Origin: Hemicentrotus pulcherrimus | Lineage: Eukaryota; Echinodermata; Echinoidea; Camarodonta; Strongylocentrotidae | DNA: 64,000 nt | Assembly (NCBI GenBank): GCA_003118195.1 | Contig: BEXV01000365.1 | Coordinates: 58,760 to 122,759, forward strand | Direction: 5' to 3' | Shown: piece by piece, positions 1 to 64,000 of the stretch | Numbering within the stretch: the stretch's first letter is position 1 | How the letters are laid out: each line of letters opens with the position of its first letter | Position numbers and translations under genes: made by a program | Notes under the pieces: generated by a model | What the model was told of the DNA's origin: nothing | Databases searched by the model: none | The model's input: only the letters and a program-made list of their open reading frames with translations

Positions 1-364
1 ACTTGAGACTCTCAGAGCCATATTTTAAAATTATACCTTGCATGTTTATACCATTTTCAAGTAACAGAATTAGATATTTTTAAATTCCTAACAATGTTAG
101 CCAATCACTTTAATTATTCAGAATGAAATATTTCATAGAAATGCTGCAACTTTGTTAATACTTATACAGTGATCTTTCTTGAAAATTCCATCATATACAT
201 TTCATAATGAATAGAATATTCAATATGAATTGAATTATGCTATGTTTTTTTCCTAATGAAAATTTGTTTAATGATGCATTTTACCAATGATATATGTTTG
301 CTAGATATAGTGGATCATTTTGCCCCTGATACTCCATTCTGTATTCATTTTCTTATGTTTACAG

Positions 365-444
365 CTCCTGCTAAGAAGAGGCAGACCACCATAATACTTA
401 GCTGTGATCCAAAACCTAGTAAAACATCACCTACCTTCTTTTCT
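365..444 (+). CDS. IGF2R: IGF2R exon (within an MRH repeat)
   Basis: The exon follows a TTTACAG acceptor and ends before GTAAGT. Its first two bases complete a split codon and it ends in phase 0. It encodes about 27 residues containing one cysteine (KKRQTTIILSCDPKP). This fits the strand before the last cysteine pair of an MRH repeat. It joins in frame to the next exon, which ends that repeat. Confidence 0.8.
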
Positions 445-2458
445 GTAAGTTGCTAAAAACAAAATTGTCAATTTGTATAGAAACCGCATCTGAGTGAAGA
501 TACATGTGAATTGGTTTTTCTATTGTTATTGTTTCATCTCATGATGTCATCTTTATATTATTTTCTATTTTATTTCTATTTGTTTATATTCTTCAGAATT
601 ATTTGTATTTTATATTAATTAATTTATTTTATTATAATTGTTATTATTATCAATACTATTATTATTATAAACATATACATATAAACATATATTTTTTTTT
701 TGGGGGGGAGGGGGGAGCAGGGTAGGATATCTAAGAAGGCGGTTGCCGAGACAATTTTCAGTCTGACAGTTGTCCTAGGTTATGTTGTCTGATTTTTGCT
801 TTCTGTTCATTCAATTTACCCTGATGAGGTCAAGACAAAAATCTTTAGTACCGTATATCTTTTTTTGTCGATCTTTTTGAAGCAATAATATGTAATTTGT
901 CACTTTATGAATTCATTGACCTCCATTTCGAGTTTTCTTGTCAATTTCTTATATTAATGACTTGGAAAAACATTTTTTTTTTCCAGTCCGATGAAAACTG
1001 TCATTACTCGTTCCACTGGGCGACGGCCGCTGCCTGCCCTGCAGATACCAGACCATGTGACCTGGCATACCAGGACAATGTCTATGACCTTTCACCTCTC
1101 TCTCAGATCACCGGCAGCTTCCAGTTCCAGGATAGCAGTAAGAACGAGTGAGTCAAGTCTTCACAAAACAGAGAAAAATCCTCATCGATCATTTTAATAA
1201 GTTTGTTTAAATCAATAAGTATTTGTGCTCTGCTCTCCCTTTCAATAAAATCAAATGTAAATATTAAATCAAGTATCATTGACAAACACTTTTCCTCCTC
1301 TCTGCAATATCATGTCTTTACTCTATCTGAATGAAATATTTTGAAAAGAAATATAGTGCCATACACATGTGTATTATTAAAAGGGATTGGGTAACTTTGC
1401 CTCAGATTCTAAAAAAAAAAAAATCTGGATTTAGCTCATGCTGCAATCATAATTATAAACCTTTAGGTCATACATGAATCCCATGACTTTTACAAGCCAA
1501 TCACCTGTCTGATTATCAAGATATCTATGATTGGATTTAGAAATTTCAGAATTTGTTTTTCCTAACGGTTTTTATAACACTGCAGTCTATTGGGAAAGAT
1601 GAGTATGGTAAAACCGGCCACTAAAAGATTTTTTTACATTTTTAAAGAAAATAAAAAAAAATTTAAAAAAAAAATTTTTTCAGGGATTCAATATTACACC
1701 ACATGCATCTCAGGTTTGATATTGTTAAACAATGCCTTTAAAATGCTGTGAATAATCAACATCTTCATTCAGTAGGTATTACATGAAACTATGTCAGCCA
1801 GCATACGGGACCCCTGAAGACTGCCCTCCAGAGGCCAGCATGTGTCGTCAGAGACCCGATGGTCAGGTGGATGTCCTGGGAATGGTCAAAACTCAGCAGC
1901 TGACTGCACAAGGTATGAGATGGTCTTTGGGGTTTCAGCAAGGGACTGTTTAAGGCATTGTAATGAAAGTACAGTTGTAAATGATATTTACAGCTGCTGA
2001 AGTACTGTTTTTCTGATGGTTATGATCAGTTATGACTTTGTTGTGCTGCTTTCCATTGCGTGAATGTTTGCTGTATATTCTTGATTTCTATAATGATATA
2101 TATTTTCATGTACATTACTCTGTTCCTGTGTGTGTGTGTGTATTGGGTTTTTACAGACGTGTATCAATGAGATATGATTATCAGATATGATTATTTACGT
2201 CTGGGGACCGACCTTTAAACGTCACCATCCGAAAGACGTGACTCAGTTTCGAACTTGCGTCCTCGGCTGAATCAGTTTGTAACTTCCACTTTTAGCTGGA
2301 TTACAGGCGCACCCCACAACGCCTACTCTGTTCCTCTCTGTTATTCTCCTTTTTATTCCTTCCCTCAGTATTTGTACATCTTTTTTTTTGGTCCCCGTCT
2401 CCACTCTTTGTTTCATTTGCTGACACTCCCTAACCTGCTCTCACCCTCCACTCCTTTA

Positions 2459-2497
<39 letters not shown>

Positions 2498-2901
2498 GCC
2501 TCTCTCTCTCTATCTTTCTGCCTCTCTCTCTCTCTCTATCTTTCTCTTGTTCCTCTTCTTCTCTCTCCCTCCTTCCTCTTCCATTCTCACCTTCTCCCTC
2601 ACATTCTCCAGGTACTTACTTCTTTCTCCCATTTTCTCTTCCTTTGTGCTTTACAGGAGATGTTCCAGATATTGTAGTGACCTTTTTTGAAGGTTCCCAG
2701 GTTGATGACTGCAGCAGTAATCCAGATAAGCCAGACTCTCCGTCAATTCCAGCTTCTTCATCCATCACTTTCAAGTGTGCCAACAAAATGGGAAACCCAG
2801 TGTTTCAAAGGTAAATGAGAGAGGTAGAAGGGGGGGTGTAGAAAGGGGGAGAGAGAGAGAGGGAGAGAGATAGAGTGAGAGAGATACAGAGAAGTAGAAC
2901 A

Positions 2902-2959
<58 letters not shown>

Positions 2960-5900
2960 CGATAGAGTGAGAGGGGTAGAAAGAGACATACTAGAAATAG
3001 AGCAATGATGAGAGGGAGAGAGAGAGAGAGAGAGAGATGGAGAGACAAAGGGGGAAGGAGGAAGAGGGGCATGACAGAAACAGACAAACTGACAGAAAGA
3101 CCAACAGACAGATCAAAAATACATGAGATAGAGAATGAGAAAGAAAGATCTAAAGAGTTGGAGAAAGAGAGCTGCAAACTCCCTGTGAAACACCCCTATC
3201 CTACAGTGTGTATATGCTTTTACAAAGATGAGCAAGATAGATATATATTAGCAATACAATGTGATGATACTGTCAGAATGATTACACTACTGGAGATAAA
3301 AACGAATCAATGTGGTGAAAGATAGAATACAAACATTAAATTGAAGAAGAAGACAATGGCAATTATAGATATCTAGAGCAGAATACACATAAATAAATGA
3401 TGAAGCAGCATGAAACATGTTTTTTTTTTTTAATGCTTTCCTACAGGACTGAGCTCGTTGATAACAAGTGCCAATTCCAGTTTCTATGGGAGTCTAAGGT
3501 AGCCTGCAAAGAACAAAGGTATGATGTTTTTTTTAGTAGTTTTGGGTATTTTTTTGCGTTTTTCTTTTTTATCTTCTCATTCTTCTCATCTACAATCTTT
3601 CCCCCACATGTATTTTGTAGGGGTCCACATATAGCAAATTATTTTTCTGTGTAACAAATGTGAAATACAGGAGCAGGGTATATTCTTCATGATTTAATTA
3701 CTTGCAGTTGTCAGTGAATAAGCCTAGATGCATGTACATTGTAAGAGGAAAAAACTATTTACATCTTGAAACAGGGCCCAGGGGGCATTTCACAAAACTT
3801 GTCATCAGTGACAAATGACAGTATTTGTTATAAGCTACTGAAATCCTTGCTTCTGATTGGTTATCAGCAGATTTGTCACTGATTTTATTCATTTGACATT
3901 GAAAAAAGGCTTTGTGATACAGGGCCCAGATGTTGAGATTGTTTCTTAATATGTTCTTGTACCTAGAGTGCCTGTAACATTAGTAGAAAAGAAGATCACA
4001 GACCCTGAGACCAACGTCATCATGGATTTCACTGAGATCATCGACCATGGGTAAGTAACTCCTCCAATACCACAAGAATGTCATCTTGTGAATTCCGATG
4101 ATTATAATTATTGCATTTATATATATCCCGTTCAGTCTAACATTTAAAATAATTCACTTATTTTGCTTTATAATAACGTAAGAAAACTTTCTGTAACGCA
4201 ATATTCTGAAGAATCTCATGTCAAAGTATATGATGTATTATCTATGTAAACTTATTTTGATTCTTTGTACGTTTGTAAAATGTGAGCAAAACAAATTTCC
4301 GATAATGGACAATAAATTGAAATTGAATTGATATAACCTGTTCCCGAGGATAGAATTACGAAGAACTATAGCGGTATGTTTTCAAATGTTTTTTTAAGAA
4401 GTCAAGTGTAGTACAAAAATGCAGGGAGTTTATTCCATAAGCGCAGGGTAACAGGTTGAAAGGGTTTGAAACCAGCCTGTTTTGGGAGTTTAGGAATGAG
4501 CTGATGTACATGAAAAAGAATATGATGCTCTCTCCTGCTCTAAGAATGAGGAGATGTATTGAGGCACTCTGGTTGAGATAGTTTGAAAGGCTAAAACAAG
4601 TATCCAGTATTGAATTTTGGACAATTTTGTTCAGATTTTGATGTTCAGGTTATAATGATTATGCACATCAAATTTGGTTTTACAAGGACTGATATATCAT
4701 TGGACGATGTTTTCAAGGTTAACATTGAGGGAAGGTGGAATTGTGATTCCATCCCTGTCTCACAAAATGTAATTTGTGATACCAGCTTGTCAACTTACTA
4801 CCACTGCAGAATAAAATCTCAATCTCGATAAAACCTGATAATGTGTGCATCGTTGCAAACATGTCAAGGAATGCATTTTCTTTAATCTCCCTGTTTATTT
4901 CTTTTGAAGAACATGGGAAGCACGAGGTGATAACCGCCAAGAGGTCACAGGAGATACATCATCCTACGTCTACTTAATCAACATGAATGACAACCAGGAC
5001 GATGTCCCGGGCGACGTCAGTCACGCATGTCAGGACTCCGCCGTTTGCCAGACCAAAGAGTCGGACCAACAGTTCTTCAGGGAAGTAGGAACAAGGTCCA
5101 GCAGGAAGTTCTTCATCGAAGGTAAGTCTTAGACCAAAGTAGATTGGGATTCTGGATCTAAAGGTTATTTGAAGATAATTGCAGATTTTGTGAATGTTTA
5201 GTATTGGCTAGCAAATATAGTATCCTAGGAACGTAAGACTAAATTAGTTTACAAGCAAGGATGTTCTTTTTTAAAATTTGTAGTATTTAGAGCTTTGAAA
5301 TGTTAAGCTGAATTTTGCCTTTCATAAATTCAACATTAACCAGTAAACCGTTAATGAAGTAGGTCTTCCTTCAGGTTTTTGAATTTTTTAATCAGAAAAA
5401 CATTAAGCTCATACAACATATCTTCTCAGAGATTCTTGAACCAGTGCAGATCACACTAGAATAAATTGATGCATTACTTTTTCCATGTATCTAATGACCG
5501 TCAGCAAATGGATGTGTCTTAAGCAACCTAGATTACTGGAAAGGGTAATCTACATGCAATTTCTCAGAAAATCATTATTTTTTTTATAGATAAAAGATGG
5601 ATGTTGACATGGTTTTATGTCACAAAACACAATAAATTGATGTCTTCTCCTTAAAAGAGAAAATGAAATTTGAAGGCAGCAGTATTTTACAAATTTCTTC
5701 CCATGTTTTTTTAATATGTTAGATGAATTGGTGGAGATGGAAGTCACCAAACCTAAGAGCTGTGGAAAAGATAATACAGAAGACGTGGTGACAACAGTCA
5801 TATTCCAATGTGAAACAGACTCCAAAAATGTAAGTACTGCTCAACCACTCTTATCATTATTTCTATTATCATTGTTATTATTAATATTATCATTTTTGTC

Positions 5901-6368
5901 GTCGTCGATGTTGTTGTCGTCATCATCATCATTATTATCATAAATGTTCTGAGGTACTAGTTTACTGTAGTAGCAGAAAATTGAAATAGTTGAATCGTGC
6001 ATAGGTTCCCAGTCACACCGCTTCAGTGACTGCAAACCAACCGGTGAACTGACAAAATCCTGGCCATTCGGAATGATGTACTCTGTTTTGAGGTCTATCA
6101 TCAGTCTTGTGTCTTGTCTTCTCAGTGTGACTGGCATAAATTTGTCTTAAAACTGCTGTTAGAAGCATACTCTACAGTGTGTGGCAAAATGATTTAAAAC
6201 TAATCCAACCTTGCCCCTCTTATACTTCCATTGTTTTTGAATTTTTAAGTGCATGTATGGTGGAAATGCCCAGATAAATGAGAGAGATAAAACAGATAAA
6301 ACAGGCAGAAGTAGAGAGAGAAAGAAAGAAAGAAAGAAAGAGAGAGGGAGAGAGAGAGAGAGAGAGAG

Positions 6369-6431
<63 letters not shown>

Positions 6432-9400
6432 TAGATGATAGAAATAAAAACTGGAAAGTTCAACAGAAACTGTGTCTGAGGAGCTTGTTGGATTTGAGAA
6501 GATTGAAAAGGTTTGAACACAAATATGAATAATGGATATTAGTTGCAAATGCTTTGACAACCTAAGTGCAATGTATCACACAAATTTGCATATTTTTCAA
6601 CTAAAAGTCTGTTTTTAGTTCCCATTTATCTTGTTTATCACAATTTTGTTTTTCAAAATTTGCTGTCTTTCTCAGTAAAAGAGTGCATCATATCCGATGG
6701 GAATTTCCGATTTCCGATGAAAAATCACGTTTATCAGCTAAATAATTGATAAATGCTCACAGAGTTCATTCCTCCCATTAAATTTTTGCAGTTTATTAAA
6801 ATAACAAGAATCAATCTAACCAAATAAGGTAGGCATGTACTTGATTTAAACAAACCTGGTGGTGTTTCACAAAGACTAAGATCGACTGTAAGTTTGAGTT
6901 AACTATGGCAGGCCATTTATGCCACTGTTTCCTCTTACCATTTACTGGCACTGGTTTCTCAAGGGACGTACAAATCATGGTCATAAATCCACAGAATTCA
7001 TATTTTTTGATAATTCATTATTGAAGGAAAATATATTATATAAAGATCATAATGGTGAGAGCAAACAGTGGAATGAATCGTCTGCCATAGTTAAGTCCAA
7101 CTTAATGTTGACTTTGTCTTTGTGAAACACTCCCCTGTACTTTGATTAGTAGTCTTGATGATAATTACACTGAATGTGGTTACTTGGAAGTATATATATT
7201 TTTCTTTGCATTCTTTGTTTATAGAGAGAGAGACAGAAAATTAAAACCACCTTTTAAAGAAAATCTGTCAATGTGTCTCCCTTAATTTTGTGTATTTCAT
7301 ATAATTACAGAAAGTGTATTTTTATGCCTCCGCTACAAAGTAGCCGGAGGCATTATGTTTTCAGGTTGTCCGTACGTCCATACGTCCCGTTCTTGTGATC
7401 ACGTTATCTCAAGAAACGATTGATGGATTCCCGCAAAACTTATGTCATGTATGTATCTCACAGTGCCAATGAACTGACTAGATTTTGAGGTCACGAGGTC
7501 AAAGATCAAAGGTCCCAGGGCTCATTATGTATGTAAAAATGGCTAGTGATCGCGTTATCTCAAGAACCGATTGATGGATTCCTGCCAAACATGGGTCATG
7601 TATGTATCTTACACAGCCCATGAGCTGAATATATTTTGGGGTCATTAGGTCGAAGGTCAAAGGTCATAGGGCTCATTATATATTCAAAAGTAGCTTGTGA
7701 TCCCATTATCTCAAGAACCGATGGAGGGATTCCTGCCAAAGTTGGGTCATGTATGTATCTTACAGAGCCAATGAACTGATTAGATTTTGGGTTCACAAGG
7801 TCAAAGGTCAAAGGTCCCAGGGCTCATTATGTTTGCAAAAATGGCTCGTGATAGCATTATCTCAAGAACCGATTGATGGATTCCTGCCAAACTTAAGTCA
7901 TGTATGTATCTTACACAGCTAATGAACATATTAGATTTACGGGTCATCAGGTTAAAGGTCATGTGGCTCATTATGTATGCCTATAAATAGCTTGTGCATG
8001 CATTATCATTAAAACCCTGAGATGGATTACAATCAAACTTGAATTTAAAAAATTGTTTCTGTTTTGGTTTGTAAAATTGCTGGACATGCTTCATCACAAT
8101 TGTATTGCTCTGGATAATTATCATAAATTTTATTTGTACACTTTTTATTTTCATAGACAGTATTGTGTCTCGTTCCTGAAAACAATACCATGAATTCAAT
8201 ACCCCTCCCGTAACTGCCTTTAATGACATGTACATGTAGCAATAACATTCTTAATAGGTGCTGCTACTTCTAATCTATTTTTTTTTTGTTTTCTGCTTGC
8301 TTTTATTTTGCAGGGCAACCCTGAGTTTTACTACGAATCTAGTAATTGCCAATACTACTTCTTATGGTTGACGTCTGTTGTGTGTACAGAAGGAAAAATG
8401 TAAGTATAATGTTAAAGGGCAATCCATCCCTTGCAATAACTCCATTAGTATTCATATCAATGAAAATACATAAAAATCTGCAGTTTTTAAAGCTTTTAAA
8501 GAGGTGTTGTGGTCGAGTGGATACGTCGCCGGACTGTCGATCACAAGGTCCGAGGTTCGAGTCCCGCCGCTGCACTAATGTCCTTTGGCAAGACATTGAT
8601 TTACATTTGCCACACTCCACCCAGGTGAAGTAAATGGGTACCTGGTAGGAATTTATTCCTTGAAACGCAGCGCGCGTAACAGCTGCACTGCTAAAGCCAG
8701 GGTAATTATGCTGCATTATTGTAGAGCGCTTAGAGACTTCTGACAAAGTAAGTGTTAGGCGCTATATAAGCACTGTAATTATTATTATTATTATAATTAT
8801 CTTGAGCTCTGGTATGGGAATCGTATATCAAGCGAACATGGCTATAATTCATTCTGAATTGTGTATCCTGCAGTATAGATTAATATTGTTTGAACCAGTA
8901 AAATAAAAACAACCTCACAAAAACTTGCTGAAAATCATCTTTAGTAAAAAATCACAACTCACATTTGCAAATAGTGACCTGTGTTAAAGAGAAGGTTGAG
9001 TTCTGGGAAGAGGTGAAAATAATTTGTGAGTGTTATCATTGAATTTTGCAAGTGTGGAAGAACATCAGATAAAAAAATGTTCCCTGAAAAGCATGGCTCT
9101 TCAAATGCCTTCATATTCTAAATATGGCATGTGACATCATAAAAACCGGGACATGTTCAGTTCAGTTCAGTTTTATTTTTCATTTCCAACAGAACAGTAA
9201 TTTTGACAAGAAATCAGATATACAATTCAACATTCAATATTATAATACATTTGACATGATCTAAAGTTATGAAATAGAGATTGTTCATAAATATCAAGTA
9301 TAATGGTTTTTAAGAGTTTTTTTAAAGATAAACCTGTGGAAATGGAGGGATCTACTGAAAAGCAGAGCCTGTAGAATGTGGATCCCTCAAAATAATGACA

Positions 9401-12400
9401 AAAATAATTTTTGTAACATGTAAATATATTGACTTGAAGAAAAAAAAATATATACCTAGATTACCAAAAAGTGGCAGAATAATAATAATACAATTATAAA
9501 TCTTGTTACGACAATAACATCTTTCTGTGTACAGTGCTTGTAACTTTACCAAGACTGGGCCAAATTTCTTTGCAGTACACACCAATACTTATATGCTAGA
9601 TGATCAACCTTTTCTAATCAATTCCACATCACTTCTTTCACAATGCAATAGCATGAACAGAACTTAACTTTATCTTTAAGCACATGGTGTCCGGCCTACT
9701 TACCGTGATTTCCTTATCTGTCTATGCTCATTACCCAGCCCCTATACATTTTCTACCAAAATCGTTTTGCATATGTCATTTATTTGTAATCTTTATCATT
9801 CATTGTAAGTTTTTTTTTATTCTGAGTGATTTATTTTCTATCATTACCTAAAACACAAGCTTATCTATATCAATGTCAGTCTTGTGAACCATCAGAAAAG
9901 AAGGTCGCTGTGTCTGCCTTTTTGCGCTGTTGACCTCACTGTTCTCAGAGATCTACCTAATACCTTCACAGCACAGAACTGAATTAGTACCATGTTCTTC
10001 AGGTCCCCTGTTGCTATGATTATGTACATGAGCGTGTACTTGCATACTATCCAGAGTGAAATCCATCAACGGAAATGAATTCATCATTGACTCACTACTT
10101 TTATATCTCTTTTATTGCAGAGTAATAGTTCCTGATGATGGCGGAGGCGATGATACAGTGGGTACCTCTAACCAAAAGCAAGCTTCAATTATCATCTTGA
10201 TTTTAATCATCATCATCATTTTATGCAGTCTAGCGATAGTGTTTCATAAAAAAGAAAGAAGGTATGTTGATTAAATATTTGATTATCATCATTCTACTAC
10301 CGGTACATCATTCTAGTCTGAAATGGGTATTAGAGCCAGTTAATCAATGGATCTGAATTTTAAGTTCATATGTATGTACAATGTATTGTCACAACAAGAG
10401 GACATTAACATATATGAATATGTATGAGGTTCATACCAGTATACATGTTTTAAGATGAACTAACCAAACTAAACCAAGATCAAAATTATGAATAACTTTC
10501 TTCAGGGGTGTGTGTACAAGATGCATTTTATCCCCAGTAAGCCTTGGGATTAAACCAACAAAAAAAGCTTTGAGGATAAAATGGGAGGTAGACAGGGGTT
10601 TTACCTAGGAAAAGGGGATTATTGGCAGTTTTCTTAAGGAAAAAGAAAATTGAAGCCTATTGACCAACCTGATTGCATTTAGATTTCTAATGATTATATG
10701 ATATGGTTTAGCTTTGGTTCACTAACTTGGACAAAAAAAAAACCAAAAAAAATTAGGTATTACATGATCCAGACTTTTTAAAATAATTTTTCTAACTCTA
10801 AAATACCAAAAGCATTATGACAAACAACATGTAACTTCAATAATTATTCTTTTCCACAGCATAAGTTATTTCAATAATTTTACATTTTCTTGTGATTAAT
10901 TAATGTGATGTAGCTTTGATCTGCTATCCAAATGCATGAAAAGGAAAATTGGATACTATGTAGAAAAGGATTTATTTGAAATTACTTAATGTTTTAAACT
11001 GTAAAACATCATGGAGGGGACTAAAATCACACAAAGCAACAAAATGAGATATATTGACATTTTCCTGCACTTCCCAGTAATGTATATTTTGATGCTTTGA
11101 TTTGCTAAGCCAGTTGTCTGAAAAAGGGAAATTAAAAGAGATTGATGTAGCACTTAAAAGCTTTAAAAAAGATGCTTAGAAAAAAAGACAAAATCCTAAT
11201 GGGCTCAGGAAAAAACTATTCCTGGAAATCAAATTGGAGATGACTTCCAGGTAATGGAAGAAGATCAGATAACTAGTGCATTTATTTATGGATGATTCTT
11301 CATAACCCTATAATCTACTTGCATCTCTATGCATAGAATCCACTATGCATACTGCAGTTGCTGCTTCACGAATGTCAGCGTAACACATTAACTTTACTTT
11401 ATGACCAACAGTCCTTCTCAGGACTATACACACTCAAGAAAGAAAGATTACCGACAGTCCTTTTCAGAACTCCCCAATTCTCCCCCTCTCACATGGTGCA
11501 AACGTAAGCCTACTTAAACTTTACTTTACTTTTAAAGTCTTGTGTTCCAACTAAGGACAATACAATATTTGATTCGTTTCAATCTGCAGATCTGCTGTTT
11601 ATTGGAGAGTAAGGAGTTGCTGTCCCGGAGCTTATTCTAAAGTTCCAACTTATTCTTACTCTCAGGTGAGTTCAAGAGCTGTACTCATACTTCGGCCCAT
11701 TTACACAGCCCCNNNNNNNNNNNNNNNNNNNNNNNNNNNNNNNNNNNNNNNNNNNNNGGACTTGTGGCTGCTCTGCATGCGATCGTACAGAAACAAGGCG
11801 AGACACGTGATAAAAAAACGAAATCATTCACAGATTTTTTAGGATCAAGCATTTACTCTGCAAAACTGTAAAATTTCTGCCGTAATTTCGGAAAATGACA
11901 CTCCAGAGGCCGTTTTTTTGTTTATTGGGTTTCTTGTCCTGTTTACCAGTAGATTCATAGCAACTTCATACAAAACACTGGAATGTGAGAAAAATGAATG
12001 ATTTTTGCTTGCAGTGTGAATGGGCCCATTGTGTCTGAGTTTAAATATTGACATGTGCAGTCATGTAAATCATTTCTGTTTAACAATGCTGCACAATCTT
12101 TCTAAATTATACAAAATATTACGGACAAGATAACCAATGAAAACAGACGCTGGGTGATTTTTCTTTTTTTCTTTAACATGTAACTCCTGATCAACAATTT
12201 TATCCACATGCATTTACCGAAAAACATAGGTAATAAATATTAACATTCGTGGAAAATGATATTAACATTCATGAAAAATGGTATTAACTTTTCTAAACTA
12301 ATGAATCTTTCTGTTGAAAACTTCCAAAAAAATAAATGCGACTCAAAAATAGATTTGTGATCGATTTCTTTTCAAAATCTGTGTATAAAAACAAGAACTG

Positions 12401-12643
12401 AACATCAATAACTAATGACAGATTTGTCATATTGATAGATTATCATTAGAGCAGTTAAACTAAAAGTATTTCAACATTCTATATGTTTTTTGACTGTAGC
12501 TTACAAATGGAGATCCTGAAGAGTCAAATGATTCCAGATCTCTGTTTGCCGGCCAAGAAGACGAAGAATTACTCACAGCAACGAGGAGAAATCCCTTTGA
12601 ATTCCATGACGACAGTGATGATGATATCTTGCCACACGTATAG
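365..12643 (+). CDS. IGF2R: Cation-independent mannose-6-phosphate receptor (3' part of gene, 12 coding exons)
   Basis: The exons are 365-444, 987-1147, 1776-1912, 2657-2810, 3447-3518, 3967-4050, 4910-5121, 5723-5829, 8314-8399, 10121-10261, 11590-11665 and 12500-12643. All junctions are AG/GT and all phases agree, giving 483 complete codons plus stop. The family is a type I membrane receptor that carries mannose-6-phosphate-tagged lysosomal enzymes from the trans-Golgi network to endosomes. The lumenal part here shows cysteine-rich MRH repeats (a tail of one, then two more) with the recurrent W-x(4)-C endings. A 21-residue hydrophobic helix (10182-10244) is followed by KKERR, as in vertebrate CI-MPR. 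The tail is 78 residues, about half the mammalian length as I recall it. It has CC, YSKV, EDEELL and FHDDSDDDIL motifs, which identify CI-MPR rather than the small cation-dependent receptor. The 5' exons, including most MRH repeats, lie upstream of the window. Confidence 0.93.
987..1147 (+). CDS. IGF2R: IGF2R exon (end of one MRH repeat, start of the next)
   Basis: A TTTTTTTTTCCAG acceptor leads into SDENCHYSFHW, the typical closing strand of an MRH repeat, followed by ACP. The next repeat then opens (CDLAYQDNVYDLSPL). An earlier GTAAGA at 1138 was considered as the donor. Only the GTGAGT at 1148 gives a phase that reads through into the next exon (GA|G, glutamate). Confidence 0.85.
1776..1912 (+). 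CDS. IGF2R: IGF2R exon (MRH repeat)
   Basis: The acceptor is CAGTAG|G and the donor is CAAG|GTATGA. It encodes a block with four cysteines (KLCQPAYGTPEDCPPEASMC), the N-terminal cysteine cluster of an MRH repeat. It enters in phase 2 and leaves in phase 1. Confidence 0.88.
2461..2548 (+). repeat. (CT)n microsatellite
   Basis: This is a run of CT dinucleotides with short interruptions (TTTCTGC, TATCTTTC) in the intron before the exon at 2657. It is complementary to the (GA)n tract that follows the same exon. Confidence 0.97.
2657..2810 (+). CDS. IGF2R: IGF2R exon (MRH repeat), flanked by (CT)n and (GA)n tracts
   Basis: The acceptor is TTTACAG and the donor is CAAAG|GTAAAT. It encodes GDVPDIVVTFFEGSQ, two cysteines, and the strand SSSITFKCANKMGNPVFQ. 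The 154-nt length is not a multiple of three, so skipping it would shift the frame. A (CT)n tract ends about 110 nt before it and a (GA)n tract begins about 40 nt after it. Confidence 0.9.
2848..3042 (+). repeat. (GA)n microsatellite, interrupted
   Basis: These are purine runs of GA with GGA, AAGA and GATA interruptions, lying just inside the intron after the exon ending at 2810. Apparent open reading frames here (Arg/Glu or Ser/Leu repeats) are artefacts of the repeat. Confidence 0.97.
3447..3518 (+). CDS. IGF2R: IGF2R exon (end of MRH repeat)
   Basis: This short exon (72 nt) encodes TELVDNKCQFQFLWESKVAC and a few more residues. The pattern C-x-F-x-F-x-W-x(4)-C closes an MRH repeat. The acceptor is CTACAG and the donor is AAAG|GTATGA. 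Entry and exit phases match both neighbours. Confidence 0.9.
3771..3930. mobile_element. Degenerate foldback MITE, GGGCCC-ended
   Basis: ACAGGGCCCAGGGGGCATTTCACAAA at the left is mirrored by TTTGTGATACAGGGCCCA at the right. The internal TCAGTGACAAAT motif also appears on both arms in opposite orientation. It lies in an IGF2R intron. Its ends resemble the GGGCCC-ended element at 30793-30924. Confidence 0.6.
3967..4050 (+). CDS. IGF2R: IGF2R exon (start of last MRH repeat)
   Basis: The acceptor is CCTAG and the donor is CATGG|GTAAGT. It encodes a segment beginning VPVTLVEKKITDPETNVIMD and continuing FTEIIDHG. No cysteine pair is seen at the start of this last repeat. A degenerate foldback MITE ends about 37 nt before this exon. 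Confidence 0.88.
4910..5121 (+). CDS. IGF2R: IGF2R exon (last MRH repeat)
   Basis: This is the longest coding exon in the window (212 nt), from TTTTGAAG to GAAG|GTAAGT. It encodes the YVYLINMND strand, the cysteine pair in SHACQDSAVCQT, and the RSSRKFFIEG segment. These are typical MRH elements. Codons here are richer in G and C than the surrounding introns. Confidence 0.92.
5723..5829 (+). CDS. IGF2R: IGF2R exon (last MRH repeat)
   Basis: The acceptor is TATGTTAG and the donor is AAAAAT|GTAAGT. It encodes DELVEMEVTKPKSCG and the strand TTVIFQCETDSKN, with two of the cysteines of the last repeat. It ends in phase 0. It is followed by a 2.5-kb intron that holds GAAA/GA repeats, a MITE and a 151-bp tandem array. 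Confidence 0.9.
6311..6431 (+). repeat. (GAAA)n / (GA)n microsatellite
   Basis: AAAGAAAG tetranucleotide blocks surround a central GAGA run in an IGF2R intron. The Lys/Glu/Arg and Phe/Leu/Ser reading frames across it are low complexity and not genes. Confidence 0.97.
6856..7137. mobile_element. Foldback MITE with about 60-bp terminal inverted repeats
   Basis: The left arm (GTGTTTCACAAAGACTAAG ... TTAACTATGGCAG) is mirrored by the right arm (CTGCCATAGTTAAG ... GTCTTTGTGAAACAC) with scattered mismatches. An inner CACTGTTT / AAACAGTG pair extends the symmetry. No transposase is present, so it is non-autonomous. It lies in the 5829-8314 intron of IGF2R. Confidence 0.8.
7322..8040 (+). repeat. 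Tandem repeat, 151-bp unit, with a small palindrome at its head
   Basis: The motif AAGAA(A/C)CGAT with GGATTCCTGCC recurs at 7411, 7562, 7713 and 7864, exactly 151 bp apart. A decayed copy begins near 8011. Each unit also carries TCATGTATGTATCTTACA and AGGTCAAAGGTC blocks. A palindrome of the type GCCTCCGCTAC...GTAGCCGGAGGC (7325-7353) sits at the start. This kind of module is common in echinoderm and other marine invertebrate genomes as I recall. Confidence 0.9.
8314..8399 (+). CDS. IGF2R: IGF2R exon (closing strand of last MRH repeat)
   Basis: A T-rich tract and TTTTGCAG lead into GNPEFYYESSNCQYYFLWLT, followed by SVVCTEGK. This is again the C-x(2)-Y-F-x-W-x(4)-C closing pattern of an MRH repeat. 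The donor is AAAAAT|GTAAGT. The lumenal region ends shortly after, in the next exon. Confidence 0.92.
8502..8800 (+). mobile_element. tRNA-derived SINE
   Basis: The head looks like a tRNA. An A-box-like TGGTCGAGTGGA lies at 8510-8521 and a B-box GGTTCGAGTCC at 8554-8564. A conserved body follows (GGGTACCTGGTAGGAATTTA, GAAACGCAGCGCGCG, GAGCGCTTAGAGAC, GCGCTATATAAG) and it ends in an (ATT)n tail. This is the usual SINE layout. It sits about 100 nt after the IGF2R exon ending at 8399. It is not a working tRNA, because acceptor-stem pairing and a clear anticodon arm are not seen. Confidence 0.85.
8984..9679. mobile_element. TTAA-bounded MITE with a nested insertion
   Basis: The ends are TTAAAGAGAAGGTTGAGTTC (left) and the inverted GAACTTAACTTTATCTTTAA (right), 16 of 20 matching and bounded by TTAA. 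The last 90 bp closely match the right end of the MITE at 42051-42432. A block beginning TTCAGTTCAGTTTTATTTT (about 9155-9350) looks like the inverted 3' end of a LINE or SINE nested inside. A solo left end of the same family is at 32880. Confidence 0.7.
10121..10261 (+). CDS. IGF2R: IGF2R exon (juxtamembrane stalk and transmembrane helix)
   Basis: The acceptor is TTATTGCAG and the donor is AGAAG|GTATGT. An acidic, glycine-rich stalk (VPDDGGGDDTVGTSNQKQ) leads into a very hydrophobic 21-residue helix at 10182-10244, made mostly of Ile and Leu. The cytoplasmic stop-transfer motif HKKERR follows, matching the KKERR motif after the vertebrate CI-MPR membrane span. Confidence 0.93.
11590..11665 (+). 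CDS. IGF2R: IGF2R exon (cytoplasmic tail with CC and YSKV signals)
   Basis: The acceptor is AATCTGCAG and the donor is CTCAG|GTGAGT. It encodes SAVYWRVRSCCPGAYSKVPT and a few more residues. YSKV (11633-11644) is a Y-x-x-hydrophobic AP-2/AP-1 signal identical to the endocytic signal of mammalian CI-MPR. The CC pair (11618-11623) sits where mammals carry juxtamembrane cysteines reported as palmitoylated. CC and YSKV are closer together here than in mammals. Confidence 0.92.
11713..11757. other. Assembly gap (45 N)
   Basis: There is a run of N in the intron between the last two IGF2R exons. No coding sequence appears to be affected, because the reading phases on both sides agree. Confidence 1.
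12500..12643 (+). CDS. IGF2R: IGF2R last coding exon (acidic-cluster dileucine C-terminus)
   Basis: The acceptor is TGACTGTAG; the exon reads 47 codons to TAG at 12641-12643. It contains EDEELL (12557-12574), which fits the [DE]xxxL[LI] class, and ends FHDDSDDDILPHV (12602-12640). The mammalian receptor ends with a closely similar acidic cluster, a CK2-type serine and a DxxLL signal that binds GGA VHS domains. Here the hydrophobic pair is Ile-Leu, and a proline precedes the final two residues. Confidence 0.95.
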   Translation, partial: LTNGDPEESNDSRSLFAGQEDEELLTATRRNPFEFHDDSDDDILPHV

Positions 12644-13525
12644 GACAAAGAGATGATCTTACCTGTTAATCTTATTACTTATTTTTTGATATATTTTTGG
12701 TGTGAGTGGAATGGAGAAGAGGGATGAGCTGAGAGAAATTTTAGTGAAAAGAAGAAAGGATTTCATGCAGAAAGTGTGCCGAGCATGGTTCTGTCAATTC
12801 AACTATGTTGCCATGCTATGTGAAATGTTTCACGTCATATTGATGGTGTATTTTTTATATCAGTTTTCTCTGAGATTCTGCAGGATTTGTGAAATTAGAG
12901 ATTGAGATGAAATATATGATTATCTTGTTTCACTCAGATATTACTTACTTTTGATGAAATATTGATGATGTATTTAAATGTTATGTAACTGAGATTAAGA
13001 CGAAATAATTGATACACTTTTTTGTTCACACCCATTATTTGTAAACAAATAGAGAGAAAGTTTACATGTATCTCAAAGATTTACAACTCAGAAAGAGATG
13101 GAAAAGGAAGGTTTGTGGTTATAGTATTTAAATAGAGATGAATTTATATCATTATATGTTGTCTTTGCCTCTGAATGTCTTAGCAGCTTTCAGATGAATG
13201 TATGTATGCACATTTTGCATGGTATGTGATGTTGATCGCATACAATATGGACAAGATTATTTATAACTTTTTTTAACATTCTTTCATGTTGCTAGATAAT
13301 GTTGATTACACAAGAGGTGTAAATATTCCTTTGAATGTTTCAGTAATGATTATGATGTCATACAATTTGAGAAGTTTGTGCAATCAAATATATACATGTA
13401 TTTAGAATTGAGTTCATCTTGAGGTCTGCAAGTGTACAAAAAAAACATATTCTTACATAGTCATAGGACAGTCAAACTTTGCAAGACCGCAAATCAATGA
13501 TATATACAACAGATTTTGGTCAAAT

Positions 13526-13697
13526 ACAGTCAAACCTATCTTAGTGACCACCTGTCTATAAAGGCCACCTTTCTTTAGTGGCCATGCATTTGGTCTCCCT
13601 GAAGCGAGAAATGTGTTTTTCAGAACCTGTCTATAAAGGCCACCTGTCTACAGTGACCACTTTTTCTGTTTGGCCTTAATATACAGGTTTGACTCTA
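13526..13697. mobile_element. Short inverted-repeat element
   Basis: ACAGTCAAACCT at the left end is mirrored by AGGTTTGACTCT at the right end. Inside, the phrase CTGTCTATAAAGGCCACC occurs twice (once shortened), and GTGGCC/GGCCAC pairs occur. It has the look of a small non-autonomous element downstream of IGF2R. Confidence 0.65.
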
Positions 13698-15551
13698 ATT
13701 CTAGCGAGTTAATTTAGCAAAGAAAAGCAAAATCCAAACCAGTATATAACTTGTGGCTGCATACAGTTGTATGTACAAATAGAATGTTGATCTTGTACTG
13801 CTTGATGCATGTGAATACCATTAGATTTCAAGCTAGTGAAAGGCAGTTCTCTCAAAATGCAATCACCAAAATTCAACTTTGAAAATAGTAGCACTGTATG
13901 ATATTTATTGTGATTAAAGGCGATGCATATCATGGAAGTATAATCAAATTTATGATTTTAATTTTTCATCATTTTCTGTCCAATTCAAATGGTGATAACA
14001 TTTAATGCCGGATATTTGAAAAAAAAACTTTTTACGGCATCATGTTAACTTTACATGTGCAATTTATATTTGAGCTGTTATTACTTCTATAATAATACAT
14101 ATGATTTATAATGCGCCAAATCCACTTGATGGTCAAATGCTCAAGGCGCAGCTTGTGCAAAAGATGAAATACATACGGTACATGATACATTTATACCAAG
14201 TGCGATAGGAAAGGTACAGACATGAAAGGTTATGGTATTCAATTATAAGCTAAATTAAACAGATATCTCTTAAGATTGTTTTTTAACACTTCAGCAGAAC
14301 TGCTATTCTTAATCCATTGAGGGAAATTATTCCATAATGAAGGTCCAGCATGAGCGAAGGTTCGCTCCCCCCACTTTGTTTTAACCCTAGAGTAACAAGT
14401 AAGCCAGAGTTTTGAGAACGTAGCTGTCTAGAAGGAAAGTAATGCTTAATCAAGCCGATGTTATACTGCGGTATATCTATCTTATATTTTTTCTTCATAA
14501 ATGGATTGTAAACTTCTTGGCAGCTGCTCTGAAATTGTGTAGATAACCTTCACTGAATAATACAGCTGCTTAACCATGTATGATGTTGTATGCATTCACA
14601 GTGTATTGTGAAGATTTGTAAATGATTTTGTCTGATCTTTTTCTTGGGGTGGTTGGTAATTAATCTCTTTGAAGAGATGTATAGTAAAGCAAAAATACAT
14701 TTGAAATTTGTGTATAAATGAAAAATAGAGCACTTTTAGATTTATACAATTATTGCCAGTCAAAGGAGCTTCAATGGGTCTGTCAATATGCTGTTCTAAT
14801 GTAATTTGTTTGTGAACATCGATTCATGGCGATAAAAAAAAGAGATACTCATCGTAATAAGCCACTTCGGAAATAGCGCTTGCACCAATATATCCACAGA
14901 TCTTTTACATGTTGTGCATGGAGGTGCTTCATGAATACCTTCTGTTTGCCCTCTTGAAAAGAATTCTCCCACATGTGTATCATAGAATGTATCACGGATG
15001 CCGAACTGAATAAGGATTATGTTACTTTCAGGAGTACGTATCCAGCAGTAGTCTCGATGGGTTGACGATTTTGTACAAAATTAATGACCTCGATCTGCCG
15101 AAGCGCAGATACATTGTAGCATCTCTGAAGTGGCTTATTCTAGGACAACTATTCCACTACACTGCCATCCAAGATGGCTACCTGCTCAAAGTTGAACTAG
15201 ATGACATTTGCTCCAGCAATAGATATAGAGTTAGATGTTGGTTCGAATTAGGATCTATATTAGGGGTTAGCATTAGTACATGGATATACTCGTATAACAA
15301 GAGCAGAATTTAGGAATTCGGCTATTAGACCTGTTAGAAATTATCAGTGGAGCAAATGGCCTGGATAAAATGTTGAAGAAATATAGTCATGGATAATTAT
15401 CAGTAATGTGGTAAGGGCTCTGGATGTTATTGTTACATAGTCGGTAGTTGGCAAGAGGGGATGAATGTTTACTAATATGGTGAATGGTGTGTGGTCATGT
15501 GTGTGTGTGTGTGTGTGTGTAATAATGATACTTATCTTTGTCTACATATAG

Positions 15552-15624
15552 TCTGTGTTGAGCCGGAAGGGCATTACTTCCGTGTTAAATTATACAAGTT
15601 AATGCCCTTCTGGCTCCAAACAGA
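15552..15624 (+). ncRNA. Pre-miRNA-like hairpin (candidate)
   Basis: Two 25-nt arms (15552-15576 and 15600-15624) pair with 22 Watson-Crick pairs, one G-U wobble and two mismatches. They enclose a 23-nt loop. The wobble exists only if the + strand is transcribed; the other strand would have an A-C mismatch. Size and shape fit an animal pre-miRNA. A small foldback element is the main alternative, and no known miRNA seed was recognised. Confidence 0.35.
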
Positions 15625-15829
15625 TGATCTGTCTTTAAAAACTCTATAATATGTCTCCAATGTGTATGGTTGTTGATTGTTTGATAATCATGAACACGCA
15701 TGTGGGCCTACACGTATATGTACACTGTTTTTAAATAGGCCTACTTCTGCAATTCCTACATGAAATTGCTCTCTAAATTTTGATTTGAACTTGTGAAGCA
15801 ATGCTTGAAAATAAAATGATCTCTACAAT

Positions 15830-18800
15830 TTTCAATACCAATAACGCAATTCTGATCAAAGAGGTGTTTTTTTTTGTATACCGGTAATTATAATTCATAA
15901 ATATTTAATAGATTTTTATATCCACTGGAAAATATTTATTACAATTATTACAGGAGCGTTATTCTCAGCTATTTCTGATAGTGATTAATAATGATATGTA
16001 CATAATAATACTTAAATATATTTATTGAAGCTAATTTATTTTGATAATGTAAACATTCATTTTCCCCAATACCTTGATTTGTAATGATTGCCAAAAACAT
16101 ATAAATGATCACTTTAGATGTCTCAATATAAGGTGGAAAAAAATAGATTACTCGTATTCGGTACTGCACAGTGATCATGCATGGAATGATTTTATTAGAT
16201 TGCGTTTGATTCTTTCAACATATTTTTTATTATTATGATTTGAGATATATTGATAGAAAACAATTTGCATTCCGTTTACTCAAAGGAGGGAAATTTGTGT
16301 ATCAAAGAGTGTCTGTTCGATAGAATCGACTTCAATCCTGGGAAGGGGTGATATCCCTTCATCAAACTATTTTTAACAGCATTTTTTATTATTTTTACAA
16401 TCCTCATTTTCTCAAGAGTTTCAATTTTTTCCTCTCCTTTTGGTACTTCTATTTTTGTCCTTTGTCTACATATTTGGGCGGTGTATCTTATGGGTGTTGA
16501 TGTTTTTAAGACTGCATTTATACCTAAGTTCTTGGTGCTCTATTTCTTTGATCTGTCTTTAAGCTGCTGTTAAATTACATTTTCTTTTGGTGTACATGTG
16601 TTTCAAATTACTAGAATCATTCCTGAGATGAATGAATAATTATATAAAAGGGGATTGAGAGGGGCATTTTGAAGACAAAAAACTTGGGCATTCAGTGCAT
16701 CCCAGATATGGAAAGAGATAGTATGAACAAATTTTTACAGAGAGTGATAGTGCATGCTCGGCCATTCGTAGCAATATTTTTTCTGATGAATCTTGCACAA
16801 TCAAGAAAACATAAATGGCTAAAAGATGTAGATCTTGGCCTATTTCGTGACTGTAACGTAGTTAGAGTCGAATCTTTTAGCGCCTAATTTATTTTGGGGA
16901 AAAATTGTAACTGTCTCCATTTTCGCTACCTTTGAAAACCTCGCTTCAGATTCGCGATGACTTACACAAACGTGCTCTTTTATCCAGATTTCGCCAAGAA
17001 ATAGCATGGACTAATATAAAATTAATGAACGGGTTTTTCATTGCAGTATTTAGGACTATTTTGTATTTTACTTTTTCTTACTAGGTCCAGGTGAAGACAG
17101 ATGCTCTCTGTGACAATTGATTGTGTTAGACAACAAAGTCTTAATGACACTTATTACCAGTTTTTCTTCAAATGTGCTTCTGAATAATCCTGTAAATGTT
17201 TCCTCTGTGTTATTAACCGTTACTTGTTATGACGTATATCATTTGCTATTATTTGGTTGCTAAGCAACGCATGTCAACCCTGGTAATTATACTCTCAATA
17301 TCGGGAAACATATTTTTTCTTTTAATATGGCAGCTGCATTTTTTCTTCTGGTTTGATTATTTAGTGCAGTACAAATAAATACAAACGTCATTTCCTTTTT
17401 TTTTTCTTTAGCTCTCGTAATTTTCGCCTGTCCGCATGTTGGTTGGAAAACGTGATGTAAGTGTAAGGTAATAACGAATTAACGATTTTAACGACAGGAA
17501 ATGTGTGTGAATTATCTTTCGTTGCGATTGGAAATATACATAAATATGAAACAAAACATGTATCAGTGGAAATTTTCAAGATTATTTAGGTTTGAGGTAG
17601 ACTGTTATATTCTACTTTTTTCTCCTTTGTCTTAGATATTACAATTGCATGTAAAGCAAACTTTGCATACATCAATCATCTTTTCTGTTAGTCATGAAAT
17701 GCTGGTCCCAAATTGTGTCGAAATCATCCATGTATTTTTAGATGATATATTTTTTCGTAAAATCGTGCAAACATTCTTACACAATTAAATGCAGTAGAGA
17801 ACGAATGGATCGTTACCAGGTTGTGTAGATTTTTCTCAAGAGTGCTGAAACTACTGATGATTAAAATCCTTCTTGATAAAGTGGAGTATTGTTGGTTTCA
17901 TCTGCATGTTGTTGCTTATGTCATCTTGGGAATTGACATATACTTATACACATAACCTTACATTCATATGTGGGCATTTTCCAGAGTTTCTCAAAACTGT
18001 TTTAAAGCTTATCTGTCATAGTTTACAGGAGGGATTAGAGCGCCCTGCAAGGTCACTGGACAGATGGTTATCTCATCAACTCAGCTCTCAGTTAACATAA
18101 TAAAAAGAGGATTATGGGGGACCAATGGTCACCGAATACGCACTGTTTGTTATATAGAGGGCGCAAGTAGCTACAAGTAGTACAGTGGGCCTTTAATTGG
18201 GTTTGAATAAAAATACATATAACAAATGGTTTAACATTAGCTCAAGGTCAAACAACGAAAAAATTCCCCCCCCCCCTCAGAAAAAAAGATTACGAAACAT
18301 TTTTTAATTGATTGTGTAAGTTATTTTTGTAAAATAGAGAATCGTCATGCTTTATTAACATAATTTGTGTTTAATTCCATGGTAACATTCTCAATTTAAA
18401 AAAGAAAATGTTAATTTAACTTTGCAAATGTGGCTTTTTGAATAATGATTTCTAAGTATTTTCTATGCTATTGCTGTTTAAATTTCTCTTGCACTTCGAT
18501 CTTTCAATGTAGCCTATTATTTAATCGGTGAAATTATTGTAAATTCTCAATGTCACAGTTATGTAACTTTCTTTGTTGTAACTAAATGAAGCTGTTTTTT
18601 CTCGATATGCTTAAACAATGTTGTACTATAAAACGGAATGAACGGAAATAGATATGAGAAAATGGGTTGGTGATCTGCACTTTTAAAAAAATCTTTTCGC
18701 TCACAATTGCTAAACCATATGCGAATTGATTAATTATTGGAAGTTTAACTTGCACATTTAACACAAATTAATAAACTTCTTTCGTAACGCCTGCACGACA

Positions 18801-19796
18801 ACTACTATACCATCATAATACTTCGCAGTTACATATTTCCTTTTTATGTCAACTTCGCAGATACACGTATATTGTTCATGTACTCCTATTTTGCAAATAC
18901 AGAAAATATTCATCTTGACTAGTAGATTATGCATAATGTTTACATGATATTAAACGAGTGTAGTATAATTTGTTCTTGTGGATGAAAAATATGTCGTCCT
19001 ATATAGGTTCTCTTGACTATTTGTCAAAGTAATAGCCATGTAGATACTTCATACACCTTCTTCATTCTATCACTGACAATTCCAGTCAAGTGCTTCAAGC
19101 ATGATTATGTTCGCTGACGAGTTTTTTTTTTGTGAAATGTAGTCATTCGGTTGCAAGCTTGTTGATTAATAATTTTTTTTTTTAATGGGAAATATTGCGA
19201 TAACAGTGTAATTTTGTTATTTCAATCAGATTCTTTAGCATCAATAAAGATGCATTTATTAATATGGAAACACGCTTGTTGGTCTTCTTAATAATCTTTC
19301 ATCGGATTTCATTGTCTTTCCTCTCTCTTCGTTGTCATGGTTCTTTGTTATCCTCCTTTCCTTGCTGCCCCCACTGTGCTGGCCGACGTGTCTATTAGTG
19401 CCAAACTGCAAATTACTTTTACCGGGTAGTACAAACATTATGGTTTGCTTTACCTAACAACACGTAATACATAATGCATTTTGCATTCGCATTATTGAAA
19501 AAAACAACAGATGAATTAAATGTTTGTATTGAGGCACATCCAAAAGAAGTATGCATTAAATTTGGTAAAATTAAAAAAATGGCCTCTTATTTACCCTTTA
19601 ATTTCTCTCTCTACCCTTTTCTCTTCTTTCTCCTCTCCTTTTTTTTTGTCTCCCTCTTAGCAAACTCATTCCTATTTTGATACCCAAGATCAGTCTACCT
19701 GCGTAATCAAGAAAAAACTATAATGTGGAGAAAACAAGAAGTTGACCTCCTAAATGATGTCTATGCTCCATGGGAAGGATGTGGACGGAGCCAAAA
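15830..19796. other. Gene-free intergenic sequence
   Basis: No gene is recognised. One part, about 18025-18210, is repeated in diverged form at about 37878-38055 (GGTCACTG...AGATGG, TATAGAGGGCGCA, AGTAGCACAGTGGG-like). The rest is AT-rich sequence with homopolymer tracts. Confidence 0.6.
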
Positions 19797-22500
19797 AAGC
19801 TGGGTTTTTATTTAGGCCTCATTTCATCTCTAGAAAGTGTCCATGACTCCTAATTATTCAAACTATGTAATTGCAGATAATTTCATAAAATGTAGAAAAT
19901 GACCCTTTTTCTAAAGATTGGCAAGGCCCAGTCGTTTTGGGCCAACAATTATGAATTTTCAAAAAAGGCCTATAATCAAATATTTTCATCTGTAGAATGT
20001 GTCTGTGACCTCTGTCTAAACTATATAATTGCTTATAATTTCATTAAATGTAGAAAATGCCCCTTTATTGACAAAACTGGCAAGGGGGTTACCCCATCAT
20101 TTTTGGCCAAAAATTATGATTTTTTTTTTTAAGAAGGCATATATTCATATATGTTCATCTCTAGAAGGTGTCTATGGCCCCTATTTGTCTAAACTATAAA
20201 ATTGCAGATAATTTCATGAAATGTAGAAAATGCCCCTTTTTGAAAAAAATGGCAAAGGGGTAAGCCCCTTGTTTTTCGCCACAAATTATGAATTTTATTT
20301 TTTTTTGAAAACCTATATATTCATATGCCTTCATCTCTAGAAGGTGTCTTGACCCCTGTTTATTAAAACTATGTTATTGCAGATAATTTCATGAAATGTT
20401 GAAAATGCCTCTTTTTGACAAAAATGGCAAGGGGCTATCCCCTCGTTTTTCGCCAAAAATTATGAATTTTCAAAAAGACTATATTCAAATGTTGTCATCT
20501 CTAGAAGGTGTCTACGGCCCCTATTTAGTCAAACTATGTAATTGCAGATAATTTCATGAAATGTAGGAAATGCCCCTTTTTGACAAAAATGGCCACTATT
20601 TTTTCCCCGAAATTATGAATAAAAAAAACAACCTATATTCATATGTTTTCATCTCTAGAAGATATCTATGACCCCTGTTCAAACTGTGTTATTGCAGATA
20701 ATTTCATGATATGCAAATGCCCCTTTTTGACAAAAATGGCAAGGGGTTAGCCCCTCGTTTTTCGCCAAAAATTAAGCATTTTCAAAAAAGCATATATTCG
20801 CATGTATTCATCTCTATAAAGGGTCATTCAAACTATGTTATTGCAGATAATTTGCCCCTTTTTGACAAAAATGACCACTATTTTTTCCCCGAAATTATGA
20901 ATAAAAAAACAACAACCTATATTCATATGTTTTCATCTCTAGAAGGTGTCTATGACCCCTGTTCATTCAAACTATGTAATTGCAGATAATTTCATGAAAT
21001 GTAGGAAATGCCCCTTTTTGACAAAAATGGCCACTATTTTTTCCCCGAAATTATGAATTAAAAAAAAACCTATATTCATATGTTTTCATCTCTAGAAGGT
21101 GTCTATGACCCCTGTTTGTTCAAACTGTGTTATTGCAGATAATTTCATGATATGCAAATGCCCCTTTTTGATAAAAATGGCAAGGGGTTAGCCCCTCGTT
21201 TTTCGCCAAAAATTATGAATTTTCAAAAAGACTATATTCAAATGTATTCATCTCTATAAAGGGTTAAGGGTCATTCAAACTATGCTATTGCAGATAATTT
21301 CATGAAATGTTGATAATGCCTCTTTTTGACAAAAATGGCAAGGGGCTATCCCCTCGTTTTTCGCCAAAAATTATGAATTTTCAAAAAGACTACATTCAAA
21401 TGTTGTCATCTCTAGAAGGTGTCTACGGCCCCTATTTAGTCAAACTATGTAATTGCAGATAATTTCATGAAATGTAGGAAATGCCCCTTTTTGACAAAAA
21501 TGGCCACTATTTTTTCCCCGACATTTTGAATTAAAAAAAAAAAAAAAAACCTATATTCATATGTTTTCATCTCTAGACGGTGTCTATGACCCCTGTTTGT
21601 TCAAACTGTGTTATTGCAAATAATTTCATGATATGCAAATGCCCCTTTTTGACAAAAATTAAGAATTTTCAAAAAAGCATATATTCACATGTATTCATCT
21701 CTATAAAGGGTCATTCAAACTATGTTATTGCAGATAATTTCATGAAATGTTGAAAATGCCCATTTTGGACAAAAATGGCAAGGGGTAGCCCCTCGTTTTT
21801 CGCCAAAAATTATGAATTTTCAAAAAGGCCTATAAACATACATTTTTATCTCTAGAAGGTGTCTTTGACCCCTGTTTGTTCGAACTATGCAATTGTATAT
21901 AATGTCATGCAAATTAGAAAATATCCCATTTTGACAAAAATGGCAATCGGTTAGTCTACCTTTTGGGCCAAAATTTATGTTTTTTTATGAAAAGGACTAT
22001 ATTCATATATTTTCATCTCTAGAAGGTGTCTGTGACCTCTGTTAATTCAAACTATGTAACTAAAGATAACTTCATGAAAATGTAGAAAATGCCCCGTTTT
22101 GGACAAAAATGGCAAGGGGTTAGTCTCTCTTTTTCTGCCAAAAAATTATGAATTTTCAAAAAAGCATATATTCATGTTTTCATCTCTATAAGGAGTCTTT
22201 TGACCCCTGTTTAATCAAACTATGTTTTTGCAGATAATTTCATGAAATGTAGAAGTTGCCCCTATTGACAAAAATGGCTAGGGGTTATTTAGCCCATTGT
22301 TTTTAGCCACAAATTATGAATTTTCAAAAAGACTTATATATTCATATCTTTTCATCTCTAGAAGTTGTCTTTGGCCCCTATTTTGTCAATCTATGTAATT
22401 GCAGATGAATTCACGAAAGGTAGAAAAAATGTCCCGTTTTAGGGAGCCTTTTTTATATCGTTTTATCTGTAGGTGTCCATGACCCCTTTTCATTCAAATA
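19797..22500 (+). repeat. Satellite array, about 155-170-bp monomers, with higher-order structure
   Basis: About 18 degenerate copies share TCTCTAGAAGGTGTCT, TTGCAGATAATTTCATGAAA, GCCCCTTTTTGACAAAAATG and CGCCAAAAATTATGAATTTT. Spacing of the CTCTAGAAGG anchor is mostly 125-177 bp. From about 20.5 to 21.75 kb, three variant monomers recur as a unit of about 440-480 bp. Open frames here are by-products of the repeat. Confidence 0.95.
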
Positions 22501-25500
22501 CCATTCCGTTTTTTGGTGTGGCCTTAATGAAAAATGTCATGTTTTGAAAAATAATAATCCCATGAGTCTCTGTTTTTTGAGGGGGGGGGGGTGTCGTTGT
22601 ATTACTCGGCATCACATGGATTTGCCTGAAAGTGAGACTGGCATTTAGACGACATAGAAGATCACAGAATAGACATTGATTGTGGCTTCGTAATTGATCA
22701 AAACAAATCATTTATTCAATATCAAATACAAAAATGGTACCTTGAAAACATCATCTTAACATCAAGGTAGTCACTTTGAGATCAGAAATTCCCCTAATCT
22801 TTGAGGTATGCATGTCTTAAGCACACCGTCTGTTAATAGTTGTATAATGAACACTTACAGAGTGACAATACGAGCATCTGATGAAAGCGAATTATCAGAA
22901 AATAACGGATTGATTAGATATGAAAAAGGCAATTTTCCGTGGAGAAAGAACAAGTAATTAAATCGAAAGGTCTGGATGGGTATTGCTTTAGAGCTCCAAT
23001 AGAAACGACACTACTGTCACTTCAACAATTCATTTATGAAATTAAGATGACTGTCACATCCTTTCCAATTGTTTTTGCTTCTGTCACTCATCCTTCCTTT
23101 CCCCATCGTCATTCTCTATCCATTTTTCTGTGTTTTCGTCTTTGTTTTTAGCAAACCTCATTTAGTACAAATTACAATAAAAAATTCATTTTGCCTTTTC
23201 CAATTCCTTTCTTTATTCCTTTTATTTCTTCATCCTTCGTTTAACACATTCCTTATTTGTTTTTTTTTAAAATATGTGTATTCCTTAATGTTGAGCAGAC
23301 TGCATATCATATTCCTCAATTACAAATGTAGGAAAGTCGTGGAATGTATATACAGGGAATGAGTATAAGAGTTTACAATAAAATACAGACGACTGCCTAT
23401 CGAAATGTGTCTCTGGAACAGACCGGTTTACTAAAATATTTAGGATGATTGATTTTTCTTTCCTAGTGACGAGTAATTCCATTAACCTGATATCAATGAA
23501 TGAACTACAACACTTCGAATCCAGTCCGCTAAATCATTTGTTGCTTTGTCGGGCAAGCCTTGGACAAGCTTTCAGTTTGTCAAGAACAATCTTTATTCAA
23601 AAAGTATGCATCAAATTTAGATATTTTAGTTAACCAATCTACTGACAAAGGGTTTGACGATACGTTCCTAATAGTCACAATAACGATAACTGTACATCAC
23701 TTAGAATGAGTAAGCCCCCCTTTTTGTATGTCAGCAAACAAAAAATATCATTGGTAAATATAACAAAAATAACGTGCCATTATTTACTTCTTTTGAGTTT
23801 GCGGATCAACGACTGGTATAGTTTAAATGCGAGCCGTTCCTAAAAACAACTAAAGATACGTTTGCAGCAAATCATTAAAAGGAATGGACAAGAAGACTAT
23901 ACATTTCACGAGTAGGCGCGGCGTTGTCTTTGGAATCTACATCTACTGGTATTTTTTATTTTTTATATTTTTTAAGAATCGTGAAAAAAATACTAATCCC
24001 TGAGATTCCTTCACTCTTGACTGTTAAGAGCACATATTCTATTCTACACCAACAAAACAAACAAAATATGACAAAGAAAAAATGATATAGTACAAAATAC
24101 TGTTCGCTCCAAATACACTGAAGATCTCTCAAATAGGTTTATATGCATGAACAAAACAAAAAAAGCGAGATGTAGTTACATGCTATATACACAAGATGAT
24201 GAAATGGCCTGAGTGTATAAGGTATAAAACGATAAGATGAAGCAAAACGAATATAAGAGTGTTTATTCGTTTGAATGCGTTAATGCTGTGTTTACGTCCC
24301 ATAAATTACTCGTAAAGTCGGTGGTTTGTATGGATCAACAACTGAAGACTTCACACAAAATTTGCAAAGATTTGAAAACACCTCATTTAAATTCGATTTC
24401 AAGAAATACACAATCAAATAGAAGGTCCTTTTGACTCAAGCCACGGTCACAATCTGCCGTGCATGTATCTGCGGGGGTTTTTGCGAGCATCGCACGGGCG
24501 AAGTGGGGTGGCTATGGAACTGCGTGGTGCAGTAAACAGCAATACGAATCCATAACACCCGTTACACAGTGCACGACAGGTGTAACTTGCAAGGCACAGG
24601 GGTTGTGAGTTTACCTCTTGCAGGTTAAGGGGTGGTTGGTTGGGGGTTGGTGGGGTCGGGGTATGTTTGTGAGGAGTGTGCAAGACAAGGGATCGGAAGA
24701 AGGATGTGCACACCCCAGGTCTTGGCCTCCGATACGACTGTTGTTGCGGACACGCACATGCAAAAAGACGCACGGCGGGTTGTGACCATATCGTAGAGAT
24801 CTATAAACATAGCATTACTCAACACAGTTTGATAACACTCCGTTCAAATGCCACATGTGTATGCAAATCGATAGGTATTGAAGAGACATGGTCAGAATCT
24901 GTATGTACATCTACATTTGTTACCCCCATGCACCGATGTCACAAAATTTGACTTGGGAATTCTTGTCAATGCAGCTTCGTCTAACATTTATAATCATTCT
25001 CACAACCAACACTTCAAATTCCGCCCTCTATAGACAATCTGGAACCAACCTCTTTTAGCATTTATATCTTGTTTACTTCTCTTGTCATATAGAAGGTCTC
25101 AATTTTAGTCATCACACACTGTTGCCTTGGTAACTTAAACTGTAACGTACACACAATTGTTTCGAGATGACTAATGTACAACAAAGTACAACCAAAAAAA
25201 CATACAAGTATAACCATAATAGAGGTGTATAATAATGTTCGTAGTAAATGCAAAAATGTGAGGTAGATTATATTCCATCTCTTAAAATAAACAAATCCAC
25301 CAAATTCATCCAGGGGCATTTTTTAAAATCTTCAAATCTCATTTGTTTGCAGCTTTTTGTATTTCACAACTGAAGAGATATTAGATTGTTCATTTTGATC
25401 AATGCACACCAACTCATAATGAGTTTATATTGTGTAATAAAGTGTTAGAATACTATTACCTTTCAAATGCAACATTTTTAGTTTAATAGAGGCAGCGAGG

Positions 25501-27368
25501 CGATAGTTCAATCAATTTTAAAGGCAGCACATAAATGTAACACAACTCAATATGAGAGGTGTTTTTTTTTTATTATCAATACAAACTAATGATAGAATTC
25601 GATCTTATACAATAACCATTATGCTCCAATATAAAAAAAAGTTGACTGTAATTTCTTTTCATGAAATATTCTTAAATTTAGAATATAAATGAAATATAGA
25701 GGAAAATGTTTAATCATTAACATATTCATATTTCATATCAATTAGATAAAACAACAGTTTTTATTTCATTTTCCCCTCTCAATTAAGAGTTGTTTTTTGT
25801 GTTGAAACACAGGGAAGCAGCATCACGTTTGAAACAATGTAAATTTACCGCAAAAGTGACAATCATAGATTACGTATAAATATGTACTACTGCAGCAAAA
25901 ATACAATACTTGTAATTTTTCGTTAACTAACTGTTATTCTTAGCTGAGCGGATAACCAAATGTAGCCCAATTACCCACAAATTTGTCACCTTCTAGAACG
26001 GCCTCTACCAAATTGATAGAGGTGCTCCATACTTAAAAGATAACTATTCCCCGGAATATTTAATATTCTAACTGAATAATTATTACATAACGCATAGTTC
26101 GTAATTAAGATGACATGACTGTCAAGCACACGTATGCAGTATCTGTCTCAGTAGATTTTAGTAATTTATACAAATGGCTTCACTGCACGTCGAGTAGCGC
26201 AACAGATCTTTAAAATGTCACCTTAGACTCATTACGCTGACAGTGACATATGAAGCTTGTAAAAAAAAAATTCGTGTAAACTCATTTGTATTTAAGGTAC
26301 ATTAAATTTTCTCAAGTTGATTGATTAATTGATTGATTATTTTTTTGAAGAAATAACCAGCATACAAAAAATACGTAAAACACACCCAAACGGAGGGTGA
26401 ATACTGCTTTTTTACCCCTACAAAAAAAAAAAGTTTCCCTTAGGTGCCAAAATATGGGTCGGAAGGTCGGAAATCTTTTCCCCTTTGGGACTAATATTCC
26501 TCAGTTTTTAATGCTTTGATATTTTTTTTTCACTAAAAAAAACGGTAAAAAAGGAAAAATCTTTGCTTTCAAAGCCGACCGTAGATTTCTAGATTTTAGG
26601 GTCGTCGCAAAGGGCAATACAACATCTTTTTTTTTTAGGCCTTATCGTTTTGATAATTTGTTAAGTTTTTAATTAGATAATAAACCGTTTCAATTTACTT
26701 TGAGGTAAGTAGGTTGTATAGTCTTTGGAAAAATGCCATTCATTTAAAAAAAGATCTGTTTTATATCAAATGTTATGAGTTGTTTAGCAAGTGCTATGGC
26801 ATATTTGGACAAGGTGATATGTGCGTTTTAAAAGATTATAGTTTTTAAACTTTCAAACTTGATTTTGTGGATAATTTCGTATTTACACAATTATATAAAG
26901 ATCCCTTTGTGTAAGTGTTACTTCCAAGTTTCTATAAAATTCTTTACATCTTTTTTTAATTTCTAAGAAGAAAAACATGCGACCTAGGAGTCTTATGAAC
27001 ACTTAAAGGTTACGAAAGAAAACGTTTGTTAAAGACAAATTAAATATTCATAACAAATTCATCCATCGTATGACTGGCATGTTGTAATGCGTATATGAGG
27101 TAGATATTGGTTTACAATAATATAAACACAAACTAACGAGTTATGGTTATTCAATATAACCCTGTCAGAAGGCCGATCATAATTTACCCCATGTGGAAAT
27201 AACACAAGGGAAACGCTCTTGGCGGTCTCGCCTGCATTACGCAATTCGAATATCCTCTGAATATAGTCAGAATTTTGAAGATATTGACTACTAATCATTA
27301 GAAGAATTATTTACTATAATTTGTACCAAGATTGATAGCTTTAATGAAATATGAATAACTAAAATTAT
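22501..27368. other. Gene-free intergenic sequence downstream of lin-28
   Basis: No gene is recognised. A GC-richer block at about 24440-24790 stands out from AT-rich flanks and may be an old repeat. Two perfect let-7 seed octamers (CTACCTCA on the - strand) occur at 27096-27103 and 25259-25266. They lie beyond the first canonical lin-28 poly(A) signal, so they matter only if a longer 3' UTR exists. Confidence 0.5.
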
Positions 27369-27374
27369 TTTATT
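27369..27374 (-). terminator. lin-28: Candidate lin-28 poly(A) signal
   Basis: AATAAA on the - strand. No AATAAA or ATTAAA was found on that strand between the lin-28 stop (30468) and this position; only weak TATAAA variants occur near 28570 and 28750. It would give a 3' UTR of about 3.1 kb. Confidence 0.45.
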
Positions 27375-27439
27375 AATTCTCATATTAAGTTGTAATTTTT
27401 TTTTTATTTTTTATCCAAGTCAACTGACCTAAATGACCT

Positions 27440-27780
27440 TTACTTTGCTACCGTGATACTTGATAACCCTTTGGTACAAGTTTCATGGAATTTAAAGAAA
27501 CACACTTGGAAATCTTGATGTTGATGCAACAACAAGTCTAAGTTTGTTGACCTGAAATGACCATTGACCTTAACTTAGTGACCTGTAATTCTACTCACAT
27601 GATTGGGGAACCCTTTGGTCCAAGTTTCATTGAATAAGGACTTATACTTTCAAAATTATACTAAATATTCAAAAACTTTACCTTAGGTTAAGTTTTCGAT
27701 GGTGCCGCTGCCGCCGCCGCCGTCACCGGAAAAAAACGGCGGCTATGTCTCACTTTTGCTACGCAGGCGAGACAATAAAA
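27440..27780. repeat. Dispersed repeat with a CCGCCG core
   Basis: A block of the type TAAATGACCTTTACTTTG ... GCCGCTGCCGCCGCCGCC ... CTACGCAGGCGAGACAATAA resembles a repeat I recall from several invertebrate deuterostome genomes. If the lin-28 3' UTR runs to 27369, this repeat is inside it in antisense orientation. Confidence 0.5.
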
Positions 27781-28325
27781 TAGAATAAGTCTTACGGAGA
27801 GCGTTTAAAATAGAGGCGTGGGTTATAATTTTGATCAGAGCAAGAATGCACTTTGTGCAAGTCAGTCAGCAAAGATACGTTGAAACAACACGGAACGTTA
27901 GGAGAACATTAAGATAACATAAGATAACATTGCGGAAAACGCGATTAGTCCTTTGTAAATGTCACATAATTTGACACATGTTGACATACCACGGAAAGTT
28001 ATATCATTTACTTTGGAGATCTGTGGATGAAGTTGTTTTGCATGAAGATTTTGCATTCTGGGAAAACCCATCGAAAGACAAAAAGTAACAATACAACTTG
28101 CGATGCTGATGTAGCAAAGCGAATGACCCGGCTATATTTTGCCACACTCGAACCTACAAGTCTTCGCTACCGAATATGTGTGTTGTTCGTACTTTTAAGG
28201 CTCACAAGCTAAAGACACACAAACATACACATACACACAGCTTATGTGTCCAAGGAATAATGACATATAGAGTATTTCGATTCACGTTTATCATAAAGCA
28301 AACACTTGGTAGAATAATCTATACC

Positions 28326-28333
28326 GAGGTAGT
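28326..28333 (-). promoter_or_regulatory. Candidate let-7 seed site in lin-28 3' UTR
   Basis: ACTACCTC on the - strand pairs with let-7 positions 2-9. There is no A opposite position 1 and no clear 3' supplementary pairing. On its own a match of this length is not significant; its position 2.1 kb into the presumed lin-28 3' UTR gives it weight. Confidence 0.4.
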
Positions 28334-29263
28334 CATCTCCCAAATTGGAATGGGAGTATACCATTCCGTTTTGCACGTGATATCGGACAAATGTCAGATG
28401 CCCGTAAATGTCTCCACGTGTTAAAATTCATCTCATCGTTCCTACTACAAAATATAAAGTAAGAGTATATGCTCATACAACTGAAAATTCCTTTGGTTCA
28501 GCATATTCACAATTTTTTTTTCTTCAAAGGCACGTACGGAAGTCAACATTTCACCAATATGTTACACATTTATACTACACTTAACTGAATGCATAACCAT
28601 CGTTAACGATGGTACGACTAAACCGGTTTTGCTTCTTCAACGCCAAATGCCTGTTGCACACAAAGAGTTATTTTGATTGCGTTATTTCGTTTGCAATCAA
28701 TCTTATGAAAGCGATTGGCGCACAGTTTTTTTTTCATTTCGCATTCACTTTTTATAAGATGTCACTTATGGTGCGTCAAACACCAGTAAGTCACCGACAG
28801 CGACCCAATATAAATGACACCTCGTGCACGCCGCCTATCATAGTGGCACCAGAAAACTTGTCAACAGTTTCCAGCAGCATTACTAAACTCTATGGCCCTT
28901 GAAAGTCAAATGTGAAACCCGTCACTACCGGAAAGAAGTCGCATATCTCAGAACGAGCATTGAATAAACATCTCAAGTCACGCCCGGTGCATTGTGGAAC
29001 GACACACTTTCACTATAACTTAACGTACAAGCGAATCACATACAAGGAAATGGTTAAGGCCTCATGGATATTCATGATTGCAGTACTCGCTATAGCACCA
29101 GCACGTGATCTGCACGTGGTAAAAACTGAATAACACCTGAGTGAGTGACGTCATAATAGCAAAGTTTCCACAAAGCAGCTAGAGAAACACCATGTTCATC
29201 GTCCACATAAAGACTTTACAGTCACAAAGTAAGCCATTATATACACTGAATTAAATCTTAAAG

Positions 29264-29279
29264 CCCTGAGACTGTAACT
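29264..29279 (-). promoter_or_regulatory. Candidate miR-125 / lin-4 target site in lin-28 3' UTR
   Basis: The mRNA-sense sequence AGTTACAGTCTCAGGG pairs with miR-125 positions 2-10 and 13-17, with two mismatches at positions 11-12. That is 14 pairs in the usual seed plus 3'-supplementary geometry. lin-4/miR-125 control of lin-28 through its 3' UTR is known in nematodes and vertebrates. The site begins 1189 nt after the stop codon. Confidence 0.65.
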
Positions 29280-29366
29280 ATATAAACACCACCTTCCTTA
29301 AACCAATTGCCATACCAATGCTCCCTAGAAAATGGATGAATCTTTCAATGTGATATGTGAAAACCT

Positions 29367-29373
29367 TGAGGTA
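29367..29373 (-). promoter_or_regulatory. Candidate let-7 site (7mer-A1) in lin-28 3' UTR
   Basis: TACCTCA on the - strand pairs with let-7 positions 2-7 and has the A opposite position 1. A CAACCTA match to let-7 positions 9-15 (29390-29396) lies on the 5' side in the mRNA. It is separated by a 16-nt target bulge, longer than usual. Confidence 0.35.
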
Positions 29374-29823
29374 TAACTTTAAAAGGGAATAGGTTGAGAT
29401 TGGTCCAAAGTGAATAGACAAGATATTGAGATGCTCTGTAGTTTGCAGATTCATATAATGATTTCCGATGGAGCAAATCACAAATCTTGGGTAGGAATTC
29501 TTCCCATCAAAAACTGTTCTTAACAGGCAATGGAGATACAGAAGGGACAATGTTAAAAACAAGTGTTTTCATAACATCTAATCCTTAAAAATAAAAGGTC
29601 AAAAGCCTTTGGAATGTCTTTACAATAATGGCAAAGGACATATGGACATATCTCTCTTCTTGTGGTGTATTGGGTACATATAAACTGGAATGAGACGATT
29701 GCAAAGAATTTTTTTAGAGCAATCAAACAATAATATGACGTCTGTGTGACCAAAATGAAGTATGGCTTAAACTGGGTTCACTAATTCAAATAAGTCCATT
29801 GCTTCATACCACAGGGCCGATCA

Positions 29824-30020
29824 CTGTGAACATGACTGACAAAGACAGCGGACAAAATATACAGTTCCTCAGGTAGACAAAGGAACATCCCTTCACTGCT
29901 ATTATGTAAAAATGTGTAGAACAGGTGTCACATGCATAGTCACCTTTTTACATAATAGCAGTGAAGGGATGTTCCTTTGTCTACCTGAGGAATTGTATAT
30001 TTTGTCCGTCATGTTCATAG
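29824..30020 (-). repeat. Near-perfect long hairpin within presumed lin-28 3' UTR
   Basis: The arms 29850-29912 and 29945-30007 are 63 nt each and match in inverted orientation at 62 of 63 positions, around a 32-nt loop. Outside the stem, a further 13-nt pair (29824-29836 / 30008-30020, 12 of 13) continues the symmetry after a 13-nt insertion in the left arm. This is far less decayed than the other foldback elements in the window. It could be a recent MITE, an inverted duplication or a structured RNA. Confidence 0.85.
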
Positions 30021-30467
30021 TGGATGTAATCAAGCTAATGAATAGAATGGTAGCCAAGCTAACTATCAGTCTATGGTTAGGATTTTATATCAAGTTCATT
30101 TCTAAAGAGAGAATATCTTCTTTTTTTCTCCACCTGCTTAAGGAACATTGGTATGCCTTTGGACCTATCCATAAACTGTTTCATCAAGATCCACACGCTG
30201 ATAGCTGTGTGCTCGACTGTACAATTATCTATACATACATGGCATAGTAAGATCTTGCCAAAGAGTTCTACAGAGGAGATATTCCTATTTCAAATCAGAA
30301 TTGTCTGTCTTTGTCATAATCTGTAAATAAACATTCTGCATAAAAAAAGTCATACTCAGAAGAGCAAACTATCCTTCTCTTCCCACTTGTGCTTCTTATA
30401 TGGTGGAAATACAACCAAAAACTAAATCTATACGAAGTACTTTGAAGGTGGTGCATCTTGGCCTTGG

Positions 30468-30723
30468 TTAGGTCTTTCCTTCACCACCTTCTGGATCGCT
30501 TTTGCCATCCTCTTCGGCTTTGCTGCTGGCTGATGCCTCTTCTGTCGTTGTTTTGGGGCTCTCTTCACCCGAACCACTGCCGTTGCTGCCGTTTCCCTGA
30601 GAAGTTTTGTTTGGGCAGTCTGCCCAGAGGTGGTCCTCCGCGTGGCATGCATAGCACCGTTTAGGTAGAGGGGGCTCTGGACAGTCTTTGGCATGGTGTC
30701 CTGAATTGCCACAGTTAAAGCAC
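30468..30723 (-). CDS. lin-28: lin-28 last coding exon (CCHC zinc knuckles and C-terminus)
   Basis: The acceptor is TGTACACAG|G. The single leading G completes an arginine codon begun by the previous exon (CG|G). Knuckle 1 is C-x2-C-x4-H-x4-C ([14 protein letters not shown]) and knuckle 2 is [14 protein letters not shown], eight residues apart. These bind the GGAG-type motif in let-7 precursors in known LIN28 proteins. The C-terminal tail of about 48 residues is rich in Ser, Gly and Glu. The stop is TAA at 30470-30468. Confidence 0.96.
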
Positions 30724-33700
30724 CTGTGTACAGGAATGGATAGGTATGTACAGTTTATTAAAAACATTAGGAAATATGTCCAATGTGGGAACCCTGGGCC
30801 CCGTCTTATAAAGAGTTGATATTTCTATTTGCGATTGATATCCATCGCAACTCTGTACATAGGAGATAGGGGACTGCAAACTTGATTTGGATCAATCATA
30901 ACTCTTTATAAGACTGGGCCCAGGAGTACTTTCAAAGCCAACAACGAAACCAACATACTGTCACCACACTTTTCAAATTTGATGGTCTGGTCAATGCTAC
31001 CACCATATATCTCAACATGTCATTTGGTCATGAATTGTCGATATTATGAGTGGCACAATCGCAGTGGAACAAGCGTTTCGAGAATTTAATCTGACCCCGT
31101 TTTTGCCATGCCGAAGTACATCTGAAAGTCCTATCTTGTTGTGATTCAAAGGAAATCCAACACAAAACCTCAAAATGCAATGTCTTCTAAGTTTGGTAAA
31201 GGTTAGTTGAGCTGTACAATGTATTGGTGTGTGTAATTGGGTTTCTACCAATGTGTACTTCTCCAATATGATTATGTTGGTCTGGGGACCGACCGACCGA
31301 CCTTTAACGTCACCATCCAAAAGACGTGACTCTGTTTTTTACAGTCTTTGATCTTTATGGTTCTTGTGCTTACCGGTTTGCTGTTCTTCTGTACTTGGGT
31401 CTTAACCTTCGTTTACTCCCTTTGCAGTCTCCTCCGTCCAAGCCTGTCACAGTGGTCGCCTCCCTTCCCTTATCTGAAAACTGAAACCTGTACTCGACTT
31501 CTTCGTTCGTGTCAAGACTCCTGTACCCAGTCATTTTAATGACCCTCTGCAAGTTATTGAGAAAAAACAAAGAGTAAAAATGAAACTGGTTACACTATAT
31601 AAAATAACAAATAACACTTTTAAAAGAACATGAGAATAGCGGTTCTTCGGCCATTTGGACAGATGAAAAGTTTGTACGTAGTCGAGATGTATCAAATAAA
31701 TCTACTAGTTGGACGGAGTAGTAGACTCAGAAAACAAAAATGTCTAGCAGCCTAAGCCTAATTCTCGCTATGAAAGCAGAAGCTTTTCATTATTTCACTT
31801 TACACTAGATACATCAATTTGTATCGAATAATGGAGAAATATACTTTTCTATCACTTCTCCATTTATGCTGCATGGCTCTTAAAGGGTTCAAATATTTTT
31901 TCCCCTATCCACTTTCCTCTTTCTTTATCTCCCCTCTCTTTCCTTTACTTATTTGTTTCTCTATCTCTCCATCTCTCCATCTCTCTCTTCGCCTTGCTCT
32001 CCTTATCTATCTTGCTCTCACTTTTATCTCTGCATCTCAAGCAAGGAACAGAGTTAAATATTCGATAGATCTATGTGTGCCCATAACCGGGTGTTGTTGA
32101 CCAATCGTGACCCAGAAGAGTGTCAGGAAGTAACCTTTGACCTTCATTATTGACGTTATGCATTGTCAAGTTGATTCGGATTGCAGATTGCCAAGATAAT
32201 AGTCTTAGCCCTTCAGAACTTTGCTCCAATTTTCAAGAGGATTCATTTAAATAGAGTAATTACTTAAAAATAGACTAGAACATCATGCAACAATTGTAGG
32301 TTGTGTAAAAAGGAGTTCCATAACAGCTATACAGTGACAGAATTGTATTCCTAAATAAATTGACTTGAAGCTATATTCCAAAAGGCTGGGCAGGTAGAAA
32401 ATCAGGTTTAAAAAACAGGTTTTCACACTCCCATTATATGAGCTAAATAGCGTGGGTCAAGACCGGTAAGTATTCTTATTGAAGTAGATTAAGAGAATGA
32501 TCTATATTATTGCGATTTCATGAATATGAGATGATGACAAGTATCTGCAATTTGGAAACGCTAATCTCTTCATCATCTCGACACAGTTACGGCTAAAATA
32601 GTCTCACATTTTCGAGATGAATCATTTCACAGACACCTTTATTCTGAGTTACTTTCATCATCCTATGCTGCTTTCCTGGATGTAGATGTATTTTATGACA
32701 AAGTCACCTTCTCATATTTTCATCATTTCGCATGACCGGGATTGAATTCTCTCATCTACATAATTTGATAATATCAAACATTAATAAGTTGGCTCTATTC
32801 AGTGGCATGACGAATTCGATCACCGTAAATTTTTCTTCTGTTCCATCCTATATGAAATAACGTAGCTACGTACGAGATCTTAAAGAGAAGGTTGAGTTCT
32901 AGGAAGAGGTAAAAAAGAAAAAAATTGTGAGCGTTATCATTTACTTTATAATGTGTAATGATTTGATTGTAACACATTGTTATGCCTATATTTATGTATC
33001 AGATTAGACAGTTTGATTTTTGATTTTTTCTATTTTTCTATTTTTTTTAATTTTTTTTTTATTTGTACTATTGTTATCTATCTTTTGGTATTTTTGTTTA
33101 AAATCCAACCTCAAGTCTTGGTTGCAATAAAACAAATGATAATAATAAAACAACTCCCAAAATCGATACCATGGAGGAAAACCATTCTTTACCTCATCTG
33201 ACATTATGTCTCTGAGTCAAGATCCAGACTTAGGCCTACACCTACACCGGACATGGTCTATATCACTACCGGTAATTGCGAGGCACCGAGCCTAAGAATG
33301 GTCTGCTCATAAAAGACTAACACTCTAGTCAGTGTGCGCGTAGCGGTACCGCACGGAAGATCGTGCGGTACAAAGTGTGCGTGTGTATAACATTATGTGT
33401 CTTTTGGAGAAACCAACGCGCGAGAAAATTGTGCTAAGAAGACGTTGAACTGGACGAGGGAGGTGCTGCTGAACATGACCTCTGTACGAACGAGGAGGAA
33501 CGAGGAAAGAAAGAGAATAGGGGTGGGGACAGAGGGTGCCCGCGAACAGAATGGGGAGCGGGAAATACGATATTAAGAATAGACAGAGAAAGCAAAGAGA
33601 GTGGAAAGGGAGAAATATAATAAGAAAGGGGGAGAGGGGGATAAAAGTGATTTGAAAGAGTGGAAGGGGAAAAGCAAACGGGAAAAGCAAAGAGGGAAAG

Positions 33701-36700
33701 CAGAGGGGCACAGTGATAGGAAAGAGGACAAGAGACATAATAGTAGAGAAGAGAATTAAGAGGGAAGACGAAGAAGGGGGACGACGGAGAGTGCAGGAAA
33801 AAGAGAGGGAGGGGGTGGTTGAGAAGGAAAAGGTGAATATTACAAAACGAAAAGGGAGCCTCAACATGCATAAAAATCGGATTCCGCTGGGCGTGACTTT
33901 GACAAGACAGTTTTTACTTGACAAGTTTACCACCTGCAAAATCGTGCTTGGACGAGAAAGAAATATATTACAAAGAAACAACATTTGTTTTATCCAGATG
34001 GTTGCCACTCCTCTTAAAACCACTGATGATCATAACCGACTTGACCCAACTTGGCATTCAAGGACGCAAGATGGCGTTATATTTTATTCAAGCTTGGGTA
34101 ATGTATTCCGAGCTGGCACAGCTACATTATGAATATTAGAGCCATATTTGGGTACCGGTATGTGATATAGGAGTGTAGGAGATGTTCAAATCACAAACTG
34201 TTCAAACATTTTGGTCCAAGACGTTTACTAAACGGTACCACCGATATTGCACTGAAAAGGATCATGTCCCATACTATTTAAACCTGGCTTAATAACGTCA
34301 GCTGAACACATGTACATGTACTTTGTAACCCCAAAATTAAAGTTGCAAATATCGTTGTAGCTTGACCGCTTATCTTTTGCCACGAGTGAAGGTATAATGT
34401 AGGTGATGATTTTTTTTTATTGGTATGAATTGGTATCTTCAATCGGCATGGTGTGACCAGAGTTTGATACATACATCAATAACATCATTAACAATCAGGC
34501 CTCACATTTGTCACCGTGGGTTTATAAAATAAATTATACCTAATTTCGACGTTCGGGTATGCAACCTTTCTCTTTAACATTGTGGTTCCAAAATGAAATT
34601 AAACGTTTACTCAAGTGCAGCTGTGGATTCCTTTTCCGTTGAATTCCTTTTTAAAAAAAATATATATATACATAAAGTAAGACATCCGAGGTAAAGCACT
34701 GTGCATTAGGTTGTTCATTAATCCTAGGAAAGTATATTTTAAGAAACCATCATAGGAACATTAATTACCATAATCATAATGAAGTCCTTCATATTACTTT
34801 GACAGGTAAGAAAATATCGAAATTTGCTCCAATTAATAGCTTTCCTTCCTCCTTCAAGAAAATAATGAATTACAACCAAACAGAAATCAAAGACGATTAG
34901 TCACAAATTGTAGCTCGTAAAGTAGCACATTACCTCTGTAAAAAAAAAATTATATAAAACGATGTGTCTCAGAGACTGGCAGTTTCAAATTCATGTAAGT
35001 ATGAAAAAGCAATAAAAAGCTGCATTTACACAGCAATAGAATATATAAAAATCATCGGTTTTTCACACATTCCTGTGTTTCGCCGGCAACTACCGGCAAA
35101 CGTCACGAAAAAAATCGAAAAAACACCTTGTGGTGTGTGTTTTTTAAGAACACGCCGAAGTTTCACCGATTTTTTTTTTTTTTCGTTTTTTGTAGTGCAA
35201 GGCATGGACAGCATCGATGAGTCAAGCACGCGCACTTCTTACAAAAAAAAGCAGGTAAGAGCGGTTTTTTCGTCACGTGACTCTCCTAGCTTCCTTCCGC
35301 TCGCTAAAGCATGCATGAATGTTGAATACTACCTTTAAGGGGTATTCAACTTGTTTCTAATTCTCGTTCTTCAAAATATTATTAGGAGTCTATTTTTGTA
35401 CTTATCGGAAGGAAATATAATCTTTCACCTGTTAGGTATCTAACATTAACGCACGTACACATCCCACACGCACACCCACAAGACAAAAAACACCATGAAG
35501 ATATGTGACAAATATCTCACGGATACACTGGGGTAATATGAGACTACACTGGGGCAAAATGAGACTACACTACAAAGGTTTTCCATCTACCATATCAAAA
35601 CATTATCACCGTTATAATAAGACATCTAATGTAGCTCGAATAAAATTGGCACAAACTGCCAAAAGAATCACGCAGTCTCTTTTTAAAACTTGTGACGGAT
35701 ACACTAGGGAAATATGAAACTACACTACAAAGTACAAAGGTTTTCCATCCACCAAAGCAAAATATTACCACGGTAAGCAGCTCGAATAAAAGTGGCACAT
35801 ATTACCAAAAGAATCACGCAGTCGCTTTTTTAAAACTAGTGAAGACAATCAAATTGTTACCACTGCGCATTACCACCATGGTACCCATTATACTATTATC
35901 ATTAGCATTACCATAATCATGAGTTTTGCATTTCAATATCTTTGAAATAAAAACTATGGATTAATCATTGTAATATTTTTGTTGTCGTTATGGGTGTCAT
36001 TACAATCACTGTCATGTTAACGATTATACATGTATATTATATTCGAATACTAGCAGCATACTCGAAAGAAGTGTTTTCTGTTTTTTCATAGTTTCAAAAC
36101 AAGCACCTACAAGACATGCGTTCGACGTTTACCAGAACAGAGCTATGATTTACAAGCATCGACGGGAACGTTCCAACCACCAAAGAAGTTCTTCATCGCA
36201 AACCAAGGAATTGTCATTGTTTACCTATGCAATGTCTTTCATCGCTAACCAACAGATCCTGTGATGGACGATCTATACTTGGCCATGGCAAACCTCAAAA
36301 AGAAAGAATTCCATACCATGCCATAAATTGAGGCTGTAACTGTTTTGCGAACGGCGAAAGGAAACGGCTGATTTCTACAAAAGAGGTAAGTCGTTTTGGA
36401 TAAAGGATACAAACGTTTGGTCCTTAGACGGTGACCCCAACGTAGAAAATAAATCCATCGCAGATGTCGATCAAATTTGGTGATTTTTTGTTTGTATTTC
36501 GTTTGCAAATCTGGTGCAATACTATTTGTTAGTTTGAATTTTTGAATTTTATTGAAATAACATCGTCACAGGGTATAATGACATTTAAAATATTTGTAAT
36601 ATTTGCATTTTGTAGTTTGTAATATTATGTTATTAGACCCTCTGAAGTATTCACGTTTCATAAACCCACTGGATTTTCATTTGGCTCAGCGTCAAGTATC

Positions 36701-39700
36701 ACCAACTTGTCAAGAGAGAGATGGAACACTTTGGAGGGTTCAAATGGTCACAATTATCTATTTCCTTCAATAGACACATCTAGAAACACCGAATGCATAT
36801 ACAAGCACGGTGTTCGGTGTTCCATTTTCTTATTTGATCTCTTTAAAACCTAACTTGTTCTTTTTCATTTTCTATACTAGAGCCTACAAAGGTTCATAAA
36901 ATAACGAACGTGACCTCAGAATGTTCACAAAATAGCGGCGGTCATCAACCCGCGATGACCATCACACAGTGCAATCCGAAATAGTGCACACGGTCAAACG
37001 TTGCTCCAGGGTCCGGGTATTTAATGTCCGCAGTTTGGGTCAAGGGCGCACACTGCCCCCGATTCTAAAAGAAGGGGTGAGTGATAAGCACTGGTCAATT
37101 AGGTCGAGAAACTACAGCACCACTCTCCGAAGAAAAGAAAGTTATAAAATGAATATAAAATATTGGGATAATTGTATCAGTTACTCCCACCACAATTTAT
37201 GTGTTGAAAATGTGAACAGTCGCTCAAAATCGCCTTCATACACCACTGCGTTTAAGGTAGGGGGTCACTAGCAATTCCTGAACTTCTGTGTTTCTTCTTC
37301 ATTGCCAAAGGCATTCGCTGTTACTCACTGGACAAGAATGTCAACTTTCATTTCTTTGCTGAAAGCACGGATTAATAAAACCCCGAATAAAACTTGAACC
37401 ATACCCACCACTAAGCTATACCCCTATCCCTCGACACCCTTTCCCGCTCGGCATTTCTCGGAAATTCCCTCTTCATATGATTCAATTGCTCATCCCAGGC
37501 AACTTCGTATATCGCAGGAAGGTCTGGTGGGAATCTTGGGCGCAGCCGCGAAGTTCAGTGTGTACCTGTGTGTACGGTCCCATATCACGTTTCACCTGCT
37601 TGGTCAAACTCATTTGCTCTAGAGAAGGACCAATATATTAATAATTTCCACTCAAATCTAATTTGCCAAGTCCATGATGATAGAACACAGCTTTGGATCC
37701 GAGACAGGTTGATGAGGTGGCAAAATCGCGTCCTGCCCTGACCACACCCAGAGACGATACAGCTTGAATAGCATCTGCCCCCCCCACCCCTCTGCCATCC
37801 AGTTTTACTTGCTCTTCCATCTTCGATACGTTGACAAGTAACCTACATCTCTTTCCTCAAAGCCCCTCTGAACTCGTTTTGCCAGGAGGGTTTAGACCTT
37901 CCTGCGAGGTCACTGCCAGATGGATAGCTTATGAAATCAGCTCTCGGTTAATATTTAAAAAGAGCATCAAGGGGGGTCAACAGGTACCGCTTAGGCATTG
38001 TTTGCTGTATAGAGGGCGCACGTATCTATAAGTAGCACAGTGGGGCTTTAACCTCCACGAGCCATCGCACCGATGTCCATAAATCCAGGGAGTCTACACC
38101 ACTTGTTCCCATAACAAAACGATCATGGGGAGATAAGAGCTTTTATGACAGCAGCTTCCCGATTATCGTAAAGGCTTCAAAAATCAATGAAAGATTTTAA
38201 GAGAAAAAAATTAAAAACCTGTAATGACAACTGTCGTAAATATATTTGTGTTGGTTTTATTGTTAGCACCCTGAGCACTTTCTGCATTATTATTATTATT
38301 ATTATTAATTATAATACTAATAATTACTATCATCATCATCATCAGTGGTAATAGCAACATGGATATCAGACACATTTTAAGGCTTTTGAAAAAGAGGATA
38401 TGTTGAAGCTAATGACAAAATCTATAAAAGTCCCACAATTTTATTTATTTATGCCAAACAATTTCGAAACATCCATTCATATATTCCATTAATTTGTTCT
38501 AGTTCGAAATCTTCGAATATCATTTTCCAATGTATATTCGTCTCGTGCATTTCAATTTTCAAATTTATTCTGCAAACGAATGTCACCTTCTTGAAATTTC
38601 AGCGGAATACTTATATCATAGTAATTATTCTGTAAACAGAAACATGATTATAGATTGCCTATTTTCCCTTAATGAGGTTGACCTTTCCGGGCTTATAATA
38701 GCAAGGTAGATTCCTTGACGTTAGTCAAGCAGAAACTCGAAGTTGCAAACCATCCAGAGACTCCTAATAAATTGCGTTACTGTTTAATTAAGTATATCAT
38801 TACAAATCTTATTTCTCAGTTTTCTTATGTATAACCGATTTTCTTGTAAAATTGAAGATATTTATGGCGTATATATTAAATATTGAATGAACGCCATTAA
38901 ACAATTACCTACAACAACAACAACAACAACTTGACGTTAGTAACATTCGAGGAAAATTTACTCTCCGTAATACAGAGTATTAGGCGTAGCTTACTTCTAT
39001 TTTTTTTTTTAATACACAAAATAAATTATTATTAGGAGCATGTTCTATTTACTAGTCTAAAAACTAATTTAAAAAAGGTCGTTCCATGCATGCTACTATG
39101 AGCTGTATAAATTAAAATTGAAAAGTAAATCAAAAACAAAATTGAAAAAGCCCCGGACAGTATACAGTTCATAGTTAAATTATTCATACCCTCGAGTTTC
39201 GTAATTTGTTTAAGTATGTAAAAAATTGAAATTTCCCCATTTATGCTTCTTGAGAACGTGACGGATTATGTTTACATTTAGTGTATTCAACAAAGGCCCT
39301 AAGGCACCAATCTACCTTTCATTCTTGAGTTACGCAAACTAAAAAAAAAATGAAAAGGGGTTTGCATAAAGTTGTTAATTGTATTTATAAAACTAAAATA
39401 TTCTGACATCCCATACCCAGTCTCTACCGTTAACTATGCGGATGAGCCCAAACGTGAGATGGCAAAATAATTTATCAAAGTCGTCAAAACCAATAAGTAC
39501 TGCGGCCAGTTTCTTCTTCATTAATCTTATAAACATATTTCATCGATTGTCATTATCCTGCCATTTCGGTTAGGAGTGAACAAATAAAATCAGGGTCACT
39601 TTTACACATTAAGAGTAAAACAGCCAAAAAGAATTTACCTTATCCCATCATCAATGTAATCTGAAAGTTTCAATAATAAGGCAATGCCATATCGACGGTT

Positions 39701-42700
39701 ACAAAATTGCGTAACCGTTATTGTCTTTTTCTCGATGCTTGTAATGAATATTTCATTAACGTCTTGTGCTCACTGCTTAAATTATGCAACGAGGTTTTAA
39801 TTGGCAAACTTAGTGAAATTTCGTAGGCAGTTGTTTTAATAATCTCTTTAATGCATGGAGTCACTTCCTTCGTTGTAATTTTGATTGAACAGCTGTATGT
39901 CAATGTACATGTTATAACCTTTATTTCATGTTTTCTTGTATTTTACTGTAAATATGTTACAGTGAGAGCGCGTTAAATAGCACCAGTGCACAATAAGCGT
40001 ATACCTTTCGCTTAGACTTCAAAGAGACAATATCGAATATCGAAGGGTCACGACAGCTAAGGAGCAGGCAATTAATATGCCATCATTATTTGAATAAATC
40101 CAATTTCATCAGTAGGACCGCCGAGTTTATTATGCTAATTAGGCTTTAGTATTTAGGTTATAAGATAAAGCGGTCATCATATTCATCGCGCCGTATTAAC
40201 TGCATTTCATGGTGCTTATAGCAACCTCTTTGATAAATATAGAGAAACTATAAAGAATGTATGAAGAAATGTCCATGGGGTAGAAAAGACATGATAACGA
40301 AAACAGGGGAAAGGGTGATGATCTAGAATGTCTTTGTTAATGGGTAGGCGCAGCTATAATGATAAATCTGTCTATAAATCCACAAAAAACGTTCATTCTG
40401 GTAGCTCTCTTATACATTAACAAAATAATGAAACACAGGTCATGCAGTTTCACTTTAACAATAAATCGGTTCTTCAGTTAAAATGTGATCATTGCTTGCC
40501 TTGTACAACGATCATGAAGTCTTCTGATGTACCAAATGCTGCGTAAATTGTAAACTAGTCTAAGCCAGAAAGGAGAAGGTATTTCATCGAGATTATTAAA
40601 CCAATCAGACCACTTCAATTCTCGATCTATATCTTTACTCTCCGAATCAAGATCAGGCCGATTGACACATCAGGTCCAGATCTGAGATTCTGTCAAAGAT
40701 TGGCCACGATATTCCTGAAATTTACTGACAAGAGGGGGAAAGGGGGNNNNNNNNNNNNNNNNNNNNNNNNNNNNNNNGGGGGGGGGGTTGTCAGACTCAT
40801 GGGTACCTGTTTAATCCAGAATTCTCCCCGACAAGCTAAAACATAGGGTGGGTATTTCCTTAAAAGGGTACATAATTGATAATTCATCTGTGTACTATAT
40901 ACTAACCGTGTGCAACTTTGGTCTCAAAATAGGGCGGGATAGGGGGCGCAACCGCTGCCCAAAATCCGCCACTGTTCCACATAATTATACATATCTTTCG
41001 AAAGGGGGAATTATCTTGATTATTAAATAGGATAGCGGAGTAAGAAATCTATTCAAAAATTGATATCATGAATATCGAAGGAATCGTGCAAATCGTACAC
41101 ACTTTTCGAATGAATATCTACAATTTAATTTTCTTCTTCCTGAAAACTCTTGCGGAACACTAATTCCATCACCCGTCTACTAGTAATCTTCATACGTGCT
41201 AAGTCAGACAGACTTAGGTACGAATGAATGAATACAGTAAATTTTGCTGTCAGACAAAAATACGAATTAATGAATACAGTAATTTTTGCTATCAGACTGA
41301 ACCCATTTCGAGAAGCATTCATCTAGCTGAATGAAAAACCTTTTATCCTGAATAGAGACAAGTGAGTAATATAAATATCAGACTCCCAACGAGCGTTTTC
41401 GCATCAACATGCCACTGACAAATATGCATATCTGTCCTTTAATCCTTATTCACAAGTTGTAAGACATAAATCGCACTCGAATATATTATTCTTGATGAAG
41501 GTGATTCCATTGTTTGACTCTCCATATATAATAAAAGGCTTCAATTTAGAAATAATGTCATTTTTAAAAAGGCATGCAAGAACCATTGTAATAATTTCAT
41601 TTAAGCGGAAAGGTAAAAGGAAAAGAAAGGTAAAAGGAAAAGAATGGTAAAAGTTCGAAATAAATCGGACCAATAAGCAAGTTATGGATGCCAAAGTTGT
41701 GTTTGGCCAGTGGATTGTGACGTATAGTCGTGGATATTGAGAGTAATTAGGAAAAATTATGCAAGTATAGTACTACACTGTGCATGTCGGCGAATGCACA
41801 ACTCTAGCAAAAACTTGTTCCTTCGTAAGAATTTGCTTCACCGTTCGGATATTTCAACCGAGCAACTGCCAATAGGCAATGACATGTCTTATTATGAGCA
41901 AACACACCCCTAGAATCGCAACGCTTTTAAATATATTAAAAAATGATAAGTTTGATGAAAATCAAAAGTAAACAAATTGTTAATATAATGCAATGCTTGC
42001 CAAAATATAAAATGCTAAATTAGCATCCATGTTTGTTTTTCAAGATCCTCTTAAAGGTAAAGACCAGTATTGGAAACGCCCCAATTTCAAAAAATGAAAT
42101 GGAAGCTCTCATTACCAATCATGACTTTGTGAAAGAATATATGTTTTGACTAATACATGATGATAAAAAATTTGCCGGGAAATCGCCTACTAATTCATAT
42201 ATTTGGTAAATTTGTTTCTCTCATGGTCTGTGAGAGATATAGGGTAGTCCCATATACAAATTTATGTGTATAGTGATTGAAACATTAAGAAAAATGGGCC
42301 AAATTTCTTATCATTTTGATGATTCCAGAACCTTGCAGATGCTAGATGCTCGATGATCAACCTTTTCTGATCGATTCCACAACGTTTCTTTCACAATGCA
42401 AACGCATGACCATAACTGGTCTTTACCTTTAATATAGCCGAAAATTCACTTTACCAATTAAATTCTATTCAATAATGGTTTTATTTGACAATGCTTTGCA
42501 GCCAAAGGTTGGATTGTGCATGCTCTCAGCAATTTTTTAATATCATTTCTCATTACATGGTACCATTATAAATTGCATTGGCAACAATAGTCAAATTTAA
42601 CCAAACGAAGAAGAAGAAGCATTCAAAGTCAAAATTACAACATTTAAATAAAAATTCAATGCTCGAGAAATATATTTGTTTTTTAAATCGTTGATTACAT

Positions 42701-45700
42701 GAAAACTGAATAAAAAATATTAAACGCTAGAACATAATTTCTTTAAATATCTTTATAAAATAGAATGGAATGGTAACAAATAAGGACTCATTACAGTCAC
42801 TAATCAGTGATAATTTGGGCATCTGTTGTCTGCTTTAACTTCTTTTCAATCTAACGGATGTTTTTTGTTTTATAGGAGTATTATCCATTAGTCAATGACT
42901 ACTTTCAAGTTTCATTGCGATACCGATAAACTACGGAGGGGTTCTTAATTTTGGTAGAGTCAAAATTGTGTTTTAAAAAAGCAAAGCGATACACGGAATG
43001 AACATTTTCTTTAAAATTAGACAATCACTTTTAAATGTGCAATTCCTTGTATTTTACACCATGAAGAATTCGGACAATATATTTCTTCCTCTTTTGATAA
43101 CCATTTGACCTAACTCCAAACAGGGATTGAACTCATTGCTCAAAACGTACGGTCAAGCTTTGTGAGCATCGGGACGCGTTGCTATTTTGGCGGGCTTTAC
43201 AATCCCCAAATTCAAACGACGCGGAACATCTGCATGTACCCTTAAAACTCCGGGCAAGGGATATAACTTCTCAACATTCTGGCCATCTCGGAAATGAGTT
43301 TAACCTTGATCTCATGATCTGGATTCGAACAAAGTTGTTCATTGAACAAAGAAAACCGCGCCTTTTCTAATGGAAATGATAATTGATTGACAAAGCCCGC
43401 AGGAAAAACTAAGCACTTTAATTGTACACGTTTCAAAAATTAGGTTTAATCATATTGCAATCTGCAAAAGCACATTTTTAAATGGCTTTGTCTTTTATTC
43501 TGGGAAATGTGTGCAGTATGATTAACATTTAATGTTTTATGGTTAACAAATTGGAACACTAGATTGTGATTAAGTACCCGGTCATCGGGTTCTTTGTAAA
43601 TCATCACTACCATCGCTGTTCCAGACGAATAAACGATGCTTCAAAAGCATGTTTCTATCGTGTCTTTCATCTTTACCACTCTCAATTAAAGAGCAATGAA
43701 ATTTTTCATGTAAAACATGTTGCTCAGTAAAAGAGTTGCTAGGTACTTAATGACCTCATAGCCAAGATAAAAAAAAAGGAACCCGAGCTTAAAATTACTA
43801 ACGACTAAAACAGGGGGGGGGGGACAGACTATGCTCTTTACATAGACACATACGTCAAAAATGTTCCGAAAAGTTAAATTGGCATCAGTTCAGGTGTACA
43901 GTTTTTTTTAAACATATTTTTTGAAACTTGGTGTTTTATGATGTATAGCCACTACATACTCCAAGTTCAGACTCAAGGAATCGTTACACCCGGCTATATA
44001 TAGGATTAAAAGTTGTTGTATTATGGGTCATGAAGCTGGATGTCCAGAAGAAAAAAAAGCGGCGAGTGCTTATTCTGATTCCACAATGTATCAACACCGT
44101 TCCTTTTCATATATAGTCCCGTTTCTCGGCATTTAAAAGGTATACAAATATCTTTTGAGTAAGACAGTATGAAGTATGAATAGATTAACATCTACATACA
44201 TGTAGGACTGCATGTACGCAATTTTACGCTACGTTTTTAAGCACAAGTCCACTTAAAAATAACTTACTTTTAATAGAAGCAGAAAAATCAGACAAACCAA
44301 TCAAAAGCAGTTTGAGCAAAATCAGATAACTAATAAGAAAGTTATGAATTTTTGAAAAAGTATGTAAAACTATGGGACAATGAAAATTACTGCACAAATT
44401 GCCAATTTGGTTATCAGTTTGTGACGTCATGTTCTCACTATTTCTCAATTGCTTTATATAGTTTAATCTCATTAATTTCCCTTTTTATCCCCCCAAAACC
44501 TGATTTCCCCATGCCTTTGACCACCAGGTTCTATGATTTGTATCATATTGCGTGCATGACATTTCTCAAAATCTTGTATGAACTTGGAGGAATTGATACT
44601 TTTTTCTGAATATTGTATATTCATAATTATTGACTTCTATATAAAAAAATTATTAAAACTTAAGAAAAAAATGATCTATATTAAAGGTAATACAAAGTTT
44701 TGGTATGGGGTCATGAATTTGGTTCAAATGAACATATTCGAAGCAAATGCGATCCAATATTATTCAGTGATCGTTGTCGCGGTCGAAATCGACTCTAAAG
44801 TTATGGAATTGTAAATAATAAACACTTTATGTTGAATAGCTCCCTCTCAAGGTAAATATATTAATTAAGCTATAAAACAATGTTATTGACAAAAATCGAC
44901 CGATCAGCTATTCCCGTTCGGAAATTATATACCACAACTACATATTCTATGATTTTCATGGTCGCAGCTACCATTGTACGGCCGTAGGAGCTTTTTGAAA
45001 TTCATCAACATTAATCGGGAGCACCGATAAATCTTTATATTCAATTTTTCTCGAAAGCAGAAGTGTTTTAGGGTCTAAAATTTCTAGTGCTTTTGATACA
45101 TCCACAGGGGCATCCAAATATATCAAAATTGTAAAGAATCACTTTCCACCCATTTTTCAAAATTTCCCAAAACTTTGTAATACCTTTAATTCATCCACAC
45201 AAAAACATATTACTATCAATCTAACTTGAATGCTGATGTGAAGAAAATAAGAACCTTAGGGGGCAAATAGGAAATTTATATTATCAATAAAAAGACAATA
45301 ATGAGTGGATAGTGAGGACATGACGTCACAGGCTCATGAGTGAGTTGCAAATTTGTCTCGTGATTTTCATTGTTCTATAGTTTTACATACTTTTTTAAAA
45401 ATTCACAACTTTCTTATTAGTTGTCCGATTTTTCTCAAACCTTTTTTGATTGGTTTGTCTGATTTTTCTGCTTTTATTGAAAGTTAGTTATTTTTGGAGT
45501 GGAATTGTCCTTTAACATGGTTTTAACGTGCGGTATCTTCCGTTGAGAAAAAAAAAAATATGCGTCTTATATGCATAGGGTCTTATGGTATCGGTAATGG
45601 GGCAAATTCAGCAGGATAGAACAAAAATAGTTTTGTGCTCTTACTTAGTCTTGGCTGTATTTCAATATAAGAAAGAAGTTTTTATTACCTGCCATGGGGG

Positions 45701-48700
45701 ATGGGTTGGGGTATGCTAGTGAAAAAAGGGATGCAGTTTGCGAAATGTGCGTTTGATAACATTCTTTTAGAAAATGTTTTTAAAAGAGTCTTGTATCTCT
45801 TTTCTCTTCCTTTTTTTTTCTTCTTTCTTTTCTTTTCACAATTCCAGATATGTGTCGTGTCAGAAAAATGCACCTCCTGGGTTCTGTGTTGTGAGCCCTG
45901 TCACACACAAGTCATAATATTGTTAAAGCCTCTCTAAAGTGTTGGGAGCCCATAACATTGATGGCAATATTCCAGTTTAATTTCACAATGAAGTGAAAGA
46001 GGATGACATTTAACTCGGAATTATGTAAGGATTCTCAAAAAATAATAAGTTTGAAAACGATTTTTGATGAAAGAATACACACAACCTAAATTCGGTATTC
46101 TTTCATCAATATGCGGCTTCAAACACATTTATTTTGACAATCCTTGCATCTTCTTTCACATTATTATAATATTTAAGTGAAATGCTGTCTCCATTTTTTT
46201 GCGACTTTTGGGGTCCAACACTTTACGGTGCAGTAAGAACTCCAAAGGTGTATTGTCCTCTACCTTTTCCTTTGGCGGGGCAGTGATTAGCAGAAGCACC
46301 GTGGTCTTGCATTTTTGTTTGCCCATAGAACAAATGGGGAATAGCGCTCTGAGGATCGCTTCACCACATCGTTGTAAGTACAAGTCCATCAACATCCCAT
46401 TGAAAAGCCTGTTAATCACAATACACGCGTTTTAATGGGATATCGGTGAATTTGTACCTACGACGGTTTCGTGAAATGCTACCTTGAAGTCTTTGACGTT
46501 CTCAATCGTTCGGATTCTTCGTAGATCTTTCTTCATGTAACAGTAATAAACCTCCCCTCACTTTGTGCAGATCGTCAAGAGACGACATGATAATATGGAA
46601 ATCATCTCATTTTAATGACTGGGACTTTAGCTCTATGAAAGGAAACTTTTCAATTTATCAACACTGTCAACTTTTTTACCGAGTGACAGATGACCATCGT
46701 AAAATCGATTAAGCAAGTTCACTTAAAATTAACATAAACTTTGCGTTACTACGTAACGTAACGTTAAATACGCATAGGCCTGGAATCTATTAGGATCATC
46801 CGAACTTTGTCAAAGTTCGGAAGGAGTATTTTGTAAGCCGAACGAACTCGCACGAAATGAAAAGTGACCACGACTTTTTATCACCATTGAATAGTTGACC
46901 GCACGTATACAATACCATATACCAAGTTCAAGGCGACCTACTTCTTGAATTTCACAGGCTGCTCCCCCAGTCGTTCTAAAGAAATTACATAAAAATAAAA
47001 AAATGATTCCAGTTGCAGGCACCAAATCAGTGAATTAGAAACAAATACAACAAAAAAAAACACCGAACACTAGATTGAATCCCTTCTTCTACTTAGAACA
47101 TGAAATTTGCAACAACTTCGTCAAATATCTCTAGCAAATGTAGGGCATAACATTCCCTATTATAAGACATAATAACTGAGAAGTGAAAAGGTAGAGCCAA
47201 TTGAAATGTTTTAGATTGTTCATGCACAAAATAAATCATTGTGCATGTAAATACTACAATTAGATTGTGTTTTACGTTCAGTGTGTTTTAATTAATTATC
47301 GCTTTAATACTGATTATATCTAAAAATCTATCACTACTGTTATGATGGCGATGGGAAGGGGGGGCATTCCCATGACCATGAGCCCCCATGACCTTCCCCC
47401 AACAAACACCCATAGGGGTCCTCCAACAGGCAAGGTTGACCCGACCTCCGTTGACCCTGGCTTTACGAAGTGACCGCGATCTCCACATCAACTAAACAAA
47501 GCTACAGGTATAAACATTATGCTCTCCAATTCTCGTATGTCCACAAGATGAACGGATATAAGCAGGTCGCATACCTTTAAAAACAGTCCTATAATAAGCA
47601 GCCTCACGACAAAGCAAAAATAATTTATCTTCTTAAATTCACATTTACTGCACACAGAAGTGTGTATATGGGACTACACACAAAATATGTAGCATGAAAG
47701 TTTGGTCAAAAACTTTCAGCTATATCTTGTGATACATGTACTTTGAATTATGAGGTCATTACGAGTGAAATCCGTTTTCGGGGATATTTCTTTTAAACTG
47801 ACATTGTTTCATCTTTTGTCAGAGCTCAATTCTGATAATATAAAAAATGTCATGTCAAATAAGAGATCCGGAAACTGCGTTTATTTTGATGCCCCATTCT
47901 CTGGCCAAATCATTCTAACATATCGAACACCACCTCAAACATATGGGCAACTCGTTATAATTAATAACGGTGACAAATTAGAAAATATCACCATAGACCA
48001 CAGACCCACTTAAAATGATGCAGTTTAATGAACTCCCATTCTTTAAGACTTACATGTATCAAATATTTTATGTTATCACGCGGCCCGAATTAATGTAATT
48101 CAAGATTCAGAATGCAGGCTGAACGGAATAAGATGCTTGGTGCTATGTCAGGTAATTGTTGACTTCATTACACAATGTCGTCAATATTTGTGAATTAAGT
48201 GATATCAATGTACATCTTCATGTTGAATATTTAAGTGCGCATACATATACAATTGCATATCGTCATCGAAACACCTTTCTTTTAACTGACAGATCAAAAT
48301 GCAATGATAATACTGAACGAAAATATGGTTTGCCTTCGGCTTGCCAGACAAGGCAAGGAGTACTGTATGCAAGGTGGGAACTTTAAATAAAAAGATGGCT
48401 GTAGTCGGTCACCAAGGGGTCTAAAAAGAAACATCCCTTTATGTACTTAAACTGGGGAAGCCCGCGCAGGAAAGTGTCCACTACCAGTGATCCGGCCTGC
48501 TATGGACCAGTGAATCTCACTCCTTTTTTTTTATCCTGCCAAATGAATATATTCATATTTATCCATGTCCAAAATTAAAAAGAGCGAAGAGCACGAATTG
48601 CTACACAAATGAACGCCGATAGCGAAAAGTCAACCACAACAAGCACGAACGCACGCACACTCCCGCACATAATTATATACCACGCACACACGCACGCACA

Positions 48701-51700
48701 CATAGGCACCTGCGCGCTTTCATCAACCCACACAATCATGCAAATTCACAACCATAACACACAAAATCACACGATACCAATGTTATCATGTATGTTCACT
48801 TTTCTTTCCTACCAAACGGGATCACAGATAGCAAATATGACTCAACTCTCCACTAAGAATTCTTTCTAACCAACCTTGTATTCTCAAACGATGTTGCTTT
48901 GAAAGAAACCAGAACTTTGTAGCTATCCAAGGCGTGTCCCCAGATACTAAAGGGCAAGGTTGTTCTCGGATTTTGACAGAACAAGGCAATTGCAAATATT
49001 TTTGCTTTTTCTACCTTCATTTTTCTTTTACTCAAAATCATTTTTCTCGATTTTAAACAATGTCAACAAAATTTAAACCAATAACGTCCATTCGAAACAA
49101 TGAAAAAGTATTATTTTTACACACCTGAAATGTAAAAAAACACAGCTTGAAAAAGAGGACTAATATCTTATTAATTGGATTTCTTGTTTTAGCTTTTACT
49201 GACTTCATCTAGACAAAAAAGGAAAACGGAGAAAAGGTACACGAACTTCATTATTATAAGCCCATTATATCTGCAGAGGATTATGACAAAGAGAACATCT
49301 GTATAAATCTCCNGGGGGGGGGGATTTACGCTCTCGCAGCTTGTTCAATAATTGCAATATGGCGAAACAATTTCTGGTCATGTAATCATGTAAACCAAAG
49401 AATGGAATAATTAGAACTTTTACATGGACACGATTTTCTTCCTACTTCTCAGAATTTTTCAAGAGAGAAATAAAGTGATTTCTCTTTGAGTTAGAGACGG
49501 CTGCCAAATATCAGACAAACATGTGAATCTAAAATCACAATTCTTGAAAATACAAACTTTCCCATGTGGAAATGAAATAGAATCAAATTGTAAATTCAAA
49601 AAAATAATTCTTCTTATTTTATGAAGGCCTAAAAGATACATGATAATAAAGAATACGAGCACAAAGACTTTGGCAATTTCGATAACCTTTTCCGCCACCT
49701 TTTGAAATTTGCGCTCATTGCAATGACGTATTACATAATCCTGACAAGATTTCTACATGAGAGACAGTATGGTGTTGATTGCCCTTGAGTTGACTGCTCA
49801 AAAAATGTGTTAATTTGGCCCCTGCTCTCAAGCATTCTACAACATTGTCATAATCATCAAATTAAGAACTTGAATTGGGCAATTTCGTTCAAGTATGTTC
49901 AAATGTCCGTTGGCATTGCTAGCAATGGCGCAACTTCCGCAAAAAAAAATCCACATGGCAAGTTTTCATGAGAAACCGGAAAGTGTAGGCCCTAATCCTT
50001 ACTGATGATTGTAAAAGTAACCATATCACATAGTGTAATATCAATTATTAACCTCCACCTTCAGAAGTGAGTACATTTATAACTATAAGGCTTTTAAACT
50101 ACGGCAACAGTTATTCCATTTGTTGTTCTTGATGTGTTTAAAAAAATTCATTTCGAACATTTTGTTGATGTCCCAAAAAATTATCACTAAGCTGAATAAA
50201 ATTTTCATTTCATTTTTTTAGGTTTCTTGTAAATCTTGACGCACCAAGGAATAACCGAGATTCTCACATTTTTTCTTACACTTTAAATATTGGGTAGTCA
50301 TAACAGAAGATATAAAAAGAATCCCACAACCAGACAACCTTTGGCTTTGCAGAAAAATATTAAAATCGCATTACCTTGCCGATGACATTACCGTTCGTGC
50401 GGAGATATATCACTTAAAGAATCTCATATTCAGATAACATTTTTTATGCTATCCTGTTTTCTATCTTCACACTTTGTGAATGAAAGTGATGATGAGATTA
50501 TCATTTGGTTTTTCTCACAATATCACGGAATAATCTCCAGAGAGACATCGGAAGGTAACGACAAGTCACGAAAGGTTGAGGAGACGTTAAAGGAAATATC
50601 CGGGCCCCAAAATAAGTTTATGTATCAAAGGTTTGAGTTATATCAGAGAATAAATACCAAGTGATCTTTTTTCTCGATAATTAAAAAGATCATTCATCAA
50701 AAAGTAAAAATTGGCAACTCTGCAGTGAGTCTGTAATTCCCTAGCTATCAATTATTTTGGAAATATTTTGATATCATAGTTCTTCCCCGAAGAAAATGTT
50801 CGCAACAGTCACATGGATTATGATAATGGATCTAATGATAATCTTGTGAAAATGGAAAGATGTGGCGGCTTTCAGTTTTTGAATCAGGTGATATTTGCCA
50901 ACTCAACTCAAGTCAATCTCACACATTGCTTTAATGACCTTACCAACAACTTACAAAACTGAAAATGGCTTTAAACGAGGTATCGTCACTTATTTGAAAT
51001 AAGCAGAGGGAATGTGTCATTACCAGGCTTTATAAAATGATAGAAGACACTTCAACTTCCAAAATCCATAGCTCACAAAATTGCTTCTTAATGTAGGCAT
51101 ACAGAAGACTAGAATCTTTCAAATTTTCATCTATAAAGGGATAATTGTTTTTATAATTAGGAGATATACAGACAGTGGCTTTTGGTCAAGTTATTATATT
51201 TTTGCGTTTTCATCTTTGTGAAATAGCACAAACATTGTGTTCTATGACTTCCCTTAATATTAATTTAAAAGACCTACAGGCGATGATTTCGGTATTCGGT
51301 TAAGTCAATCTGTTTATATGGGTTTTCATCTGCATGATACAACTCATTTCTATTTGCAACAAAAACGGTTACAGAGAAGTCAATGAATAGAATAATAAAA
51401 TAAAATGTCCAAGTGTTAGGTATAATACAATGAACACAGTGATGTCCCAGTATCGAGACGCAAACTAAAAGCCCCTGACCACCTGCAGAAGACTACAGAA
51501 ACCTGCAAAATTTCCGCAGTGAAGATGAAAGAAATAAAACTAGATTAATCCTGGTCAAAGTTATTCTCTTTTCTCAGACCATTTACCTCCCAATTTTTTA
51601 CTAACTCTTAGATCAAGTAACTCCTTTATCTAAATTTATTCAAATTAATACCAAATGTAGTAAAGTGAGATATATAATTGTAGATCATGTAAGTATACAG

Positions 51701-54700
51701 TATTTCCTGAAGTATTGATGAATAAAGACGACGGACGAGATTAGAAGATTAGAAGGTCTTAGAACGAGATTAATAGATTAAAAGGTCTGTGGACCAGAAT
51801 AGGTGGACAACGGACATTAGCCAGCGGTCAGTTGAGGACACGTTTTCGGAAGGGCTGGAAACGGTTTCTAGGTCACTACTGACCACAAATTGAATTAGGG
51901 TATTCTGGAAATACCTCCTGAGGTCAAGTTATGCAGGAGGCCATTCACAAAGTTTTTGAGTTTTGTGTATGGAAGTTTTCTCGCTTTCATTTTGTCAGGA
52001 ATGGGTGCATTTTACGTCGCCATACTTCTTGGCCATACAAAGCGTGGTTGGACTGGTTGGACATCAGTCTTTGTATGTATGTATGTAGTCTATATGTGGG
52101 TAAGGGTGTGTGGGGGTATTCAGTAACTAGTATATGTAGGTGTATGCATACATATATATACATGGAAGAAAGTCTTCAGTTCTGCTCCGAGTTCCCAGAA
52201 AATAAACATTAAAAACGATAAACAATTATCATCCGTACAAGAAAAAAATGTTTTACAAATGTTCGCCTCAAAACTTAGTTTTCCCCTTCTTATTCTTCTA
52301 ATAAGGTACATGTAGATCATTATTTCTTTCTTTATCATATATTTCTTCTTATGTACAATTTTACATATATATGTTTGTATAGGTGTGTGCGTGGGTGTGT
52401 GTGTGTGTATATTCTAACACATTACATATGATGTCGATGCACGCACATTTTTATGCACACCACCATGTGAGTTTTTTTCTACTGCAAAACTCACTTCTCT
52501 CTGATGAAACCATGCATGGCCAGATCCCAGTTTCCCATAATTAAAGGGTGTGTCACTAGTAGGTCCATGCTGTTAGCATGTATAGATATGACAAGTTGAA
52601 TGCTCTTAAAATCCGCGTGGTCTATTAGATGTATTTTTTTTGTGAATTTGTGATTTACTTTGTATACAACTTGCTTCTTGCTACTTACCACTAAAATACC
52701 AGTTTATAGTTCAAAAATTATTTGTATAGAAATATATATTACCAAATAAAGTTATTGAATGACACATACTAAACTGATGTACATCCTGCCAAGGTTATAC
52801 ATACATAATAACCATTAAATGTAAGAATACATTAATGATTCCATCGCGATGAATATCTTTTAAACTGTTACAGCCTTTTTTTGTGGCAGAATTGTTACTG
52901 TATATCTTTATGATGAGGTACATGTTTATTTATGGGTCAGTCCAAACTATTTTATCACATACGTTAACCAACCTTATCTTCTAGTTTAGTTCATGTATAT
53001 GTGATGATTATATCTAAATTAGATATAGCCCTACTACTAGTGTTTGGACGAGACAAAATGAAAAGTAAAATGATAGGCCTATTGAAATGAATTGCTTTCC
53101 TATAATACGGGTCACCTAATGACCAAATGCATTAGACGTGTCCTATTTTATTTTGTATGTTTTAGTAAGCCTATTTTATGAATATATTTTTATATCTTTG
53201 ATATAATAGTCTGTATGTGCGTTTAAGAGCGATATAAAGAACAAACGAAATGAATTAATATGAACCTCATTTCTAAAGTAGATTTCTGACATCATACTAG
53301 TCCCCAAACAATATCAAATATCAAAGTATATTTGGGTATAGGTTTTTTACATTGCAATAAATCTTATTTTTAGACTTAGGGTAACTACAAATAAAGTTGA
53401 GTACTGGTCAAGGGTAACCATTGAGGAGGAAAGTGACAGAAGCAATTGGAAATGGTTTATTATAGTAGTACATTAACAATTGCGTTTACTGTGTACTTTT
53501 GGAACGATCAAAATCCGCAGACTTTGACTAGTAAATCCTGCTGAAGATCACATGCGCTGCACAAAGAAATAGGTATCAAAAAATATATATTATTTCAAAC
53601 ATGAGGACATTTTAAGCGCAATCCTTCATTTGATAGAGGACACTGGTAATCTTTCTAAACTGACATAAAACGAATGAGAAAGCTCACATTTTCCCTCTTA
53701 ATCTTAACCAAAATTTAAACTCCTTTTTAACGTCATTCATCACTCACTCATTCAATATAGAATGGGACAATGCTTAGCAAGACTTAGACAGCATGTACTA
53801 TACATGTACCTTAAATCATAATGTAGCCCTAAATGCAATGGTGGAAAGTAGGCACATGTACATGTATATTATAGGGAGTAAGCTGGCCCATCAACATAAT
53901 TATTCAACATGGTCTAAAGCATATAACTGTCCAATCAGTATTGTGTGAATTGATCTTCGTGTGAGTGGTGTGGCAAATACATCATATGATTAAAACTTTA
54001 CAAGAAAAGTGAGAAACAATACCAAGGTAAGCCTGAACTCTTTTCATAAGATTAATCAACTATGCTTCTGATGCTTATTTATCACCACGCACGTGCAGTG
54101 TGATAAGACATTTGAGACTAAATCTTATTCATTTAAGTGTCATTCTTAATAACTTTAATGATAGTCAAAGCTCAGCATAATATGCTTGATTTGAACATCA
54201 CAAATTTCGAGAGCACGTGTTGCTACCGCCATCGCCATTCCCTAAGCGTGGGACCGAGGCTATGAATAACACAGTACATTGGTGGGTGGGTGAACTAACT
54301 GAATCTCTACAGTACAATGGACGTTGAACTACATCGGTGCTATATGAACTTGAACATTGTGGAGTGGGTGTGCGTGGAGGGGCATGTTTGTAAGATATCA
54401 CGGGCAAGCACTGGCAGCTATGACGGGAGGACACGGGGAGGCACAGGTGTCGAATATGGACGAAATCGTGGGGGAATTTCCGCTAGCGGCATAACATTTC
54501 TACGAATGGGTATGGCACGACTCCAGAGCTAAAAAACTGTGAAGGCCTCTTATTTAGAATTTGTAATCTCGACCAGAAAATGTAAATGGTGAATGACGAA
54601 ATTTAGACAAACGAATAGATTCAAATATTCATGAAACACATTAAATAGCCCCTAAATACTCTCTCATCCATATTGGGAAAATAACAAAAACAAACAAAAA

Positions 54701-57700
54701 AGATATGAGTATACGAAACAAATATGAGAACGGCTGCTTCTCTCTATTTTATGGTATAACGGTTGTATCTAATAGAAGCTGTAAAGTAACTAAAGTTCCA
54801 CAAGAACCTGTTCGTATACTCATTTGCTTCATGTATGTCGGGTAAACTCCATAATATATAATGTGTGTATTGCTTGATATCTATGTTATATTTAGTGTAA
54901 CGATTAGAAAGAAAGCGGTTCAAATCCAATAATTATGTCATACAATTATGCTCATATCCACTCTACAAAATGATATTGGAGTTACTTTGGTGCCATGTCG
55001 GGGACAAGTCAAGAAGGCCTGTTAATTTAGCAAGGTGTTTTTAAAAGTATACAGTTAAGGGCAAGGTGTGTCCAATCTTACAACACGGTTCGATGTTGAT
55101 GAGTCTGTTAAAAGACAGGCGAGGGAAATCTTTACAAGACATCTTAAAGGTGCTAATCAATTATGTAACAGCAGCACCACTTATAAAAATGTTTCATACA
55201 CTGTTGTTTTGGATATTGGAACTTTGGAAGCATCTTTAAATGTATTTTTAATATTGGGATTTTCTACTCCAATCGAAAAATTAAATTAGTCTGAATCAAA
55301 TCCAAGACAATCGAATGAGAAAAGTCAACTTACATGTAGTATTAGGATAAATGAAAAAACAATGCGTTTGGAGGAGGGAAAAAAGGAATCCATATTTCTA
55401 TTCCTTCTATGACATTTAGAATAGGTCGTGATACAAATAAGATAACCACAGCATTAAAGTTATTTCCTTCGGTGATTAATTTAAACAAATTTGTCATCAC
55501 CACACTCGGCTCTCTCACAAAATTAAAATGCGTTACTTTTGTAAGGATGCGATCAGTAGTCACTCCTGATGAATGGTGATTAAGAAGAAAATGGAACATA
55601 AGAAATAAGAAGAAAATGGAACATCAGAAAACGTGGTGTCATTCGTCAGATGACATGGATCCCCCTCGCACCCTCTTCTTATCGCAGCAGGTGGGGTTAT
55701 TCTCGTTAACATACTTCATCATTTGTGAGCGATCATGACACTCAAATATTACACCAACATTATTCATGTTCCGCCATGACACTTTCACTCTTTTTAAACT
55801 GCTTCACACCTCGATGGTGAATGGTCTATGCTTTCGTGTGGTTACATGTATGTTCGCACAATGTTATACCAATTGTCTTTTTTAATACGTTTTAAAATGT
55901 CCCAATGGACAAGATATTGATAGATATTTTAGATAAGTACTATCTTGACATGGTTCTGAAACCGATTATGTGTTAATACTTTATTGGCGATGATGAAATC
56001 TCAGGAAATCGACAATCCCGTCACCAATTAAATATCACAACCAATTTATTATCCCTTAAGTGAGTAAACATATACATGTCATCTTCTGCTGCTCTTCGTC
56101 ATTCAACGCAAGAAAGCTTTGATGACCATCACAAACATTAAGGAATAGGTAGCTAGATGTTAATGTATTTGTCAAGGGTATCTTCAACATAACAACAAGC
56201 TAATGTTGATCGTAAATATGGCACAGAGTACCAGCGGTGTTTCTTTTTCAAACCATCAATGTTACCGCCACACGAACACCTTTTCGACTAATCTGTCATT
56301 AAATCTATTATAAGTAGAAACAAAGTTCTTTAAATGGAGATTTTTCAATAGAAACAAAGGTCTTTAAATGGAGATTTTTCAAATTTCAGATGTTTTCGTT
56401 GTTAAGCGTTTTCATCGCATTATCTAAATTTATAAAAATAGCTGTCCTCTTCAAGCGTTCAAAGTTTCAATTGAAGACATTTCAACAAAAACTGTTATCG
56501 ACTTCGGACAACTCCAACTACAGGGTGTAGATGCATAAAAGACCAATTGAAAGCAAATCCATGACCCTAAACTTGAGCCGTTTCAAGGCAGAAAAATTAT
56601 TAAAAGCATTGTTTGACATTTGACGTTGGTCATGAATGTAGTTGAATGTCTTGGAATAAAAGAAATATATCACTTAAAGATTAAAAAAGTATGATCAACT
56701 TTTAGTAAGCGACAAAAAAAAACTTTCAATAAGAATTCGGAGTTATAACAATAGGATAATAGATATCATTACAAGATAAATATTTAGTAGTTGCATAAGA
56801 ATTTCCCTACCACTGTCACTTTAGATATCATCTAGCAATGAGACGGAGTTTTCAACATCTGCTTAAAAAAAAGTTAAACGGTAATTGTTAGACATCGAAG
56901 CTAAGACTGCCAGAAGAGATCGAGTAGTTCTCTATCTTTCTTGACAATTTAAATTAAAATTTTAATTGAAATATAGCGTTAGCGTTCTTCCTTTATCGCA
57001 GCAATTAATTTTATTCACGTATAGAGAGAGTCTATCAAAGAGAGAGAGAGAGAGAGAGTCTTTTACTTTCGCAAAATGGATAAAAACAAGATTTTTATTA
57101 TGCGAAATGTAAACAAGTCCATCATCTTCCTCGAATAGCATGCTTAAACTAACGTCATCTTTCCCAAATTATGCAAGCGGAGAAATATTAAATCATCTTC
57201 TGAAAGCTGCTCATTAAATCCATCTTCATCGGAGTGATGTGATTTTTTATGCCGAACAACAATGTCATGAAATAGTTTCCATTCTAGAATGCTAAATGCA
57301 CCGTTTTAAAACTTACTGAAAACATATAATTGATGATTTATTTAATATCATCACAATTTATAATTGATCAGTACTTATCGGCTTGTGGTTTATATCAATT
57401 ATTCATTTGTATTTATGACCACTTACATGTTCCCTATACCATTACCTTAAATCTGACATAAACCTAAAGGTGTTATTATCACACACCTTGAAGATTACTT
57501 TCCTCCAATTTTGATCAAACTATGTGAAAACGTCAAGTAAATAATGTTTGGAGGGGAGGAATACCAGAACAAGATAACAAGGTAGCCATACAATGTAGCT
57601 AGGGGGAAGGGAAATGTTTGGGAGTACCTGTAACCATGGAGATTATCTCCATGCTGTAACTAAGATTAAAAAATAGTATGTGCTCATAAAGTTAGGGCGT

Positions 57701-58299
57701 GTGTGGGTGTGAGAAAGGTGTGTGAGTGCGTGGGTGCGTGTGTGTGTGTGTGTGTGTGTAAGAAAGCGGGAGAGAGATAGAGAATGTGAGAAAGACTTTG
57801 AGTAATGTAGATACAAAGTTGAAAAGCGATGATGTGTAACAGATACCAGTTCAACTGGACTAATGGTCCCCACAGGAGTCACATAGTTAGTGCCAATGAC
57901 CAATGATAGCACCTCACCACCAGCGTCAGGCTTTCCATGTGGTACAGCAAGCAAACGTGTAACCTGGTGTTTCGTATCAAACTGATGAGTGTCACCACCA
58001 TACTTCACCTACCTCTCTGATTACCCGATATTCAATATTGATAATAGCTTTGTTGACAAAACTCATTGCAACATGGCATCTCACCTGATGAACGAATACA
58101 TCCCCTGAGCCATCATCGGGGGTTAAAAACCCGTAGCATTTGGCCAGACTAAACCATTTGCATTTGCCCCTGTAGAGTTCGCCTGGTAGTTGATCTCCCG
58201 CCGCCTTCACAGCGGCAGCCCGCACCTCATCTGCCCGCTCCTGCTCGGCTGCAGTTAGCGTCTCACTCGCCCCACTTTCCTCACTTCCAACTGCTCCTT
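30468..58299 (-). CDS. lin-28: LIN-28 RNA-binding protein (three coding exons; first small exon not found)
   Basis: The exons in order on the - strand are 58299-58085, 31546-31374 and 30723-30468. They have GT/AG borders and consistent phases, and give 213 residues without the N-terminus. LIN28 is a cytoplasmic and nucleolar RNA-binding protein that blocks let-7 maturation and binds mRNAs. The cold-shock domain is complete across exons: [15 protein letters not shown] and DVFVHQ (RNP1/RNP2-like), then MTGYRSL and EYRFQF. A basic linker ([16 protein letters not shown]) leads to two CCHC knuckles, [14 protein letters not shown] and [18 protein letters not shown] followed by paired CCHC knuckles is unique to LIN28. 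Total length is close to vertebrate LIN28A (about 209 residues). Both intron positions (after VFVHQ and before the first knuckle) match vertebrate LIN28 as I recall. No in-frame ATG exists in the 58085-58299 exon. Confidence 0.95.
30793..30924. mobile_element. Small foldback MITE, GGGCCC-ended, in lin-28 intron
   Basis: CCTGGGCCCCGTCTTATAAA at the left and the inverted TTTATAAGACTGGGCCCAGG at the right form TIRs of about 28 bp (30793-30820 / 30895-30924). It lies between the CSD exon and the knuckle exon. Confidence 0.85.
31280..31325. repeat. Fragment of a dispersed repeat shared with 2200-2245
   Basis: GGGGACCGACC, CTTTAACGTCACCATCC and AAAGACGTGACTC occur here and again at about 2204-2245 in an IGF2R intron. 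The copy here has an extra (GACC)n expansion. Confidence 0.8.
31374..31546 (-). CDS. lin-28: lin-28 exon (second half of cold-shock domain and basic linker)
   Basis: The acceptor is AACTTGCAG and the donor is AACCG|GTAAGC. It begins [11 protein letters not shown], which aligns position by position with the SKLHMEGFRSL segment after VFVHQ in vertebrate LIN28. The remaining CSD strands ([20 protein letters not shown]) and a Lys/Arg-rich linker follow. Confidence 0.95.
32880..32955. mobile_element. Solo left end of TTAA MITE family
   Basis: TTAAAGAGAAGGTTGAGTTC followed by an AGGAAGAGGT and GAGCGTTATCATT block matches the left end of the element at 8984 for about 70 bp. No matching right end was found. 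Confidence 0.7.
33450..33860 (+). repeat. Purine-rich low-complexity tract
   Basis: The + strand is strongly purine-rich, with GAAAG, GGGGA and GAGAG words. The long open frames across it on both strands (for example 33325-34023) are Pro/Ser/Phe or Glu/Arg/Lys low complexity and are not convincing genes. Confidence 0.75.
35518..35846 (+). repeat. Two-copy tandem duplication, about 146-177 bp
   Basis: Blocks CGGATACACT, CTACACTACAAAG, AAGGTTTTCCATC, AGCTCGAATAAAA and AAAAGAATCACGCAGTC occur in the same order twice. The offset is 177 bp at the start and 146 bp at the end. Confidence 0.9.
37878..38055. repeat. Dispersed repeat, second copy at 18025-18210
   Basis: The two copies share AGGTCACTG, CAGATGG, CAGCTCTC, GTTAA, TATAGAGGGCGCA and AGTAGCACAGTGGG-like words in the same order and orientation. 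The family was not recognised. Confidence 0.75.
40747..40777. other. Assembly gap (31 N) in a G-run
   Basis: The gap is flanked by GGGGGAAAGGGGG on the left and GGGGGGGGG on the right. A long poly-G tract probably caused the break. Confidence 1.
42051..42432. mobile_element. TTAA-bounded MITE with perfect 18-bp TIRs
   Basis: TTAAAGGTAAAGACCAGT (42051-42068) and its exact inverse ACTGGTCTTTACCTTTAA (42415-42432) bound a 382-bp element. The TTAA ends are the target signature of piggyBac-type transposases. No transposase is encoded. Its right end resembles the element at 8984-9679. Confidence 0.92.
44237..45516. mobile_element. Long-TIR foldback element with a nested MITE
   Basis: The left arm (about 44237-44480) and right arm (about 45275-45516) match in inverted orientation for over 200 bp. 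Shared words include AGCAGAAAAATCAGACAAAC, CTAATAAGAAAGTT, AGTATGTAAAACTAT and GTGACGTCATG. Both ends are TTAA. The outer sequence resembles a TTAAAGGACAAxTCCAC family that I recall as abundant in sea urchins. A second TTAA element sits inside. Confidence 0.9.
44681..45189. mobile_element. Nested TTAA MITE with perfect 23-bp TIRs
   Basis: The 23-bp inverted repeats at 44681-44703 and 45167-45189 are exact (starting TTAAAGGTAATACAAAG). They bound a 509-bp element lying wholly inside the larger foldback element. The TTAAAGGTAA start is shared with the element at 42051. Confidence 0.92.
46156..46560 (-). pseudogene. Unrecognised coding-like fragment
   Basis: A Lys/Arg-rich open frame at 46419-46156 ([20 protein letters not shown] and onward to [15 protein letters not shown]) follows a second one at about 46555-46440 ([20 protein letters not shown]) in another register. 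Residue use looks coding-like. I do not recognise a family. A broken transposon gene or retrocopy is possible. Confidence 0.2.
57035..57058 (+). repeat. (GA)n microsatellite
   Basis: This is a short run of GA dinucleotides in the large lin-28 intron. Confidence 0.9.
57685..57775. repeat. (GT)n-rich microsatellite
   Basis: A GTGTGTGGGTGTGAG-like stretch leads into a clean (GT)n run. It lies about 300 nt from the lin-28 exon, on its downstream intronic side. Confidence 0.9.
58085..58299 (-). CDS. lin-28: lin-28 exon (N-terminal region and first half of cold-shock domain)
   Basis: The acceptor is TTTTTCGATAG and the donor is CATCAG|GTGAGA. It encodes an acidic and Ala-rich N-terminal segment ([17 protein letters not shown]) and then [20 protein letters not shown] and DVFVHQ, the first CSD strands with the aromatic RNA-contact residues. 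It enters in phase 1 (two bases complete a split codon), so an upstream exon carrying the start codon is required. Confidence 0.92.
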
Positions 58300-60842
58300 C
58301 TATCGAAAAAGCATACGCATAAATAAAGAATTAATTGATTATAAGTGGTTTCTTAGAACAATGCAAAAATACATTTGATCATTTTATCTTAAAGTGAAAA
58401 CATATTGACTACGTTATCACCCATCTATTTTTTTCACCTTCAGAATTTGGAATTAAATATATCCAAAAGGAATACTTTAGTAACACCGCCAAAACGACCG
58501 ACTCTTAACGGTGTGACGAAGGTATAAGAACATATAATAAAAGAAAACATTCACCATCAATAAAATAAACTAATATATAAATTTACATGCACATGTACAT
58601 GTATTATGCAAATTTCTTGTGCAAATTTCCAGAAGTGCATTTCACGACGTTCTCTGAACCGAATTGTATGGAATTGTACTGTGTTCAAAAAAGTTTCACA
58701 AATGAATATATTCAACAGAACAACCTTCTGTCCTTTCCATGTAAAAAAAAATATATATAAATACTCAACTGCCAACCTTAATCAATTTTCCATTTATATA
58801 AATAAATTTAATTTCAGAATCACCAATGACTAGTGTTTCGAGTTATGATAGGAAAGTGCTCTTCCAGGAAAAATTATGTACTTGAGCATAATGATACGTG
58901 ATCACGTGTGTCGTGTACAGAGGCCTTTAGATAAAAAGAAGTACGAAATATCCATTAACACTTGAAAAAATTGTTTTTAAACGAATGAGTGTATGGACTC
59001 TTTGAAAAATTGCTTATATCTACACAAATACAACTTATAAAGATTTTATTTCAAAGGAATATCAAAGGGTTATGGTTCTTCGCTTAGCGACGTTTCTTTT
59101 CATGGATGATTCATTTTAATTAAAAACAATTCATTTGTCTGTTTTTTAAATATTTGTTTATGTGTATGTGTGTTTGATTTCTCTTCAACCTCAAAAACTT
59201 CTGCTACAAAATGTATTACGTGTTTCATTTCTATCGAATTGTATTGTTTCCAGGTTTCTATTGATTGTTATTGACAGCAGGGATTAAAATACAAATGCCA
59301 TTTGATCATAGAATTATTTCTGTCAAATACAAACAAACCCTAACACTAAAGATAGTATACCTTATGAAATCAATAGCTATTTGGTTTGAGAATAAAGAGC
59401 TTGTAAAATCACGTTTTGTTAGGTTGCATTGAAGTTGGATTACAATGGATGTCACTTCATTCTTTGGATAAAAATTGTACATCACATGACACTGTGTGTT
59501 TTTCTTTTTGCCATTAAAATAAACAGTCGAAATTATTGCAAACTTGAAGAGCCCAAAATGTCAAAACAAGGTTTCTACAACACATTTTATGTGTACATGT
59601 AGCTCTCATGTGTGTTCCCAGGCAATAGCGGTGGTGTACGTTGAGTCAAAAGCAAGTGCAAGAACTCATATGTAGATGCACTTCACTGCTACCGTTTTAC
59701 ATTTCTCGGTTAAGGGCAAAGGTCAGGTCAAGTAGCGAAAGGTCAATGGAAGATAAGGCCGGGTCACTTCCTTGACCAATACATTCGTGCCCACTTTAGT
59801 TCATGACGTTGTCAAGGTGTTTTTCTCTAAGTCGTTGCCAATAGTACTTCACTGTGAATAATAAGATGCAGTGCTTCTGAAAAGCACTTGCATTTTTTGT
59901 TTTTTCTCCTCGGCCTCATAGCTAACTTTCAAAAGATAGCACATGTGCACGCTTTTCTCATATTCATGTCAAAAAGAGGGACTTTTATGGCCACTTTTTA
60001 CAAACCAAGATATTTTTAACCGATGAAACTAATAATTATACAAAGGTTTTTCCTTTTCTTTTCTGTTCAAAACAGCAACCATGACATTTTGTGCACCCTC
60101 GTTGACCTCTAATCGTAAGCATAAACTTTTCAAAGTTTAAGAATTGTAAATATCCTATCATTGAAATGGTAAAAGTAGCAGATGAAAATAGCAAAGAAAA
60201 ATTATGGTACTTTTGTTTTCTTCAAAAACTACCACCACGACACACACTCGATTACATTTAAAACATTCATCATACACAATTACACATACACTTTTCAAAG
60301 TTATAAATTTACAAACTTGCATTCTCTCAATAAGATGGTAAAATAACTAAAATCTTATATCAATATAATTTCTTCCTTCTTTTTAAAACGAAATCCACGA
60401 CATACTGTATGTGCACGTCGTGAACGTACGATTTTGAAAGTAATACAATTGTGAATCTTACATGAATATCATTAAAATAGGAGAATTGCAACAAATAAAT
60501 ATCTGGTACTGTAGTAAAATCCTTTTGACAACACAGAGCTGACGTCATATTTACACAATTGTCAGTTTTGAATAGCTATATGATTGTGTAGTTAACACAC
60601 GAAATAATAAAAATCATTTTTTTTCTTTTCAAAACAATCCCATTTCGTGCAAGCTCGAGTAAATTATCTCATAAATATAAACCAAATTTTGCAATGTTAT
60701 GAAAGTAAAGTTTCCAATTCCAGAAAAAACAGATTCAACTTCAAGGGAGCATCTTCAATGAGATTTTATTTTTTCACATAATTTATATTGATACACATGA
60801 TATAAAGACACTAACAACCTGCACAATAATATGCATTTATAT

Positions 60843-60862
60843 AAATATATATATTATATATA

Positions 60863-60893
<31 letters not shown>
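60843..60893. repeat. (AT)n microsatellite
   Basis: Alternating TATATA runs with short breaks, upstream of the first recognised lin-28 exon. Confidence 0.95.
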
Positions 60894-62101
60894 AACAAAT
60901 GTACATATACTATATAAGCATTTTTTTAAAGCAAAATCTCTTTAGCTCATTGAACTATAGCCGAGAAATGTTGTTAATCTTAAATTTCGAATTCTCATTT
61001 CGTAAAAATTCCAATACAGAAAATAACTTCAGGTGCAAACAGAAAATAACTTCAGGTGCAAACAAAAGTATTCTAGATTTTGCTTTTCATTTTTCGAAAT
61101 AGGTTTTAGAAGTATAAAATGGAGATAACAATTAATTTCTTAATGGTAAATTCGTTTCCTTCACACACTGAGCAAATGAACGAATAGAAAAATATACACT
61201 AATGAATTATATTAACAATTTTGAACCAGTTATCTATTTATATCCGTTTGTTTTTCTTCAATTATTATCTTGCCGTCAACTTTATTTTGTATACATTTTA
61301 AAGTATATTTAGAAGTTATTTCCATATTATCTTTGTTTGTACCATGAAAACTTGTAAATTCTGATAGAATTCATGCATTGTGTGAATGTGTAAAATTACT
61401 ATATATAGAGCGTGAATGAGGTCTAATTACGAATTCGCGTATATTAGCTAACCATAATAATGATCATGAGGATAATAAATAGTTTTAATTACAAAGAAAG
61501 GGATGTGCACCGCTTAATAATTCGATTCTAAGCGCTCTACAAGTTGGCCTGATTATTACAGTCTTTCGTCAGTCTATCAAAATATAGGCAAACTTATTTC
61601 TTCGGAACGACTGTGTCTGCAGACTAGTTCCCCACTACCTGTTGTTGGTATAGATTTCTCACGCTCCTCCGCTCTTTGAACGGGTGACCAAATGACCATT
61701 CGGGTCAAAGGTCAAATACAAGGGGCAAACTTGCAAACAAAAACTTTGGAATTCCATCCTCTCCGCTTTTAGTTTCGTTTCAAATTAGGAATGCTCAGCT
61801 ATGCGAGAAATACCTTCAAAAACAGAGGGCCAATTTTGGAAAGAATATATACGCTTTGCGTGTGTTGAGCGGATATACATGTGTAATATGCACACAGGTT
61901 ATGCTTCCATTCAATATGATTGGTAAAACACATTTGAAGGCTGCTCTTTATAGTATGCTGTTCAAATTATCGCTGTCAGGTATGCCCTATCTATATAGAA
62001 TCCAATTAAATCTCATTTGCAGCTTGACATATTTTCTTGACTATAAAGCCTAATAAAGTTAATACATAAATTATGTTGGTAACGTAAAAGTCAATGTTGG
62101 T

Positions 62102-62131
62102 CCAGAGAGGTGGGAGCACCTACCTCTCTGG
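62102..62131. repeat. Short perfect palindrome
   Basis: CCAGAGAGGT and its inverse ACCTCTCTGG surround a 10-nt centre. It could extrude as a small cruciform or hairpin. No function is assigned. Confidence 0.8.
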
Positions 62132-64000
62132 TTGATCTATCAAGTTAGAATGTAATAACGATACCTTATCGATCATGAGAGGAATTTTAAGAAATGACTT
62201 ACAGTTGTTTTAAAATAAATATTCGTACCTTGTGGTGGTAGAATCAAGTATTAGAAACGCAGGATTTCATAATCAGACAGGGCATTAACTGCATGTATTT
62301 CTTTCCTTTTTTCATACAAAAATATATGAAAATTCATAAGTTGTGTGACTAGCAGCTACTTACCAGGTGAAATGCATTATTCTATTTCAATTTCAAATGG
62401 AATGAGCTGACGATAACCTTCATAGTTCTTATGCAATGACTGCAGCTATCGAAAATTGCATATACTGTCATAGAAGTATACTTTCAAGAGGTTACAATGA
62501 TGACGAGTGTACATGTACATGTATATCGTCCTCCATTATGTTTACGTTCTTCACTCCAATTCATCTCAAACATATAAATTCATATCAAATTATATTCCAT
62601 TCTTTTGTATAATTAGAAACGAAATAATTATATGTGGATCCAAGAATGAAAATGGTAATATCCCAATATACTTTGGATCAAAGAGCAAAACTAAGTCCGT
62701 TTTCCCCGAAAATTGGTAATAACGTTGATATCCAGCTCCAGAGTTGTCAGAATACAAATGAGAGCGGTCGTTTATACATTCATAAAATTTATTATGTGAC
62801 GGACAATCCTTCGCCGCAAAATTGCGTGAAATTTCAAATGTGCAAAATATAGTAAATTGTAATCAATATTAAATAACCTGTAGCATTTTGTTGTACAACC
62901 AAAATGAAAATCAATAGCCATGAAGAATGATATTAAAAATTGGTAGGACAACTTATAATATAAAAAAACATCATATGATTATAATCATACAATTTGTATA
63001 CATAATGTTTGTAACCTTTGTCTATACAGTGTATTTACTGGCAGGGTTTTGAACTTACCATGTCAAGTGTAATTAGTTTAAGATATACTGGAATCCAAAG
63101 TTGACGGATATTTGCTTATTTATTAAAGTCAACTTTTATAGTACATGTACATGATTAAATTTTACTTGATTTTCGACAATCAATGTATTCAAATACTGTT
63201 GCGTTAAATTCAACATAATAATTCGCGTGATTTACCCTTTATATACATGTAGGTGCTGTGAAATGCGATTAAAAAATGTTGAATATACGTGTATTCTACT
63301 GCGTTGAACGCCAAAAAAGGCCCAATTTTCGCGTTTTTGTTGTTCCATAAATCAATGATAAAATTAGTAATCGTACCTTGTAACAAACACCAAGATATAC
63401 ATGTTTTGTTTTATAAATACAGAATGATATTGGGCAACATTTAAGCGCCTTTATCCTTGTCGTGGTGATAATTATGTGCGCTATGAAAATATCAATTATT
63501 ACAATTATTATCAGTATCAGTAGTAGTAGTAGTAGTAGTAGTAGAATTAGTAGTATGACTCGTTAAGGTATCGTGTACGTTTTTTACCGAGCTCGATCAG
63601 CATTTAAAAAATATAATTTGTTGATCCCCTTATCTACATGTAAATGCATGAGTCATTAACCTGTCATGAATTTGGAGGTAAAATGATCAAATCTATTCAT
63701 TTATTTAGCACCAGAATTTTTTTCTTCCATACTATTACTCACTTTATTTATCATGCATCAAGGGTTTCCCCACATTTTGCAGAAACATTATGCTTTATTG
63801 GCCTTAAGTTAACCTTCACTAGAAATGTTTCTAACGTAATCATATTCACACATTTTAATATCTCCCAGTCCCGCAAAAATACATTTTAATTTTATGTACG
63901 TGCCTTCTGATCACCGCAACGGATTTTCATCCAACTTTGATGTAAAGTCTGAAAATCACTTATAGTGTATGTAAAAATGTAAATTGTTACATTGTATGTA

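Follow-up and report, generated by a model that had tools for sequence, protein, structure and literature searches.

A candidate miR-125 target site past the lin-28 stop codon in a sea urchin

The window, by which we mean the whole 64,000-nucleotide stretch of DNA that was analyzed, belongs to a genome assembly of 414 Mb in 4189 contigs and carries lin-28 coding exons on its minus strand. Three minus-strand exons were found by tblastn with a human LIN28A query, and the exon joins were derived from splice sites in the sequence together with the match to the S. purpuratus protein. With a short first coding exon that lies outside the window, the coding sequence is complete at 660 bases and 219 aa, with a full open frame. 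The coding exons are as follows.

L002:4460-4445 (outside the window), minus strand: first coding exon of lin-28, 16 bases
58085..58299, minus strand: lin-28 coding exon 2, covering the first half of the cold-shock domain
31374..31546, minus strand: lin-28 coding exon 3, covering the second half of the cold-shock domain
30468..30723, minus strand: last coding exon of lin-28, with the zinc knuckles, the C-terminal tail and the stop codon TAA at 30470-30468

Over the 213 aa encoded in the window, identity is 96% to S. purpuratus lin-28, 86% to that of Lytechinus, 71% to that of Diadema and 55% to that of the crown-of-thorns sea star. Pfam domains were matched for CSD (1.6e-20) and zf-CCHC (6.4e-08), with one stretch passing. 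By its cold-shock domain and CCHC knuckles the target gene is a true lin-28, which is what the first-pass annotation had called it; the same protein comparison identifies the host, described there as an invertebrate deuterostome, as a sea urchin, one closely related to S. purpuratus though apparently distinct from it.

The window also contains repeats. In the last lin-28 intron, an inverted repeat at 30793-30924 has arms of 25 nt that are 96% complementary, and it looks like a small mobile element. Three adjoining tandem arrays with 158-167-base repeats, whose units are alike, occupy 19822-22427, and a further tandem array (151/302-base) occupies 7392-7961.

Downstream of the stop codon, two features define the stretch in which complementarity to miR-125 was assessed.

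29264..29279, minus strand: miR-125 complementary site of the 7mer-m8 type; seed match at 29270-29264, further pairs at miRNA nt 9-10 and 13-17
27403..27408, minus strand: first canonical AATAAA downstream of the lin-28 stop

Positions 29279-29264 on the minus strand read AGTTACAGTCTCAGGG, and on re-reading the window the site's sequence, strand and coordinates proved to have been recorded correctly. For miR-125 we used UCCCUGAGACCCUAACUUGUGA. Table 1 of PMC4669494 gives it under the name spu-miR-125-5p, which is carried there by sea cucumber reads of the same sequence; the echinoderm miR-125 presupposed by the annotation is thus in print. Gapless pairing of AGTTACAGTCTCAGGG with miR-125 bears out the proposed pairs at nt 2-10 and 13-17, and the full pairing vector, 0111111111001111100001, adds a lone pair at nt 22. 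The seed, nt 2-8, is matched; nt 1 is unpaired, and the site is therefore a 7mer-m8 and not an 8mer. With the stop codon at 30470-30468, the distance of 1189-1204 nt from stop to site that had been given is right. Accessibility, which is a prediction only, counts against the site: compared with the rest of the stretch it is below average, the 16-nt site ranking at the 13th percentile and the seed at the 39th. The flanks of the site are 72% A+T, compared with 62% for the stretch.

Such a match might be fortuitous, in DNA that is rich in A+T and either intergenic or UTR: many known stories can be tested against 64 kb, and whichever fits is retained. To assess chance, the 3.06-kb stretch running from the lin-28 stop to the first AATAAA was dinucleotide-shuffled 5000 times. 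A miR-125 7mer-m8 was present in 327 of the 5000 shuffles, a run at nt 2-10 in 13, and a seed with at least 15 Watson-Crick pairs in 9; five had a seed and a 3' run of 4 or more, and one a seed and a 3' run of 5 or more. A second set of 5000, made from the 1.2 kb preceding the site and biased in that this stretch ends at the site, gave 226, 10, 4, 1 and 1 for the same five classes. In the converse experiment, 3000 scrambles of miR-125 were compared with the real stretch: 466 found a seed, 36 a run of nine, 5 a seed with 15 pairs, and 1 a seed with a 3' run of 5.

By these counts (1 to 9 of 5000 shuffles, 1 to 5 of 3000 scrambled miRNAs) the site is better than chance, as had been claimed, and a fair figure for the chance of an equally good site is about 2e-4 to 2e-3. 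The original estimate of about 1 in 100,000 holds for the exact pattern AGTTANNGTCTCAGGG, for which the Markov-1 expectation is 7.8e-6 per 3.06 kb, or ∼2 copies in 414 Mb, but it overstates the case ∼20- to 180-fold because a single pattern was counted and was picked after being seen.

The background was also sampled in 21 other loci of the genome, which together span 210,000 bases (112,903 N and 97,097 non-N). Four miR-125 seed matches were found there, a rate (over non-N bases only) of ∼0.063 per 3.06 kb that is in line with the shuffles. One of the four had 15 pairs; their 3' runs were all shorter than 4. Within the window itself, the seed match CTCAGGG occurs eight times, all on the minus strand, where 2.58 would be expected on both strands together; eight were reached in 3 of 100 shuffles. 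Among these eight, the site has the most pairs (15; the next has 13) and is the sole one with a 3' run reaching 5 within nt 12-18. Its unbroken run is exceeded by that of the seed match at 4002 (2-11). Four places in the window, the site included, have 15 Watson-Crick pairs to miR-125, so total complementarity without a seed was rejected as a discriminator.

Thirty-two conserved miRNA families were compared on the 3.06-kb stretch by their mature sequences. At least miR-133, miR-137, miR-153 and let-7 deviate somewhat from the urchin forms in Table 1 of PMC4669494, and the result should therefore be read at the level of the family and not of the precise urchin miRNA. miR-125 gave the best seed-plus-3' match, with 15 Watson-Crick pairs (next best, 14) and a 3' run of 5 (next best, 3). 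On the same stretch miR-153 had a longer unbroken seed run (11). By whole-duplex energy, miR-125 ranked third of the 32 families, behind miR-96 and miR-210, both of which are without a 7mer-m8 on the stretch, and its energy was equalled by 10 of 300 scrambled miRNAs. Whole-duplex energy was rejected as the sole discriminator because of this rank.

Taken as an explanation of the site, chance complementarity is favored by the frequency of a lone 7mer-m8 in shuffled stretches, by the three other places in the window that reach 15 pairs (all seedless), and by the one in four seed sites with 15 pairs in ∼97 kb of other non-N sequence. Against this, a seed combined with a 3' run of 5 arose just once in each of the shuffled and scrambled sets, and the miRNA and its target are a pair that was predictable beforehand, being expected from C. 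elegans, human, mouse and chicken (PMC2833159). We regard chance as an unlikely explanation, and one that deserves to be taken seriously.

A different concern is that the site lies past the true 3' end of the lin-28 mRNA, or is included in a minor long isoform only. Four one-base variants of the poly(A) hexamer occur between stop and site (AATGAA 30100, TATAAA 30089, AATATA 30001 and AATACA 29671), and a short UTR might end by use of, for example, TATAAA 30089 or AATACA 29671. Both AATAAA and ATTAAA, however, are absent between the lin-28 stop codon and the site, in agreement with the annotation, and neither occurs before 27408; judging from these signals, the site may fall within the mature 3' UTR, with which their absence is compatible. 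In the interval from stop to site, the listed open frames also look non-coding by eye. We consider a 3' end short of the site improbable.

The presumed 3' UTR contains further features on the minus strand.

29822..30022, minus strand: long nearly perfect hairpin in the presumed lin-28 3' UTR; main arms at 30008-29941 and 29916-29849
29367..29373, minus strand: let-7 7mer-A1, TACCTCA
29238..29245, minus strand: TGTATATA, which we take to be a Pumilio-like motif; it starts 19 nt past the end of the miR-125 seed match

The hairpin lies 446-646 nt after the lin-28 stop, between the stop and the miR-125 site. Its main arms are 68 nt each, identical at 66 of 68 positions and separated by 24 nt, and the RNA has a folding energy of −128.9 kcal/mol (z −18.8), a stability that 0 of 200 shuffles reached. 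Because the arms are nearly identical, a recent inverted duplication or insertion is suggested; a mobile element was also considered. No second copy was found in the window beyond a 13-base match, nor in the 97,097 non-N bases of the 21 other loci. Rfam at gathering thresholds gave no match in the window. At lax thresholds, 10 matches were obtained in 27000-31000, all under gathering scores, of which 7 were to miRNA families; five of these 7 were on the hairpin (mir-246 and MIR169_5, each on both strands, and mir-568 on the plus strand), with a best E of 0.0021, together with one match to DUF2815 RNA. The hairpin was rejected as a known miRNA, since any long hairpin draws such sub-threshold matches, and as a let-7 precursor, its arms being without let-7 sequence by eye.

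CAACCTA, 16 nt upstream of the let-7 7mer-A1, could pair with the 3' half of let-7. Note that a single let-7 7mer-A1 in 3 kb is weak evidence, and that no significance is claimed for it or for TGTATATA. The let-7, miR-125 and Pumilio-like motifs are ∼450 to 580 nt downstream of the hairpin, and one could imagine the presumed 3' UTR as a composite switch in which these motifs are joined by the hairpin as a second control of lin-28, independent of miRNA sites. The hairpin, if transcribed, would be a substrate for double-stranded-RNA enzymes, and the mRNA of a blocker of let-7 maturation would thereby itself come under processing machinery of the same class. We think such an arrangement very unlikely.

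Two of the eight miR-125 seed matches in the window are in lin-28 coding exons, and one of these is a full 8mer.

30594..30601, minus strand: miR-125 8mer CTCAGGGA in the last lin-28 coding exon, TSQGN codons
58103..58109, minus strand: miR-125 7mer-m8 CTCAGGG in the second lin-28 coding exon, DGSGD codons

The protein was held fixed and its codons were replaced by synonymous ones in 20000 versions, drawn either uniformly or according to lin-28's own codon usage. An 8mer was present in 516 (uniform) or 495 (own usage) of 20000, and two or more seeds were present in 104 or 98, respectively. The coding seed at 58109-58103 requires a serine codon; Lytechinus and Diadema have threonine, and the seed is therefore impossible there in that form. 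Coding-region miRNA sites act weakly as a rule. The idea that miR-125 acts on the lin-28 mRNA mainly through the coding 8mer at 30601-30594, with the UTR site playing a minor part, draws on the rarity of such seeds in the recoded versions but runs against this general weakness and against the second coding seed's being impossible in that form in the two relatives, and we consider it highly improbable.

We conclude that 29264..29279 is probably an ordinary miR-125 target site in the 3' UTR of lin-28, one that extends a known miRNA-target pair to echinoderms. The lin-28 3' UTR would then be at least 1.2 kb long, and the mRNA would contain the 16-base site. Mature miR-125 bound by Argonaute would pair with the site through its seed, nt 2-8, with the pairing extended to nt 10 and supplemented at nt 13-17. 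Repression would be expected to follow, and its timing would be that of the miRNA: lin-28 protein output would fall when miR-125 is made, as with lin-4/miR-125 in nematodes and mammals. The further proposal that an ancient heterochronic circuit has been kept in the urchin may hold, and is drawn from one genome. What is presented here is a candidate site for regulation of a well-known kind, most likely at work in an animal branch for which it would be new.

Confirmation of the site would place echinoderms next to nematodes and vertebrates as a branch with documented control of lin-28 by miR-125, and would favor the view that this control arose before bilaterians split. Sea urchins are well suited to such a test, given that their embryos contain let-7 precursors and, by northern blot, no mature let-7, with only 16 mature reads found by sequencing (PMC3247247); precursors without mature let-7 are what would be expected from an active lin-28. 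Both miR-125 and let-7 are said to be localized to the sea-urchin stomach (PMC4880809). The same small-RNA study of sea-urchin and sea-star embryos that describes the let-7 precursors does not mention miR-125 in its main text (PMC3247247). Among the matches listed from open-access literature, in which subscription journals are scarce, none dealt with miR-125 and lin-28 in a sea urchin as judged by titles and the starts of abstracts.

The closest known systems are those of nematodes and mammals. Moss, Lee and Ambros reportedly described, in 1997, the lin-4 site in the 3' UTR of C. elegans lin-28, and the regulation of mammalian lin-28 by miR-125 is said to have been described by Wu and Belasco in 2005. 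The 3' halves of the two miRNAs, miR-125 and lin-4, differ. There are reports of lin-28 control by lin-4/miR-125 in C. elegans, human and mouse, and chicken is predicted to have it too; in the same source let-7 is listed against LIN28B as a conserved pair and miR-125/lin-4 against LIN28 (PMC2833159). The lin-4 site in the C. elegans 3' UTR is cited there and in PMC3916362. With the C. elegans system the urchin locus shares the miRNA family, the target gene and a complementary site past the stop codon; repression in C. elegans has been reported from animal experiments (PMC2833159), whereas the urchin site is known from sequence alone. As for let-7/LIN28 regulation, the urchin let-7 7mer-A1 lies ∼100 nt from the miR-125 site. 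With the mammalian system, reported for human and mouse (PMC2833159), the urchin shares both the miRNA and the orthologous target.
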